Source of the DNA: Pseudomonadota bacterium
GTDB lineage: Bacteria > Desulfobacterota > Desulfovibrionia > Desulfovibrionales > Desulfovibrionaceae
Direction: 5' to 3'
Assembly: GCA_018822105.1 (NCBI GenBank)
Contig: JAHJLB010000011.1
Span: forward strand, 186,001-250,000
Length of the DNA stretch: 64,000 bases
Below the pieces are notes generated by a model. That model saw only the letters and a list, made by a program, of their open reading frames with translations, made no database searches and had not been told where the DNA came from. This document shows, piece after piece, positions 1 to 64,000 of the stretch. A program made the translations under genes and the position numbers. Positions within the stretch are counted from its first letter, which is position 1. The number at the start of each line of letters is the position of its first letter.

Positions 1-7
1 AAAAGAC

Positions 8-466
8 ATGTTGGTAAAGCTTTTCGAAAATGCTGATTTTAGAGCATCTTTAGATGAGATGACAGCTTTCTTATCTCACAAAGGGATGGAGTCGTTAACC
101 ATTGCACAAATTGACTGCCCAGAGTCCATTATTCACAGAAGAGACAGATTCGCATTTGTAGCTCAGCCAGAAGATGAGGTAAGCGTTGAATATTCGGAGA
201 AATTAGTTTCTGTCACTTATCTCTCACCAGAAAAAAACAGATGGCAATTCAAGTCGAAAAATTTTGAATTTTGGGCAACCGTTACTGATTTAAATTTTTT
301 AGACAGCATGCACGGGAAATCGTTAGAGAATATAAACGACTTGCGATTTATTGCAACAGTAAAAAGAACGACCACAAAGGAAGCAAATACAAAAAAGACA
401 AAAACAACCAGAGAAATATACTCATTTCAGCCTGAGCAAAAACAATCATCGCTATTAATTAGCTAA
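8..466 (+). CDS. hypothetical protein, AT-rich, possibly 5' truncated
   Basis: I do not recognise this 152-residue protein. It has no signal peptide and no membrane segment. It has several charged stretches and a Lys/Thr-rich patch around residues 118-135 (TKKTKTT). The ATG at 8 has no visible ribosome binding site, and the frame stays open back to base 2, so the real start may lie outside the window and this may be the C-terminal part of a longer protein. Its codons are strongly A/T-ending, in sharp contrast to the GC-rich genes that begin at 473, which points to recent acquisition. It converges on recJ with a gap of only 6 bases. Confident that it is coding or recently was; no function can be given. 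Confidence 0.6.
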   Translation: MLVKLFENADFRASLDEMTAFLSHKGMESLTIAQIDCPESIIHRRDRFAFVAQPEDEVSVEYSEKLVSVTYLSPEKNRWQFKSKNFEFWATVTDLNFLDSMHGKSLENINDLRFIATVKRTTTKEANTKKTKTTREIYSFQPEQKQSSLLIS

Positions 467-472
467 CACATT

Positions 473-2266
473 TCACCCATCCCAGTCCTTCACCTGCAAC
501 TCAATCTTCGGAATCCCATCGAATCGGTCGATCCTCGGCGTGAAGGCGAAGCGCATGAGCTTGCCCTGCACCTCGCGGGTCAGTTCATTGGCCTTGCGCC
601 AAACCTTGGCCGGCAGCAGCACCCCCGGCCTGCCCCCCCTGCTCTCCGTGGTGCCCTGCTCCGCCAGGGCAAGCTTCACGTGGTCCTTGCCGAAGACCCG
701 GTAGCTCTTCACCAAGACCGGCGGCGACACGAACAGCGGCTCCGGGTTGCCCATGCCAAAGGGCTGGAGCATCTCCAGCTCCTTCAGAAGCGTGAAGCTG
801 ATGTCGCCGAAGGCCAGCTCGCGGTCCAGCTTCAGCGAGGGCCGCAGCGGCACAGGGCCAAGCGCCGCCTCGACGGCCAAATGGAAGCCCTCGCGCAGGG
901 CCTCCAGATTCTCAAGCCGCATGGACAGCCCGGCCGCCTGCCTGTGCCCGCCGAAGCCCAGGAACAGGTGCTCCAGGCCGCAGAGGCCCTGGTGCAGGTC
1001 GAACTCCGAGACGCTGCGGCCCGAACCCTTCCAGTGCGCCGCGCCCTTGGCGTCGCCCTCGCCGCCCTCGCGGCAGAGCATGAGCACCGGCTTGTAATGC
1101 CGCTCCACCACGCGCGAGGCCACGATGCCGATGATTCCGGCGTGCCAGTCCTCGCCGGCCAGCACCAGCCCCAGGCGCTCCTTCTGCTCCTCGGCCTGGA
1201 GAAGGGCCTGTTCCAGAATGTCCTGCTCCTGGCTTCGGCGCTTGGCGTTCAGCCCGTCGAGCTTGGAGGCCAGGGGGTTCGCCGTGTCCATGTCCGGAGC
1301 CAGCAGCAGGTCGAGGGCGATCTGCGGGTCGGCCATGCGCCCGGCGGCGTTGATGCGCGGTGCCAGGCCGAAGCCGATCTGCCCGGCCCCCAGCTCGGCC
1401 AGGCGGTCATAGCCGCTGTAGACCTTGAGCGAGGCGATGCCCGGGCGTTTGGCCTCCTTGATGAGCAAAAGCCCGTTCTTCACCAGGATGCGGTTCTGAC
1501 CCTTCAGGTCCACCACGTCGGCCACGGTGCCCAGGGCCACGAGGTCCAGGAACTGGCGCATGTCCAGGGCCTCGCCGGGCAGCAGGCGGTTTACGGCCGC
1601 CATGAGCATGAAGGCCACGCCCACGCCCGCCAGCCCGCACATGCCCGAGCATACGCCGCCGCAGGCCTGGCCCAGGCAGAGCTGCGGGTTGCAGATGGCC
1701 GCGGCCGCCGGCAGCTCGCCAGGGGGCAGGTGGTGGTCGCTGACCACCACGGTCATCCCCAGCTCATTGGCCCGCGCCACCTCGGCCACGCCGCTGATGC
1801 CGCAGTCCACGGTCAGAAGCAGGCGTACGCCCTCCCCGGCCAGGCGCTCGATGCCTGCCATGTTCAGGCCGTAGCCGTGCTCCTTGCGGTTGGGCAGGAA
1901 ATGGCCCGCCTGCCCCGAGCTGTCCAGGGGGGCGACCTCCGGCCCCAGGCGCCTGGACAGGAAGTCCTTGACCAGGGCGGTGGAGGTGATGCCGTCCACG
2001 TCGTAGTCGCCCCAGACGCAGAACTTGGCCCCGGCGTTGAGTCCGCGGGCCAGCACCTGCGCCGCCTCGGCCAGGCCGGGAATGGTCTCCGGGCTGACGA
2101 GATGCCGCAGTCCGGGCGAGAGGAAGCGGTCCATGTCCTGGCTTGAGGTGAAGCCGCGCCGCCAGAGCACCTCGGCGATGACCCTGGTGATGCCCAGGTC
2201 CTCGGCCAGGGCGCCGATGGTGTCCGGCACGGGCGCGTCGGACAAGAGCTTCCAGTTGCAGGGCAT
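473..2266 (-). CDS. recJ: single-stranded-DNA-specific exonuclease RecJ
   Basis: RecJ degrades single-stranded DNA 5' to 3' in recombinational and mismatch repair in the cytoplasm. The 597-residue length fits the family. The DHH-superfamily motifs are in order: DYDVDG at residues 87-92, DCG at 154-156, SDHH at 176-179, then ALGTVADVVDL and, in the DHHA1 part, GFGGHRQAAG. An OB-type domain follows at the C terminus. Between the NPQ and GLAGVG motifs there is an extra cysteine-rich stretch (Cys192, 197, 202, 206, 210) that I do not expect in ordinary RecJ. It is the last gene of the minus-strand run starting at mtaB, 9 bases after pyrF. Confidence 0.95.
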   Translation of the reverse strand: MPCNWKLLSDAPVPDTIGALAEDLGITRVIAEVLWRRGFTSSQDMDRFLSPGLRHLVSPETIPGLAEAAQVLARGLNAGAKFCVWGDYDVDGITSTALVKDFLSRRLGPEVAPLDSSGQAGHFLPNRKEHGYGLNMAGIERLAGEGVRLLLTVDCGISGVAEVARANELGMTVVVSDHHLPPGELPAAAAICNPQLCLGQACGGVCSGMCGLAGVGVAFMLMAAVNRLLPGEALDMRQFLDLVALGTVADVVDLKGQNRILVKNGLLLIKEAKRPGIASLKVYSGYDRLAELGAGQIGFGLAPRINAAGRMADPQIALDLLLAPDMDTANPLASKLDGLNAKRRSQEQDILEQALLQAEEQKERLGLVLAGEDWHAGIIGIVASRVVERHYKPVLMLCREGGEGDAKGAAHWKGSGRSVSEFDLHQGLCGLEHLFLGFGGHRQAAGLSMRLENLEALREGFHLAVEAALGPVPLRPSLKLDRELAFGDISFTLLKELEMLQPFGMGNPEPLFVSPPVLVKSYRVFGKDHVKLALAEQGTTESRGGRPGVLLPAKVWRKANELTREVQGKLMRFAFTPRIDRFDGIPKIELQVKDWDG

Positions 2267-2275
2267 GGGCCGGCC

Positions 2276-3046
2276 TTAGGCCTTGGCCATGCGCTGAAGG
2301 ATGTCGCGGGCGGCTTGGGCCGGATCAGCAGCGCGGGTGATGGGCCGGCCCAGCACGAGGAAGTCGGAGCCGGCGGCCACGGCGGCCTCCGGGGTCATGA
2401 CGCGGCGCTGGTCGTCAGGAGTGGCACCAGGATTAGGAATCCTGATTCCCGGCGTGAGACAGAGGAACTCCGGCCCGCAGGCGGCCTTGACGTGCGCCAC
2501 CTCCTGACCGGAGCAGACCACCCCGTCGAGCCCGGCCGCGCGGGAGCCCTGGGCCAGCTCCAGCACCACGCCGGCGGGGTCGCGGCCGTTCAGGAGGGGC
2601 AGCGCGGGGTCCATCATGCTGGTGAGCACGGTGACGGCGAAGAGCAGGGGCTTTGTCTCCAGTCTCAATTCCGCCACAGCCTCGTCGCGCGCGGCAACGG
2701 CCACGCGGGCCATGTCCGCCCCGCCGCAGGCATGGATGTTCAGCATGTCCGCGCCGGTCTTCACGCAGGAGCGCACGGCCCCGCGCACGGTGTTGGGGAT
2801 GTCCAGGAACTTGAGGTCCACAAAGACCTTGAACCCCAGATCCTTCAGTTCCCGCACCAGGCCCGGCCCCTCGGCCACGAAGAGCTCCAGCCCGACCTTC
2901 ATCCACGGCGCGACGCCCCGGAGCCTCGCGGCCATGCCCAGGGCCTCGCGTCCGGTCTGAAAATCCAGGGCCACGACCAGCTGGGCGCTGGGGCGGGGGC
3001 TCCGGACAATGAGCTCAAGAAGATCCCTGGCCGTGACCTGGGCCAT
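2276..3046 (-). CDS. pyrF: orotidine-5'-phosphate decarboxylase
   Basis: Decarboxylates OMP to UMP, the last step of de novo pyrimidine synthesis. The catalytic signature DLKFLDIPNT is at residues 77-86, with Lys79 and Asp82 in the expected places. LTPGIR and the phosphate-binding end (LVLGRPIT) are also present. I place the start at the ATG at 3046-3044, which overlaps the gmk stop by one base (TGATG) and suggests translational coupling. An in-frame upstream codon at 3058 is possible but would add only MGGV. The resulting 256 residues are usual for the group I (bacterial) enzyme, apart from a short N-terminal extension before VVALDF. Confidence 0.94.
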   Translation of the reverse strand: MAQVTARDLLELIVRSPRPSAQLVVALDFQTGREALGMAARLRGVAPWMKVGLELFVAEGPGLVRELKDLGFKVFVDLKFLDIPNTVRGAVRSCVKTGADMLNIHACGGADMARVAVAARDEAVAELRLETKPLLFAVTVLTSMMDPALPLLNGRDPAGVVLELAQGSRAAGLDGVVCSGQEVAHVKAACGPEFLCLTPGIRIPNPGATPDDQRRVMTPEAAVAAGSDFLVLGRPITRAADPAQAARDILQRMAKA

Positions 3047-3690
3047 CACGCCCCCCACTGCGACAACAGCGCGTCCAGCAGGCCCGGCCGGTTCGGCGTG
3101 CGGGCCCGCCCGGCCACGTAGACCGCGCAGAGCTCGTCCGCGGCCTCCACGAGGTCGTCGTTGACGATGAGGTAGTCGAAACGCCCGGCCTGCCGGAGTT
3201 CGCCCAGGGCGTTGCCCAGACGGCGGGCGATATCCTCTTCAGAGTCCGTGCCGCGCCCGCGCAGCCGCCTCTCCAGCTCCGGCAGCGAGGGCGGCAGGAT
3301 GAACACGAACAGGCCCTGGGGGAAGGTGCCCTTCAGCTGCAGCGCCCCCTGGACGTCGATGTCGAAGAGCACGTCGCGCCCGTCGGCGAGGAGCTCCTCC
3401 ACCGGGACTCTGGGCGTGCCGTAGAGGTTGCCGTGCACCTCGGCCCACTCGGCGAAGTATCCGGCCTCGCGCCGGGCCAGGAACTCCTCGCGGGTGAGAA
3501 AATGATACTGCTCGCCCTGCCTCTCGCCGCCGCGCGGGGCGCGGGTGGTGCAGGAGATCGAATAGGCGAAATGCGGGAACTTCTTGCAGAGGCGCTCCAC
3601 CAGGGTGCTCTTTCCCGCGCCGGAGGGCGCGGAGATCACCAGGCACAGGCCCAGGCGCCGGGTCTCGGCGATGCTTTGTGCGCTCTTCAC
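3046..3690 (-). CDS. gmk: guanylate kinase
   Basis: Phosphorylates GMP to GDP with ATP. The P-loop APSGAGKST lies at residues 21-29. The GMP-binding region follows with SCTTRAPRGGE and a YHFL segment, and the DIDVQGA strand is in its normal place. The length of 214 residues matches the family. The gene sits 6 bases after the RemA-like gene and overlaps pyrF by one base. The order yicC, remA-like, gmk resembles the Bacillus yloC-remA-gmk cluster, though the rpoZ gene that follows there is replaced here by pyrF. Confidence 0.96.
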   Translation of the reverse strand: MKSAQSIAETRRLGLCLVISAPSGAGKSTLVERLCKKFPHFAYSISCTTRAPRGGERQGEQYHFLTREEFLARREAGYFAEWAEVHGNLYGTPRVPVEELLADGRDVLFDIDVQGALQLKGTFPQGLFVFILPPSLPELERRLRGRGTDSEEDIARRLGNALGELRQAGRFDYLIVNDDLVEAADELCAVYVAGRARTPNRPGLLDALLSQWGA

Positions 3691-3696
3691 TGGGTG

Positions 3697-3987
3697 CTAT
3701 TCCTCCTCGCGCCTGGAGCCCGAGTCCTCGGCCTGGAAGCGCTGTCCGATGGTCTCGGCCTGGATGGCCGAGAGGATCACATGGTTGGAGTCCGTGACCA
3801 CTATGGCGCGGGTCTTGCGGCCCTGGGTGGCGTCAATGAGGCGGTTCTCCTGGCGCGCGTCCTCCCGCAGGCGGCGCATGGGCGCGCTGGCCGGGTCCAC
3901 GATGGCGATGACCCGGGCGGCAACCACAAAATTGCCGAAGCCCAGGCTCACCAGACGCTGGCGCGCTTTCAGCGCAGTCTTTTCCAT
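3697..3987 (-). CDS. RemA-like DUF370 regulatory protein
   Basis: A 96-residue protein of the DUF370 family. The core, including [19 protein letters not shown] near residues 14-32 and the [16 protein letters not shown] segment, matches the family. In Bacillus subtilis the member RemA is a DNA-binding activator of biofilm matrix genes. Whether the protein here binds DNA is inference. It has a charged tail (about 12 residues, rich in Glu and Arg) beyond the usual end. The neighbours are yicC upstream (7 bases) and gmk downstream (6 bases), an order shared with Firmicutes. Confidence 0.85.
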
Positions 3988-3994
3988 GCTCCAC

Positions 3995-4876
3995 CTACTC
4001 CAGGTTCTGCACCTGTTCGCGGCATTTCTCCAGTTCCACCTTGAAGTCCACGGTCAGGCGGCTCACCTCGACGTCCTGCGCCTTGGTGCCGCAGGTGTTG
4101 ATCTCGCGGAAGGCCTCCTGGATGAGAAAGTCCAGGCGCTTGCCCGCCTCGCCCTTGGCGGCCACAGCCTCGTCCAGGCGGTCCAGGTGCGCGGCGAGCC
4201 GGGTGATCTCCTCGCTCACGTCCAGGCGGTCGGCCAGCACGGCGACCTCCTGGGCCAGGCGCTCCTCGGTGAAGGTCATGCCCGCCTGGGCCACCAGGGT
4301 GGTCAGGCGCTCTGCCGTGGCCGCCTGCTTGTCCTTCAGCACCACGGGCACACGCTCGCCCACGGCGGAAGCCAGTTCCCGCAGCCGGGCAAAGCGGGCC
4401 CTGAGATCGCGGGCCAGCTCCTCACCCTCCACCCGGCGCGAATTGTTCCAGTCGTCCAGCGCCTTCTGGAGCCCCTGCCCCAGGCTCGCGGCCAGGCCCG
4501 GGTCCGGCTCGGCGGAATCGTCGCGCCAGAGATGCGAGGCGGACAACAGGCGGTTCATGTCCGGCACGAACTCCACGCCCTGGGCCTTGGCCAGGTCGCG
4601 CAGCTGGTCGAGCATGGCCCCGGCCTGGGCGGCGTTCAGGCTGACGCCCAAGAGCGCCGCCGAGCGGGTCTCCACGCTCAAGGACACGTCCACGCGGCCG
4701 CGCGCGGCGTTCTTGCGCAGGATCTTCTCAAAGCGCGTCTCCAGGCTGCGCAGCACGGAGGGCATGCGCCATTTCATGTCCAGGAACCGATTGTTGACGC
4801 TGCGGATTTCCCAGACGTGGCTGAAGTCTTCGCTGATGGTCTCAAACCGGCCAAAACCGGTCATGCTTACGGGCAT
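3995..4876 (-). CDS. YicC/YloC-family endoribonuclease
   Basis: The 293 residues start with the family signature MTGFGR and end with a segment close to [11 protein letters not shown], both typical of YicC/YloC proteins. E. coli YicC acts in RNA turnover and has been described as an endoribonuclease; the exact substrate in this organism is unknown. The central part is helical and rich in Arg, Glu and Leu, as in the family. The start overlaps the end of the DUF4416 gene by 10 bases, so it belongs to the same transcript. Confidence 0.9.
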
Positions 4877-5457
4877 TGGTGGTCTCCTTCGTCTGCGGCC
4901 CAGGCCGCAGCCTCACTGGTTGTTTTGTACAGCGCGCGCAATTCCGTCAAGCGCCGTTTCATGTCTTCCGTCGCATAATCGGGAAAGGTCCAGGGCAGGG
5001 CGACCCAGCCCGACTTCCTGTTGTAGATGAGCGTCAGGTCGGCCCAGATGCCCTGGCCCAGATAGACGCGGTGCGTGAAGTTCTTGCCCGAGGCCAGGAT
5101 CAGCCGCTCCAGGGTCAGCAGCCCGGGGTCCAGATTCACACGGCGCGAGCCGTCGGGCCGGGCCTGGCCGCGCTCGTCGGTGTTGGTGGCCAGCTTCACG
5201 GCCACAAGCCCGTCCAGGGGCACCAGGCGCGCAAAGCCCAGGAGGCGCCGGAACAGTTCCCCGTGCGGGGGCCTCCCCAACTCCTGATTGTAGTACGCCG
5301 TATGGTCGAAGGGCAACAGCGGCGTCTCATAGTCCACAGGGCCGTGGCGTTCCACGAGCCCCGCGCGGAAGTCCGGCCAGGCGTCGGCCCACCAGTCCGC
5401 AGCGGCCAGCACGGAAAGCACCAGCTTGCCCGGGGAAGGCTCGCGCGGGGTGCTCAC
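4867..5457 (-). CDS. DUF4416 family protein
   Basis: A 196-residue protein of a family common in Desulfovibrio-type bacteria and without a known function. Recognisable parts are the opening KLVLSVLA, the FDHTAYY segment near residues 50-56, VKLATNTDE, and the RVNLDPGLLTLERLILAS stretch. No signal peptide or membrane helix is visible. The start is a GTG that overlaps the mtaB stop in a GTGA arrangement, and its own end overlaps yicC by 10 bases. The context (tRNA and nucleotide genes) hints at RNA metabolism but does not prove it. Confidence 0.82.
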   Translation of the reverse strand: MSTPREPSPGKLVLSVLAAADWWADAWPDFRAGLVERHGPVDYETPLLPFDHTAYYNQELGRPPHGELFRRLLGFARLVPLDGLVAVKLATNTDERGQARPDGSRRVNLDPGLLTLERLILASGKNFTHRVYLGQGIWADLTLIYNRKSGWVALPWTFPDYATEDMKRRLTELRALYKTTSEAAAWAADEGDHQCP

Positions 5458-6824
5458 GCGCGCGCCCCGTCCAGGACGGAACCCACGATACGGCCCGCTT
5501 CAACGCCCTCGGGCCGCAGACGCACGAGGCTTCCGGGGCGGAGATCCTGCCCGAGCACCACGCATGGCGCATAATATTCGCACACCCCGGCGCCCAGCCC
5601 GGGTTGCCGAGGGCCGTGCTGGGGGCTGTCGGCCGTCTCGTCCCGGCCCTCCACCAGCACGGTCAACTCCGGCTGGGCGGCCAGGACCTTGAGGAAGGCC
5701 CGCTTCTTGGACTCCGCCAGGGCGCGCAGCCGGGCCGCGCGGGCGGTGCGCTCGGCCTTGGGCAGGACGTCGGGCAGCTGGGCAGCCGCAGTGCCTGGCC
5801 TGGGCGAATACGGAAACACGTGGGCGTAGGTCAGGGGCAGTTCGCGGCAATAGGCGCAGGTGGTCTCGAACTGCGCCGCGGTCTCTCCGGGAAAGCCGAT
5901 GAGCAGGTCTGCGCCCAGGCCCAGGCGCGGCCAAGCCCGCCCGAGGCCGGCGAGGAACTCCAGCACCTGCTCCGGGCGGTAGTGCCCGCGCCCCATCCTC
6001 CGCAGCACCTCGCCGTCGCCGCTTTGCAGGGACAGGTGCAGGTGCGGGGCCACAAGCCTGGATGCCGCCAGCACATCCAGCGCCTTGGCGTCCAGCTGGC
6101 CCGGCTCAAGGGAGCTCAGGCGCAGGCGCGCCCTGCCCGCCCACTGCGGGGCCAGTTCACGCTCCACGCAGGCCAGCAGGTCCCAGAAGTCCAGCTGCCT
6201 TGCAGGCGTTGACGCCTGGGCCAGGTCGCGGCCATACTGCCGCAGGTTTACGCCGGAAAGCACCAGCTCGCGGTACCCGGCGTCCAGCAGGCGCCGCATT
6301 TCCGCAAGCACCTCGGCCGGCTCGCGGCTGACGCTGGGCCCGCGCGCAAGGGGCACGATGCAGTAGGTGCAGCGGTGCGAACAGCCGTCCTGCACCTTGA
6401 CCACGGCCCGGGCGCGCCGGAAGGCGCCGATCTCGAAGGGCGGGAAGGAGCAGGCCGGGACATCGCCGGGCGCCGCTCCGCCCTTGGAGGCCTTGATGGG
6501 GCCGGCCAGAAGCCGGGCCTTGTGCTCCTGGAGCACCACCTCGTCCACCTCGGGCATGGCCAGGAGCTCCTGACGCAGCACCTGGGCCGCGCAGCCGGTG
6601 ACCACCATGCGCGCGCCGGGGTTCTTCTGACGCAGGCGCCGCACCAGGGCGCGCAGGTCGCGCACCGCGCGGCTGGTGACGGCGCAGGAGTTCACCAGCA
6701 GGATCTGGGCGTCCTCCGGGCGCTGGGCCTCGTCCAGGCCGCCCGCGCGCCAGGCCTCGGCCAGCGCCTCGGATTCGTACTGGTTGATTTTACAACCAAG
6801 TGTGGACACATGAAATTTTTGCAT
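5454..6824 (-). CDS. mtaB: tRNA t6A37 methylthiotransferase MtaB
   Basis: A radical-SAM enzyme that converts t6A at position 37 of tRNA to ms2t6A. The opening STLGCKINQYES is the MtaB-type form. The N-terminal cluster ligands are Cys11, Cys47 and Cys78. The radical-SAM ligands C-x3-C-x2-C are Cys148, 152 and 155 (CSHRCTYC). A TRAM-type domain closes the 456 residues. I take the start at the ATG at 6824, just before the conserved opening; the longer frame to 6863 adds an unrelated 13 residues. It heads the seven-gene minus-strand run to recJ and is divergent from the lipoprotein at 6896. Confidence 0.92.
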   Translation of the reverse strand: MQKFHVSTLGCKINQYESEALAEAWRAGGLDEAQRPEDAQILLVNSCAVTSRAVRDLRALVRRLRQKNPGARMVVTGCAAQVLRQELLAMPEVDEVVLQEHKARLLAGPIKASKGGAAPGDVPACSFPPFEIGAFRRARAVVKVQDGCSHRCTYCIVPLARGPSVSREPAEVLAEMRRLLDAGYRELVLSGVNLRQYGRDLAQASTPARQLDFWDLLACVERELAPQWAGRARLRLSSLEPGQLDAKALDVLAASRLVAPHLHLSLQSGDGEVLRRMGRGHYRPEQVLEFLAGLGRAWPRLGLGADLLIGFPGETAAQFETTCAYCRELPLTYAHVFPYSPRPGTAAAQLPDVLPKAERTARAARLRALAESKKRAFLKVLAAQPELTVLVEGRDETADSPQHGPRQPGLGAGVCEYYAPCVVLGQDLRPGSLVRLRPEGVEAGRIVGSVLDGARA

Positions 6825-6895
6825 GACTCCAATCTTTTCATGGCATACATTGGGCATTCGCATCGCTCTGCATGCACACTATCCAGGGAGGTCCC

Positions 6896-7405
6896 ATGCG
6901 CGCCATACCCCTCGCACTGTGCCTCTGGTCTGCGTTTTTGCTCTCGGGCTGCGCAGCGGGCCTGGACGGAAGGCTGATCCTGTCCGACGCGGACCGGCGG
7001 CAGGCGGTGGTGCGCTACCAGGATGCCCTGGCCAGGGAGCCGGGCAACTGGCTCCTGCACCGACGCCTGGGCCTGGTCCAGTTCGTCCTGAAGGACTACG
7101 CCCCGGCCGAAAGGAGTTTCCAGGAAGTCCTGGCGCTCTCGCCCGGCGAACCGTTGAGCCTGTTGTACCTGGGCCTGTCGCGCATTGGCAAGGGCGAGCG
7201 CGAGGCCGGGCTGGCCGGACTTGAGGCCTTCCGCTGGCCGGGAAAGTTCTACCACCAGAAATTCGTGCAGGAAGAGGCCGCCCGCTTGCGCAGGCACCCG
7301 GAGGCCCCGGCCGAGGACGTCATCGGAGACATCCTGAAGGCCCTGGAGGACGGGCGGCGCGAGCAGGACAGGATGGAGCAGGACATGTTCCAGGGACTGT
7401 CGTAG
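6896..7405 (+). CDS. small TPR-like lipoprotein
   Basis: A 169-residue predicted lipoprotein. The signal peptide ends in the lipobox Leu16-Ser17-Gly18-Cys19, so the mature protein should be lipid-anchored in the cell envelope. The rest is helical with two TPR-like units (about residues 40-110), for example the repeated pattern around DYAPAERSFQEVLAL and EPLSLLYLGLSRIGKGE. The start at 6896 is favoured by GGGAGG a few bases upstream and because the signal peptide then begins MRAIP; an upstream in-frame ATG at 6872 would put eight extra residues in front. It may serve as a scaffold, but no partner is visible. It converges on mnmA. Confidence 0.8.
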   Translation: MRAIPLALCLWSAFLLSGCAAGLDGRLILSDADRRQAVVRYQDALAREPGNWLLHRRLGLVQFVLKDYAPAERSFQEVLALSPGEPLSLLYLGLSRIGKGEREAGLAGLEAFRWPGKFYHQKFVQEEAARLRRHPEAPAEDVIGDILKALEDGRREQDRMEQDMFQGLS

Positions 7406-7413
7406 CGCCGGGA

Positions 7414-8445
7414 TCAGCCCGCCACCACGCAGCCAGCCAGAACCACGCCGCGCGAATCGAACAGCGCGGCCACCTGCCCCGGCGCAGGCCGCACCTCGGG
7501 TTCCGCGAAACGGATGCGCAACCCCGCGCCGGCGAGCTCCGCCCGGGCGGGCTTGGCCGCCTCGCGGTAGCGCGTCTGCACCAGCACGGACGGCGGCCAC
7601 AGGGCCGGGTCCACCAGCAGGTTCACCTCGCCCGCAGCAAAGCCCTCCACCAGCAGGGCCGGAGCCGGGGCCACCACCAGGACGTTGCGCTCCATGTCCT
7701 TGTCCAGGACGTAGAGCGGCTCGCGAAAGGCGATGCCCAGGCCGCGGCGCTGGCCGATGGTGCTGCGCCAGAGGCCCTGGTGCGTGCCCACCACGCTGCC
7801 GTCGGGCAACTGGGCCGGGCCGCCGCCCGGCAGCTCGGCCATGCGGCCGGACAGGAAGGCGCGGTAGTCGTCGCCCGGCACAAAGCAGATCTCCTGGCTT
7901 TCCTCCGGCAGCGGCGGAAGGATCCCGCGCGAGTCCAGGTCCCCGCGGACCTCGGCCTTGCGCCGCGTCGCCAGCGGAAACACCGCGCGGCGCAGGCGCT
8001 CCTGCGGCACCAGGGACAGGAAATAGCTCTGGTCCTTCACCGGGTCCGCCCCGCGCCCAAGGGCCCAGCCATAGTCCGGATGCGGGCCGCTCTGCGCGAA
8101 ATGCCCGGTGGCCAGGGCCTCCGCGCCCAGGTCCAGGGCGCGCTCCAGCAGGAGGCCGAACTTCATGGCCGCGTTGCAGCGCGCGCAGGGGTTGGGCGTG
8201 CGGCCGGCCAGGTACTCCGCGGCAAAGGGCGCGGCCACCAGACGTTCGAACTCCTGGCGCAGGTCAACCAGATGCAGGGGCACGTCCAGCCGGGCGCAGG
8301 CTTGAGCGAGCCCCCGGGCCGCCTCTTCGTCAGCCTGAGGCAAAAAAAGCCCGTGCAGGGCCAGGACCTCGCGCCCTGCGTCGCGCAGGGCCAGCAGGGC
8401 CGCGAGACTGTCGCCGCCCCCGCTCACGGCCACGGCGATGCTCAA
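7414..8445 (-). CDS. mnmA: tRNA-specific 2-thiouridylase MnmA
   Basis: Installs the 2-thio group on uridine 34 of tRNAs for Lys, Glu and Gln. It shows the PP-loop SGGGDS near the N terminus (Gly in place of the more usual Val), the catalytic cysteine in TPNPCARCN, GHFAQ, the KDQSYFLS segment and the second cysteine in QEICFVPGDDY. I set the start at the TTG at 8445, which overlaps the glycosyltransferase stop (TTGA) and gives the typical opening SIAVAVSGG; a TTG at 8460 is also possible. This gives 343 residues. The lone ORF order with a sugar transferase upstream is not informative. Confidence 0.9.
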   Translation of the reverse strand: MSIAVAVSGGGDSLAALLALRDAGREVLALHGLFLPQADEEAARGLAQACARLDVPLHLVDLRQEFERLVAAPFAAEYLAGRTPNPCARCNAAMKFGLLLERALDLGAEALATGHFAQSGPHPDYGWALGRGADPVKDQSYFLSLVPQERLRRAVFPLATRRKAEVRGDLDSRGILPPLPEESQEICFVPGDDYRAFLSGRMAELPGGGPAQLPDGSVVGTHQGLWRSTIGQRRGLGIAFREPLYVLDKDMERNVLVVAPAPALLVEGFAAGEVNLLVDPALWPPSVLVQTRYREAAKPARAELAGAGLRIRFAEPEVRPAPGQVAALFDSRGVVLAGCVVAG

Positions 8446-9218
8446 GGCTTGGGCTCCCAATCCTCGCGTTCGCAGGCGCGCACGTGCTTGAGAAAGGCGT
8501 AGAACGCCCCGTGCGCGGCGTTGATGAATCCGGCCCGGCCGTCCAGCAGACCGAGCTTGAGCAGGTAGAGCTTGAAGAAGCGCGCCAAGCCGTGGACGAT
8601 GCCGACCAGCACGCCGCCGGGGCGGCCCTTGGCCTTGAGGTCGTCGGCCCCTTGCTGGGCATAGGAGTTGATCTTGTCCAGATGCTCGCGGAAATTGCGG
8701 TAGGGATAGTGGATGATGTCGCCGGCCAGCCTGCCGGTGTCGCCCTGGGGGTGGAAGCTGTAATGCGCGCCGCTGACGCGGACCTCCATGCCCGAAGGCC
8801 TGAACAGGCGCAGCAGCCGATCCGGATACCAGCCGCTGTGGCGCATGAAGCGGTTGAAATAGAAGGAGGAACGCGGAATCCAGTAGCCCGCGAGCTCCCG
8901 GTTTTCGGCCACTGCGGCCCGGATGTTCGCGGCCAGCTCATCGCTCAGGTACTCGTCCTGGTCCAGGCTGAGCACCCATTCCGCAGGGGGCTGCATGGCC
9001 CGGATGTATTCCAGCGCAAAGCAAAACTGCGGCCCCGGCCCCTCCCAGCGGCGCTCCAGCACCACCGCCCCGGCGGCGCGGGCGATGTCGCAGGTGGCGT
9101 CCGTGCTGAGGGAATCCACCACAATGATCTGGTCGCAGAAAGACAGGGACGCCAGACAACGCGGCAACAGGCGTTGGCCGTTGAAGGTCAGGATGAGTCC
9201 GATTGTCCGTGGGGCCAT
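8442..9218 (-). CDS. family 2 glycosyltransferase, LPS-core type
   Basis: A 258-residue GT-A fold enzyme. The first strand is IGLILTFNGQRLLPRCLASL, the nucleotide-sugar region follows (VVDSLSTDATCDIA), and the metal-binding DXD-like motif is LDQDEYLS. The family resembles WaaE/KdtX, which adds a glucose to the heptose of the lipopolysaccharide inner core; acceptor and sugar are inferred only. A hydrophobic patch near the C terminus (FFKLYLLKLGLLDG) could touch the membrane. The start is the ATG at 9218 just before the conserved strand. It is divergent from the gene at 9381 and is coupled to mnmA by a 4-base overlap. Confidence 0.85.
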   Translation of the reverse strand: MAPRTIGLILTFNGQRLLPRCLASLSFCDQIIVVDSLSTDATCDIARAAGAVVLERRWEGPGPQFCFALEYIRAMQPPAEWVLSLDQDEYLSDELAANIRAAVAENRELAGYWIPRSSFYFNRFMRHSGWYPDRLLRLFRPSGMEVRVSGAHYSFHPQGDTGRLAGDIIHYPYRNFREHLDKINSYAQQGADDLKAKGRPGGVLVGIVHGLARFFKLYLLKLGLLDGRAGFINAAHGAFYAFLKHVRACEREDWEPKP

Positions 9219-9380
9219 GTGCGCTCGCGGGGTTGCAGGGCCAGTGTCGACAGGCCGGTTTCGCAGGGATCGTCGCGCCCGCCTTGTACGACGCGCGCCC
9301 TTGGGGGTCAAGCCGATACGGCCGCTGGGCCGGCGCGGGCGGATTTGTGCTTTTGCACTGGCCGCGCTATACAGGGGCAT

Positions 9381-11120
9381 ATGAACGAGACCCTAGAGAC
9401 CCTCTGCCTTGAGCGCACCGTCACCCTGAAGGACACCGGAACGCGGCTGGACCAGTTCTGGGCGCGTGAACTGGCCGAGGCCGGGACCTCCCGCGAACGG
9501 ATCAAGGACTGGATACTGGCCGGGTACGCCGCCATCAACGGCAAGGCCAGCCGTAAGCCCGGCCAGCGCCTGGAGGGCGACGAGAGGCTGACCCTCATGG
9601 CCCCGGCGCCAACCTCACTGGACTCCCCACAGGGCGAAGACAGCCCGCTGACCGTTGTCCACCGCGATACGCATCTCGCGGTCATCGACAAGCCCTCTGG
9701 ACTGACCACACACCCCGCACCCACCCAGCCGGAAGGCACCCTGGTGAACCGCCTGCTGCACCATTTCCCGGAGCTCGCCCCGGAAGTTTCGGGCATGGAG
9801 GGCGAGCGGCCAGGCATCGTGCATCGGCTGGACAAGGACACCACGGGCCTCATCGCCGTGGCCCTGAACGAGGGCGCCCGCCTGGCAGTTTCCGCGGACT
9901 TTGCCGCCCGGCGTGTGAGCAAGACCTATCTCGCCCTGGTGCATGGCCGCCCGCAGTCCACTCTGGGCGACCAGGACGCCGGCGACATCGACCTGCCCAT
10001 GGGCCGCCACCCCAGCATCCGCACCAAGATGGCCGTGCTGCAGAAGGGCGGGCGCGAGGCGCGCACCTCCTGGCGGCGCCTGTGGACCGACCGCCTGGGC
10101 CGCGCCAGCCTGCTGGCCGTGCGCCTGCACACAGGCCGCACGCACCAGATCCGCGTGCACCTGGCGCACATCGGCCACCCCCTGGTGGGCGACCCGGTGT
10201 ACGGACCGGCGCAGCATGCGCACTGGCTGGCCCAGCCAGGACTCCTGGCGGCCCTGGCCACCCGGCAGATGCTCCATGCCTTCCGCCTGGTGCTGCGCCA
10301 CCCCGAGTCCGGCGAGAGCCTTGATTTCCGTAGCGACCCGCCCGAGGATTTCCTGGCCCTGGTACGGGCCCTGGCCGCAGACTGCCAGCGGGTGGTGCTC
10401 ACGGGCATGCCCGGATGCGGAAAATCCGCCCTGCTCGACGCCCTGGCGAGCACGCCCGAAGCCCCGCCCACCTTCAGCGCCGACGCGTGCGTGGCCGAGC
10501 TCTATGCCCCTGGCAGCGACGGCGCTGAGCTCATCGCCCGGAGTTTCGGCCGCGACGTCCTGAACGCCGACGGCGCCGTGGACAAAAGCCGCCTCCTTGG
10601 CCTGCTGCTGGACAAGCCCTTTCTGCGCCGCGAGCTGGAGGACATCATCCACCCCCTGGTGGAGCACGCCCTCAAGGACTTCTGGACCGCCCACGCCACG
10701 GAGGTCCTGGCCGTGGCCGAGGTGCCGCTGTTCCTGGAGGCCGGCTGGCGTTCGGGCCTGAACAGCTTCGCCGATGTCCTGGTCGGGGTGCGCTGCCCGG
10801 AGGAGCGGCGCCAGGGGATCATGCTCCAGAGCCGCGGTCTTGCGCCCGAAGTGCTGGCGGTCTTCGACTCCTGGCAATGGCCGGCGGAGCGCAAGCTGGC
10901 CGCCTGCTCCCTGGTGGTGGACAACGACGGTGGGCTGGACAGCCTGGGCGCCAAGGCCGGAGGACTCCTGGAGGCCCTGGCGCTGCAGCGCCGGGAACGT
11001 TCGGCGCGCTTCGAGACCCGGCTGGCCGCCCTGCTGGACGGCGTGGCCGCCGAGCCGGTGGAGCTGCCCGGAGACGCGGTTGAGGCGGAAGACTTCGACT
11101 GGGAGGAGGACGAGGCGTGA
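9381..11120 (+). CDS. fusion of RluA-family pseudouridine synthase and dephospho-CoA kinase
   Basis: One 579-residue reading frame with two enzymes. Residues about 18-75 form an S4 RNA-binding domain and 90-320 a pseudouridine synthase with HRLDKDT at 148-154 (catalytic Asp151) and the GRTHQIRVH motif. Residues about 335-540 form a dephospho-CoA kinase: P-loop TGMPGCGKS at 341-349, IIHPLVE, VPLFLEAGW and the final VVDNDG. The last part, rich in Glu and Asp, is a tail. The two halves normally act in unrelated pathways (23S rRNA modification; the last step of CoA synthesis). There is no stop, start or ribosome binding site at the junction. It overlaps the rhomboid gene by 4 bases. Confidence 0.92.
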   Translation: MNETLETLCLERTVTLKDTGTRLDQFWARELAEAGTSRERIKDWILAGYAAINGKASRKPGQRLEGDERLTLMAPAPTSLDSPQGEDSPLTVVHRDTHLAVIDKPSGLTTHPAPTQPEGTLVNRLLHHFPELAPEVSGMEGERPGIVHRLDKDTTGLIAVALNEGARLAVSADFAARRVSKTYLALVHGRPQSTLGDQDAGDIDLPMGRHPSIRTKMAVLQKGGREARTSWRRLWTDRLGRASLLAVRLHTGRTHQIRVHLAHIGHPLVGDPVYGPAQHAHWLAQPGLLAALATRQMLHAFRLVLRHPESGESLDFRSDPPEDFLALVRALAADCQRVVLTGMPGCGKSALLDALASTPEAPPTFSADACVAELYAPGSDGAELIARSFGRDVLNADGAVDKSRLLGLLLDKPFLRRELEDIIHPLVEHALKDFWTAHATEVLAVAEVPLFLEAGWRSGLNSFADVLVGVRCPEERRQGIMLQSRGLAPEVLAVFDSWQWPAERKLAACSLVVDNDGGLDSLGAKAGGLLEALALQRRERSARFETRLAALLDGVAAEPVELPGDAVEAEDFDWEEDEA

Positions 11121-11842
11121 TACCGCTGCGCGACGAAATCCCGCGCGTGCACACGCCCTACGCCGTCATCCTGGTCATCCTGGCCAACGTGGGGATGCAT
11201 GTCCTCCTCGGCACGGTGAACCCCTTCGCCCAGGAGCACCTCTACCACCTCTTCGGGGTGGTGCCGGCGCGCTACCTGTTCCCGGACTGGGCCGCCTTCG
11301 TGGGCTTTCCCGCCATGGGCGCGCTGCCTTTCCTCACCTACATGTTCCTGCACGGGAGCTGGTGGCACCTGCTCATGAACATGTGGATGCTCTGGATCTT
11401 CGCAGACAACATCGAGGATGTCATGGGTCCGGGCCGGTTCCTGGGCTTCTACCTCCTCTGCGGGCTGTCCGCCCTGGCCCTGCACCTGTACTTCAACACC
11501 ACATCCACCATGCCCATCATCGGGGCCTCCGGGGCCGTTGCCGGGGTCATGGGCGCCTACATCCTGCTGTATCCGCGCGGGCGCGTGCTGACCTTCATCC
11601 CCATCATCATCATCCCCTACATCGTCCGCCTGCCGGCCTGGCTGTTCCTGGGCTTCTGGTTCCTGACGCAGATCCTCTCCGGCCTGTTCGAGGGATTGAC
11701 CGGACACGCCCAGGGCATCGCCTGGTGGGCGCATGTAGGCGGATTTGTGGCGGGCATGGTCCTGGTGCGCCTGTTCATGAAGCCGGAACGCTGCTATTAC
11801 TGCGAGTACAAGGGAGCGAACCAGGACTTCCGTTTCGAATAG
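11117..11842 (+). CDS. rhomboid family intramembrane serine protease
   Basis: A 241-residue polytopic membrane protein with about six hydrophobic segments. The catalytic dyad is visible: Ser138 in GASGA and His206 in HVGGF. The conserved loop FLHGSWWHLLMNMW is at residues 77-90. Rhomboids cleave transmembrane substrates inside the bilayer; the substrate is unknown. The start is a GTG that overlaps the stop of the fusion gene (GTGA). The cytoplasmic C-terminal tail carries a CYYC pair at 226-229, which might bind metal or form a disulfide. No partner substrate gene is visible. Confidence 0.9.
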   Translation: MIPLRDEIPRVHTPYAVILVILANVGMHVLLGTVNPFAQEHLYHLFGVVPARYLFPDWAAFVGFPAMGALPFLTYMFLHGSWWHLLMNMWMLWIFADNIEDVMGPGRFLGFYLLCGLSALALHLYFNTTSTMPIIGASGAVAGVMGAYILLYPRGRVLTFIPIIIIPYIVRLPAWLFLGFWFLTQILSGLFEGLTGHAQGIAWWAHVGGFVAGMVLVRLFMKPERCYYCEYKGANQDFRFE

Positions 11843-11888
11843 GCCGCGCTGCCCAGACAAACCCTGGGCCAGCCTGTGGAAAACTCCC

Positions 11889-11916
11889 TTGACTTGCCGG
11901 AAACACACATTATTGT
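11889..11916 (+). promoter_or_regulatory. candidate promoter for cbpA-cbpM-clpB
   Basis: TTGACT at 11889-11894 and TATTGT at 11911-11916 are separated by 16 bases, a sigma-70-like layout about 55 bases before the cbpA start. No CIRCE element (HrcA site) and no clear sigma-32 site was seen. Confidence 0.4.
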
Positions 11917-11970
11917 GGCATACTGGAACCGCGTGGCGCAGCCTCTGGCGCGCAAGGAGCACAACCCGCA

Positions 11971-12939
11971 ATGAGCGTTGAATACAAAGACTATTACAAG
12001 ATCCTCGGGGTGCCGCGCACTGCCAGCCAGGACGAGATATCCAAGGCCTTCAAGAAGATGGCCCGGAAATTCCATCCCGACCTGAACCCCGGGGACAACA
12101 CGGCCGAGGCCAAGTTCAAGGAGGCCAACGAGGCCAACGAGGTGCTCAAGGACCCGGAAAAGCGCAAGCTCTACGATCAGCTGGGCGCCAACTGGCAGCA
12201 GGGCCAGAACTTCCAGCGCCCGCCGGGCTTCGAGAACATGCACTTCCAGTTCACCGGCGGCCCTGGCGGCGGTTTCGGCGCGGGCGGCTTCAGCGATTTC
12301 TTCGAGACCCTGTTCGGCGGGGCCGGTGGGCCACCGCGCGGCGGCTTTAGCGGGTTTTCCGGCGGTCAGCATCCGCGCTCCCGGCGCGGCCAGGACGCCG
12401 AGGTCACCTACGAGATAGCCCTGGAGCAGGCCTACGCGGGCGGACCGCAGTCCATCAGCCTGCAGGAGCAGGTCCTTGGGCCGGACGGGCGGCCCACGCT
12501 GCAGACCAAAACCCTGAAGGTCAACATCCCGCCCGGGGTCAAGGACGGGCAGAAGATCCGCCTGTCCGGGCAGGGCAGCCCGGGCCTGGGCGGCGGCGAG
12601 GCCGGGGACCTGTATCTCAGGATCAAGCTGGCCCAGCACCCCAGATTCAAGGTCAAGGACGACAACATCATCTTTGATCTGAGCCTGAGCCCCTGGGAGG
12701 CCGCCCTCGGCGCCACGGTGCGGGTGCCGACCCTGGACGGGGCCGTGGAGATGAAGATACCGCCGGGCGTCAGCTCCGGTGCCCGACTGCGCGTGCGCGG
12801 CAAGGGCATGGGCGCAGCGGGCAGGCGCGGGGACCAGATGGTGCGCATCATGATCCACACGCCCAAGGAGCTCACCCCAGAGGAGCGGAAGCTTTGGGAG
12901 CAATTGGCCCAGGTGTCCAGCTTCGCGCCCAGGGATTGA
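11971..12939 (+). CDS. cbpA: DnaJ-like co-chaperone CbpA
   Basis: A 322-residue J-domain protein. The J domain occupies about residues 5-72 with the HPD motif at 35-37. A Gly/Phe-rich linker (about 75-135) follows, then the two-part DnaJ C-terminal substrate-binding domain. The cysteine zinc-finger of true DnaJ is absent, so this is the CbpA type. It would stimulate a DnaK ATPase and bind unfolded proteins. The next gene encodes a CbpM-type modulator 36 bases on, and clpB follows, so the three likely form one stress operon, distinct from grpE-dnaK at 19543. Confidence 0.92.
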   Translation: MSVEYKDYYKILGVPRTASQDEISKAFKKMARKFHPDLNPGDNTAEAKFKEANEANEVLKDPEKRKLYDQLGANWQQGQNFQRPPGFENMHFQFTGGPGGGFGAGGFSDFFETLFGGAGGPPRGGFSGFSGGQHPRSRRGQDAEVTYEIALEQAYAGGPQSISLQEQVLGPDGRPTLQTKTLKVNIPPGVKDGQKIRLSGQGSPGLGGGEAGDLYLRIKLAQHPRFKVKDDNIIFDLSLSPWEAALGATVRVPTLDGAVEMKIPPGVSSGARLRVRGKGMGAAGRRGDQMVRIMIHTPKELTPEERKLWEQLAQVSSFAPRD

Positions 12940-12975
12940 TCCGAACCTCCTCTTTCGAACCGACGAGGAACCGAC

Positions 12976-13290
12976 ATGACGCTGAAGAAAAATGATCCCG
13001 GCACCCTGCCCATTCCATCGGAGTTCATCGCCTGGACGCGGCTGGTGGAGCTGACCTGCGTGGAGCCCGCCACCATGGCCGAGCTTCTGGACATGGGCTG
13101 GATCGACCCGGTGCGCACCCAGGCGGACGAATACCTGTTCCGCACCCGCGACGTGCTGCGCATCCAGAAGCTCCAGCGCCTCTGCCGCGACCTGGAGATA
13201 TCCTTTGCCGCGGGCTGCATCATCGTGGATCTCATCGACCGCGTGGAGCGCCTGGAGCAGGAGCTCTTCGAACTCCGCCGCCTGCTGTAA
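12976..13290 (+). CDS. cbpM: CbpM-like chaperone modulator
   Basis: A 104-residue protein with a MerR-like helical opening and a C-terminal coiled segment ([15 protein letters not shown]). In E. coli CbpM binds the CbpA J domain and blocks its action with DnaK; the same role is likely here because the gene directly follows cbpA. GAGGAA a few bases before the ATG serves as ribosome binding site. The DNA-binding ability of MerR relatives has not been shown for this family. Confidence 0.85.
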
Positions 13291-13357
13291 GCCGGCTGGC
13301 GCGCCAAACAAGCTCGCTGGGCGCATCCGCCCGGCCAAAAAAGCTGGAGGACACGCC

Positions 13358-15955
<2,598 letters not shown>

Positions 15956-16013
15956 GCATTGGGGCGCCCGGGCGGCTTCCCTCTGCCCACGCGCCCAATC
16001 CGTTTTTCAGGAC

Positions 16014-17147
16014 GTGGTGTTGCGCATACTGATGAAGAATCTTCTCGCGCTGGCGCTGGGGCTGGCCGTGGCCGCAATGGCGGCGGAAGCCTGCCTGCGC
16101 CTCTACAACCCTTTGCCCTTCCGCGTGAAGAACGCGGACATCGTCCTGCCGCTGAACGCACGCTACCACATCACAACCCACGCCGGTTCCAAGCTTGACC
16201 CGGAGGTGGTGCACACCAAGAATTCTCTGGGCTTCCGCGGTCCAGAGCCTCTGGCCGATAAGGTGGCCGCGCTGCGCATCGTCACCATAGGCGGCAGCAC
16301 AACGGAATGCTTCTACATCAGCGACGGCAAGACCTGGCCGGACCTTTTGCTGGCGCGCTGCCGCGCAGATCTTGGGCCGGGGGTCTGGCTGAACAACGCC
16401 GGCCTCGACGGGCACTCCACCCGTGGGCATGCCCTGCTGCTGCGGAAATTCCTGGGCCGCCTGAAACCGGACGTGGCCCTGTTCCTCGTCGGGATCAACG
16501 ACCTGGACATCGAAACACGCGCCGGCTACGACCTCGCCATCGACCGCAGCGCGGACCTGGGCAGCCGGGCATCCCTCGCGGCCCGGCTCCGCCAGCTGTC
16601 CTTGCGCTCGGAGCTGGTGGACACCCTTGTCAACCTGCGCCGGGCCTGGTTCGCCAAGCGCGCCGGACTGCACCACGCGATCCTCGACTTCCGCAGCCTG
16701 CCCAGCGCGGCAGACCCAGGCCGGGCGGAGCTTCCGGAGGCGGACCGGCTCAACGCCTATGCCGAACGCCTGAGGGAACTGCTCGCCCTGAGCCGCGCAC
16801 AGGGCATGACCCCCGTGCTGCTGACGCAACCCGCGCTCTATGGCGGCGGCCTGGACCCGGACACGGGCCTGGACCTGGGCACCGTGCAGACGGGCGGAGG
16901 CCTGACGGGCCACATGGCCTGGGCCAGGCTGGAGGCCTACAACGATGTCACCCGGCGGGTGGCGCGGGCCGAGGGCGCAGAGCTGGTGGACCTGGCCGCG
17001 GCCCTGCCCAAGCGTTCCGCATTCTTCTACGACTTCATCCACTTCTCCAACGCCGGCAACGAGGCCGTGGCGGACATCGTGTTCACGGCCCTGCGGGACT
17101 TTCTGACCCGCGCCGCAGCGGACAGAAAGGGGGCAGACCGTCTATGA
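16014..17147 (+). CDS. SGNH/GDSL-type hydrolase, membrane-anchored or secreted
   Basis: A 377-residue protein with a hydrophobic N-terminal segment (about residues 8-25), probably a signal anchor. An SGNH-like fold follows: TIGGSTTE holds the candidate nucleophile Ser, FLVGINDLD the oxyanion-hole Asn block, and FIHFSNAGN the final Asp/His block (DFIHFS). Such enzymes are esterases or acyl-transferase partners acting on envelope polysaccharides; substrate unknown. The start is unclear: GTG at 16014, GTG at 16017 or ATG at 16032 are all in frame. The gene stands 58 bases after clpB with no obvious terminator between. Confidence 0.75.
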   Translation: MVLRILMKNLLALALGLAVAAMAAEACLRLYNPLPFRVKNADIVLPLNARYHITTHAGSKLDPEVVHTKNSLGFRGPEPLADKVAALRIVTIGGSTTECFYISDGKTWPDLLLARCRADLGPGVWLNNAGLDGHSTRGHALLLRKFLGRLKPDVALFLVGINDLDIETRAGYDLAIDRSADLGSRASLAARLRQLSLRSELVDTLVNLRRAWFAKRAGLHHAILDFRSLPSAADPGRAELPEADRLNAYAERLRELLALSRAQGMTPVLLTQPALYGGGLDPDTGLDLGTVQTGGGLTGHMAWARLEAYNDVTRRVARAEGAELVDLAAALPKRSAFFYDFIHFSNAGNEAVADIVFTALRDFLTRAAADRKGADRL

Positions 17148-17300
17148 GCAGGCGCTAGAACGACGAAGGGAGCGTGGTGTTTGACGACGTAACGGCGGTG
17201 GTGGCCAAGGCGGTCTAGGGCGGCAGGGTGCAGTAGAATATTTTGGAGCTTGGCGCGCACAACCTGAGAAGGTTCTGCCTGCCTGAACGGAGGTTTGCCA

Positions 17301-18059
17301 TTGCCCCAGATCTTCCCGCGACTCATGACTTCGTGTCTGCTTGCTCTGCTCCTTTTCAGCGGGTGCAGCGCCTCGCCGGAGGCTCACCCGGCCGCACCCC
17401 TGCCCCCCAAGACGAAAGACCAGTTGATTGTTCAGAAATATGCAGCCTTCCTCACGGCAGAACAGCAAGGCGAATGGGCAAAGGCCAGAGCGATCCTCAC
17501 AGAGCTGGCCGAGTCGGGCCATGCCTATTCGCAGTCACGCCTCGGCCTTCGGCTGCTCAGCGGACGGCAATATACGCAGGACCTGCCCGGGGCTCTGCAC
17601 TGGCTCACCAGGGCATCTGAATTGGGGAGCGCGCGTGCGCAAAACGGCCTTGCGAGCATGTACGCAAACGGACGCGGCGTCCCTCGAAACCATGAGATCG
17701 CCTTCAGGTATTACAGCATGGCGGCAAGGGGAGGCGATGCCGATGGCTGCTACAATCTAGGCAATTGCTACGGGAGTGGCCGTGGCACCGCGCCAGACCT
17801 TGCGGAAGCGATACGCTGGCACAGGCGGGGTGCGGAGCTGGGCGGCAAATGGGCGCAGGCGTCGCTTGCGAAGTGCTACCTGAAGGGACTCGGTGTGGAG
17901 CGGGACTACCGGCAGGCCTTCCAGTGGGCCACCTTGGCGGTCACGGCATGGAATCTCGACGCCGTGCAGACACAGAGCAGCGCGGCAGCGAACCTAACAC
18001 CCCAGCAGTTACGGGAGGCCCATGACTTTGTGTCGCAATGGCGCCCGCTCAAGCCGTGA
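17301..18059 (+). CDS. Sel1-repeat lipoprotein
   Basis: A 252-residue predicted lipoprotein. The signal peptide ends at LLFSGC, giving a lipid-anchored mature protein. Residues about 60-220 contain Sel1-like helical repeats, recognisable as AAxxGxxxAxxxLGxxY-type patterns (for example around YANGRGV, YGSGRGT and YLKGLGV). Sel1 proteins usually act as scaffolds. I choose the TTG at 17301 because GGAGG ends 7 bases before it; an in-frame TTG at 17295 is too close to the site and an ATG at 17325 would leave no positive charge before the hydrophobic core. The 153 bases between this gene and the SGNH gene hold no other gene. Base usage is slightly less GC-rich than in its neighbours. Confidence 0.8.
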   Translation: MPQIFPRLMTSCLLALLLFSGCSASPEAHPAAPLPPKTKDQLIVQKYAAFLTAEQQGEWAKARAILTELAESGHAYSQSRLGLRLLSGRQYTQDLPGALHWLTRASELGSARAQNGLASMYANGRGVPRNHEIAFRYYSMAARGGDADGCYNLGNCYGSGRGTAPDLAEAIRWHRRGAELGGKWAQASLAKCYLKGLGVERDYRQAFQWATLAVTAWNLDAVQTQSSAAANLTPQQLREAHDFVSQWRPLKP

Positions 18060-18158
18060 CGCCACAGCGCACTCTGCGCGGGTATGGCAGGAGAGTGTGT
18101 CCAGCCTGCTCGACAGGACAAAGGACTGGGCGCGGGCCGATGTCGAATGGGAGACTTC

Positions 18159-19376
18159 ATGCCATTGTTGACTGAAGACCACCTCGCCTCCTACGCCGAG
18201 GTCCTCGTCTGGGCCATGCGCACGTCCCGCGCCGTGCCCTTCAAGAACGGCGAGCTGGTGCTCTTGCGCTACGACCACGACGCCCTGCCCCTGGCCGAAG
18301 CCGTCTACGCCGCGCTCATGGACGCGCACCTGCACCCCCTGCCCCAGGCCCTGCCCACAAGCTTCATGCAGTCCGAGCACTTCGGCAACTCCAGCTTCGG
18401 CCAGCTCACCTTCGCCCAGCCCGGGCTGGACGAGCTGCACAAGGCCGCCGCCGGGGTCATCACCATCCTGGCGCCCGACGACCTGACCAGCCTCGCCCAC
18501 ATCGACCCGCGTACCATCGCCGCCGGGGAGCAGACCGAGATGCGCTCCCTGGGCGTATTGGACCGCCGCCGCCGCGCCGGGCTGCTGGGCTCCACGGTCT
18601 GCCTGTACCCCACGAGCGCCCTGGCCGAGGCCAGCGGCATGGAGCTGCCCGAGTACGCCGAGCGCCTGGCCCGGGCCTGCCTGCTTATGACGCCGGACCC
18701 CGTGGCCGAGTGGAAGCGCGTGCGAAAGGAGCTGGCCGCCATGGGCAAATGGCTGGACAGCCTCAACATTTCGCGCCTGCACCTGGAAGGACCGCGCTGC
18801 GACCTGACCCTCTGCCCCGGCGAAAAGCGCAAGTTCGTGGGCGTCACGGGCCGCAACATTCCCGGCTTCGAGCTGTACCTGGCCCCGGACTGGCGCACGG
18901 TGGAGGGGGTCTTTTTCGCCGACCAGCCGAGCCTGCGCTGGGGCAGGCTCATGTCCGACGTGCGCCTGGAGTTTCATGGCGGCGTGGCGCTGAACACCAC
19001 CGCCGGGCACGGCGGGCAGTTCCTGGCCGGGCGGCTGGCGTCGGATGCCGGCGCGCGCCGTGTGGGCGAGTTCTCCCTCACGGACAAGCGCCTCTCCAGG
19101 GTCGAGCGCTTCATGGCCCACACCCTGCTGGACGAGAATTTCGGGGGCGAGTTCGGCAACTGCCACATCGCCCTGGGCGGGGCCTCGGCCGCCAGCTTCT
19201 CCGGCCCGCCCCAGGAGCTCACCCAGGAGCGCGAGGCCGAGCTCGGGTTCAACGCCTCGGCCATGCACTGGGACCTGGTGAACACGGAGCAAAAGCGCGT
19301 CACGGCGGTCATCCCGGGCGTCAATGGCGGCACGGGCCGGCGCACCATCTACGAGAACGGCCACTTCCTGGTCTGA
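18159..19376 (+). CDS. M29 family aminopeptidase
   Basis: A 405-residue metallo-aminopeptidase of the AmpS/AmpT (thermophilic aminopeptidase) family. The C-terminal catalytic half shows the metal-ligand blocks: a Glu in WRTVEGVFFADQ, a segment LDENFGGEFGNCHIALGG with Glu and His, and the final HWDLV. It releases N-terminal residues from peptides in the cytoplasm. The ATG at 18159 is preceded by GGGAGA; the frame upstream to 18084 has no family similarity. It stands alone, about 100 bases after the Sel1 gene. Confidence 0.9.
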   Translation: MPLLTEDHLASYAEVLVWAMRTSRAVPFKNGELVLLRYDHDALPLAEAVYAALMDAHLHPLPQALPTSFMQSEHFGNSSFGQLTFAQPGLDELHKAAAGVITILAPDDLTSLAHIDPRTIAAGEQTEMRSLGVLDRRRRAGLLGSTVCLYPTSALAEASGMELPEYAERLARACLLMTPDPVAEWKRVRKELAAMGKWLDSLNISRLHLEGPRCDLTLCPGEKRKFVGVTGRNIPGFELYLAPDWRTVEGVFFADQPSLRWGRLMSDVRLEFHGGVALNTTAGHGGQFLAGRLASDAGARRVGEFSLTDKRLSRVERFMAHTLLDENFGGEFGNCHIALGGASAASFSGPPQELTQEREAELGFNASAMHWDLVNTEQKRVTAVIPGVNGGTGRRTIYENGHFLV

Positions 19377-19424
19377 CTGCTGAAATTTCCGCCCCCGGGC
19401 CCAGCAAATCCGCCCCCCGGCCTG

Positions 19425-19452
19425 TTGACATCCCCCAGCTCATGCTTACTCC
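19425..19452 (+). promoter_or_regulatory. weak candidate promoter for grpE-dnaK
   Basis: A perfect TTGACA sits at 19425-19430, followed after 16 bases by a poor TACTCC at 19447-19452. The intergenic stretch 19377-19542 holds no gene. No CIRCE inverted repeat is visible. The assignment rests mainly on the -35 box. Confidence 0.25.
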
Positions 19453-19542
19453 TATCAAAGACGCGACGCCGGGTCAGCTTGTGTTGAAGCCGCCCGGCGT
19501 CCTCGCACGTTTAAGACCAAACATGCACACGACGGAGCCACG

Positions 19543-20103
19543 ATGCCGGAAATCGACGAGAGCAACGAGGAACAGGCCCTGGACGCAGGCGCCGAAGCGC
19601 CCAAGGTGGACATCAGCGAGGAAGAGCTGACGGCCCTGTGCAAGGCCCATGTCTGCAGCAAATGCGCGGTCATGGCCGAGGCCGAGGACATCAAGCTGCG
19701 CGCCCTGGCCGACAACGAGAACTTCAAGCGCCGCATCAGCCGCGAGACCGACGAAGTGCGCCGCTACGCCACGGAGTCCGTGCTGTCGGACCTCCTGCCC
19801 GTGCTGGACAACCTCTCCCTGGCCATCGAGCACGCCGGAGACAGCGACGCGTGCAAGAACATCGTCATGGGCGTGGACATGACCCGCAAGATCTTTCTGG
19901 ACATCCTCAAGCGCCACGGCCTGGAGTGCGTGGGCTCCTGCGGCGAGGCCTTTGACCCGGCCATGCACGAGGCCATCGGCGCCGTGTGCGAGGAAAACAG
20001 CGCGGAGGGCTGCGTGGTCAAGGTGGCCCAGAGCGGCTATGTGCTCAAGGGCCGCGTCATCCGCCCGGCCAAGGTGCTCGTGAACAAGAAACCGGAAGCT
20101 TAA
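19543..20103 (+). CDS. grpE: nucleotide exchange factor GrpE
   Basis: Releases ADP from DnaK. The 186 residues show the family plan: an acidic disordered start, a long coiled coil (about residues 48-95, ALADNENFKRR) and a beta-rich head (EAFDPAMHEAIG and GYVLKGRVIRPAKV). Unusual are cysteines just before the coiled coil, Cys33-x4-Cys38-x2-Cys41 with His36, and more in the head (GLECVGSCGE, VCEEN, EGCVV). The gene lies 84 bases before dnaK and probably shares its transcript; no hrcA or dnaJ is next to it. Confidence 0.95.
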   Translation: MPEIDESNEEQALDAGAEAPKVDISEEELTALCKAHVCSKCAVMAEAEDIKLRALADNENFKRRISRETDEVRRYATESVLSDLLPVLDNLSLAIEHAGDSDACKNIVMGVDMTRKIFLDILKRHGLECVGSCGEAFDPAMHEAIGAVCEENSAEGCVVKVAQSGYVLKGRVIRPAKVLVNKKPEA

Positions 20104-20187
20104 GCCTTCCGGTCTTTACATCGGCGAAACCGGACTTACTAAAAGACGCAACAGAAACACCATCCCCCACCCCTGGAGGTTCGCATC

Positions 20188-22122
<1,935 letters not shown>

Positions 22123-22170
22123 CCCGCCATCCCGCGCCGCTTGCCTTGCGGGGCAAGAGTGGGTACCTTT

Positions 22171-22209
22171 ATCCCGGCCTGCGGATCACCGTGGGCCGGG
22201 ATTTTTTTT
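22171..22209 (+). terminator. rho-independent terminator after dnaK
   Basis: A perfect 9-bp stem (22171-22179 with 22194-22202) and a 14-base loop run directly into eight T residues. It lies 48 bases after the dnaK stop and 27 bases before the next start, so the lipoprotein gene probably has its own promoter or relies on readthrough. Confidence 0.85.
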
Positions 22210-22235
22210 GCACCCAGCCAAGGGGAGACACCCGC

Positions 22236-24263
22236 ATGAAACGCACACGACGCCCGCTGGGTGCCCTGTTTGCATCAGCCAGACTGCTGGCTGCCCTGAT
22301 CCTTCTTCTGTCCCTCATGGCTGCCGGCTGCGTGGAGTTGAGCCTGCCCGCCCCCAGCGCATCAAACTCGGACGCGCTGGCGGAGCAGTCCACCGAGGAT
22401 CTGCACAAGGAGGCTGAAGGCTTCTGGACAACGGGCAATTTTCCGCAAAGCGAGCTGCTGTTCTCCCGCCTGCTGGAGCGCGAGCTGCCCCTCGAACTGC
22501 GCCTTCAGGCCCTGGATCGCCTGGCCGACAGCGCCTTCAAGTCCCGCCACTTCCACCAGGCCAAGTCGGCCCTGGACCGGCGGGTGGTGGCCGACGGCTC
22601 CGTCCTGGCCACCTGGCCCTGGCATGAGCTGTACATCAAGACCCTGAGCGCGCTGAACCGCAGCGACCTGCTGGAAAACCACCGGGCCTGGATGACGGCG
22701 CACACGGAGCTGCCCTTTGAGGTGCGCTCCCGCGCGGCCCTGGCCTTTGCAGCAATATACTGCCGCAACGGCGAAATGCTCCAGGCCGTGGACATCCTGG
22801 CGCGCACCCACAGCCTGGCCCCAGACCGCAGGGCCAAGGCCGCCATGGAAGCCGAGTACGCCGCGCAGCTGCGCGAGCTGCCTGAGGCCCAGTTGCAGGG
22901 CCTGGCGCGCAGCGTCGGCCAGAATGGCTCCAAGACCTTCCCCCAGGCCTTCATCCAGCGCGAGCTGCAGCGCCGCGCCATGTCCGCCCGCGCTGAGGCC
23001 CCAGTGCTGCTGGCCCAGTCCGGCAGGCGCACCGTCTCCGACCAGCCTGGCGTCATGATCCCCGGCGTCGGCCCGGTGCGCGTGGCCCTGGTGCTGCCCC
23101 TGACCGGGCGCTTTGCCTCCACAGGCGCGAAGGTCCTGCGCGGGGCCGAGGTGGCCCAGGCCAGCCTCGCGGCCCAGGGCCGCAGCGTGGAGATCAAGGT
23201 CATCAACGCCGACGCCCCGGATTGGCGCGAGCAGATCTCCGCCCTGCCCCGCACCTTCACCGTGGTCGGCGGCCCCATGCAGGCGGACCGCTTTCAGGAG
23301 ACGCACAGCGCAGGCCTCACCTCCTCGCGCGCGGTCTTCGCCTTCTTGCAAGACCTGGGCGCCGTGCAGGAGGGGGTCCAGGCCTGGCGGTTCTTCCCCA
23401 GCCCCAGAGACCAGGTGCGGGCCCTGGTGGACATGACCGCCGACCAACTGGGCATACATTCCGTGGCTGTGCTGGCGCCCAAGAACCGCTACGGCCAGCG
23501 CATGACCGAGGTGTTCCAGGCCGAGGCCAAGGCCAAGGGCCTGCGCGTGGCCTCCAGCGAATCCTACCCGCCGGGCGACCACCCCCGCTGGATCCAGAGC
23601 GTGAGCCGCCTGCTGAAGATTCCGGACAGCTTCCGCCGCAACAAGAACGTGCCCCTGCCCATGCCGGATTTCGGGGCCGTGTTCGTGCCCGAGGACTGGG
23701 CCCAATCCGAACTGCTCGTGTCCAACTTCCACTTTTTCGAAGGCCAGCACATGGTCTTTCTCGGCACGGAGCTGTGGAGCGTGGCCCTGGACGGCGCCAA
23801 GGACATCGACGACAGCTATTTCCAGCTGGCCGTCTGCCCCGGCGCCTGGTGGGCCGAGGCCCCGTCCGCCCAGGCGCTGCAGGCCAAGCTCAGCGGCCAG
23901 CCCCAGGACGTTGCGGACTTCTGGGTGGCCCTGGGCCATGATTTCATCCAGTTTGCCGCGCGCCTGAACCTGCCTGCGGACTGGACCCCGGCCCTGGTCA
24001 ACCAGCGCCTGGAGTCCCTGCGCGGCATGGAGTTCAGCATGGCGCCCATCACCTGGGATGCCGCAGGCCGCGCCCGTCAGGACCTCTACCTGTTCAGCCC
24101 GCGCAAGGACGGCAAGATCCTCACGGACCCGGACGAACTGCGCGCCGCCGCCGACAAGGCCAAGGAGCGCCGCGTGAAGCGCCTGGCCTATTCGCGCCAA
24201 CTGCAGAAGGCCAAGAAGCTGGACGGCCCCTCCGGGAGCCTGACCCTTGAGCCCAAGGACTAA
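22236..24263 (+). CDS. LpoA/LppC-like penicillin-binding protein activator lipoprotein
   Basis: A 675-residue outer-membrane-type lipoprotein; signal peptide ends in the lipobox Ala29-Ala30-Gly31-Cys32. The N-terminal part (about 45-250) is helical and TPR-like; from about residue 280 a periplasmic-binding-protein fold starts (VRVALVLPLTGRFASTG). The size and the TPR plus binding-fold plan are those of E. coli LpoA, which activates penicillin-binding protein 1A; a role in murein synthesis is inferred. AGGGGAGA precedes the ATG. The stop is 13 bases before gatC, with the gatC ribosome site between, so the two are likely cotranscribed. Confidence 0.8.
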   Translation: MKRTRRPLGALFASARLLAALILLLSLMAAGCVELSLPAPSASNSDALAEQSTEDLHKEAEGFWTTGNFPQSELLFSRLLERELPLELRLQALDRLADSAFKSRHFHQAKSALDRRVVADGSVLATWPWHELYIKTLSALNRSDLLENHRAWMTAHTELPFEVRSRAALAFAAIYCRNGEMLQAVDILARTHSLAPDRRAKAAMEAEYAAQLRELPEAQLQGLARSVGQNGSKTFPQAFIQRELQRRAMSARAEAPVLLAQSGRRTVSDQPGVMIPGVGPVRVALVLPLTGRFASTGAKVLRGAEVAQASLAAQGRSVEIKVINADAPDWREQISALPRTFTVVGGPMQADRFQETHSAGLTSSRAVFAFLQDLGAVQEGVQAWRFFPSPRDQVRALVDMTADQLGIHSVAVLAPKNRYGQRMTEVFQAEAKAKGLRVASSESYPPGDHPRWIQSVSRLLKIPDSFRRNKNVPLPMPDFGAVFVPEDWAQSELLVSNFHFFEGQHMVFLGTELWSVALDGAKDIDDSYFQLAVCPGAWWAEAPSAQALQAKLSGQPQDVADFWVALGHDFIQFAARLNLPADWTPALVNQRLESLRGMEFSMAPITWDAAGRARQDLYLFSPRKDGKILTDPDELRAAADKAKERRVKRLAYSRQLQKAKKLDGPSGSLTLEPKD

Positions 24264-24276
24264 GGAGCATCCAAAG

Positions 24277-24561
24277 ATGAAGATCAGCCCGGAAGAAGTG
24301 GCCAAGGTGGCCAGGCTCGCCCGCCTGGACCTTTCGCTGGAGAAGATCAGCCAGTACGCCGGACAGCTGGACGGCATCCTGGCCTACATGGACAAGCTGG
24401 GGGAGCTGGACACCAGCGCCGTGGAGCCCATGTATACGCCCGTGGACCAGGTGAGCGTCATGCGCGACGACGTGTCGCGCAAGGAGTTCTCCCGCGAGGA
24501 CATCCTGAAGAACGCCCCCGAGACCGACGGCAGCTTCTTCATCGTGCCGCGCATCGTCTAG
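24277..24561 (+). CDS. gatC: Asp/Glu-tRNA amidotransferase subunit C
   Basis: The small subunit of the GatCAB complex, which converts misacylated Glu-tRNA(Gln) and Asp-tRNA(Asn) to the amides. 94 residues, with the family opening KISPEEVAKVARLARL and the DKLGELDTSAVEP block. AAGGAG at 24262-24267 fixes the start at the ATG at 24277. It precedes gatA by 60 bases. The gatB gene is not in this window. Confidence 0.92.
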   Translation: MKISPEEVAKVARLARLDLSLEKISQYAGQLDGILAYMDKLGELDTSAVEPMYTPVDQVSVMRDDVSRKEFSREDILKNAPETDGSFFIVPRIV

Positions 24562-24621
24562 ACCCCCTTTGCGCCTGACGCATTCTTGCCAGCAACCCGG
24601 CCCAGCCACGGAAACGACACC

Positions 24622-26085
<1,464 letters not shown>

Positions 26086-26095
26086 GAGCGCGAGC

Positions 26096-26485
26096 ATGCC
26101 CGTCACCCTGGTGAGCGCCGTCAAGGGCCGCGACAGCGCGGCCAAGCTGGCCCTGCTTGAGGCCGTGCAGGGGGCCATTGCAGCCACGCTCAAGCTGCCG
26201 TCCCTGGACCGCTACATCCGCCTGGCCGAACACGGGCGCGACGAGTGGCTGCTGCCCGAGGGCAAGAGCGACGCCTTCACCCTCGTGGAGATCGCGCTCT
26301 TCGAGGGCCGCACCCCGGAGACCAAGGGGGAACTCTATGCGGCCATTTGCGACGCCCTGGAGGCCCTTGGCGTGCCGCGCGCGGACGTGTTCATCCGCAT
26401 CATCGAGCAGCCGCGCGAGAACTTCGGCATCCGGGGCGGCCAGCGGGCCGACCTGCTGGACCTGGGGTATCAGGTCAAGGTGTAG
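26096..26485 (+). CDS. tautomerase family protein
   Basis: A 129-residue member of the 4-oxalocrotonate-tautomerase-like superfamily. After removal of Met the protein begins with Pro1 (MPVTLVS), the catalytic base of this superfamily. A central Arg and the segment VFIRIIEQPRENFGIRGGQ are typical for the larger (about 130-residue) group. The substrate is unknown. AGGAGCG a few bases before the ATG is a plausible ribosome site, and the start lies 10 bases after gatA. It converges on zur. Confidence 0.85.
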   Translation: MPVTLVSAVKGRDSAAKLALLEAVQGAIAATLKLPSLDRYIRLAEHGRDEWLLPEGKSDAFTLVEIALFEGRTPETKGELYAAICDALEALGVPRADVFIRIIEQPRENFGIRGGQRADLLDLGYQVKV

Positions 26486-26511
26486 TCCGCCCGACTCAGC
26501 GCCGCCCAAGC

Positions 26512-26553
26512 ACACGGCCCGGCCTGGACGGATGCGTCCGGGCCGGGCCGTGT
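26512..26553. terminator. bidirectional hairpin between the convergent tautomerase and zur genes
   Basis: A perfect 13-bp inverted repeat (26512-26524 with 26541-26553) that has a second 5-bp hairpin in its loop (26526-26530 with 26535-26539). It lies between two convergent genes and could end transcription from both sides, although no T-run follows. Confidence 0.6.
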
Positions 26554-26571
26554 CCGTAGGGAAATCCGTTT

Positions 26572-26979
26572 TCAAGAACCCAGGCAGCCCTCGCAGACCC
26601 CGCCCAGGGTGACCTCGGCCATTTCCACACGCATGGGCAGCCCGGACAGGATGCGCGAGAGGCCCGGCTCCAGGAGCCTGGAATCCAGGCACTGGGTGGC
26701 CCCGCAGCGCGTGCAGCGGAAATGCGAATGCCCGTGCGCGCCCTGGCCCAGGCAGTAGCGGAAGGCCCGCTCGCCCGCGTTGTGCCGGGCCACCACCCCG
26801 CGCTCCACAAGCAGGTCCAAGATGCGGTACAGGGTCACGCGGTTCATGCGCGCCCTCAGCCCGGCCAGGAGCTCCTGGGGCGTTTGCGGGTGCTCCGCCC
26901 CTTCCAGGGCCCGCACCACGAGCAGGCGATTCTCCGTGGCCGCCACGCCGCAGCAGTCCAGGCGCTGTTCCGCGTCCAT
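26572..26979 (-). CDS. zur: Fur-family regulator, probably the zinc uptake regulator Zur
   Basis: A 135-residue Fur-superfamily repressor. A winged helix occupies about residues 12-75 (NRVTLYRILDLLVERGVV) and the dimer/metal domain follows, with CTRC and CEGC pairs that would hold the structural zinc and an HGHSHF segment for the regulatory metal. Zinc is inferred because it sits 11 bases after znuA in the same operon. It would repress its own operon through the boxes at 27935-27971. A Fe-type Fur or Per-like role cannot be excluded. Confidence 0.85.
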   Translation of the reverse strand: MDAEQRLDCCGVAATENRLLVVRALEGAEHPQTPQELLAGLRARMNRVTLYRILDLLVERGVVARHNAGERAFRYCLGQGAHGHSHFRCTRCGATQCLDSRLLEPGLSRILSGLPMRVEMAEVTLGGVCEGCLGS

Positions 26980-26990
26980 GCCCCCTCCTG

Positions 26991-27905
26991 CTAGCGCAAG
27001 GCGTCGCGGAAGCTCTCGGCCACCGCGCGCAGGTTCCCGGCCCAGTCCGCCGCCAGGGGATCAGCCGCCAGCACACGGGCGCCGATGGCCTGGGCGATGC
27101 TCTCCGCCGTGCGGCGGCTCATCTGCGGCTGCACGAAGATGACCCGCACGTCCCTGGCCCTGGCCTGGGCGATGATGGCCCCAAGACGCCTTGGCGAAGG
27201 CTCCTTGCCCTCGAACTCGATGGCCATCTGCGTCAATCCGTAGTCCCGGGCCAGATAGCCCCAGGCCGGGTGGAAGACCAGAAAGCTTCGCCTGTGCTCC
27301 GGAACCCCGGCGAATACGGCGCGCAGGTAAGCATCCAGGGCGGCGATATCCCTCTCAAACGCGGCGAGGTTGTCGGCATAGGCCTTGGCATGGGCCGGGT
27401 CGGCTTGGGCAAACGCCTGCTGGATGCGCGCGGCCATGAGCCGGACATGCGCGGGCGAGACCCAGACGTGCGGATCGCTTTCGGCCGCATGGCCGTGCGC
27501 ATCCAGGGCCTTGCGACCACCCTTGTGCTCTTCGCCAACCCCTTCGGGCATGTGCATCCGGGCCAGGCCCTGGTCCGTGCGCACCACCACGAGCTTCGGA
27601 TTGGCGGCCCTGAGACGTGGCTCCCAGGCGTTCTCGAACTCCAGGCCGGCCGAGAGGTAAAGGTCCGCAGCGCTCAGGGCGCGCATCTGCGAAGGCTTGG
27701 GCTCGTAGGTGTGCGCGTCGGCCCCGGCGGGCACCAGCACCGTGGTCTGGATGAACGGCCCGCCGATCCTCCTGGCGAAGACCTCCAGCGGGGCCACGCC
27801 CACGGCAACATGCAGGGGCCCTGCCGCCGCAATCGCAGGTGAACCGGCCAGGGCCAAAATAGTCCAGAACGCGGCCGCAGCAGCCATCAACAGTACTTCC
27901 CGCAT
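26991..27905 (-). CDS. znuA: zinc ABC transporter substrate-binding protein ZnuA
   Basis: A 304-residue periplasmic cluster-9 binding protein that captures zinc (or manganese). The signal peptide is residues 1-26 (ALAGSPAIAAAG). The metal ligands are in GADAHTYEP, the His-rich loop with SDPHVWVSP after a short HKGGRK/DAHGHAAES stretch, VFHPAWGYLARDYGL and the terminal ADPLA. The His-rich loop marks zinc-type members. No znuB or znuC gene is near, so this copy is separated from its permease. It heads the znuA-zur operon. Confidence 0.92.
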   Translation of the reverse strand: MREVLLMAAAAAFWTILALAGSPAIAAAGPLHVAVGVAPLEVFARRIGGPFIQTTVLVPAGADAHTYEPKPSQMRALSAADLYLSAGLEFENAWEPRLRAANPKLVVVRTDQGLARMHMPEGVGEEHKGGRKALDAHGHAAESDPHVWVSPAHVRLMAARIQQAFAQADPAHAKAYADNLAAFERDIAALDAYLRAVFAGVPEHRRSFLVFHPAWGYLARDYGLTQMAIEFEGKEPSPRRLGAIIAQARARDVRVIFVQPQMSRRTAESIAQAIGARVLAADPLAADWAGNLRAVAESFRDALR

Positions 27906-27934
27906 GGCCGAACCTCCGAAGTGCCCATTGGATT

Positions 27935-27981
27935 TGCAACTCAGTTGCAGACTCTATGCAATAGAGTTGCGCGAACGTCAA
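27935..27981 (-). promoter_or_regulatory. znuA-zur promoter with two Zur-like palindromic boxes
   Basis: On the minus strand TTGACG (27981-27976) and CATAGA (27958-27953) are 17 bases apart. A perfect 7-1-7 palindrome, TGCAACT-C-AGTTGCA, occupies 27935-27949, just downstream of the -10. A degenerate copy (TGCAATA-G-AGTTGCG) at 27957-27971 fills the spacer. Their centres are 22 bases apart, two helical turns, as expected for cooperative Fur-family dimers. The binding protein is inferred to be the product of zur. Confidence 0.65.
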
Positions 27982-27983
27982 GC

Positions 27984-28016
27984 AAAAAACGGGGGGCCGC
28001 AACCACGGCCCCCCGT
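27984..28016 (-). terminator. rho-independent terminator after leuB
   Basis: A perfect 11-bp GC-rich stem (27989-27999 with 28006-28016) and a 6-base loop, followed in the minus-strand sense by a run of T (27989-27984). It ends the leuACDB transcript 26 bases after the leuB stop and abuts the -35 box of znuA. Confidence 0.88.
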
Positions 28017-28042
28017 CAGGTCATGCAGCGCAGGGGTCTGCC

Positions 28043-29113
28043 TTAGAGGTTCGCCAGCACGGCGTCGGCCATCTCCACGCAGCCCACAAGCCGACAGCCC
28101 TCCTCGCGGATGTCGCCGGTGCGGTAGCCGGCCTGCAGGGTCTTCTGCACGGCGGCCTCGATGGCCAGGGCCTCGGCGTCCATGTCGCTGAAGCTGTAAC
28201 GCAGCAGCATGGCCACGGAGAGGATGGTGGCCAGGGGGTTGGCCTTGTCCTGGCCCGCGATGTCCGGGGCCGAGCCGTGGATGGGCTCGAACAGGCCGGG
28301 GTTGCCCACGCCCAGGGAGGCCGAGGGCAGCATGCCTATAGAGCCGGTGATGACCGAGGCCTCGTCGGAGAGGATGTCGCCGAAGAGGTTCTCGGTGACG
28401 ATGACGTCGAACTGCGAGGGGTCGCGCACCAGCTGCATGGCCGCGTTGTCCACGTACATGTGCGAGAGCTCCACGTCCGGATAGTCCCTGGAGACCTCGA
28501 TGACGATCTCCCGCCACAGGCGCGAGACGTCCAGCACGTTGGCCTTGTCCACGGAGCAGAGCTGCTTGCGGCGCTTGCGCGCGGCCTCGAAGCCCACCTT
28601 GGCGATGCGGCGGATCTCGTGTTCGGCGTAGATCATGTTGTTGAAGCCCACGCGCTCGCCGTCGCGCACCTCGACGCCCTTGGGCGTGCCGAAGTACGCG
28701 CCGCCCGTGAGCTCGCGCACCACCAGCAGGTCGATGCCCTTCTCCACGATGTCGGACCTCAGGTAGCAGGCGTGGCGGAGCTCCGGGAACAGGCTGGCCG
28801 GACGCAGGTTGGCGAAGAGCCCCAGTTCCTTGCGGATGCCGAGCAGGCCCCTCTCCGGGCGGATGGACGGGTCGATGGCGTCCCACTTGGGGCCGCCCAC
28901 CGCGCCCAGAAGCACGGCGTCGGAGGCCTTGCACAGGCGTACGGTCTCCTCCGGCAGGGGGCCGCCCGTGGCGTCGATGGCGCTTCCGCCGATGAGGGCT
29001 TCCTCCGTCTCGAACTTCCGGCCGAACTTCCGGCTTACCTTGTCCAGCACGCGCAGGGCCTGGGCCACGATCTCGCGGCCGATGCCGTCTCCGGGCATGA
29101 CGCAGATTTTCAT
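28043..29113 (-). CDS. leuB: 3-isopropylmalate dehydrogenase
   Basis: Oxidises and decarboxylates 3-isopropylmalate with NAD+ in leucine synthesis. 356 residues. It begins [10 protein letters not shown] and has the substrate-binding [11 protein letters not shown] and the ELTGGAYFG block; [10 protein letters not shown] and the [17 protein letters not shown] segments are the usual cofactor site. It is the last gene of the leu operon, 3 bases after leuD, and is followed by a strong terminator. Confidence 0.96.
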
Positions 29114-29116
29114 GCT

Positions 29117-29626
29117 CTACGCCCCCTGCTGCTTATGGGCCAGGCGCTTCTTGACGTAGGGCACCAGTCCGCCCGCATCCACCAGTTCCTGCATGGACGG
29201 CGGCACCTTGGCGCAGGCCACGTTCTCGCCGGTGGTCAGGTTCCTTATCTGCCCTGCCTCAGTGTCCACCTCCAGCTTGTCGCCGTCGCGCAGCTTGTCC
29301 ACGCCGTCGCCGACCTCCAGGAGCACCAGGCCCATGTTGAAGCCGTTGCGGTAGAAGATGCGGGCAAAGCTCTTGGCCACCACCACGGGCATTCCCGCGC
29401 CCAGGATGGCGATGGGGGCGTGCTCGCGCGAGGAGCCGCAGCCGAAGTTCTCGTCGGCCACGAGGATGTCGTTCTTGCTGACGCGCTTCACCCAGCCGGG
29501 CTCAAGGCCCTCCATGCAGTTGGCGCCCAGGACGGCAGAGTCCGTGGTCACCAGGAAGCGGGCCGGAATGATGGCGTCGGTATCGATGTGGGCGCCGACC
29601 TTGTGCGCCTTGCCTGTGACGAGCAT
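29117..29626 (-). CDS. leuD: 3-isopropylmalate dehydratase small subunit, type 2
   Basis: Forms the isopropylmalate isomerase with LeuC. 169 residues, the short type typical of archaea and Desulfovibrio-like bacteria. The aconitase swivel motif [11 protein letters not shown] is present, along with [10 protein letters not shown] near the start and RNGFNMGL. An AGGAGAGAAAG ribosome site precedes the start. It lies 84 bases downstream of leuC and directly before leuB. Confidence 0.95.
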
Positions 29627-29710
29627 GTCTTTCTCTCCTTGTAAGCCGCCCAGGCTGACGTCCGGGCGGGGGGTTGGCGTCGTGCGCGCCGTTCTTGCAG
29701 CCCGGCGGGA

Positions 29711-30970
29711 CTAGAGCTTGCCGGGGTGGATGATCTCCCCGGCCACGGCGCTGGCTGCGGCCACCGCAGGGTTGGCCAGATAGACCTCGCTCTCCAGGCT
29801 GCCCATGCGGCCGCGGAAGTTGCGGTTGGTGGTGGCGATGCAGCGCTCGCCGCCGGCCAGGATGCCCATGTGGCCGCCCAGGCAGGGCCCGCAGGTGGGC
29901 GGTCCCACCACGGCCCCGGCGTCCAGGAAGATGCTAAACAGCCCCTCGTCCATGGCCTGCCGCCAGATCTTCGGGGTGGCGGGCAGGATGATGAGCCGCA
30001 CATTTTTGTGCGCCCTGCGGCCCTTGAGCACTGCCGCGGCCTCGCGCAGGTCCTCGATGCGGCCGTTGGTGCAGGACCCGATGACGGCCTGGTCCACGCG
30101 CAGGCCCTTCAGCTCGTCCACGGGGCGCACGTTGTCCGGCAGATGCGGGCAGGCCACCTGCGGCCCCATGCCCGAGACGGACAGGAGGAGCTCCTGCTCG
30201 TATTCTGCGCCGGGATCGGCCTTGAGGACCTTGTCGCCGGTGCGGCCATGGGCCGCGCAATAGGCCAGGGTCTTGGCGTCGGCCTGGAACAGGCCGACCT
30301 TGCCGCCGGCCTCGATGGCCATGTTGGCCATGGTCATGCGGCCCTCGATGCTCAGGGCGTCGATGACCGGCCCGCAGAACTCCAGGGCCTGGTAGAGCGC
30401 GCCGGAGACGCCGATGCGGCCGATGAGGTGCAGGATGAGGTCCTTGGCGCCCACAAAGGGCTCAAGCTGGCCGGTGTACTCCACGCGGATGGTGGTCGGC
30501 ACCTTGAACCAGGTCTCGCCCAGGGCCATGGCCCCGGCGATGTCCGTGGAGCCCATGCCCGTGGCAAAGGCGCCAAGCCCGCCGTAGGTGCAGGTGTGCG
30601 AGTCCGCGCCGACCACGATGTCGCGCGGGCCCACCAGGCCCAGCTCCGGCAGCAGGGCGTGCTCCACGCCGCAGTCGCCGCCCTCGTAATAGTGCGTGAC
30701 GCCCATTTCGCGGGCGAAGTCGCGCACCACCTTGACCTGTTCCGCGGAATCGATGTCCTTGTTGGGCGTGAAGTGGTCGCAGACCAGCGCCACCTTGTCC
30801 TTGTCAAAGACCTGGGCCGCGCCCATGCCCTTGAAGGACTTGATGGCCAGGGGCGCGGTGATGTCGTTGGCCAGGACCAGGGAGACGCGGCAAGTGACGA
30901 TCTGCCCGGAGCCGGTGATCTCCTCGTCCGTGTGGGCCTGCAGAATTTTTTGGGCTAAATTGTGGGGCAT
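29711..30970 (-). CDS. leuC: 3-isopropylmalate dehydratase large subunit, type 2
   Basis: The iron-sulfur subunit of isopropylmalate isomerase. The 419 residues match the short, archaeal-type group. The 4Fe-4S ligands are Cys in VIGSCTNGR and the pair in [10 protein letters not shown]. The substrate blocks [12 protein letters not shown] and DHFTPNKD are present. The start overlaps the end of leuA by 16 bases in another frame, so the two are translationally coupled. Confidence 0.96.
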
Positions 30971-32508
30971 TCGCTCTTCTCCTCTCTCATTTTCTCCAAC
31001 CTATTGAGTGCGTTGATAAAGGCCATGGCGCTGGCCACAAGGATGTCCTCGTTGGTGCCGCGGCCCACGGATCTCTTCCCGTCATGTTCGATGCGCACGG
31101 TCACCGTGGCCTGGGCGTCCGTGCCGCCGGTGACGGCGTTGATCTGGAAACGGTCCAGGGCGGGCGCGTAGCCCACCATGACGCCAATGCATTTGAACAA
31201 CGCGTCCACGGGCCCCTCGCCAAAGGAGGAGTGCCGGCGCACCTCAAGCACCTGCTCGCCGTCCAGGACTTCGAGCACCATGGCCGCATGCGGCGGCACC
31301 CCGCCCGTGCCGGAGAACACGCTCATGTCCTTCAGGCGGTAGCGGTCGCGGCGGCGGTAGACCTTCTCAAGCACCAGGGCCTCGACGTCCTCGTCGAAGA
31401 CCCGCTCCTTCTTGTCCGCCAGCTCCTTCACCGCGGCGAAGACCAGGGCCAGCTGCGGCTCGTCCAGGGCATAGCCCATCTCGGTCAGTTTGGCCTTGAT
31501 GGCGTGGCTGCCGGAGTGCTTGCCGATGACCATGTCCGTGCCCTTGCGGCCCACGGACTCCGGCGTCATGATCTCGTAGGTCAGGGGGTTCTTCAGCATG
31601 CCGTCCTGGTGGATGCCGGACTCGTGGGCGAAGGCGTTGGCCCCGACGATGGCCTTGTAGGGCGGGATGGGCTGGCCGATGATCTGCGCGAGGCGGCGGC
31701 AGGAAGGGTACAGCTGCCGGGTCTTGACCCCGCAATCGATCTTGTAGAGCTCGTGGCGCGTGTGCAGGGCCATGACCAGTTCCTCAAGGGAGGCGTTGCC
31801 CGCGCGCTCGCCGATGCCGCAAAGGGTCACCTCGGCCTGGCGCGCGCCCGCGCGGATGGCCGAGAGGCTGTTGGCCACGGCCAGGCCCAGGTCATTGTGG
31901 CAGTGCACGCTGAAGATGGCGTCCTTGGCGTTGGGCACGTTCTTGATGAGGTAGCTGATGAGCTCGCCGTACTCGAAGGGCTGGGCGTAGCCCACTGTGT
32001 CGGGGATGTTGACGGTGGTGGCCCCGGCACGGATGACCACCTCGCAGACCTGGGCCAGGAACTCCCAGTCCGAGCGCGAGGCATCCTCGGCCGAGAACTC
32101 CACGTTGGGGGTCAGGCTCGCGGCATGGCGCACCGCAGCCTCGGCCATGACCAGCACCTGCTCGCGCGTCTTGCGCAGCTTGTGCGTCATGTGGATTTCA
32201 CTGGTGGCCAGGAAGGTGTGGATGCGCGGATGCGCGGCGTCCTTGATGGCCTCCCAGCCCCGATCGATGTCCGAGGTCAGCGCCCGGCACAGGGCCGCCA
32301 CCTGGATCGTCTCGACGGAGCGGGCGATGGCCTGCACGGCCTCAAAGTCGCCCTGGCTGGCGGCGGGGAAGCCCGCCTCGATGATGTCCACGCCCAGGGC
32401 TTCGAGCTGGCGCGCGAGGCTGACCTTCTCCTCCTGGTTCATGGTGGCGCCGGGCGACTGCTCGCCGTCACGGAGCGTGGTGTCGAAGATGTAGACACGG
32501 TCTGACAT
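30955..32508 (-). CDS. leuA: 2-isopropylmalate synthase
   Basis: Condenses acetyl-CoA with 2-oxoisovalerate, the first committed step to leucine. 517 residues. The catalytic TIM barrel begins IFDTTLRDGEQSPG and has the metal ligands in HCHNDLGLAVANS; NAFAHESGIHQDG closes the barrel. The C-terminal leucine-binding regulatory domain (about 390-500) is present, so feedback inhibition is expected. AGGAGG precedes the ATG. It heads the leuACDB operon behind the promoter at 32533. Confidence 0.96.
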   Translation of the reverse strand: MSDRVYIFDTTLRDGEQSPGATMNQEEKVSLARQLEALGVDIIEAGFPAASQGDFEAVQAIARSVETIQVAALCRALTSDIDRGWEAIKDAAHPRIHTFLATSEIHMTHKLRKTREQVLVMAEAAVRHAASLTPNVEFSAEDASRSDWEFLAQVCEVVIRAGATTVNIPDTVGYAQPFEYGELISYLIKNVPNAKDAIFSVHCHNDLGLAVANSLSAIRAGARQAEVTLCGIGERAGNASLEELVMALHTRHELYKIDCGVKTRQLYPSCRRLAQIIGQPIPPYKAIVGANAFAHESGIHQDGMLKNPLTYEIMTPESVGRKGTDMVIGKHSGSHAIKAKLTEMGYALDEPQLALVFAAVKELADKKERVFDEDVEALVLEKVYRRRDRYRLKDMSVFSGTGGVPPHAAMVLEVLDGEQVLEVRRHSSFGEGPVDALFKCIGVMVGYAPALDRFQINAVTGGTDAQATVTVRIEHDGKRSVGRGTNEDILVASAMAFINALNRLEKMREEKSECPTI

Positions 32509-32532
32509 ATATCCTCCTAGCTTCGCTTGGGG

Positions 32533-32561
32533 ATTGTAGCTGTTTCACGGTTGGCTGGCAA
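32533..32561 (-). promoter_or_regulatory. leuA promoter
   Basis: TTGCCA (32561-32556) and TACAAT (32538-32533) are separated by exactly 17 bases; each box has five of six consensus bases. It lies 25 bases upstream of the leuA start, leaving too little room for a leader-peptide attenuator. Confidence 0.75.
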
Positions 32562-32637
32562 TAAGAGCGGGCGCACACCCGCAGGAGGGACGTCCCAAAA
32601 GGAGGCTCGCGCAAGCCGGAAGGCAGATGTCTGCGGC

Positions 32638-33405
32638 TTACGAGGGTTCCTTCTGGGACTCTCGTAGGAGCTTGGAGCTGCGCGGGGAGAGGACGAACAG
32701 GGTGTAGACGGGGCCGGAGACGAGGTAGCCCAGGAAAAAGAGGAAGCCCAGCATCTTGGGGCGCGAGGCCACCATGACGAAGAGCAGGATCACCGTGACC
32801 ATGGAGCTGAAGGGATGGGCCTTGATGAACCCGTACTCCTTGAACGAGGCGTAGCGCATGGTGCTGACCATGAGGAAGGACAAGATGTAGACCAGGACCA
32901 GGGTCGCCGTGGGCAGGACCTCCGTGATCCAGGCCTCCGGCAGGTGCGGGGCGAAGAGGATCAGCGTGGCCAGGGTGCTGGCCTGGGCCGGGATGGGCAG
33001 GCCCACGAAGAATTTCTTGGAGGTCACCGCGGTCTGCACGTTGAACCGCGCAAGGCGCAGCGCGCCGCAGGCGATGAGCAGGAAGGAGGCCATGAGGCCC
33101 AGGGTGCCGAAGGTGTGCAGCTGCCACAGGTACATGGTGAGGGCCGGGGTGGCGCCGAAGGCCACCAGATCGGCGAGGGAGTCGAACTGCACGCCGAATT
33201 CGCTGGTGGTGTTGGTGAGCCGGGCCACCTTGCCGTCCAGGCCGTCAAAGAGGCAGGACCCAAGGATGCACAGGGCGGTATGCTCGTAGAGCCCCTCAAT
33301 GGCCCAGATCATCCCCATGAAGCCCAGGAACAGGCTCGCGGTGGTGAACAGGTTCGGCAGGATGTACACGCCCTTGTGGCGCGGCAATGCCCTTTCCTTG
33401 GCCAT
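32638..33405 (-). CDS. pssA: CDP-diacylglycerol-serine O-phosphatidyltransferase
   Basis: Makes phosphatidylserine from CDP-diacylglycerol and serine, at the membrane. 255 residues with about six to eight hydrophobic segments. The CDP-alcohol phosphotransferase motif is exact: D-G-x2-A-R-x8-G-x3-D-x3-D in DGKVARLTNTTSEF and GVQFDSLAD. It lies 24 bases after psd, which uses its product to give phosphatidylethanolamine. Confidence 0.94.
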   Translation of the reverse strand: MAKERALPRHKGVYILPNLFTTASLFLGFMGMIWAIEGLYEHTALCILGSCLFDGLDGKVARLTNTTSEFGVQFDSLADLVAFGATPALTMYLWQLHTFGTLGLMASFLLIACGALRLARFNVQTAVTSKKFFVGLPIPAQASTLATLILFAPHLPEAWITEVLPTATLVLVYILSFLMVSTMRYASFKEYGFIKAHPFSSMVTVILLFVMVASRPKMLGFLFFLGYLVSGPVYTLFVLSPRSSKLLRESQKEPS

Positions 33406-33429
33406 AAAACTCCCCAGGTACCCCAGAAT

Positions 33430-34068
33430 CTACTTGCGGACGGCGAGGGCCGTCTCGCCCGCGCGGACGCTTTCGCCCACATAGACCTTCACAGCATAGC
33501 CGTCGGGCAGGTAGAGGTCAACTCTGGACCCGAACTTGATCAGCCCGAAGCGCTCGCCCCGGCGCAGGATGTCTCCGGCCTCGGCCCAGCAGACGATGCG
33601 CCGCGCGATGAGCCCGGCGATCTGCACCACGGTGAAGCGCTCCGCGCCGCGGGCCAGGACCAGGATGTTGCGCTCGTTGTCTTGGCTGGCCTTGTCCAGG
33701 CTGGCGTTGAAATACTTGCCGGGGACATAGCGGATGAGCTCCACGCTGCCCTCCACGGGCGCGCGGTTCACATGCACGTCAAAGACGTTCATGAACACGC
33801 AGACCACCTGGCGCATTTGCCCGCTGACGGGGTCCGGGGCAAAGTCGACCTTGATTACCCGCCCGTCGGCCGGGGAGACCACGGCGTCCGGATCCTCGGG
33901 CGCCACGCGCTCGGGGTCGCGGAAGAAGTTCACCACGAGCACGCTGACCGCCAGAAGGATCAAGGCCAGAAGCCACCAGCCCATGGCCGCGAAGACGAGG
34001 GTGGCAAAGGCCGAAAGGCCGATGGCCGGCAGGCCCTCCAGGCTCAGTCCGATGGTCGGTTTGCGCAT
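33430..34068 (-). CDS. psd: phosphatidylserine decarboxylase proenzyme
   Basis: Decarboxylates phosphatidylserine to phosphatidylethanolamine. 212 residues, the short (archaetidylserine-decarboxylase-like) type. A membrane anchor lies at about residues 15-48; VVSPADGRV and NVFDVHVNRAPVEG follow. The self-cleavage site is the Gly-Ser in KFGSRVDLYLP, from which the pyruvoyl group forms. AAGGAG is 10 bases before the ATG. The gene starts a psd-pssA transcript driven by the candidate promoter at 34117. Confidence 0.94.
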   Translation of the reverse strand: MRKPTIGLSLEGLPAIGLSAFATLVFAAMGWWLLALILLAVSVLVVNFFRDPERVAPEDPDAVVSPADGRVIKVDFAPDPVSGQMRQVVCVFMNVFDVHVNRAPVEGSVELIRYVPGKYFNASLDKASQDNERNILVLARGAERFTVVQIAGLIARRIVCWAEAGDILRRGERFGLIKFGSRVDLYLPDGYAVKVYVGESVRAGETALAVRK

Positions 34069-34116
34069 GCGCTTCAGTCTCCTTAAAATCGTGCTCGTGA
34101 ATGTGCCAGGACTGCT

Positions 34117-34145
34117 GATTTACCCGCCATTCAGGCCAAGGTCAA
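34117..34145 (-). promoter_or_regulatory. candidate promoter for psd-pssA
   Basis: TTGACC (34145-34140) and TAAATC (34122-34117) are 17 bases apart, about 50 bases upstream of psd. The -35 box is good, the -10 box only fair. Confidence 0.45.
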
Positions 34146-34192
34146 CAGCCATGCGCTTGGCAGCGCCCGGGAGAAATGATACAGGCGCGGCC

Positions 34193-35212
34193 ATGGAGCC
34201 TGTTACGCATCTGGCCGCCGGGCTGCTCACGGCCCAGGCATTGCGCCCGCGCCTCGGCCCTGCGCGCGGGCTCACCCTGCTCTGCGTGGTTTCGGCTATG
34301 ATTCCGGACATGGACGGCATCACCAGCTGGTTCGGCCCGGAGCTCTACCTGCTCCACCACCGGGGCCTGACCCACTCCCTGTTCCTGCTGCCGCTGCTGG
34401 CCCTGCTCCTGGCCTGGGCGGCCCGCGGCCTCGGCGCAGCGCTCTCCCTGCGCGCCGCCTTTCTCGCGTCCTGCCTGGCCCTGGCCGGGCACCTGTTTCT
34501 GGACGCGGCCACGGCCTTCGGCACGCAGCTCTTCGCCCCCTTCTCAGACCTGCGCCTGAGCATGGAGGGCATCTACATCGTGGACCCGGCCTTCACCTTA
34601 AGCCTGCTGGCCCTGGGCTACCTGGCCCGCGCAAATGCGCCGCGGCCCCCGGAGCGCAAGGCCTTTCTGGCCCTGGCCGGCCTGGCCTGGATGCCTCTGT
34701 ACCCGGCCCTGGGCGTAGCCCTGCGAGCAGACATGCAGACGCGCTACCAGGACCTGCTGTCCCGGCGCGGCGTGGCCTACGACCGCGTGACCCTGACCCC
34801 GGACGCCCTGGCGCCGTATTACTGGAAGGTGGTGGTGGAGACCGGGCCGGACATGCTGGTGACCACGGCCAACGCCTTGGACATCGCCGCGCCCTACCCG
34901 GCCCTGCATCTCAAGCGCGCGGACCGGAAAGAGCTCCGGCGCCTGGGCAGGGAGGCCAGCATCTTCCGCACCTTCGCCTGGTTCGCGGCCTTTCCCTTTG
35001 CCGAACCCGCGCCCGCGCCCAAGGGCGGCCAGGCGACGCGCTACGCCGACGCGAGCTTCCTGAGCTCCGGCCCGGTGCTCAGCGCCCTGTTCAAGGGAAA
35101 GGCTGTGTTCGCGGAGTTCACGGCCGTCCTCGACGAGGCCGGGCGGCTTACGGCCTGGCGCGACGAGCAGGGCCGGGAACATCCCGTGGCGCCCGGCTGC
35201 TGCGGCATCTAG
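34193..35212 (+). CDS. membrane-bound metal-dependent hydrolase, YdjM/DUF457 type
   Basis: A 339-residue integral membrane protein. The N-terminal half has the family pattern PVTHLAAGLL, MIPDMDG and HHRGLTHSL, whose His and Asp residues probably bind a metal, and four or five membrane helices (to about residue 165). The C-terminal half is soluble, ending HPVAPGCCGI. The substrate is unknown. The ATG at 34193 is chosen because the family motif begins immediately after it; an ATG at 34151 is also in frame. Its stop overlaps the stop of nhaB by 3 bases on the other strand. Confidence 0.8.
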   Translation: MEPVTHLAAGLLTAQALRPRLGPARGLTLLCVVSAMIPDMDGITSWFGPELYLLHHRGLTHSLFLLPLLALLLAWAARGLGAALSLRAAFLASCLALAGHLFLDAATAFGTQLFAPFSDLRLSMEGIYIVDPAFTLSLLALGYLARANAPRPPERKAFLALAGLAWMPLYPALGVALRADMQTRYQDLLSRRGVAYDRVTLTPDALAPYYWKVVVETGPDMLVTTANALDIAAPYPALHLKRADRKELRRLGREASIFRTFAWFAAFPFAEPAPAPKGGQATRYADASFLSSGPVLSALFKGKAVFAEFTAVLDEAGRLTAWRDEQGREHPVAPGCCGI

Positions 35213-36699
35213 TTGAAGAGCATCACGGCCGCGAGGCCCACAAGGGTGAGCACCAGGGTGTACGGCAGGGCGAGCAAGGCCATGCGGCCGTAGGTCAGGC
35301 GGATGACCGGGGCCAGGGCCGAGGTCAGCAGGTAGAGGAAGGCGGCCTGCCCGTTGGGCGTGGCGATGCTTGGAATGTTGGTGCCCACGTTCACGGCCAC
35401 CACCAGGGAGTCGAACTGCGCGCGGTCCAACACCCCGCCGGCAAAGGCCTGCTGCAGCTCGGTGATGTACACCGTGGCCACGAAGACGTTGTCGCTCACG
35501 GCCGAGAGCAGGCCGTTGGCCAGGTACATTGCCGCCAGGCGCAGCCCGCCGGACAGGGCCAGCACCTCGCGCACCAGCGGCGAAAACAGATGCTGCTCAT
35601 GGATCACCGCCACCACGGCGAAGAACACCACCAGCAGCGCGACAAAGGGCATGGCCTCCTCAAAGGCGCGGGCGATGCGGTGCTCGCCGGTCTCCCCCGT
35701 GGTCGCGGTCAGCAGGATGATCACCGAAAGCCCGATGAGCCCCACCTCGGTCAGGTGCAGGGCCAGGGCCAGCACCAGCCACACCGCCGCCAGGGCCTGC
35801 AGCCCGAGGCGCACCCGCATCCGCGCGGTCATGCCGGCCTGGGCCTTGAGCGCCATCTGCTCCATGGCCGTGCGCGCCTCCACAGGCAGCTCCACGCCGT
35901 AGCCAAAAAGGCCTTTGCGCTCCACCAGGGTACAGACGCAGAGCCCGGACACAAACACCGGCACCGTGACCGGGGCCATGCGCAGGAAGAAGGTCATGAA
36001 GTCCCAGCACGCGACCTGGGCGATGAGCAGGTTCTGGGGCTCGCCCACCAGGGTCATCACCCCGCCCAGGGCGGTCCCCACGGCGCCGTGCATGAGCAGA
36101 TTGCGCACGAAGCCTCGAAACTGGCGCAGCATCAGCTTGCGCTCGTCGGCATCGCCGGCCAGGCCCAGCTCGCCCATGCGGGACAGGTGCTCGTGCAGGG
36201 TGTCATTGAAGCCCGCAGCCACCGCGACCATCACCGCCATGACCGTAAGCGCGTCCAGGAAGGCCGACAGCACGGCCCCGGTGAGGCAGAACAGCAGCGA
36301 CAGAATGGTTTTGGAGCGCACGTTCAGGATGAGCCGGGTGAAGATCAGCCGCAGCAGGTCCTTCATGAAATGGATGCCCGCCACCATGAACATGAGCAGC
36401 AGGAGCACGGGGAAGTTGCGCACCGTCTCCTCGTAGGCGGCGGCGGGGCTGGCCAGGCCGAGGGCCACGGCCTCCAGGGCCAGCAGGCCGCCGGCGGGCA
36501 GGGGATGGCAGGAGAGGGCCAGGGCCAGGGTGAACAGAAACTCGGCCAGAAGCGCCCAGCCGGTGACCACCGGACCTGCCAGATACAGCAGCAGCGGGTT
36601 CAAGACAAGGAACGCGGCGATGGAGGCCTTGTACCACCAGGGCGCATCGCCCAGGAACAGTCCCCGCAGGGCCGCTGAATGCGTTTCGTTCTCAGCCAT
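35209..36699 (-). CDS. nhaB: Na+/H+ antiporter NhaB
   Basis: A 496-residue transporter with about 12 membrane helices that exchanges sodium for protons. Typical NhaB blocks are YKASIAAFLVLNPLLL near the start, TGETGEHRIARAFEEAMPF, and near the end VGTNIPSIATPNGQAAFLYL with ALAPVIRLTYGRM. It lies 11 bases after the frameshifted ugd gene on the minus strand, so the two probably share a transcript. Confidence 0.93.
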   Translation of the reverse strand: MAENETHSAALRGLFLGDAPWWYKASIAAFLVLNPLLLYLAGPVVTGWALLAEFLFTLALALSCHPLPAGGLLALEAVALGLASPAAAYEETVRNFPVLLLLMFMVAGIHFMKDLLRLIFTRLILNVRSKTILSLLFCLTGAVLSAFLDALTVMAVMVAVAAGFNDTLHEHLSRMGELGLAGDADERKLMLRQFRGFVRNLLMHGAVGTALGGVMTLVGEPQNLLIAQVACWDFMTFFLRMAPVTVPVFVSGLCVCTLVERKGLFGYGVELPVEARTAMEQMALKAQAGMTARMRVRLGLQALAAVWLVLALALHLTEVGLIGLSVIILLTATTGETGEHRIARAFEEAMPFVALLVVFFAVVAVIHEQHLFSPLVREVLALSGGLRLAAMYLANGLLSAVSDNVFVATVYITELQQAFAGGVLDRAQFDSLVVAVNVGTNIPSIATPNGQAAFLYLLTSALAPVIRLTYGRMALLALPYTLVLTLVGLAAVMLFN

Positions 36700-36710
36700 T
36701 GCAGCCCGCT

Positions 36711-38035
36711 TCAGCGCCCGATTCCATAGTGCCGGATGCCGAACCGGGCCAGGAGGGAGCGGGAGTAGAGGTTGCGGCCGTCAAAGATCACGGGCTCCGC
36801 AAGCTGCCTGGCGATGCCCGCAAAGTCCGGGTTGCGGAACTGGTTCCAGTCCGTGACCACGGCCAGGGCGTCGGCGCCGGCCAGGACCTCGTACTGGGCG
36901 TCCACCAGCTCCACCAGATCGTTGCCGCAAAGCTCCGCCCGGGCGCGGTCGCGGGCCACGGGGTCAAAGGCGCGCACGCGCATGCCCTGGGCCGTCAGCT
37001 CGCGGATGATGTCAAAGGCCGGGGCCTCGCGCACGTCGTCGGTGTTGGCCTTGAAGGCCAGGCCCCACAGGGCCAGGGTCCGTCCCGCCACTCCGCCGAG
37101 GGGGGCGTAGTGCGCCAGGATCTTCTGCGCCAGCACGGTCTTCTGCCGGGCGTTGACCGCATCCACGGCGTCGATGAGGCTGGCCTCATACCCGGCCTCG
37201 CGCGCCGTGGCCAGGAAGGCCTTCACGTCCTTGGGGAAGCAGGAGCCGCCGTAGCCCACGCCGGGGTAGATGAAATCATAGCCGATGCGGTGGTCCGAGC
37301 CGATGCCCAGCCGCACCTCGGAAACGTCCGCGCCCACGCGCTCGCAGATGTTGGCCACCTCGTTGATGAAGGATATCTTGGTGGCCAGCATGCAGTTGGC
37401 CGCGTACTTGGTCATCTCCGCGCTGCGCACGCCCATGATGATGAGCTTCTCGCGGCTGCGGGCAAAGGGCGCGTACAGGGCCTTGAGCATCTCCGCGCTC
37501 TTGGGGTTCTCGGTGCCCACGATGACGCGGTCGGCTTCATGAAGTCCTTCACCGCGTCGCCCTCCTTCAAGAATTCCGGGTTGGACACCACGTCGAACTC
37601 GATCCCGGCCTTGCGCGCGGCCAGCTCGCGGCCCAGGATGGCGCGCACCCGGTCGGCGGTGCCCACGGGCACGGTGGACTTGTTGACCACGATGAGCGGG
37701 GCGCTCATGGCCCGGCCGATCTGCTCGGCCACGGCATCGACATAGCACAGGTCGCAGACCCCGTCCGAGCCCGAAGGCGTGCCCACGCAGATGAAGGCGA
37801 ACTCCGCCCCGGCCAGCCCCTCGGCCAGGCTCGTGGTGAACATCAGGCGGCCCTCGGCGCTGTTGCGGCGCACCAGTTCGTCCAGGCCGGGCTCGAAGAT
37901 GTGGATGCGCCCGGCGCGCAGGGTGTCCACGACCTCCTGGCTCACGTCCACGCAACGCACGTGGTTGCCCATTTCCGACAGGCAGGCCGCCGTGACCAGG
38001 CCCACATAGCCCGTGCCGACTATACAAACATTCAT
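36711..38035 (-). pseudogene. ugd: UDP-glucose 6-dehydrogenase, broken by a single frameshift
   Basis: The enzyme oxidises UDP-glucose to UDP-glucuronate for capsule or lipopolysaccharide sugars. The N-terminal part runs from the ATG at 38035 ([19 protein letters not shown], then FVCVGTPS-like FICVGTPSGSDG) through NPEFLKEGDAVKDFMKP. There the frame is lost and the protein continues in another frame with DRVIVGTENPKSAEM, the catalytic GVGYGGSCFPKD (Cys nucleophile) and the C-terminal domain to 36711. One base is missing near 37531-37536, between CCG and ACC where a second G is expected. Everything else is intact, so this is either a very recent mutation or a base-call error. Without repair the product would stop early. 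Confidence 0.9.
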
Positions 38036-38109
38036 AGAATCTCCTCAAATGACGCAGAGCTGTGCTTCGGAGGTTCTGGGTACCGTTCCCCCGGCTCGAT
38101 GTCAACGCG

Positions 38110-38143
38110 CCGCCGCCGGAACACGGCGCGCGCGCGGCGGCGG
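38110..38143. other. GC-rich hairpin between ugd and pdxJ
   Basis: CCGCCGCC at 38110-38117 pairs perfectly with GGCGGCGG at 38136-38143 around an 18-base loop. It lies between divergent genes; no T-run follows, so it is not a convincing terminator. Confidence 0.3.
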
Positions 38144-38204
38144 TTGCCTTTGCCGTGCGGAAGGCATAAGATTGCGATGGATCAAGCAATCTCTGGAGGT
38201 ATGC

Positions 38205-38930
38205 ATGCCCCTTTTATGTGTCAACGTGGACCATGTGGCCACCCTGCGCCAGGCCCGCCTGGGCCGCGAGCCAGACCCCGTCCTGGCGGCCCATGAGGCC
38301 GAGCTGGGCGGCGCTTCCGGCATCATCGTGCACCTGCGCGAAGACCGCAGGCACATCCAGGACCGCGACGTGGAGATACTGCGCCGCACGGCGAACACCA
38401 AGCTGAACCTGGAGATGGCCGCCACGGGGGAGATGCAGGACATCGCCCTGCGCATCCGCCCGGACACCGTGTGCCTCGTGCCGGAAAAGCGCCAGGAGCT
38501 GACCACCGAAGGGGGCCTCAACTGCGTGGGCCGCGAGGGCGAACTCTCGGCCTTCCTGGCTCCGCTCCTGGCCCAGGACATCGAGGCCAGCCTGTTCATC
38601 GACGCCGACCCGGCCCAGATCGAGGCCGCCAGCCGCACCGGCGCGCAGTTCATCGAGATCCACACCGGCCACTACGCGGACGCCGTGAGCCCCGAGGCCA
38701 CCAAGGCCGAGCTGGAGAAGATCCTGTCCGGCATCCGCCACGCCCAGGGCCTGGGCCTCAGGGTCAACCTGGGCCACGGCCTGAACTACGTCAACGTCAT
38801 GCCCTTCGCCCACGTGCCGGGCATTGCGGAATACTCCATCGGCCACAGCATCGTCTCCCGCGCCGCTTACGTCGGCCTGCGCCAGGCCACCCGCGACATG
38901 GTGGAGATCCTGCGCGGCTTCGTGGACTAG
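38205..38930 (+). CDS. pdxJ: pyridoxine 5'-phosphate synthase
   Basis: Condenses 1-deoxyxylulose-5-phosphate with aminoacetone phosphate derivative in the DXP-dependent route to vitamin B6. 241 residues forming a TIM barrel. The family opening [37 protein letters not shown] and the closing IGHSIVSRA are all present. CTGGAGGT lies a few bases before the ATG at 38205. First gene of an eight-gene run. Confidence 0.95.
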
Positions 38931-38938
38931 GGAGGCAG

Positions 38939-39325
38939 ATGATCCTGGGCATCGGACTGGACGTGGCGGAGATCCCGCGCATCAGGGACTCCCTTGCGCG
39001 CTTCGGGGAGCGCTTCACCGGCCGCGTACTCACAAAGGCCGAGGCTGCCGGAATGCCGGCGGCCCGCCCGGAGGCCTATGTGGCCGCGCGCTTCGCGGCC
39101 AAGGAGGCCTGCGCCAAGGCTCTGGGCACGGGCTTTGCCGGCGGCGTGGCCCTGACCAGCATCGAGGTGCTGAGCCTGCCCTCCGGCGCGCCGACCTTGC
39201 GCCTGCACGGCAAAGCCCTTGAAATCGCCTCCGGCATGGGCGTAGAGAGGATACACGTCTCCCTGACCCACGGCCGCGATATCGCCGCCGCAACTGTGAT
39301 CCTGGAGGGCGTTGCCGCCTTGTGA
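38939..39325 (+). CDS. acpS: holo-[acyl-carrier-protein] synthase
   Basis: Transfers phosphopantetheine from CoA to acyl carrier protein. 128 residues. The two hallmark motifs are present: [12 protein letters not shown] (metal-binding Asp) and [13 protein letters not shown]. The GGAGG at 38931-38935 sets the start, 8 bases after pdxJ. The pdxJ-acpS-nnr order is common in proteobacteria. Confidence 0.95.
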
Positions 39326-39375
39326 CCCGTTCCCGGCCTGAGCCCGCCCCAAACCTCCAAGGAGGACAGCACGCC

Positions 39376-40974
39376 ATGCCACAGCCCAAGCCCCTCGACC
39401 TCTTCGACCCCCTGCCCACGCCGATGGAGATGGCCGCCTGGGACCTGGCCGCCATCCGCGACTTCGGCCTCAAGCCCGAGCTGCTCATGGAGAACGCCGG
39501 GGCCGAGGCCTTGTCCGCCCTGCGCGAGGCCTACGGGCCCCTGGCCGGGGCGCGGACCCTGCTCATCGCCGGGGGCGGCAACAACGGCGGCGACGCCTTC
39601 GTCCTGGCCCGCAGGCTGCTGGACGAGGGCGCGGAGCCCCTGGTGCTGCACACCCGCCCCATGTCCGCCTACCGCGCCGAGGCCCGCTACCATCTGGACC
39701 TCGCCAGGCGCGCAGGCGCGGTCTTCCGCCACCTGCCCCCGGCCCGCGCCAAGGCCGTTTTTGCCAGCTGCGAAGCCCCGGACATCCTGGTGGACGGCCT
39801 CATGGGCACTGGCTTCAGCGGCGAGCTCTCGCCCGAGGCCCTGGAGCTGGTGCAGCTCATGAACGAACTTGGCCAGAACTGCTTTGTCCTGGCCCTGGAC
39901 ACCCCTTCGGGCCTGAACGGGCTCACCGGCCAGCCCCGGCCCGAGGCCGTGCACGCGGACCTCACCGTGGCCTTCCACGCCCCCAAGCTGGGCTCCGCCC
40001 TGCCCCTGGCCGCGGCCCATGTGGGGGAGCTCGCGACGCGGGCCATCGGCATTCCCCGCGCGGTGATGGAGGCCTCCCCGCCCAGCCAGGTGCTGCTCAC
40101 GCAGCGCCTGTTCAGCCTGCTGCCTCCCCCATCCGCAGAAATGCACAAGGGCCGGGCCGGGCATGTGCTCGTGCTCGGCGGCAGCGAAGGCCTGACCGGA
40201 GCGGCGCAGCTCTGCGCCCTGGGCGCCCTGCGCGCCGGGGCCGGGCTGGTCACCGTGGGCTGCCCGCACGGCGTCCTGCCCGAGGTCAAGGCCGGCATGC
40301 CGGACATCATGGCCCTGGGCCTGGGCCAGGGCAGCACCTGGACAGAGGGCTGCATGGACTCCCTCCTCCCGTCTCTGGGCCGCTACGACTGCGTGGTCAT
40401 CGGGCCGGGCCTGGGCCGCAACCAGGAGGCCGCGGACTTCCTGGCCCTGTTCCCCAGGGCCTTTGCCAGCGCCTTTGACAAGGGCTGGGCCACGCCCTGC
40501 ATCTACGACGCCGACGCCCTGTATCACCTGGCCCTGGCGCCCAAGCTCATGCGCGAGCTGCCCAAGAACGCCGTGCTCACCCCGCACCCCGGCGAAATGG
40601 CCCGCCTCCTCGGCATGGGCATGGGCGAGGTCCAGGCCGACCGCGTCTCGGCCGCGCACCGCTTCCTGTCCACGCATCCGCAGGTGCTGACCCTGAAGGG
40701 CGCCGGCACCCTGGTGGGCCAGGGCGAAATGCTGCACCTGTCGCCCATCACCGCGCCCAATCTGGCCGTGGGCGGGTCCGGCGACGTGCTGGCCGGGGTC
40801 ATCGCAGCGGTGCTGGCACGCGGCATCCCCCCCCTGCAGGCGGCCTGCCTCGGAGTCTACTGGCACGGGCTCTGCGGCCTGGCCCTCGCGCGCGAATTTC
40901 CAGGCCGGGGCAATCTCGCCTCGGAAATCGCCCATGCCCTCCCACACGTCCTCAAGGAGTACACCCCATGCTAA
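39376..40974 (+). CDS. nnr: bifunctional NAD(P)HX epimerase and ADP-dependent dehydratase
   Basis: Repairs hydrated NADH and NADPH. The N-terminal half is the epimerase (YjeF_N) with MENAGAEAL and GGGNNGGDAFVLAR; the C-terminal half is the ribokinase-like dehydratase with GHVLVLGGSEGLTGA, NAVLTPHPGEMARLLG and VGGSGDVLAGVI. 532 residues from the ATG at 39376, which AAGGAGG precedes; a GTG at 39322 that overlaps the acpS stop is possible. The end overlaps the CBS gene by 7 bases. Confidence 0.93.
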   Translation: MPQPKPLDLFDPLPTPMEMAAWDLAAIRDFGLKPELLMENAGAEALSALREAYGPLAGARTLLIAGGGNNGGDAFVLARRLLDEGAEPLVLHTRPMSAYRAEARYHLDLARRAGAVFRHLPPARAKAVFASCEAPDILVDGLMGTGFSGELSPEALELVQLMNELGQNCFVLALDTPSGLNGLTGQPRPEAVHADLTVAFHAPKLGSALPLAAAHVGELATRAIGIPRAVMEASPPSQVLLTQRLFSLLPPPSAEMHKGRAGHVLVLGGSEGLTGAAQLCALGALRAGAGLVTVGCPHGVLPEVKAGMPDIMALGLGQGSTWTEGCMDSLLPSLGRYDCVVIGPGLGRNQEAADFLALFPRAFASAFDKGWATPCIYDADALYHLALAPKLMRELPKNAVLTPHPGEMARLLGMGMGEVQADRVSAAHRFLSTHPQVLTLKGAGTLVGQGEMLHLSPITAPNLAVGGSGDVLAGVIAAVLARGIPPLQAACLGVYWHGLCGLALAREFPGRGNLASEIAHALPHVLKEYTPC

Positions 40975-41429
40975 AGGCCATCGACATCATGACCGCAGAT
41001 CCCGTGACCCTGGCCCCGGAGACCGACATCCGCACCGCCGCCGCCCTGCTGCTGGACAGAAAGATCAACGGAGCTCCCGTGGTCGACGCCCAGGGGCGCC
41101 TGGTGGGCGTGCTCTGCCAGAGCGACCTCGTGGCCCAGCAAAAGCAGGTGACCCTGCCCTCGGTGTTCGCCATGCTCGACGGCTTCATCGCCCTTTCCAG
41201 CCGCGACGACTTCGAGCGTGAGCTCCAGAAGATCGCCGCCACCAGCGTCGCCCAGGCCATGACCGCCAGCCCGCGCACCGTGAGCCCGCAGACGCCCATC
41301 GACGAGATCGCCACGGTGATGGTCAACGAAAAGCTGTTCACCCTGCCCGTGGTGGACTCCGGCAGGCTCGTCGGCGTGGTGGGCAAGGAGGACATCCTGC
41401 GCACCCTGCTCACGGTCAAGGCGCCCTGA
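40968..41429 (+). CDS. tandem CBS-domain protein
   Basis: A 153-residue cytoplasmic protein made of two CBS domains (about residues 5-60 and 92-150) and no enzymatic domain. Each begins with a segment like IMTADPVTLAPETDIRTAA. Such pairs bind adenosine nucleotides and often regulate a partner. The neighbours offer no clear partner. The start overlaps the end of nnr; AAGGAG lies about 10 bases upstream. Confidence 0.85.
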   Translation: MLKAIDIMTADPVTLAPETDIRTAAALLLDRKINGAPVVDAQGRLVGVLCQSDLVAQQKQVTLPSVFAMLDGFIALSSRDDFERELQKIAATSVAQAMTASPRTVSPQTPIDEIATVMVNEKLFTLPVVDSGRLVGVVGKEDILRTLLTVKAP

Positions 41430-41444
41430 CCCAAGGAGAAGGAC

Positions 41445-41939
41445 ATGCGGGTGCATCTGCCGACCCCTGACGACACGCTGGCCCTGGGCGCGGTGCTGGG
41501 CCGCGGCCTGGCCGGCCTCTCGCCGCCTGCGGCCCTGCTGCTCCAGGGGCCCCTGGGCTCGGGCAAGACCACCCTGGTGCGCGGGCTGGTGTCCGCCCTG
41601 CCCGGCGCGGAGGAGGCCGAGGTCTCGAGCCCCAGCTTCAACCTGATGAACATCTATCCCACCAGGCCGCCGGTGGCCCATTTCGACCTCTACCGGGTGG
41701 ACGCCCACCCGCTGGAGGAGTTCGAGGAGGTGCTGGGCCAGGCCGGCACCCTCCTGGTGGCCGAATGGATCGACAGGGTCGAGAAAAAACTGTGGCCGGA
41801 CGAGGCGCTGCACATCGAATGGGTGCCGGTTGCCTCTGGACGGGCGCTCAAAATCAGGGCATGGGGTAAGGCGGCCAGCGGACTGCTTGAGACCCTGGCC
41901 CCGACGCTCAACCAATGGCAGAAGGGCACTGACGTATGA
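41445..41939 (+). CDS. tsaE: tRNA threonylcarbamoyladenosine ATPase TsaE
   Basis: The ATPase of the complex (TsaB, TsaD, TsaE) that makes t6A37 of tRNAs; this t6A is the substrate of MtaB in the same window. 164 residues. Walker A is GPLGSGKTTL near residue 36, followed by SSPSFNLMNIY and HFDLYRV. The stop overlaps the lysC start (ATGA). Confidence 0.92.
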   Translation: MRVHLPTPDDTLALGAVLGRGLAGLSPPAALLLQGPLGSGKTTLVRGLVSALPGAEEAEVSSPSFNLMNIYPTRPPVAHFDLYRVDAHPLEEFEEVLGQAGTLLVAEWIDRVEKKLWPDEALHIEWVPVASGRALKIRAWGKAASGLLETLAPTLNQWQKGTDV

Positions 41940-43162
41940 AGAACATCGTGGTCCAGAAATTCGGCGGCACCTCCGTGCGCAACTTGGAGTGCATGAAGCA
42001 GGTGCTGAACAATGTCCGCCGCCCCCTGGCGGAAGGCAGCAAGGTCATCGTTGTGCTCTCGGCCATGGCCGGGGAGACCAACCGGCTGCTGGCCCTGGCC
42101 AAGGAATGGTCGGCCACGCCCGACGCCGCGGAGCTGGACAGCCTCGTGTCCACCGGCGAGCAGATCTCCGTGGCCCTCTTCGCCATGATGGCCAAGGACC
42201 AAGGGCTGCGCGCCCGGTCGCTGCTGGGCTTCCAGATTCCCATCGTCAGCAACGCCTCCTACGGCAAGGCGCGCATCGAGAGCATCGACGGCGCCCGGAT
42301 CACGGAGATGCTCAAGGACAACGACGTCCTTGTGGTGGCCGGGTTCCAGGGCGTGAACGAGCACGCCCGCATCACCACCCTGGGCCGCGGCGGCTCGGAC
42401 ACCTCGGCCGTGGCCGTGGCTGCGGCCCTGGACGCCCGGATGTGCGAGATCTACACCGACGTGCCCGGCGTGTTCACCACCGACCCGAACATGTGCGCCG
42501 ACGCCAAGAAGATCGACCGCATCTCCTACGACGAGATGCTGGAGATGGCCAGCATGGGCGCCAAGGTACTCCAGATCCGTTCCGTGGAGTTCGCCAAGAA
42601 GTACAACGTCACCGTGCATGTGCGCTCCACCTTCAGTGATGAGCCCGGCACCATAGTCACCCAGGAGGATGCAAACATGGAAGCAGTGCAAGTCGCCGGC
42701 GTCGCCTACGACAAGGATCAGGCCCAGATCACCCTGGTGGGCGTGCTCGACGAGCCCGGCGTCTGCGCCTCCGTCTTCACCCCCATCGCGGAGAGGAAGA
42801 TCCTCGTGGACATGATCGTGCAGAACCCCAGCCGCGAGGGCCGCACGGACATCACCTTCACCGTGCCCCGGGCCGATCTGGACCAGACCCTGAAGCTCAT
42901 GGAGGGGCTGATGCCTGAAATCGGCTACAAAGCGCTGCTGTCGGACAAGAGCGTCAGCAAGGTCTCGGTCATCGGCGTGGGCATGCGCAACCATTCCGGC
43001 GTGGCGGCCCAGGCCTTCCGCGCCCTGCGCGACGAGAACATCAACATCCTCATGATCAGCACCTCGGAGATCAAGCTCTCCTGCCTCATCGAGGACAAGT
43101 ACACGGAGCTTGCGGTGCGCACCCTGCACCAGACCTTCCTCGGACAATATCAGGTGGGGTAG
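41936..43162 (+). CDS. lysC: aspartate kinase
   Basis: Phosphorylates aspartate, the first step to lysine, threonine and methionine. 408 residues. The catalytic domain begins VVQKFGGTSV and has GRGGSDTSAVAVAA and the substrate site EIYTDVPGVFTTDP. Two ACT domains (about 265-330 and 345-405) provide feedback control. ATGA overlap with tsaE, 4 bases before cimA. Confidence 0.96.
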   Translation: MKNIVVQKFGGTSVRNLECMKQVLNNVRRPLAEGSKVIVVLSAMAGETNRLLALAKEWSATPDAAELDSLVSTGEQISVALFAMMAKDQGLRARSLLGFQIPIVSNASYGKARIESIDGARITEMLKDNDVLVVAGFQGVNEHARITTLGRGGSDTSAVAVAAALDARMCEIYTDVPGVFTTDPNMCADAKKIDRISYDEMLEMASMGAKVLQIRSVEFAKKYNVTVHVRSTFSDEPGTIVTQEDANMEAVQVAGVAYDKDQAQITLVGVLDEPGVCASVFTPIAERKILVDMIVQNPSREGRTDITFTVPRADLDQTLKLMEGLMPEIGYKALLSDKSVSKVSVIGVGMRNHSGVAAQAFRALRDENINILMISTSEIKLSCLIEDKYTELAVRTLHQTFLGQYQVG

Positions 43163-43166
43163 CGGC

Positions 43167-44795
43167 ATGCGCCAGGTCAGCATCTACGACACGACCCTCA
43201 GGGACGGCTCCCAGGCCGAGGAACTGAACCTCACCACCGAGGACAAGATCCGCATCGCCTGCAAGCTGGATGAGCTGGGAATCCACTACATCGAGGGCGG
43301 CTGGCCAGGCTCGAACCCCACGGACAAGCTGTTCTTCAAGGAGATCAAGAACTATTCCCTGAAGAACGCCAAGGTCTCGGCCTTCGGCAGCACCCACAAC
43401 AACAAGAATGCGCCGGACTCCGACCCGAACCTCAAGGCCATCCTGGACGCCGGGGTGGAGGTGGCGACCATCTTCGGCAAGACCTGGGACTTCCATGTGA
43501 CCCACGCCCTGCGGGTGAGCCTGCCGAGAAACCTGGAGCTCATCGGCGGCAGCCTGGGGACGCTGCGCCCCGGCGTGAGCGAGCTGTTCTTCGACGCCGA
43601 GCATTTCTTCGACGGCTTCAAGGCCAACCGCGACTACGCCCTGGCCTGCCTCAAGACCGCCCTGGAAGCCGGGGCCGAACTGCTGGTGCTCTGCGACACC
43701 AACGGCGGCACCCTGACCGGCGAGCTCTCGGAGGTCATCCGGCAGGTCCAGGCCGCCCTGCCCGGGGCTGCCCTGGGCATCCACGCCCACAACGACGCCG
43801 AGGTGGCCGTGGCCAATTCGCTGGAGGCCGTGCGCCTGGGCTGCGTGCAGGTGCAGGGCACCGTGAACGGCTATGGCGAACGCTGCGGCAACGCCAACCT
43901 CTGCTCGGTCATCCCCAGCCTGGAGCTCAAGATGGGCGTCTCCTGCATCGGGGCGGAGAGCCTGAAAAAGCTCACCGGCGCGGCCCACTACATCTCCGAG
44001 ACCGTCAACGTCCGGCCCTTCCCGCGCCAGGCCTACGTCGGCGCCTCGGCCTTCGCCCACAAGGGCGGCGTGCACGTCAGCGCCGTGGTCAAAAACCCGC
44101 AGACCTACGAGCACATCCGGCCGGAGCAGGTGGGCAACACCAACCGCATCCTGCTCTCGGACCTGGCCGGGCGCAGCAACATCCTCTTCAAGGCCAGGCA
44201 GTACGGCTACGACCTGGACAAGGAAGACCCCGCCGTCATGGACCTCCTGGCCGAGCTCAAGCGCCGCGAGGGCATGGGCTACGAGTACTCCGTGGCCGAG
44301 GCCAGCTACGAGATCCTCTTCTTCCGCATGATGGGCTGGAGCAAGCGCTATTTCCAGCTGGTGAACTACCGCGTGCTGGACTCCGTGAACGAGGAGAGCG
44401 AGCCCTTCTCCGAGGCCACGGTGATGCTCCAGGTGCGCGGCGAGGTGGTCCACACGGCGGCCACGGGCCGCGGCCCGGTGAACGCCCTGGACACGGCCCT
44501 GCGCCGCGCGCTGGAGCTCTCCTACCCAGGCCTGGCCCAGATGCGCCTGCTCGATTTCAAGGTCCGCGTCATGTCCATGGCCAGCAAGGAGGGCGGCGGC
44601 ACGGCGTCCTTCGTGCGCGTGCTCATCGAGTCCGGCGACAAGCGCGACCGCTGGACCACGGTGGGCGTGTCGCACAACATCATCGAGGCCAGCTGGCAGG
44701 CCCTGGTGGACTCCATCAACTACAAGCTCTTCAAGGACGACCCGCAGAAGTGGCCCCAGCCCGGCGGAAAGCACGACAAGCCCGCCCGGTCCTGA
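43167..44795 (+). CDS. cimA: (R)-citramalate synthase
   Basis: Condenses pyruvate with acetyl-CoA, opening a threonine-independent route to 2-oxobutanoate and isoleucine. 542 residues. IYDTTLRDGSQAEELN, GGWPGSNPTDKLFFKE and the metal ligands in HAHNDAEVAVANS distinguish this family from LeuA. The C-terminal LeuA-dimer regulatory domain is present. Start ATG at 43167. Leucine-type isomerase LeuCD and LeuB of this window could carry out the next steps. Overlaps the MBL gene by one base (TGATG). Confidence 0.93.
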   Translation: MRQVSIYDTTLRDGSQAEELNLTTEDKIRIACKLDELGIHYIEGGWPGSNPTDKLFFKEIKNYSLKNAKVSAFGSTHNNKNAPDSDPNLKAILDAGVEVATIFGKTWDFHVTHALRVSLPRNLELIGGSLGTLRPGVSELFFDAEHFFDGFKANRDYALACLKTALEAGAELLVLCDTNGGTLTGELSEVIRQVQAALPGAALGIHAHNDAEVAVANSLEAVRLGCVQVQGTVNGYGERCGNANLCSVIPSLELKMGVSCIGAESLKKLTGAAHYISETVNVRPFPRQAYVGASAFAHKGGVHVSAVVKNPQTYEHIRPEQVGNTNRILLSDLAGRSNILFKARQYGYDLDKEDPAVMDLLAELKRREGMGYEYSVAEASYEILFFRMMGWSKRYFQLVNYRVLDSVNEESEPFSEATVMLQVRGEVVHTAATGRGPVNALDTALRRALELSYPGLAQMRLLDFKVRVMSMASKEGGGTASFVRVLIESGDKRDRWTTVGVSHNIIEASWQALVDSINYKLFKDDPQKWPQPGGKHDKPARS

Positions 44796-45637
44796 TGCGG
44801 CAGGAGCAGGCAGGGCCGCGGCGCGCCCCCTGCCGGATCACCGTCCTGTGCGACAACGAGTCCGCTGACCCGGGCTGCGGGTGCGAATGGGGCCTGGCCC
44901 TGGCCGTGGAGCTGGACCAGGGCGGCCTGTGGCTCTGGGACGCGGGCCAGACGGACCTGTTCCTGCGCAACGCGCGCCACCTCGGCATCGATGCCGGACA
45001 GGCCAGCGGCCTGGCCTTGAGCCACGGCCACTACGACCACACCGGAGGCCTGGGCGCCCTCTGCGCCGCCACGGCTTTTCGCGGCCCCATTTACGCCCAC
45101 CCGGCCTGCGCCCGCAGGCGCTACGCCCAAGAGCACGGCCGGCCAAAGCCCATCGGCCCGCCGCTCCCCCTGCCGGACTTCACCCTTGCCGGCCCGCTCA
45201 CTGTCCTCGCCCCGGGCCTGACGCTTCTGACGGACATTCCGCGCGCGCCGGGCAGGTTCCAGGCCGTGCAGGGCTTCTCCCTGGACCCCTCGGGGACCGA
45301 GCCCGATCTTGTGCCCGATGACGCCTTCCTGGTCCTGGACAGCGCCTCCGGCCCGGTGGTCATCCTGGGCTGCTGCCACAGCGGCCTGGCCAATTCCCTG
45401 GCCTGCGCGCGCCAGCGCCTGGGCCTGGACCGGGTCTTCGCCGTGCTGGGCGGCCTGCACCTGTTCAAGGCCGGCCCAGAGGCCCTGGAGGAGACGGCCG
45501 GAGCCCTGGAGGAGTTCGGCGTGCGCCGCCTGCTGGCCGGGCACTGCACCGGGCCGGACCGCCTGGCGCGCCTGAAGCGGCGCCTGCCCGACCGCCAAGT
45601 GCTCCCCCTGGCCGCCGGGCAGACCTGGTTCTTCTGA
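44795..45637 (+). CDS. MBL-fold metallohydrolase
   Basis: A 280-residue metallo-beta-lactamase fold protein. The zinc motif HGHYDHTGG is clear, ITVLCDNE opens the fold, and VVILGCCHSGL and LAGHCTG carry further ligands. It resembles the group annotated as dihydropterin-related (MptB/ RFAP synthase-like) hydrolases, but a specific reaction cannot be assigned. The start overlaps the cimA stop (TGATG). No transmembrane segment. It ends the pdxJ run; the 124 bases to the next gene show no clear gene. Confidence 0.85.
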   Translation: MRQEQAGPRRAPCRITVLCDNESADPGCGCEWGLALAVELDQGGLWLWDAGQTDLFLRNARHLGIDAGQASGLALSHGHYDHTGGLGALCAATAFRGPIYAHPACARRRYAQEHGRPKPIGPPLPLPDFTLAGPLTVLAPGLTLLTDIPRAPGRFQAVQGFSLDPSGTEPDLVPDDAFLVLDSASGPVVILGCCHSGLANSLACARQRLGLDRVFAVLGGLHLFKAGPEALEETAGALEEFGVRRLLAGHCTGPDRLARLKRRLPDRQVLPLAAGQTWFF

Positions 45638-45761
45638 GCCCATACCAAGAAACATTTCCTTTGACCTTTCCAATCACGCGAATCTGGTCTAAAGCGTGTA
45701 CAGGGTGCATGTTCCCCAGGCTGTGCGCCCGCATCGATTCTGGACCGCAGGAGGCGAGCCC

Positions 45762-46931
45762 ATGACCACCGACGCGCTGCTTGATCTGCGCAAGTTCCTG
45801 GCTCCGGAAACGGTGTTCGGCGCAGACGCGGGACGCCTTGCCGGCCGCTACGCCCACAACCTCGGCGCGCGCCGGGTGCTTCTGGTCACAGACCCGGGGG
45901 TGGCCGCGCAGCCCTGGTTTCCAGGCATCCAGGCCACCCTGGCCGAGTCCGGGGTGGAGCACGTGCTATATTCCGAAGTTTCCCCAAACCCGCGCGACAC
46001 CCAGGTCATGCACGGGGCCGAGATCTACCGCGCCAGCGGCTGCGACGCCCTGGTGGCCGTGGGCGGGGGCAGTCCCATGGACTGCGCCAAGGGCATCGGC
46101 ATCGTCTGCGCCAACAACCGCGACATCCTGACCTTCGAAGGCGCGGACAAGGTGCCTGTGCCCGGCCCGCCGCTCATCTGCGTGCCCACCACCGCGGGCA
46201 GCTCGGCGGATGTCTCCCAGTTCGCCATCATCAACGATACGACGCGCCAGGTGAAGATCGCCATCGTCAGCAAGGCCGTGGTGCCCGACGCCGCCCTCAT
46301 CGATCCGACCCTCACCGTGACCATGGACCGCGAACTGACGGCCAACACCGGGGTGGACGCCCTGACCCACGCCATCGAGGCCTACGTGTCCAACGCCCAC
46401 GGCCCCATCACCGACCTCTTCGCCCTGGAGGCCGTGCGGCGCGTCCACCGGCACCTTCCCTTGGCCATACAGAACCCTGACGACCTGGACGCGCGCGCCG
46501 GCATGATGCTCGGCAGCATGTACGCGGGCCTGGCCTTCTCCAACGCCATCCTGGGCGCCGTGCACGCCATGGCCCACAGCCTGGGCGGGTTCTTGGACCT
46601 GCCCCACGGCCAGTGCAACGCCATCCTGCTGGACCATGTCATGGACCACAACTTCGCCTCCGCGCCGGAGCGCTACACGGACATCGGCCTGGCCCTGGGG
46701 GCGAGCATCCCCCCCGGAGCGGGCCAGGAGGAAATACAGGCGCTGGTGCTGGCCCAGGTGCGCGCCTTCAAGGCCAGCGTGGGCGTCACGGCGGGCCTCG
46801 CCGCGCTCGGAGTGAAATCCGGCGACCTGGACCGCCTGGCGGAGTTCGCCCTGCTGGACCCCTGCATGATCACAAACCCCAAGCCCCTCACGACCGGGGA
46901 CATCCGCGCGTTGTTCGAACATGCCCTCTGA
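45762..46931 (+). CDS. iron-containing alcohol dehydrogenase
   Basis: A 389-residue type III (iron-dependent) alcohol dehydrogenase. The NAD-binding GGGSPMDCAKG and the metal ligands in DALTHAIEAY and HAMAHSLGGFLDLPHG are visible. It probably reduces aldehydes or oxidises short alcohols with NAD(H); Desulfovibrio oxidises ethanol with related enzymes. AGGAGG sets the ATG at 45762. The last 11 bases overlap the GGDEF/EAL gene. Confidence 0.93.
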   Translation: MTTDALLDLRKFLAPETVFGADAGRLAGRYAHNLGARRVLLVTDPGVAAQPWFPGIQATLAESGVEHVLYSEVSPNPRDTQVMHGAEIYRASGCDALVAVGGGSPMDCAKGIGIVCANNRDILTFEGADKVPVPGPPLICVPTTAGSSADVSQFAIINDTTRQVKIAIVSKAVVPDAALIDPTLTVTMDRELTANTGVDALTHAIEAYVSNAHGPITDLFALEAVRRVHRHLPLAIQNPDDLDARAGMMLGSMYAGLAFSNAILGAVHAMAHSLGGFLDLPHGQCNAILLDHVMDHNFASAPERYTDIGLALGASIPPGAGQEEIQALVLAQVRAFKASVGVTAGLAALGVKSGDLDRLAEFALLDPCMITNPKPLTTGDIRALFEHAL

Positions 46932-49488
46932 AGCGGACGAGAACCTCAGCACCCTGCGCGACCGGCTCATCGGCCTGGGCGAGCGCAGCATAGCCAAGAG
47001 CTACTACCCGGAGCTCAAGAGACGGCTTGAGGACCTGGAGCGCTTTCGCGCGGTGATGCACCACGCCGACGACGCCATCTTCATCTTCGAGACGGCCGGC
47101 TGGACCGTCACCGATGTCAACGAGACGGCGCTGAACCTCCTGGGCCTGACGCAGGACAAGGTGATCTCCGCCCACATCTCCCAGTTTTTGCCGCTGGAAA
47201 TCACGGCCCGCTATGCCGGGGCCGCTCCCGAGGATGGGGACCTCGACCAGGACAGTCGCGGCAACGGCCACCTGATGACCGTGCTGGCCGGCAGGGACGG
47301 CCGGCACACGCCCGTTGAGATCAACGTGGCCCGGCGCAGCTTCGCGGGCGCGGGCTATGCCGTGGTGATCGCGCGCGACGTGACCATGCGCAGGCAGATG
47401 GAGGCCGAGCTGGACAACAGCCGCCAGCTCTTCACCTCGTTCATGGAAAACTCCCCTGTGGTCGCCTTCATCAAGGACATGTCCGGCCAATACATCTTCA
47501 TCAACCCGGCCTACTGCGCCTTGCTGGACGCAAAGCCGGAAGACATCCTTGGCCATTCGGACCTTGACCTCTGGCCGCAGGACGTGGCCGACATGCTGCG
47601 CGAGAATGACCGCTACGTGCTCTCCGAGGGCCGGCCCCTGGTCATCGTGGAGGCGGTGCGCCTCAGGACCGGGGGAGCGCCAAGGCTGTACCAGGTGACC
47701 AAGTTCCCCCTGTTCCAGAACGGCGTCAGCTTCGCCCTGGCGGGCATCGCCGTGGACATCACCGCCCAGATACGCACGGAGCAGGCCCTGCAGCGGAGCG
47801 AAGACCGCTACCGCATCGTGGCGGACTACACCAACGCCATGGAATGCTGGATCAGCCCCACAGGCGAGATGCTCTACGTCAGCCCCTCCTGCGAACGCAT
47901 CACCGGCTATCAGCTTGATCATTTCCTGAGCGATCCGAGTGGCTTGGAGCACCTCGTGCACCCCGAGGACCTGGAGGCCTGGCAGGGCTTCCACGCTCGC
48001 GTCCTCCAGAGCGAGGACGACAGCCTGGACTTCCGCATCAGGCACAAGAACGGCGACCTGCGCTGGGTCAGCGAGACCAAGCGCGAGGTCATGGGCGGCA
48101 ACGGCGGCTCCATGGGCAGCCGCATCTCGCTGCGCGACATCACCAGCCGCAAGGAGATGGAGCTGCAACTGCGCCATCTGGCCCTGCACGACCCGCTGAC
48201 GGGCCTGGCCAACCGCACCCTGTGCCTGGACCGGCTGCGCCAGGTCATGACGCGGGCCCAGGGCCCCCAGCCCTACCATTTCGCCCTGGTCTTCCTGGAC
48301 CTGGACCGCTTCAAGGTGCTGAACGACAGCCTGGGCCACGCCTTTGGCGACAAGGTGCTCATGGCCGTGTCCGACGTGCTGCGGGGCTGCGTGCAGGGCC
48401 AGGACACCGTGTCGCGCTTCGGCGGCGACGAGTTCGTCATCCTGCTGGAGGAGGTCCGCACCCCGCGCGAAAGCATCCAGGCCGTCCAGCGCATCCGGCA
48501 GGCGCTGGCCCTCCCCCTGCTGGTGGACGGGCTCGACATCCAGCTCACGGCCAGCCTGGGCATCACCCTGGGCGCGCAGCAGGCCGTGACCCCGGAGGAC
48601 CTGTTGCGCAACGCCGACGTGGCCATGCACCAGGCCAAGAAGGCCGGGCGCAACCGCTTCAAGGTCTTCACCAGGGCCATGCTCGCGCGCGCCAGCATGC
48701 TTTTGTCCATGGAAACCGACCTCAGGCGGGCCATAGCCCGGCAGGAGTTCTTCGTGGTTTACCAGCCCATCGTGCGTCTGGACGGGAAGGCGACCCTGCA
48801 AGGCTTCGAGGCCCTGGTGCGCTGGAGCCATCCGGAGAACGGCCTCATCTCCCCCAATGAGTTCATCCCCGTGGCCGAGGACACCGGGCTCATCGTTGAG
48901 CTGGGGATCATGGTGCTGCGCGAGGCCTGCAGGGATCTCATCGCCTGGCGCGAAACATCAAAGCTGGCCAGGACCCTGGTCATGTCCGTAAACCTCTCGC
49001 CCCGCCAGTTCTCCGAGCCCCTGCTGGTGGAGACCATCCGCGCCGTGCTTGAGGAAACCGGCCTGCCCCCCGAGGCTCTGAAGCTGGAGATCACCGAGAC
49101 GGCCATCATGGAGAACGCAGGCAGCGCCGTGGAGAAGCTGAAGAAGCTCAAGGCGCTTGGCATCACCCTGTCCGTGGACGATTTCGGCACAGGCTACTCG
49201 TCCATGAGCAGCCTGCAGCAGTTCCCGCTGGACACCCTCAAGATCGACCTGAGCTTCATCCGACGGCTGGACACCAGCCAGGAAGGCCTGGAGATCGTCA
49301 AGGCCATCATCAGCCTGGCCCATTCCCTGAAGCTCCAGGTGGTGGCGGAGGGTGTGGAGCGCGCCGAGCAGCAGATGGTCCTCACCGTGCTCCAGTGCGA
49401 ATACGCCCAGGGCTACCTCTACGCCAAGCCCCTGCCCGAAGCCCAGGCCCGGCAATACCTCCTGGGTTGCGTCGACGGCTGCAAATAG
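46921..49488 (+). CDS. PAS-GGDEF-EAL c-di-GMP signalling protein
   Basis: 855 residues with no membrane segment. Three PAS domains come first (about 38-150, 155-285, 290-415), then a diguanylate cyclase with an intact active site GGDEF near 501-505, then a phosphodiesterase with GFEALVRW near 628-634, NLSPRQF, DDFGTGYSS and KIDLSFI intact. The Arg of the product-inhibition site is missing: QGQD stands where RxxD is expected. Both activities are thus possible. It starts inside the end of the alcohol dehydrogenase gene, so it is probably cotranscribed. Confidence 0.93.
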   Translation: MPSEADENLSTLRDRLIGLGERSIAKSYYPELKRRLEDLERFRAVMHHADDAIFIFETAGWTVTDVNETALNLLGLTQDKVISAHISQFLPLEITARYAGAAPEDGDLDQDSRGNGHLMTVLAGRDGRHTPVEINVARRSFAGAGYAVVIARDVTMRRQMEAELDNSRQLFTSFMENSPVVAFIKDMSGQYIFINPAYCALLDAKPEDILGHSDLDLWPQDVADMLRENDRYVLSEGRPLVIVEAVRLRTGGAPRLYQVTKFPLFQNGVSFALAGIAVDITAQIRTEQALQRSEDRYRIVADYTNAMECWISPTGEMLYVSPSCERITGYQLDHFLSDPSGLEHLVHPEDLEAWQGFHARVLQSEDDSLDFRIRHKNGDLRWVSETKREVMGGNGGSMGSRISLRDITSRKEMELQLRHLALHDPLTGLANRTLCLDRLRQVMTRAQGPQPYHFALVFLDLDRFKVLNDSLGHAFGDKVLMAVSDVLRGCVQGQDTVSRFGGDEFVILLEEVRTPRESIQAVQRIRQALALPLLVDGLDIQLTASLGITLGAQQAVTPEDLLRNADVAMHQAKKAGRNRFKVFTRAMLARASMLLSMETDLRRAIARQEFFVVYQPIVRLDGKATLQGFEALVRWSHPENGLISPNEFIPVAEDTGLIVELGIMVLREACRDLIAWRETSKLARTLVMSVNLSPRQFSEPLLVETIRAVLEETGLPPEALKLEITETAIMENAGSAVEKLKKLKALGITLSVDDFGTGYSSMSSLQQFPLDTLKIDLSFIRRLDTSQEGLEIVKAIISLAHSLKLQVVAEGVERAEQQMVLTVLQCEYAQGYLYAKPLPEAQARQYLLGCVDGCK

Positions 49489-49494
49489 CCCGCC

Positions 49495-51945
49495 TCAAGG
49501 CCGCGTAGCCGAGAACCGGAAGCCCCGCCCCGGAGCGCTCCAGGCCAGCTCCAGCATGCCGGCGTCCGACGTGCTGGCAAGGGGGATGCCGCGCCGCGAG
49601 AGCTCGTCGGCCACCGCCTGGTTCGGGAAATGGAACTGGTTCAGATAGCCGCAGCTGACCGCGGCCTGGGCCGGGGCCACCGCCTCGTACAACATGCCAG
49701 AAAAGCTCGACTTCGAGCCGTGGTGCGGCAGCACCAGCACCTGGGCGCGCAGGTCGCGTCCGGCATCGATCATGTGCTCGATGCCCGCGCGCTGCACATC
49801 GCCCGGCAAAAGCGCCAGGGGCGCGCCACGCCACAGGAGCCGCAGCACCAGCGAACGCTCGTTGGTCCCGGCGCCGTCGAAATCCTCCGCCGGGTGCTGG
49901 GCCGCAAGCAGAACCCCGGAGCCCAGGTCAAGGCTGTCGCCCGGACGGAAGACCTCCGGCCGGGGGGCGCCTGCGGCCAGCGCCGCGTCAAAGGCCTCGC
50001 CCAGTTCGCCCGCGGGCCACTGGCCGTTGGTGATGAACCGCCCCACGCGGAACTGGCGCAGGATGAAGCCCAGGCCCTGGGCATGATCGGCGTCCGGGTG
50101 GCTCATGACCACGGCGTCAAGCCTTGGCGGACGGCCCCAGGCAAGCGCCGGGCCCACCACGGAGCGCCCCAGGTCAAAGGTGCGGCTGCTCGTGCCGCCG
50201 CCGTCCACCAGGACACGCCGCCCGCCCGGGGCCGTCACCAGCAGGGCCTGGGACTGGCCCACGTCCAGCAGGGTCAGGCGCACCTCGTCCCTGGCCTCGT
50301 CCCAAAGCATCCGCCCGTGGGCAGCGGCCATGAGCAGAAGCCCGCCCAGAACCAGCAGCACCGGCGCGGTGCCTGGCCTGCGCCAGCAGCAGGGAACCAG
50401 CGCCGTGACCAGTCCGGCGCCCAGGAGCTCCGGCCAAAGAGGCCGGAATAGCGACCACACGGGCAGCCACCCGGCCTGGGCCACGGCATGGAGGGCCTCC
50501 AGCATGAGGCCCTGCGCCTGCGCGGCAGCCTGGAGCGGCCAGGCAGCGGCCTGCTCCAGGCCCGGCACCAGGGCCAGGGCCATGCCGACCATGCCCAGCA
50601 GCTGCACCACCAGCCCCTGCACCGGCACCCAGGGCAGGTTGAGCAGAAAATTCGGCTGGAACACGCCGAAATACCAGGCCAAAACAGGCAACAACGCCAG
50701 GTTGGCGGCCAGGCTCATGGCCAGGGCGTCCCAGCCCAGACGCAGCGCCCGGCCCAGAAAACCGGCGGGCGCAGGCACAAGCCCGCGCAGCCAGGGGAAC
50801 AGAATCGCCAGGCCGCCCACGGACAGGGCCGACATCTGCAGGCCCAGGTCGAACACCGCCAGAGGCTCGGCCAGGACCATCACGGCCAGGGCCAGGAACA
50901 GGCCGTCCACCAGGGCGCGGCCACGGTCGAAGAGCAGGAGCAGGCCCCAGAACCCGAACATGCAGGCCGAGCGCACCAGCGAGGGGCTGGCCTGCCCGAC
51001 CCAGACATAGGCCGCCACCAGGGGCAGGGAGATGAGGATGGCCAGCTTCTGGCGGGGGATGCGCAGGAACAGGGCCGGCCGGGCCAGTCCGGCCAGCCAG
51101 GCCAGGCCCCAGCCCAGGAGCGCCGCGTAGACCACGTTCAGGCCCGACAGGGCCAGGGTGTGCGCCAGGCCCGCGGCGCGCAGCTCCTCGGTGACGGTCT
51201 GGTCGATGCGCGAGCGGTCGCCCATGAGCAGGCCCAGGACCACGGCCCCGCCCTGGGTGGGCGGCAAAAGCCGCAGCAGGCTCCCGCGCAGGGATTCGCG
51301 CAGGTCCCACCAGAAGGACGCGGGCCTCGGCCCCCAGGCGGCGTCGGCCAGTTCGCCGCGCGCATAGGCCCGGTGGAAGACCCCGCGCAGGCGCTGCTGC
51401 CAGTCGAAATCCGCCCCGCCCGCATTGCGGAACCCGCGCACGGGCCAGAGCCGGAGCCGGACTTCGACCTCCTGGCCGGGCGCCGGCCGGTAGCTTGGCT
51501 CATCCCAGTCCCAGGACACCAGGCCCGGCACAGCCTCCGTGCCCGTGTCCGCGCCTTCGGCCCGGACATGCTCCAGCAGAATCTCCTGGCGCCCGAAAGG
51601 CTTGTCGCTGACTGCGGCCACGCGGCCGCGCAGCAGGGCCTTGCCCCGGCCCTGGACCACCGCCGCCGGGGCGGATGGAGGCCTTGGCAAAACCAGATGC
51701 GCGTGCCCCACGCCAGCGCCGAAGCACAAAACGACCAGGGCCAGGGTCAGGAGACTCTGCCGCCAGCCCCCGGCGCGGATCCCAGCCAATGCGGCCCAAA
51801 GCAGCCCGGCCAAAGCCAGGGCCGGTTCCGGGTGGCGCAGGCTCCAGATGCCCGCCACATAGGCCAGGAAATACACCTGCCAGGCCAGCAGGCCGGGCGG
51901 ACCGCCGCAAGGGGCGAAGCTGTCCTGGCGCTGGCTGGCGAGCAT
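49495..51945 (-). CDS. comEC: ComEC/Rec2 DNA-uptake channel protein
   Basis: An 816-residue membrane protein of natural-transformation type, with about ten hydrophobic segments in the N-terminal two thirds (ComEC domain, about residues 140-520) and an MBL-type C-terminal domain. In the latter DVGQSQALLVTAPGGRRVLVD, SHPDADHAQG and LPHHGSKSS show the metal ligands. It would form the inner-membrane channel for incoming DNA. AGGAGGGGGC precedes the ATG at 51945. It lies after murA on the minus strand, 120 bases on. Confidence 0.92.
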   Translation of the reverse strand: MLASQRQDSFAPCGGPPGLLAWQVYFLAYVAGIWSLRHPEPALALAGLLWAALAGIRAGGWRQSLLTLALVVLCFGAGVGHAHLVLPRPPSAPAAVVQGRGKALLRGRVAAVSDKPFGRQEILLEHVRAEGADTGTEAVPGLVSWDWDEPSYRPAPGQEVEVRLRLWPVRGFRNAGGADFDWQQRLRGVFHRAYARGELADAAWGPRPASFWWDLRESLRGSLLRLLPPTQGGAVVLGLLMGDRSRIDQTVTEELRAAGLAHTLALSGLNVVYAALLGWGLAWLAGLARPALFLRIPRQKLAILISLPLVAAYVWVGQASPSLVRSACMFGFWGLLLLFDRGRALVDGLFLALAVMVLAEPLAVFDLGLQMSALSVGGLAILFPWLRGLVPAPAGFLGRALRLGWDALAMSLAANLALLPVLAWYFGVFQPNFLLNLPWVPVQGLVVQLLGMVGMALALVPGLEQAAAWPLQAAAQAQGLMLEALHAVAQAGWLPVWSLFRPLWPELLGAGLVTALVPCCWRRPGTAPVLLVLGGLLLMAAAHGRMLWDEARDEVRLTLLDVGQSQALLVTAPGGRRVLVDGGGTSSRTFDLGRSVVGPALAWGRPPRLDAVVMSHPDADHAQGLGFILRQFRVGRFITNGQWPAGELGEAFDAALAAGAPRPEVFRPGDSLDLGSGVLLAAQHPAEDFDGAGTNERSLVLRLLWRGAPLALLPGDVQRAGIEHMIDAGRDLRAQVLVLPHHGSKSSFSGMLYEAVAPAQAAVSCGYLNQFHFPNQAVADELSRRGIPLASTSDAGMLELAWSAPGRGFRFSATRP

Positions 51946-52031
51946 GCCCCCTCCTGGCGTGGCCACCCTGGATCGGACGGGCCGCTGCCTCCCCGTCCGC
52001 GATATTCGATAGCACACCCGTCCCGTTCGGC

Positions 52032-52071
52032 CTTCTCCCGACCGGCCATTGCTTCTCCCGCCCGGCTATTC
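52032..52071 (-). repeat. two imperfect 20-bp tandem repeats at the 3' end of murA
   Basis: Two adjacent 20-base units (52032-52051 and 52052-52071) share 17 of 20 bases, including CTTCTCCCG. The second unit includes the murA stop region. Looks like a small local duplication; no function assigned. Confidence 0.5.
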
Positions 52072-53319
52072 CTTTTCCCGGCGGATGCGCGCGCCCACGG
52101 CGGCCAGCTTCTCTTCCATGCGCTCATAGCCCCGGTCCAGGTGGTAGATGCGCTGGACCTCGGTGGTGCCCTGGGCCACCAGCCCGGCCAGCACCAGCGA
52201 GGCGCTGGCCCGCAGGTCCGAGGCCATCACCGGCGCGCCCACCAGCTGCGGCACGCCGCGCACCATGGCCGTGCGGTCCTTGAGGGAGATGCGCGCGCCC
52301 ATGCGCCCCAACTCGGACACATGCATGAAGCGGTTTTCGAAGATCTTCTCCTGAATGGAGCCGGAACCGGAGGCCACGCACATGAGGGCCATGAGCTGGG
52401 CCTGCATGTCCGTGGGGAAGCCCGGGTGCGGCTGGGTGGTCAGATCCACGCCCAAGAGCTCGCCATTGCGGCGCACCAGCACGGTGCCGTCCTCCTCCGC
52501 GGTCACCTGGACATTCATCTCGCGCAGCTTGGAGACCACCGCGTCCAGTTCGTCCAGGGGGCAGTCCTTCAGCCGGAGCTCGCCATCGGTGATGGCCCCG
52601 GCCACGAGATAGGTGCCGGCCTCAATGCGGTCGGGCATGACGCGGTACTCGCAGCCGGTGAGTTCGCGCACGCCCTCCACCTCGATGACCGCCGTGCCGT
52701 GGCCCCGGATGCGCGCACCGCAGGCGATGAGGAAGTTGGCCAGGTCCACCACCTCGGGCTCGCGGGCGCAGTTCTCCAGGATGGTGCAGCCCTTGGCCAC
52801 GCTGGCGGCCATGAGCAGGTTCTCCGTGCCGCCCACGGTGGGGAAATCAAAGACGATGCGCGCGCCGATGAGCCCGCCGCAGACGCCGTGGATGTAGCCG
52901 GAGTCGAGCATGAACCGGGCGCCCATGCGCTCCAGCGCCTTCATGTGCAGGTCCACGGGCCGCGCGCCGATGGCGCAGCCGCCGGGCAGGGCCACCTTGG
53001 CCTCGCCCAGGAAGCCCAGGAGCGGGCCAAGGCAGAGCACCGAGGCGCGCATGGTCTTGACCAGCTCGTAGGGGGCCTCGTGCTTCAGGTTGGCGACCCT
53101 GGCCGTCACCGTGTTGCCCTCGAAGGTGGTCTCGCAGCCCAGGATGTTCAAAAGTTTCAGGGTGGTGAAGATGTCCCGCAGGCGCGGCACGTTGGTCAGC
53201 CGCACGGTGCCCTTGGCCAGGAGGCAGGCGATGAGGATGGGCAGGGCCGCGTTTTTGGAGCCGCTGACCTGAATGGTCCCCTTGAGCGGCACGCCGCCCT
53301 CGATGATGAGCTTGTCCAT
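52066..53319 (-). CDS. murA: UDP-N-acetylglucosamine 1-carboxyvinyltransferase MurA
   Basis: First committed step of murein synthesis. 417 residues. The signature SGSKNAALP is at 19-27 and the catalytic, fosfomycin-target cysteine is Cys115 in [14 protein letters not shown]; the C-terminal segments of the inside-out barrel are complete. It lies before comEC on the minus strand and is divergent from tRNA-His. Confidence 0.97.
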
Positions 53320-53386
53320 GCTGTGTCCTTGTGTTCCCCGGCCGGGCGCGCATCCTGGCCGGATTCGTTTTTGAGGGATTTAGTCC

Positions 53387-53414
53387 TTGACCACCAGGGG
53401 GGACGTCGTATAAA
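53387..53414 (+). promoter_or_regulatory. tRNA-His promoter
   Basis: TTGACC at 53387-53392 and TATAAA at 53409-53414 are 16 bases apart, just upstream of the tRNA. A strong sigma-70-type pair. Confidence 0.75.
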
Positions 53415-53429
53415 CATCCTTCCTCTCGT

Positions 53430-53506
53430 GGTGGGTGTAGCTCAGTTGGCAGAGCACCAGGTTGTGGCCCTGGGGGCCGAGGGTTCAAGCCCCTTCACTC
53501 ACCCCA
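53430..53506 (+). tRNA. tRNA-His (anticodon GTG)
   Basis: A complete cloverleaf. The acceptor stem is 53431-53437 with 53496-53502, the anticodon stem CCAGG/CCTGG encloses TTGTGGC (anticodon GTG at positions 34-36), and the T arm has GAGGG/CCCTT. Histidine identity is supported by the extra G at position -1 (base 53430) that pairs with C73. CCA is encoded. A terminator follows 15 bases on. Confidence 0.97.
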
Positions 53507-53520
53507 AGAAAGACTTGACA

Positions 53521-53545
53521 GGCCCCGTGCTCCACGGGGCCTTTT
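53521..53545 (+). terminator. rho-independent terminator after tRNA-His
   Basis: An 8-bp perfect stem (53521-53528 with 53534-53541) with a 5-base loop is followed by TTTT at 53542-53545. Confidence 0.88.
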
Positions 53546-53654
53546 CTTTCGTCTTCGGCCCGGCCCAACAGGGCCTCGGGCGGCACTCTGCGAAACTCCT
53601 CCCGGAAAAGCAAGGCGAAATATTAACGTTTAGTCTCAACCGCTTACCCAAGCC

Positions 53655-55571
<1,917 letters not shown>

Positions 55572-55579
55572 GCGCGCCC

Positions 55580-56974
55580 CTAGCTCTTGAAGAAGGCCCG
55601 GAAGGCCAGGACCGTGGCGTAGAGGTCGGCCTTGCCGAGCACCTCGAAGGGGCTGTGCATGGACAAGACCGCAGGGCCCATGTCGATGACGTCCATGCCG
55701 TAGACGGCCAGGAACTTGGCCACGGTGCCGCCGCCGCCCAGGTCCACCTTGCCCAGCTCGGCCATCTGCCAGGGCACCCCGGCCTTGTCCAGGATGCCGC
55801 GCAGGTAGGCCACGTATTCCGGGTGCGCGTCATTGGCCCCGACCTTGCCCCGGTGGCCGGTGAACTTGTTGAAGCAGGGCCCGTAGCCCATGTAGGCGGC
55901 GTTGCGCTTTTCAAAGACGTCCAGGTGGTCCGGGTCCACGGCGGCGTTGACGTCGGCCGAGATGGCCATGCCGCGACGGAAGACCTCGGGCAGCCGATCC
56001 TTGGGCGACCAGGCGTCCAGGATGTCCTGCACGGCGTACTCGAAGAACAGCGACTGCGCGCCCGTGGCCCCTTCGGAGCCGATCTCCTCCTTGTCCCAGA
56101 ACAGGGCGAACTGCGTGTGCTCCGGGGTCTTCTCGGCCAATAGGGCCTCCAGGGCGGCGAACACGCAGGAGCGGTCATCGTGGCCGTAGCCGCCGATCAT
56201 GGAGCTGTCCAGGCCCACGTTGCGGGCCGGGCCGGCGGGCACCAGCTGGAGCTCGGCGCTGAACAGGTCGCTCTCCGTGATGCCGTAGCGCCTGTGCAGC
56301 AGCTCCAGCACCCTGCCCTTGACCCGGTCCTTGTCCTTGAGGCGCTTGGTGTCGCCCGCGCCGCTGGGCTCGTGGGCCACCACGGCGTTCAATTTCTCGG
56401 CCTCGAAGGCATCGGAGACCTTCTGCTCCACCTGCTTCTGGGCCAGATGCGGCAGAAGGTCCGTGATGGTCAGCACCGGATCGCCCAGGTCCTCGCCCAC
56501 CATCACCTTGACCACGCTGCCGTCCTTCTTGACCACCACCCCGTGCAGGGCCAGCTCCCGGGCCAGCCACTGGTACTTGCGGATGCCGCCGTAGTAGTGG
56601 GTCTTCATGAGCCCAAGGTCCGAGTCCTCGTAGAGCGGATGCTGCTTCAGGTCGATGCGCGGGGTGTCCACATGGGCCCCGATGAGCCGGAAGCCCTCGC
56701 CGAGGGGGCGCCTGCCGCGCCGGGCCAGGAGAATGGTCTTGCCGCGCTGCACCCGCGCGTAGGCCTTGGATTTCGCTCCCAGCTGCTCGCTGAACCCGGC
56801 GGCCTTGGCCGCGGCCAGGATGTAGTCCACGGTCTCGCGCTCGGTCTTGCAGACGGACAGGAAGCGCATGTAGCCGTCGGCGCAGGCGGCCAACGCCTTG
56901 CGGTCCGCGGCGGAGGCGTAGACATCCCAGCAGTTGCGGGAAACATGCTCCAGTTCAGGCTTGTACTTGCTCAC
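55580..56974 (-). CDS. M18 family aminopeptidase
   Basis: A 464-residue zinc aminopeptidase of the M18 (aspartyl aminopeptidase-like, Ape) family. Metal ligands are in the GAHVDTPRID segment, GYGHDDRSC, FALFWDKEEIGSEGATGA and the end VLSMHSPFEVLGKAD. It forms large dodecamers in other organisms. It sits between selA (48 bases upstream) and selB (8 bases downstream), although it has no known role in selenocysteine use. Confidence 0.92.
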   Translation of the reverse strand: MSKYKPELEHVSRNCWDVYASAADRKALAACADGYMRFLSVCKTERETVDYILAAAKAAGFSEQLGAKSKAYARVQRGKTILLARRGRRPLGEGFRLIGAHVDTPRIDLKQHPLYEDSDLGLMKTHYYGGIRKYQWLARELALHGVVVKKDGSVVKVMVGEDLGDPVLTITDLLPHLAQKQVEQKVSDAFEAEKLNAVVAHEPSGAGDTKRLKDKDRVKGRVLELLHRRYGITESDLFSAELQLVPAGPARNVGLDSSMIGGYGHDDRSCVFAALEALLAEKTPEHTQFALFWDKEEIGSEGATGAQSLFFEYAVQDILDAWSPKDRLPEVFRRGMAISADVNAAVDPDHLDVFEKRNAAYMGYGPCFNKFTGHRGKVGANDAHPEYVAYLRGILDKAGVPWQMAELGKVDLGGGGTVAKFLAVYGMDVIDMGPAVLSMHSPFEVLGKADLYATVLAFRAFFKS

Positions 56975-57022
56975 GAATATGCTCCAGGCCGGTTCAGGTG
57001 TGGTTCAGCAGCCGAAAAGGTC

Positions 57023-58462
57023 TCAACCCGCGTCAGTCAGGGCCTGGCGCAGGGCGTCCAGGACAAGGGCATGCTCCGAGGGGGCCAGGGTGCGCGGATC
57101 CAGGCACAAGGCGCCGTCCTCCACGCGGCCCACCAGGGGCGGGTCCGTGGCCAGCAGGGCCTGGCGCAGGGCGTCCACGTTCAGGGCCAGGCCCGCGCAG
57201 GGCACAAGGGCCACTAGGGCCGTGGGCAGGTCGGCCTCGGGGAAGGCCCCGCCACCCACGCGCGAGACGCCCCGCCGCACGCTGACGTCCAGCCTTCCGG
57301 CCAGGCGCCTCCTAAGCAGCGCCGCCAGCCGCGAGGCCTGGGCGCGGAGGGACACCAGGGAGCGGGTCATCATGCCCAGGGTGGGCACGCGGCTCTTGGC
57401 CAGCTCCGGGTCCAGGTACAGGCGCAGGGTGGCCTCCAGGGCGGCCAGGGTCATCTTGTCGATGCGCAGGGCGCGGTTCAGCGGGTTCTTCTTGATGCGC
57501 TCGATGATCTCGCGGCGGCCCACGATGAGACCCGCCTGCGGGCCGCCCAGGACCTTGTCGCCGGAGAAGGTGACCACGTCCGCGCCCTCGGACACGGATT
57601 CGGCGGCCGTGGGCTCGCCCGGCAGCCCGTCCGCATCCAGGCGCAGCAGGCTGCCGCTGCCCAGGTCCTCGATGACCGGCAGGCCGAAGGTGGCGGCCAG
57701 GGTCTTGAGCTCGGAGAGCGGGACCTCCTTGACGAAGCCCACCTGCCGGAAGTTGGAGGTGTGCACCTTCATGAAGGCCGCGGTCTCCAGGGTGATGGCC
57801 GCCTCGTAGTCGCGCAGGTGCGTGCGGTTGGTGGCCCCCACCTCGCGCAGGATGCAGCCGCTCTTGGCCATGACGTCGGGGATGCGGAAGCTTCCGCCGA
57901 TCTCCACCAGCTGCCCGCGCGAGACAATGACCTCGCGGCCCTTGCACAGGGTGTCCAGCACGATGAGCACCGCGGCGGCGTTGTTGTTCACCACGAGTGC
58001 GGCCTCGGCTCCGGTGAGGCGGCAGAGCAGGCCCTCCACGTGGGCGTAGCGGCTGCCGCGCTCGCCGCTGGACAGGTCGAACTCCAGGTTGGAGTAGTGC
58101 GCGGCGGCCTGGGAAACGGCGAGGACGGCCTCCGGGGCCAGGAGCGAACGGCCCATGTTGGTGTGCACCACCACGCCCGTGGCGTTCAGCACCCGGCGGA
58201 AGCGCGGGCGCGCGCCGAGGCGCACATAGGCCAGCAGGCGCGGGTACAGGGCGGGCAGCGAGAGTTGCGACTCGTCCTTGTGGGCCCCGGCGCGGATCTC
58301 CTCGCGCACGAGGTCCAGAAAGTCGTTCACCAGGCCCTTGATGAGCGGGCGCGGCACGGCGGGCAGGACCGCGCGCAGGGCCCGGGCCGCGCGGCCCGTG
58401 TCCGCTGCCAGAGCGCCGAGGGCCTGGTCCACGGCGGGCAGATGGCGGAAGAGTGTGGTCAC
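57023..58462 (-). CDS. selA: L-seryl-tRNA(Sec) selenium transferase SelA
   Basis: Converts seryl-tRNA(Sec) to selenocysteyl-tRNA with selenophosphate. 479 residues. The PLP-binding Lys is in DVVTFSGDKVLGGPQAG. The family blocks LNATGVVVHTNMGRSLL, VEGLLCRLTGAEAALVVNNNAAAV and VGATNRTHLRDYE are present. I start at the GTG at 58462, with GGAGG 8 bases before. It follows folC by 31 bases. The tRNA-Sec gene selC was not found in this window. Confidence 0.94.
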   Translation of the reverse strand: MTTLFRHLPAVDQALGALAADTGRAARALRAVLPAVPRPLIKGLVNDFLDLVREEIRAGAHKDESQLSLPALYPRLLAYVRLGARPRFRRVLNATGVVVHTNMGRSLLAPEAVLAVSQAAAHYSNLEFDLSSGERGSRYAHVEGLLCRLTGAEAALVVNNNAAAVLIVLDTLCKGREVIVSRGQLVEIGGSFRIPDVMAKSGCILREVGATNRTHLRDYEAAITLETAAFMKVHTSNFRQVGFVKEVPLSELKTLAATFGLPVIEDLGSGSLLRLDADGLPGEPTAAESVSEGADVVTFSGDKVLGGPQAGLIVGRREIIERIKKNPLNRALRIDKMTLAALEATLRLYLDPELAKSRVPTLGMMTRSLVSLRAQASRLAALLRRRLAGRLDVSVRRGVSRVGGGAFPEADLPTALVALVPCAGLALNVDALRQALLATDPPLVGRVEDGALCLDPRTLAPSEHALVLDALRQALTDAG

Positions 58463-58493
58463 GGCAGAACCTCCAGGGCGGCCAGGCGGCGGA

Positions 58494-59801
58494 TCATCCC
58501 GCACGCTCAAGCAGCCCAGGGTGTGTAGTATAAAACTCGCCCAGCAAATACAAGGAACCGCAGACAAGCACCGGCCCGGCGCCGGCCGTCCCATCGGTGC
58601 CCAGACAGCGCCGCAGGGCGGCATGCACATCCGCCACGGGAAGAACGCCGGGCCCCATGAGCCCGGCCAGTTCCTCCGGCGCGCAGGCCCGCGGGCAGGT
58701 GGGAATGCCTGCGGCGTAGACCGGGCCTTCCGTAAGCGTCCGCACCAGGGGCAGCAGGTCCGAAAGGGGCTTGTCGCGCAGGCAGCCGAACACCACCGCC
58801 GCGGGGCGAATGCCGTCGGCGTCCAGGGAGGCCTTCAGGGCGGCCAGGCCGTGGGCGTTGTGTCCGCCGTCCAGGATGAGGTCGGGATACAGGCCCGGCG
58901 AACCCGGCGCCATCTGCATGCGGCCGGGGATGAAGGCGCGGGCCAAGGCCTCGCGGCAGCCGGACTCGAACACCGGCAGGCGCAGGCGCGCGGCCCAGAG
59001 GGAAAAGGCGGCCAGGGCCGTGCGCGCGTTGTCCTGCTGGTGCAGGCCGGGCAGGCCCAGGCGCAGGCCCGACATGGGCCGCACAAAGGCCTTGCCCAGG
59101 GGGCCGGGCGCCACCCGCCCCTTGGCGCGCGAATAGGACAGCACCTCGCCAACGGGCACAAGCTCCGCACCGGTCTCTGCGGCCACGCTCCGCAGCTGGT
59201 CCCAGGCCTCGGGCTCCTGGTGCGCGCTGATGGCCAACCCGCCCGGGCGCATGGCCAAGGCCTTGTCGCGCGCGATCTCCGCCAGGGTGCCCCCCAGCAC
59301 GTGCATGTGGTCCAGGGCCATTGGCGTGAACACCGTGAGCGCCGGCTCCAGCACGTTTGTGGCGTCAAAGCGCCCGCCCAGGCCCGCCTCCATCACCGCC
59401 ACATCGGCGCCGGCCTCCTCGAAGGCCAGCACGGCCAGGGCTGTAAGCAGCTCGAAATAGGTCAGCCCCAGCCCGTGGGACTGGCGCAGGACCACGTTCC
59501 CCAGCCGCGCCCAGGCGTCTTCCGGCAGCATGGCCCCGTCCACAAGGATGCGTTCGCGCACGCTGACGAAGTGCGGGCTGGTGAACAGGCCCGCGCGCAG
59601 GCCGTGGGCGCGCAGAAGCTCCGCCAGGATGGTGGCTGTGGAGCCCTTGCCGTTGGTGCCCACCACGTGCAGCACCGGAAAGCGCACAGGCCCGTGGCGC
59701 TGCGTGAACGCGGCCATGCGCTCCAGGCTCAAGTCCATGTGGAACAGGCCCAGGCTGTCCAGCCGGGCCAGGAATTCCTGAAAGGAGAGGTCGTGCGTCA
59801 C
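58494..59801 (-). CDS. folC: folylpolyglutamate/dihydrofolate synthase
   Basis: Adds glutamate to folates (and makes dihydrofolate from dihydropteroate). 435 residues. The P-loop GTNGKGSTA is near residue 48, then SPHFVSVRERI and the Mg-binding block around EAGLGGRFDATN. The start is a GTG at 59801. It leads the minus-strand run folC-selA-M18-selB. Confidence 0.92.
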   Translation of the reverse strand: MTHDLSFQEFLARLDSLGLFHMDLSLERMAAFTQRHGPVRFPVLHVVGTNGKGSTATILAELLRAHGLRAGLFTSPHFVSVRERILVDGAMLPEDAWARLGNVVLRQSHGLGLTYFELLTALAVLAFEEAGADVAVMEAGLGGRFDATNVLEPALTVFTPMALDHMHVLGGTLAEIARDKALAMRPGGLAISAHQEPEAWDQLRSVAAETGAELVPVGEVLSYSRAKGRVAPGPLGKAFVRPMSGLRLGLPGLHQQDNARTALAAFSLWAARLRLPVFESGCREALARAFIPGRMQMAPGSPGLYPDLILDGGHNAHGLAALKASLDADGIRPAAVVFGCLRDKPLSDLLPLVRTLTEGPVYAAGIPTCPRACAPEELAGLMGPGVLPVADVHAALRRCLGTDGTAGAGPVLVCGSLYLLGEFYTTHPGLLERAG

Positions 59802-59824
59802 ATGCGGCCTTCTGAGCGCGGGCC

Positions 59825-59853
59825 TTGACCGCGCCCCGGAGCTTGATTAGTGA
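59825..59853 (+). promoter_or_regulatory. weak candidate promoter for tRNA-Arg
   Basis: TTGACC at 59825-59830 and TAGTGA at 59848-59853 are 17 bases apart. The -10 box is poor; supported only by its position 15 bases before the tRNA. Confidence 0.3.
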
Positions 59854-59867
59854 ATGGGTCCCCACGC

Positions 59868-59944
<77 letters not shown>

Positions 59945-60044
59945 CTTCTAGCAGAACCATCAGCCCGACACAAATCTCCGCGTCGGACTCACATTTCCCC
60001 CGCCCACTCTGGACATGCCCGCACTCTGGGGGTAATGTGCGATC

Positions 60045-61043
60045 ATGAACCAAAAAACCAACACCTCCGCCGATGTCATGCAGACCGGCATCCTGTTGGA
60101 TACCGGCACCAACGAGCTGGAAATTTTGGAATTCCACATCGACAGCGACGCCGGCCCAGGAGGTCCGGGCGAGCGCCACTCCTTTGGCGTCAATGTGGCC
60201 AAGGTGATGGAGGTCATCGAGAGCCCGGGCCTGGAGGCGCAACCCGGCGCCGCGCACCCCAGCTACCGGGGGATCATCCCCCTGCGCAGCCACATCCTGC
60301 CTGTCATCGACCTCGCGGTCTGGCTGGGCATCCCCAAATCCCCGGCCCCCCTCGACAACGTCATCGTCACCGAGTTCAGCAAGGCGGTCACCGGGTTCGT
60401 GGTTTCAGGCGTCACGGGGATCCACCGCGTGGGCTGGCCGGAGGTCATCCCCCCGGACGGCTACCTGCCCAAGACCGGAATCCAGGCCATCATCGGACTG
60501 GTGGAGCGGGACGGCCACTTCATCCAGCTCCTGGACCTGGAGACCATCATCGCCGACCTCACCCCAGCGGACGACTTCGAATCAACGGCCTCGACCTTCG
60601 TTGCGCCCCAGGAACTCAAAGCCCTGGTGGCGGACGACTCCGCCACCATCCGGCTCATGCTCAAGAAAAGCCTCACCCGCGCCAACATTACGCCCACCAT
60701 CGTCAACAACGGCATGGAGGCCCTGGAGGCCGCGCGCGGCCTGGCGCGCCAGGCCCTTGCGGAGGGCAGGCCGATCCAGGAATACCTGAACGTCATCATC
60801 TCAGACATCGAGATGCCCCTCATGGACGGCTTCACCCTGACCAAGAACATAAAAAGCGACGCCGTGCTGCGCGAGATACCAGTGGTGCTGTACTCCTCGA
60901 TCATCACCGCCGAACTGCGCCACAAGGGCCAATCCGTGGGCGCGGACCGCCAGATCAGCAAGCCCGACCTGGAACACATCCCGGAAACCGCCGTGCAACT
61001 GGTGCTGGAATACGAACAGAAGCGGGTGCCGCGCGATGGCTGA
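60045..61043 (+). CDS. cheV: chemotaxis coupling protein CheV
   Basis: 332 residues. A CheW-like domain (about 12-175) begins TGILLDTGTNELEILEF, a CheV signature. A receiver domain (about 190-320) follows, with Asp197/Asp198, phospho-acceptor Asp254 in SDIEMPLMDG, Ser284 and Lys307. It would couple chemoreceptors to CheA and tune the response by phosphorylation. The stop overlaps the HPt gene by 8 bases. Confidence 0.95.
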   Translation: MNQKTNTSADVMQTGILLDTGTNELEILEFHIDSDAGPGGPGERHSFGVNVAKVMEVIESPGLEAQPGAAHPSYRGIIPLRSHILPVIDLAVWLGIPKSPAPLDNVIVTEFSKAVTGFVVSGVTGIHRVGWPEVIPPDGYLPKTGIQAIIGLVERDGHFIQLLDLETIIADLTPADDFESTASTFVAPQELKALVADDSATIRLMLKKSLTRANITPTIVNNGMEALEAARGLARQALAEGRPIQEYLNVIISDIEMPLMDGFTLTKNIKSDAVLREIPVVLYSSIITAELRHKGQSVGADRQISKPDLEHIPETAVQLVLEYEQKRVPRDG

Positions 61044-61437
61044 GAGCGACCCGGAAGTCCTCGCCGCCTTTGCTGAGGAGGCTTCGGAGCGACTGAGCAC
61101 ACTGGAATCCGGCCTTCTGGAACTGGAGCGGACGGCGAAAGCGCCCCAGCCCGGGCTGCTCAACGCAGTGTTCCGCGACGCACACTCCATCAAGGCCGGG
61201 GCGAATCTGCTGCACCTGAGCCTTCTGGAAACCACTGCGCACCGGCTGGAGAACGTGCTGGACAGCCTGCGCAAGGGACAGCTCGCAGCGGGCGGGGACG
61301 TGATCCAACCCCTTCTGGACGGCGTTGACCTGCTGCGCGAGCTGCTGGAAAAGCCAGAGGCCCCCGCCCCGGCCGACATGCCCCGGCGCCTTGCCGTCCT
61401 GGCGACCCTTGCCGGCCGGATCCCGGAGAATACATGA
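61036..61437 (+). CDS. stand-alone HPt phosphotransfer protein
   Basis: A 133-residue four-helix HPt domain similar to the P1 domain of CheA. The phosphorylated His is His50 in FRDAHSIKAGANLL. No kinase or receiver domain is attached. Because it overlaps cheV, it may pass phosphate to or from the CheV receiver; this is inferred. Its stop overlaps the next gene (ATGA). Confidence 0.85.
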   Translation: MAESDPEVLAAFAEEASERLSTLESGLLELERTAKAPQPGLLNAVFRDAHSIKAGANLLHLSLLETTAHRLENVLDSLRKGQLAAGGDVIQPLLDGVDLLRELLEKPEAPAPADMPRRLAVLATLAGRIPENT

Positions 61438-62171
61438 CACGCTCCGGCTTCGGCCTCACCCTGGCCGCCCTGGTCCTGCTCTCGGCCTGCGCCGCCACGC
61501 GGCCCGCGCCCTCGGCGCAGAACGCCCAGCGCGGCAGCCTGGGCGCGGACCTGGTTTCGCAATCCGCACGCACCCTGCAGGAGCTTCGCAAGGCCATCCC
61601 CCAGCGCATTCTTGACCATGCCCTGGAGGACGCCCGCGCCGTGGTCATCCTCCCCGGCGTCTATCAGGCCGGATTCTTCTATTCGCTGCATGGAGGAAGC
61701 GGCGTCGTTGTGCGGCGCAACACCAACGGGGGCTGGGGCGCGCCAGCCTTTGTGAGCGTCGGCGGAGCAGGATTCGGGGTGCAGGCCGGGCTGGAGAAAC
61801 AGCGGCTGGTGCTGGTCGTGCAGGAGCAGGAGATGCTTGAGGGCATCCTGCGCAGCGGGCTCAACTTCGACGCCATCGCCAAATATGATGTCCTGGGCGT
61901 GCGCGAGGAGGCCGGCCGGGCCTCCCTCACGGAACACAGGCCGGTGCAGGCCTTCAGCGATGGTGTTGGGCTCATGGCCGGAGTGGCCCTGCGCGGGGCG
62001 CTGCTTACGCTGAACGAAGGCCTGACCCAGGCCTACCACGCCCCAGGCTCGGGCGATGCCCAGGCCATAATGACAGGCGCCAGCGCCCCGGGCATTGAGG
62101 TCTTCGAACTCTGGGACGCCCTGACCGTGGTCCTGCCCCAGGAGCATATCCAGCTGGTGCGCCAGCCCTGA
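61434..62171 (+). CDS. SYLF-domain lipoprotein
   Basis: A 245-residue predicted lipoprotein; lipobox Leu16-Ser17-Ala18-Cys19. The rest is a SYLF (YSC84) domain, a lipid-binding fold, with the typical RAVVILPGVYQAGFFY, GGGW-like GGWGAPAFVSVGGAGFG and VLGVREE segments. It is coupled to the HPt gene by an ATGA overlap and converges on the DedA gene 6 bases on. Role unknown. Confidence 0.87.
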   Translation: MTRSGFGLTLAALVLLSACAATRPAPSAQNAQRGSLGADLVSQSARTLQELRKAIPQRILDHALEDARAVVILPGVYQAGFFYSLHGGSGVVVRRNTNGGWGAPAFVSVGGAGFGVQAGLEKQRLVLVVQEQEMLEGILRSGLNFDAIAKYDVLGVREEAGRASLTEHRPVQAFSDGVGLMAGVALRGALLTLNEGLTQAYHAPGSGDAQAIMTGASAPGIEVFELWDALTVVLPQEHIQLVRQP

Positions 62172-62177
62172 GCAGGA

Positions 62178-62747
62178 TCAGCAGCGGGGAGCGCGCAAAC
62201 GGTTGCGGACGGTCTTGATGACCCAGGCCAGCAGAATGACGCCGAACAGGCCCCCGGCCACCCACCACTTGGCTTCCTGAAGGAACCGCTCCAGGACGTC
62301 GCCCAGATAATACCCGCCCACGCCAAAGGAGATGGCCCAGATCCCCGCGCCTATGCCGTTCAGGGCAAAGAAGCGCCAGGGCGAGACGTTGGTCGTGCCC
62401 ACGGCAAAGGGCGTGATGTTGCGGAAGCCGTAGAAGAACCGGAAGGAGATGAGCACAAGGACCTGGTGCTTCTCCAGCAGCCGGTGCACCTTTTCGATGC
62501 GGCACTCCCACTTCTTGAGGCGCTTCTCCAGAAAGGACTTGTTGTAGCGGCCGATGTAGAAGGCCGTCTGGTCGCCCGCAAAGCTGCCCAAAAAGGCGGA
62601 GAGGATGCACAGGGTCAGGGACAAATGGCCGTTGTACGCCGCAAAGCCGGCAATGATGAGGATGGTCTCCCCTTCCAGGAAGGTGCCGATGAACAAGGCC
62701 AGATAGCCGTAAACGCCGTAGTTTGAAAGATAATAGGTCAGGTCCAC
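62178..62747 (-). CDS. DedA family membrane protein
   Basis: A 189-residue inner-membrane protein with about four to five hydrophobic segments. The DedA pattern FIGTFLEGETILIIAGFAAY, FAGDQTAFYIGR and SFRFFYGFRNITPFAVG is clear. DedA proteins move undecaprenyl phosphate or phospholipid across the membrane; specificity unknown. The start is a GTG at 62747 (VDLTYYLSNYG); the longer frame to 62831 has no family match. It follows tatA on the same strand, about 110 bases on. Confidence 0.88.
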   Translation of the reverse strand: MDLTYYLSNYGVYGYLALFIGTFLEGETILIIAGFAAYNGHLSLTLCILSAFLGSFAGDQTAFYIGRYNKSFLEKRLKKWECRIEKVHRLLEKHQVLVLISFRFFYGFRNITPFAVGTTNVSPWRFFALNGIGAGIWAISFGVGGYYLGDVLERFLQEAKWWVAGGLFGVILLAWVIKTVRNRLRAPRC

Positions 62748-62858
62748 ATTGCCGCCAGAGGGATTAGAAGGCGACGAGGCACGGACGACGGGCGCCGGTC
62801 CGGGGGAACCGGACCGGAACGCCCGCGGCAATGCACAGATGAAGGGGCAGAGCAGCCA

Positions 62859-63146
62859 CTACGCGCTTTTCTGCTCCTGCTTGGGAGTCTCGGCCTGGGC
62901 CTGGGCGGCCTGAGGCGGGTCCTGGGCTGCCTGGGCTGCCTGGGCCTGCGTGGGCTGGGCCTGCGTGGGCTGCTGGGCGGGCGGAGCAATAGTGATTTCA
63001 TCCTGAGCGCTCAGGGCGCCCTTGAACTCACGGATGCTTTTGCCGAGGTTGGCCGCGATCTGCGGCAGTTTGCCCGGGCCGAACAACAGCAGGGCAATGA
63101 CAAGGATCAGAAGCAGGTGCATGGGCTGAAGCAATTCGCCAAGCAT
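62859..63146 (-). CDS. tatA: Sec-independent translocase protein TatA
   Basis: A 95-residue pore component of twin-arginine export. A short membrane helix (about residues 9-23, LLLILVIALLLF) leads to the hinge FGPGKLPQIAANLGKSIREFK and an amphipathic helix. A Gln/Ala/Pro-rich tail follows, partly built from short tandem repeats. The ATG at 63146 is preceded by TTGGAGG. A GATAAT (63184-63179, minus strand) could be its -10 box. tatC is not in the window. Confidence 0.93.
   Translation of the reverse strand: MLGELLQPMHLLLILVIALLLFGPGKLPQIAANLGKSIREFKGALSAQDEITIAPPAQQPTQAQPTQAQAAQAAQDPPQAAQAQAETPKQEQKSA
62941..62970 (-). repeat. 15-bp tandem duplication in the tatA tail
   Basis: The 15-base unit at 62941-62955 recurs exactly at 62956-62970 and, on the minus strand, encodes the duplicated Ala-Gln-Pro-Thr-Gln unit of the TatA tail. 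A 9-base unit (CCTGGGCTG) is also repeated just beside it. Confidence 0.8.
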
Positions 63147-63184
63147 GATGGCCTCCAAGGGTTTGGCTGAGATCAATCATTATC

Positions 63185-63600
63185 CTACCTGGCGGGGTTT
63201 GAAAAGCCCCCGCAGGCCATGGGCGTGCGGAAATTCCGCAGTATGTCCAGGCCGTCATCTCCCTGCGCCGCATGCCCCCTGCGGAAGGCCTGCGCCTTCC
63301 ATGCGCCTCGGCTCACGATTGCTCATTCCATCAAGAATGTTGGCCTTGCCGGACGGATGTCAAGGCCGCTTGCGAAGCACTGGCCTGCCTGGCCCCGCTG
63401 ACAGGATTGGAAACCAACGCCGACACGCATGGAACACGGCTTCATGGGTGACAGGAATTGCCAGGCCCCAGGGCCGGGGCTGGAGCATGCGGACGAAACG
63501 GCGCGGACTACTGGCAGGCCGCATGTGTTGGCGCAACGCCTCCCGCGACTGCGCCAATCAGACGCCGGCAAGGCCGGAAGCTCTCACGCAATTTTGGTTG
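63185..63600. other. gene-free stretch, possibly decayed
   Basis: No ORF here has a ribosome site or recognisable family; several short overlapping frames run through without pattern. Near 63195 a short GC-rich hairpin (GCGGGG with CCCCGC) lies just upstream of tatA. Composition is still GC-rich until about 63580. Confidence 0.5.
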
Positions 63601-63601
63601 T

Positions 63602-63639
63602 TTGACAATATTGTCAATTCGCCGGCTAGCTGCTATATA
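63602..63639 (+). promoter_or_regulatory. canonical promoter with a perfect 16-bp palindrome over the -35 box
   Basis: TTGACAAT at 63602-63609 and its exact inverse ATTGTCAA at 63610-63617 form a perfect palindrome. Its right half contains TTGTCA (63611-63616), followed after exactly 17 bases by TATATA (63634-63639). It looks like a repressible promoter pointing right, into the AT-rich edge. AGGGGAAG follows at about 63643. Confidence 0.6.
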
Positions 63640-64000
63640 CAGAGGGGAAGAGTTTCAAATATGGTCCGGCAAGTCTAAACATCTCCAAATTGATCCTAAC
63701 AGGCTGGGCACCAATCTTATGTCAACATGCTTAATTTAAAGTTAAAATTATTCACGAATCTTAATTTTACAACAATTTTACATTATCGAGACAATGCGGA
63801 TGCAATCAGCGTTGCGGCCAAGCCATTGCCAGCACATCACATTTCAAACAAACAGGTTACTTTCAGTATTACATGTAGTTAGATTCACAACAAGCCATTG
63901 GTGAGAATTGTGTGGTTGTGAAAAATGTTTTCTATTCTACATAAACGTCATCGCATGTGACGACTGGGCTTCTGGCTTGTGATGCTTTGACCATAATTTC
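63640..64000. other. AT-rich right edge, no convincing gene
   Basis: The base composition changes abruptly near 63580. The only frame of note is a 51-codon ORF (63727-63882) with no ribosome site or recognised family. A 5-codon frame (ATG at 63661) follows the promoter at 63602. The rest holds nothing I can name; it may be the 5' flank of a gene beyond the window. Confidence 0.5.

Follow-up and report, generated by a model that had tools for sequence, protein, structure and literature searches.

The palindrome (TTGACAATATTGTCAA) lies in an AT-rich intergenic region near the right-hand end of the window, the 64-kb stretch of DNA that was analysed, which is G000:C24:186001-250000 in the source genome (Table 1). 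This region separates a tatA-like gene from amtB (amtB1 below), which encodes an ammonium transporter and starts, together with the PII gene glnK that follows it, ~480 bp beyond the palindrome. An RND-type efflux pump is encoded on the minus strand beyond the PII gene. The right-hand genes were read on an 18-kb stretch (L002) that extends past the window end, where position 4081 corresponds to 64081 on the window scale. A reading of the sequence alone (the sequence-only reading) had proposed that extension to the right should lead to a phage, plasmid or toxin-antitoxin regulator; the amtB-PII operon was found instead. Its remark that the palindrome adjoins AT-rich DNA holds, as GC content falls to 0.385 there (400-bp windows), compared to mostly 0.6-0.7 in the surrounding DNA. 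At the other end of the window, an AT-rich reading frame of 154 amino acids (1-466), open at the window start and beside GC-rich DNA, looks foreign.

Table 1. Features of the intergenic region upstream of amtB and of its flanking genes (window positions; L002 positions where given).
Feature	Position	Strand	Remarks
tatA-like gene	62862..63176 (L002 2862-3176)	-	Pfam TatA_B_E
AT-rich intergenic region, part within the window, tatA-like gene to amtB	63177..64000		
Site A, perfect 16-bp palindrome TTGACAATATTGTCAA	63602..63617		~-480 from amtB start; found by alignment of block A of the relatives, de novo motif and relatives-only profile
Sigma-70-like pair, TTGTCA - 17 bp - TATATA	63611..63639	+	Not conserved in 11 relatives
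Weaker copy overlapping site B, TAATTTTACAACAATTTTAC	63762..63781	+	16.1 bits, relatives-only matrix
Site B, CAATTTTACATTATCGAGAC	63773..63792	+	~-308 from amtB start; 21.2 bits, best in the window, relatives-only matrix; conserved cluster
Site C, CTATTCTACATAAACGTCAT	63932..63951	+	~-149 from amtB start; 19.2 bits, relatives-only matrix; conserved cluster
Sigma-54-type promoter, TGGCCCACTTCTTGCC	64017-64032 (L002 4017-4032), just outside the window		-24/-12 element (GG and GC ~10 bp apart)
amtB, ammonium transporter	L002 4081-5655 (start 64081, outside the window)	+ side	Pfam Ammonium_transp and NCBIfam TIGR00836 above cut-off
PII gene (glnK)	L002 5674-6012		After amtB; Pfam P-II

The palindrome is perfect and 16 bp long, as had been claimed, but the promoter said to enclose it is less convincing. 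The 17-bp spacing to TATATA (63634-63639) is true for TTGTCA (63611-63616), in the right half of the palindrome, whereas TTGACA (63602) sits 26 bp from it. Because the spacing holds for TTGTCA alone, the two hexamers match the consensus at only 5/6 and 4/6 positions, and the -10 hexamer is without its final T, so that 'canonical' was an overstatement. The pair was also absent from a consensus promoter scan, which requires T at the last -10 position. We judged it to be fortuitous or species-specific.

Perfect palindromes of at least 16 bp are not rare in this DNA. The window contains five, compared to a mean of 2.75 and a maximum of 6 in 40 shuffles, although for the intergenic stretch from 63177 to 64000 alone only 10 of 500 shuffles produced one. 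Two of GC-rich composition (16 and 18 bp) overlap at 60727-60755, within a long reading frame (60045-61043). At up to three mismatches the window holds no further copy of the palindrome, near the promoter-like pair or elsewhere, although the sequence-only reading had suggested a search for more; the copies that do recur are degenerate and lie ~150-177 bp apart. The whole 3.17-Mb genome contains no second copy at up to two mismatches. When the exact dyad pattern TTNACAWWWWTGTNAA was searched for in the same genome, it returned the site itself and one place with one mismatch; the reversed pattern, used as a control, gave no fewer; the exact pattern is too strict. In another genome (G008), locus L004 matches the palindrome with two mismatches; it is away from amtB1, which lies on a different contig. 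The source genome alone among the 15 genus members carries the dyad in perfect form, which looks like a chance improvement of one dyad. The significance of the site lies in its conservation and not in its being palindromic.

A promoter of sigma-54 type lies between the palindrome and amtB. Its element, TGGCCC-N5-TTGCC, could be aligned in 12/12 genus members with a few changes, the largest in L036 and L045, and is present in a 13th genome (G002). Blocks of conservation upstream are visible in the same alignment. The DNA upstream of this element was compared across the genus by a de novo search for motifs in either strand, from which the sigma-54 element was excluded. The set comprised the source genome and 11 further genus members (n = 12), with 485 bp upstream of amtB from each. 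Of the 15 members, it was without G011 (contig ending 29 bp before amtB, L039), G001 (no close PII of the amtB1 operon) and G002 (recognised after the motif search). L047, L048 and L049 belong to other genera and were likewise outside the search; L047 and L049 were scanned singly afterwards.

The search found one motif, about AATTTTACAATTTTGTAAT, with a core resembling ACA-N4-TGT. At a width of 18 it gave 36 sites, which fell near -475 in 12/12 genomes, near -305 in 11/12 and near -147 in 12/12, with one stray. The total motif score was 582, compared to 372-412 in 10 shuffled sets (15 restarts for the shuffled sets, 30 for the real one). The three clusters, A, B and C, were less complete at width 16 (12, 8 and 9 of 12 genomes) and contained 12, 10 and 12 sites at width 20; since the genomes are related, these counts are not independent. 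When each genome was left out in turn, 34 of the 36 top-three hits fell inside three intervals that cover 17% of positions. In the same test, the score of site A in the source genome was matched by 2/200 shuffles, and those of other A sites by more (65/200 in L044, 15/200 in L045 and 6/200 in L036). The 13th genome, G002, was outside the training set, and has an A site (TTGACAATATTATCAT) two bases off the palindrome, with further sites ~172 and ~332 bp past it and then amtB. Overall, 13 genus members have a motif site at the position of the palindrome, usually with copies near -305 and -147.

The dyad-like sites upstream of the sigma-54 promoter thus form three positional clusters, in which most of the relatives' A sites are weakly dyad-like. 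Where all three sites were found, A and B are 157-177 bp apart and B and C 147-167 bp; site C is ~85 bp from the sigma-54 promoter in the source genome. By a matrix built from 31 sites of the relatives, site B scored highest of all places in the window, site A came second and site C fifth. Ranked between them were site A in the opposite orientation and a hit at 21-40 (19.4 bits), which lies in the AT-rich reading frame and was taken as chance. Even with a matrix from the B and C sites of the relatives only, site A scored 15.2 bits and was the fifth-best place in the window.

The motif recurs elsewhere in the source genome. We scanned its 3.17 Mb with a profile built on 29 sites, all from relatives, and scored 150 of 156 first-look candidates. 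Two matches were returned at E<10, at C10:17336 (E 1.65) and C27:206308 (E 6.34). The first precedes a second amtB gene, amtB2 (Pfam Ammonium_transp), that adjoins a PII gene, and the second precedes a glutamine synthetase gene of type III (GSIII_N). Both are individually weak and not significant alone; their weight rests on where they fell. The amtB1 sites themselves were not returned at E<10; in a 36.5-kb scan with filters off, they reached 8.8 (B), 8.2 (A) and 6.5 bits (C). Because these sites were missed and 150 of the 156 candidates were scored, we regard the profile as weak and the scan as not exhaustive. A further site, of 12.9 bits, lies ~100 bp before the start of the source genome's glnA.

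Across the genus, the profile gave 15 matches at E<=3 in 11 of the 15 genomes, and none at this threshold in the other four. Eight were upstream of amtB1 (six of them training sites, the two of G002 not) and three upstream of amtB2. Single matches lay before a type III-like glutamine synthetase, a glutamate synthase gene and an ABC-type binding protein (Peripla_BP_6), and one was without a nitrogen gene nearby (L217, G007:C57:6018-6032). The neighbours of L217 look, by eye, like uvrC and a transposase. Upstream of the second amtB, the site is 378-390 bp before the assigned start in 9/12 loci; the start is misplaced in L087, L090 and L095. The sigma-54 promoters of the second amtB were read by eye. 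In L085, this gene has, besides the site at ~-388, one ~93 bp before its start and past the sigma-54-like element (8.3 bits), and the site at ~-90 is stronger in five relatives (L088, L089, L091, L093 and L096).

A wider scan covered 35 amtB upstream regions, namely 33 of 80 loci (five from genus members) together with L047 and L049. In 13 of the 30 non-genus regions, the best site was reached by no more than 5% of 200 shuffles (1.5 regions expected; uncorrected), which hints that the motif may be used beyond the genus. Many amtB loci labelled Geobacter or Nitrospirae were without such a site by the same test (200 shuffles each).

Which protein might bind these sites? The source genome encodes 21 strong sigma-54 activator domains and two weaker matches. 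One candidate, on C47, matched GAF and Sigma54_activat above cut-off and HTH_8 (Fis-type) below cut-off, with a GAFTGA loop in its translation; the domain search matched no receiver domain. Its gene is the last of an operon that also encodes a TPR protein (TPR_21), IorA (IOR_alpha above cut-off) and IorB, a POR-family protein for which IOR_beta was the best match yet below cut-off. The GAF activator is present in 15/15 genus members. In all 15 genomes its operon is preceded by the element TTGACATTTTTG, a pattern picked after being seen. The element before the source genome's ior operon fits the amtB profile only moderately well, with 7.0 bits (E 0.67, 36.5 kb searched) in one scoring and 9.2 bits in another. 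At G000:C2:32567-39723, another activator, which shares 41% identity with the GAF protein, is encoded at a distance of ~5 kb from a tandem pair of PII-like genes. This arrangement, which we take to resemble a nif region, suggests nitrogen fixation.

The operon on C47 looks like DVU1952-1949 of D. vulgaris, and on its neighbourhood and domains the candidate is the apparent counterpart of DVU1949. PMC4641369 (Kazakov et al. 2015) describes DVU1949 as a single-component activator; its gene shares a transcript with a hypothetical-protein gene and, in four genomes, with iorA and iorB. The paper proposes autoregulation and a regulon of nine operons, which include DVU1231-1233 and the activator's own, under the heading 'nitrogen metabolism and transport'. 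DVU1231-1234 encode an ammonium transporter, PII and a uridylyltransferase, according to the part of PMC3333781 (Rajeev et al. 2011) available. The system described here and the DVU1949 regulon of D. vulgaris Hildenborough have in common predicted control of amt and, more tentatively here, of the activator's own iorA/iorB operon, a single-component sigma-54 activator and the GAFTGA loop (PMC4641369). In contrast to that regulon, the present one is in a different genus and has three remote sites that span ~330 bp and of which the most distal is perfectly palindromic. The likeness is drawn from gene order and domains and not from the published motif logo. As in a DVU1949-type regulon, the motif stands before other genes of nitrogen assimilation (amtB2, type III glutamine synthetase, glnA and glutamate synthase).

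Enteric enhancers of the NtrC/glnAp2 type also consist of dyad sites upstream of the sigma-54 promoter of a nitrogen-assimilation gene, and the arrangement before amtB is alike in this respect. However, the enteric NtrC dyad contains GC, whereas the dyad here is the AT-rich ACA-N4-TGT, and the probable activator here has a GAF domain and no matched receiver domain.

The genomes themselves show where the sites are and that they are conserved, as well as the promoter of sigma-54 type and the recurrence of the motif at other nitrogen genes. On this basis we consider it likely that the palindrome is the distal of three upstream activating sites in a sigma-54 nitrogen enhancer array of amtB-glnK. 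That the GAF protein in particular is the activator of this array is somewhat probable, and a claim we make with less assurance. Judging by what is established for this class of promoter, dyads A, B and C, which resemble ACA-N4-TGT, would each be occupied by a dimer of an NtrC/NifA-class sigma-54 activator, probably the GAF-AAA-Fis protein. The AT-rich DNA between the sites and the promoter would then loop, and the activator would drive ATP-dependent opening by sigma-54 polymerase at TGGCCC-N5-TTGCC before amtB. The signal would presumably be nitrogen shortage, leading to ammonium uptake. Enhancers of this kind can act from up to 15 kb (PMC4641369, in the text available), and activation from a distance is better supported at this site than repression at an overlapping promoter.

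The same array, in keeping with the enhancer reading, may instead be bound by an NtrC-type response regulator matching DVU3220, a possibility that we regard as real but doubtful. In vitro (EMSA), DVU3220 binds ahead of the amt-PII operon, upstream of DVU1231, and it is conserved in Desulfovibrio generally (PMC3333781); several of the 21 activators of the source genome begin, by eye, with an apparent receiver domain. The places of the motif are, however, broader than the single target listed for DVU3220, the amt operon; the motif also precedes the genes for type III glutamine synthetase and glutamate synthase, as well as glnA and the operon of the GAF activator. The list for DVU1949, in contrast, has nine entries, among them amt and the activator's own operon, and the same text, as far as available, gives no motif for DVU3220 (PMC4641369). 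Some of the operons on the DVU1949 list presumably encode glutamine or glutamate synthases.

More speculatively, and with little confidence, the near-fixed spacing of the three sites may make the array a graded long-range enhancer that sets the sharpness of the ammonium-uptake response, in which the distal perfect dyad, overlapping the sigma-70-like pair, may have a second role.

It is improbable that a repressor operator overlaps a species-specific sigma-70 promoter here and that this promoter yields a small RNA or an additional transcript of amtB. The TTGTCA-17 bp-TATATA pair scores 9/12 and is overlapped by the palindrome, whose perfect form is, as noted above, confined to the source genome. 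With the right half of the palindrome as the -35 hexamer, however, none of the 11 relatives reaches 9/12 though the site is conserved, and the -10 hexamer is the one rejected by the consensus scan. With the left half as the -35 hexamer, 3/11 relatives (L037, L038 and L046) reach 9/12, compared to 8 in the source genome, so that a promoter-like reading is conceivable in some of them, but the -10 hexamers of the relatives then share no more than 4/6 positions with TATAAT. A search of 1.2 kb against Rfam returned nothing at E values of up to 1, so that a structured RNA was rejected; this also counts against the small-RNA version. Also against the promoter reading, the longest plus-strand open reading frame listed as starting between the palindrome and amtB encodes 51 amino acids.

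We think it very unlikely that the site is instead a structural or nucleoid-protein element (bent AT-rich DNA bound by IHF or an H-NS-like protein) that aids sigma-54 looping. The region is AT-rich, and the orp operons of D. vulgaris require IHF (PMC3897727, from the part available), but the motif is specific, dyad-like and recurrent before other nitrogen genes, and its sites at glnA and the type III glutamine synthetase are, by eye, outside any long AT-rich region.

The phage or mobile-element repressor operator that the sequence-only reading had seen here, or one of a plasmid or toxin-antitoxin system, is suggested by a perfect palindrome close to a promoter-like pair but is scarcely credible, because the next genes are amtB, PII, the RND pump and the tatA-like gene, with no repressor, integrase or toxin-antitoxin gene among these neighbours, and 13 genus members have the site at this position. 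What survives of that reading is its regulatory part: from the sequence, a protein-binding site before an operon is very probable. The downstream DNA is ordinary host DNA, which is half of what the sequence-only reading had named as speaking against it, yet an operon lies there whose control very probably involves the site.

The palindrome is thus most likely a matter of fairly ordinary gene regulation, by an enhancer of a type already known. A text search, with figures and supplements outside its scope, found no paper that joins the Desulfovibrio ammonium transporter, sigma54, glutamine synthetase and an upstream activating sequence. The apparent sigma-70 promoter was misleading, and it is conservation, not palindromicity, that carries the signal. 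For a host group of little-studied sulfate reducers, an anonymous palindrome becomes a testable nitrogen-control element, to which a motif, several target genes, a promoter of sigma-54 type and a likely activator can be assigned.
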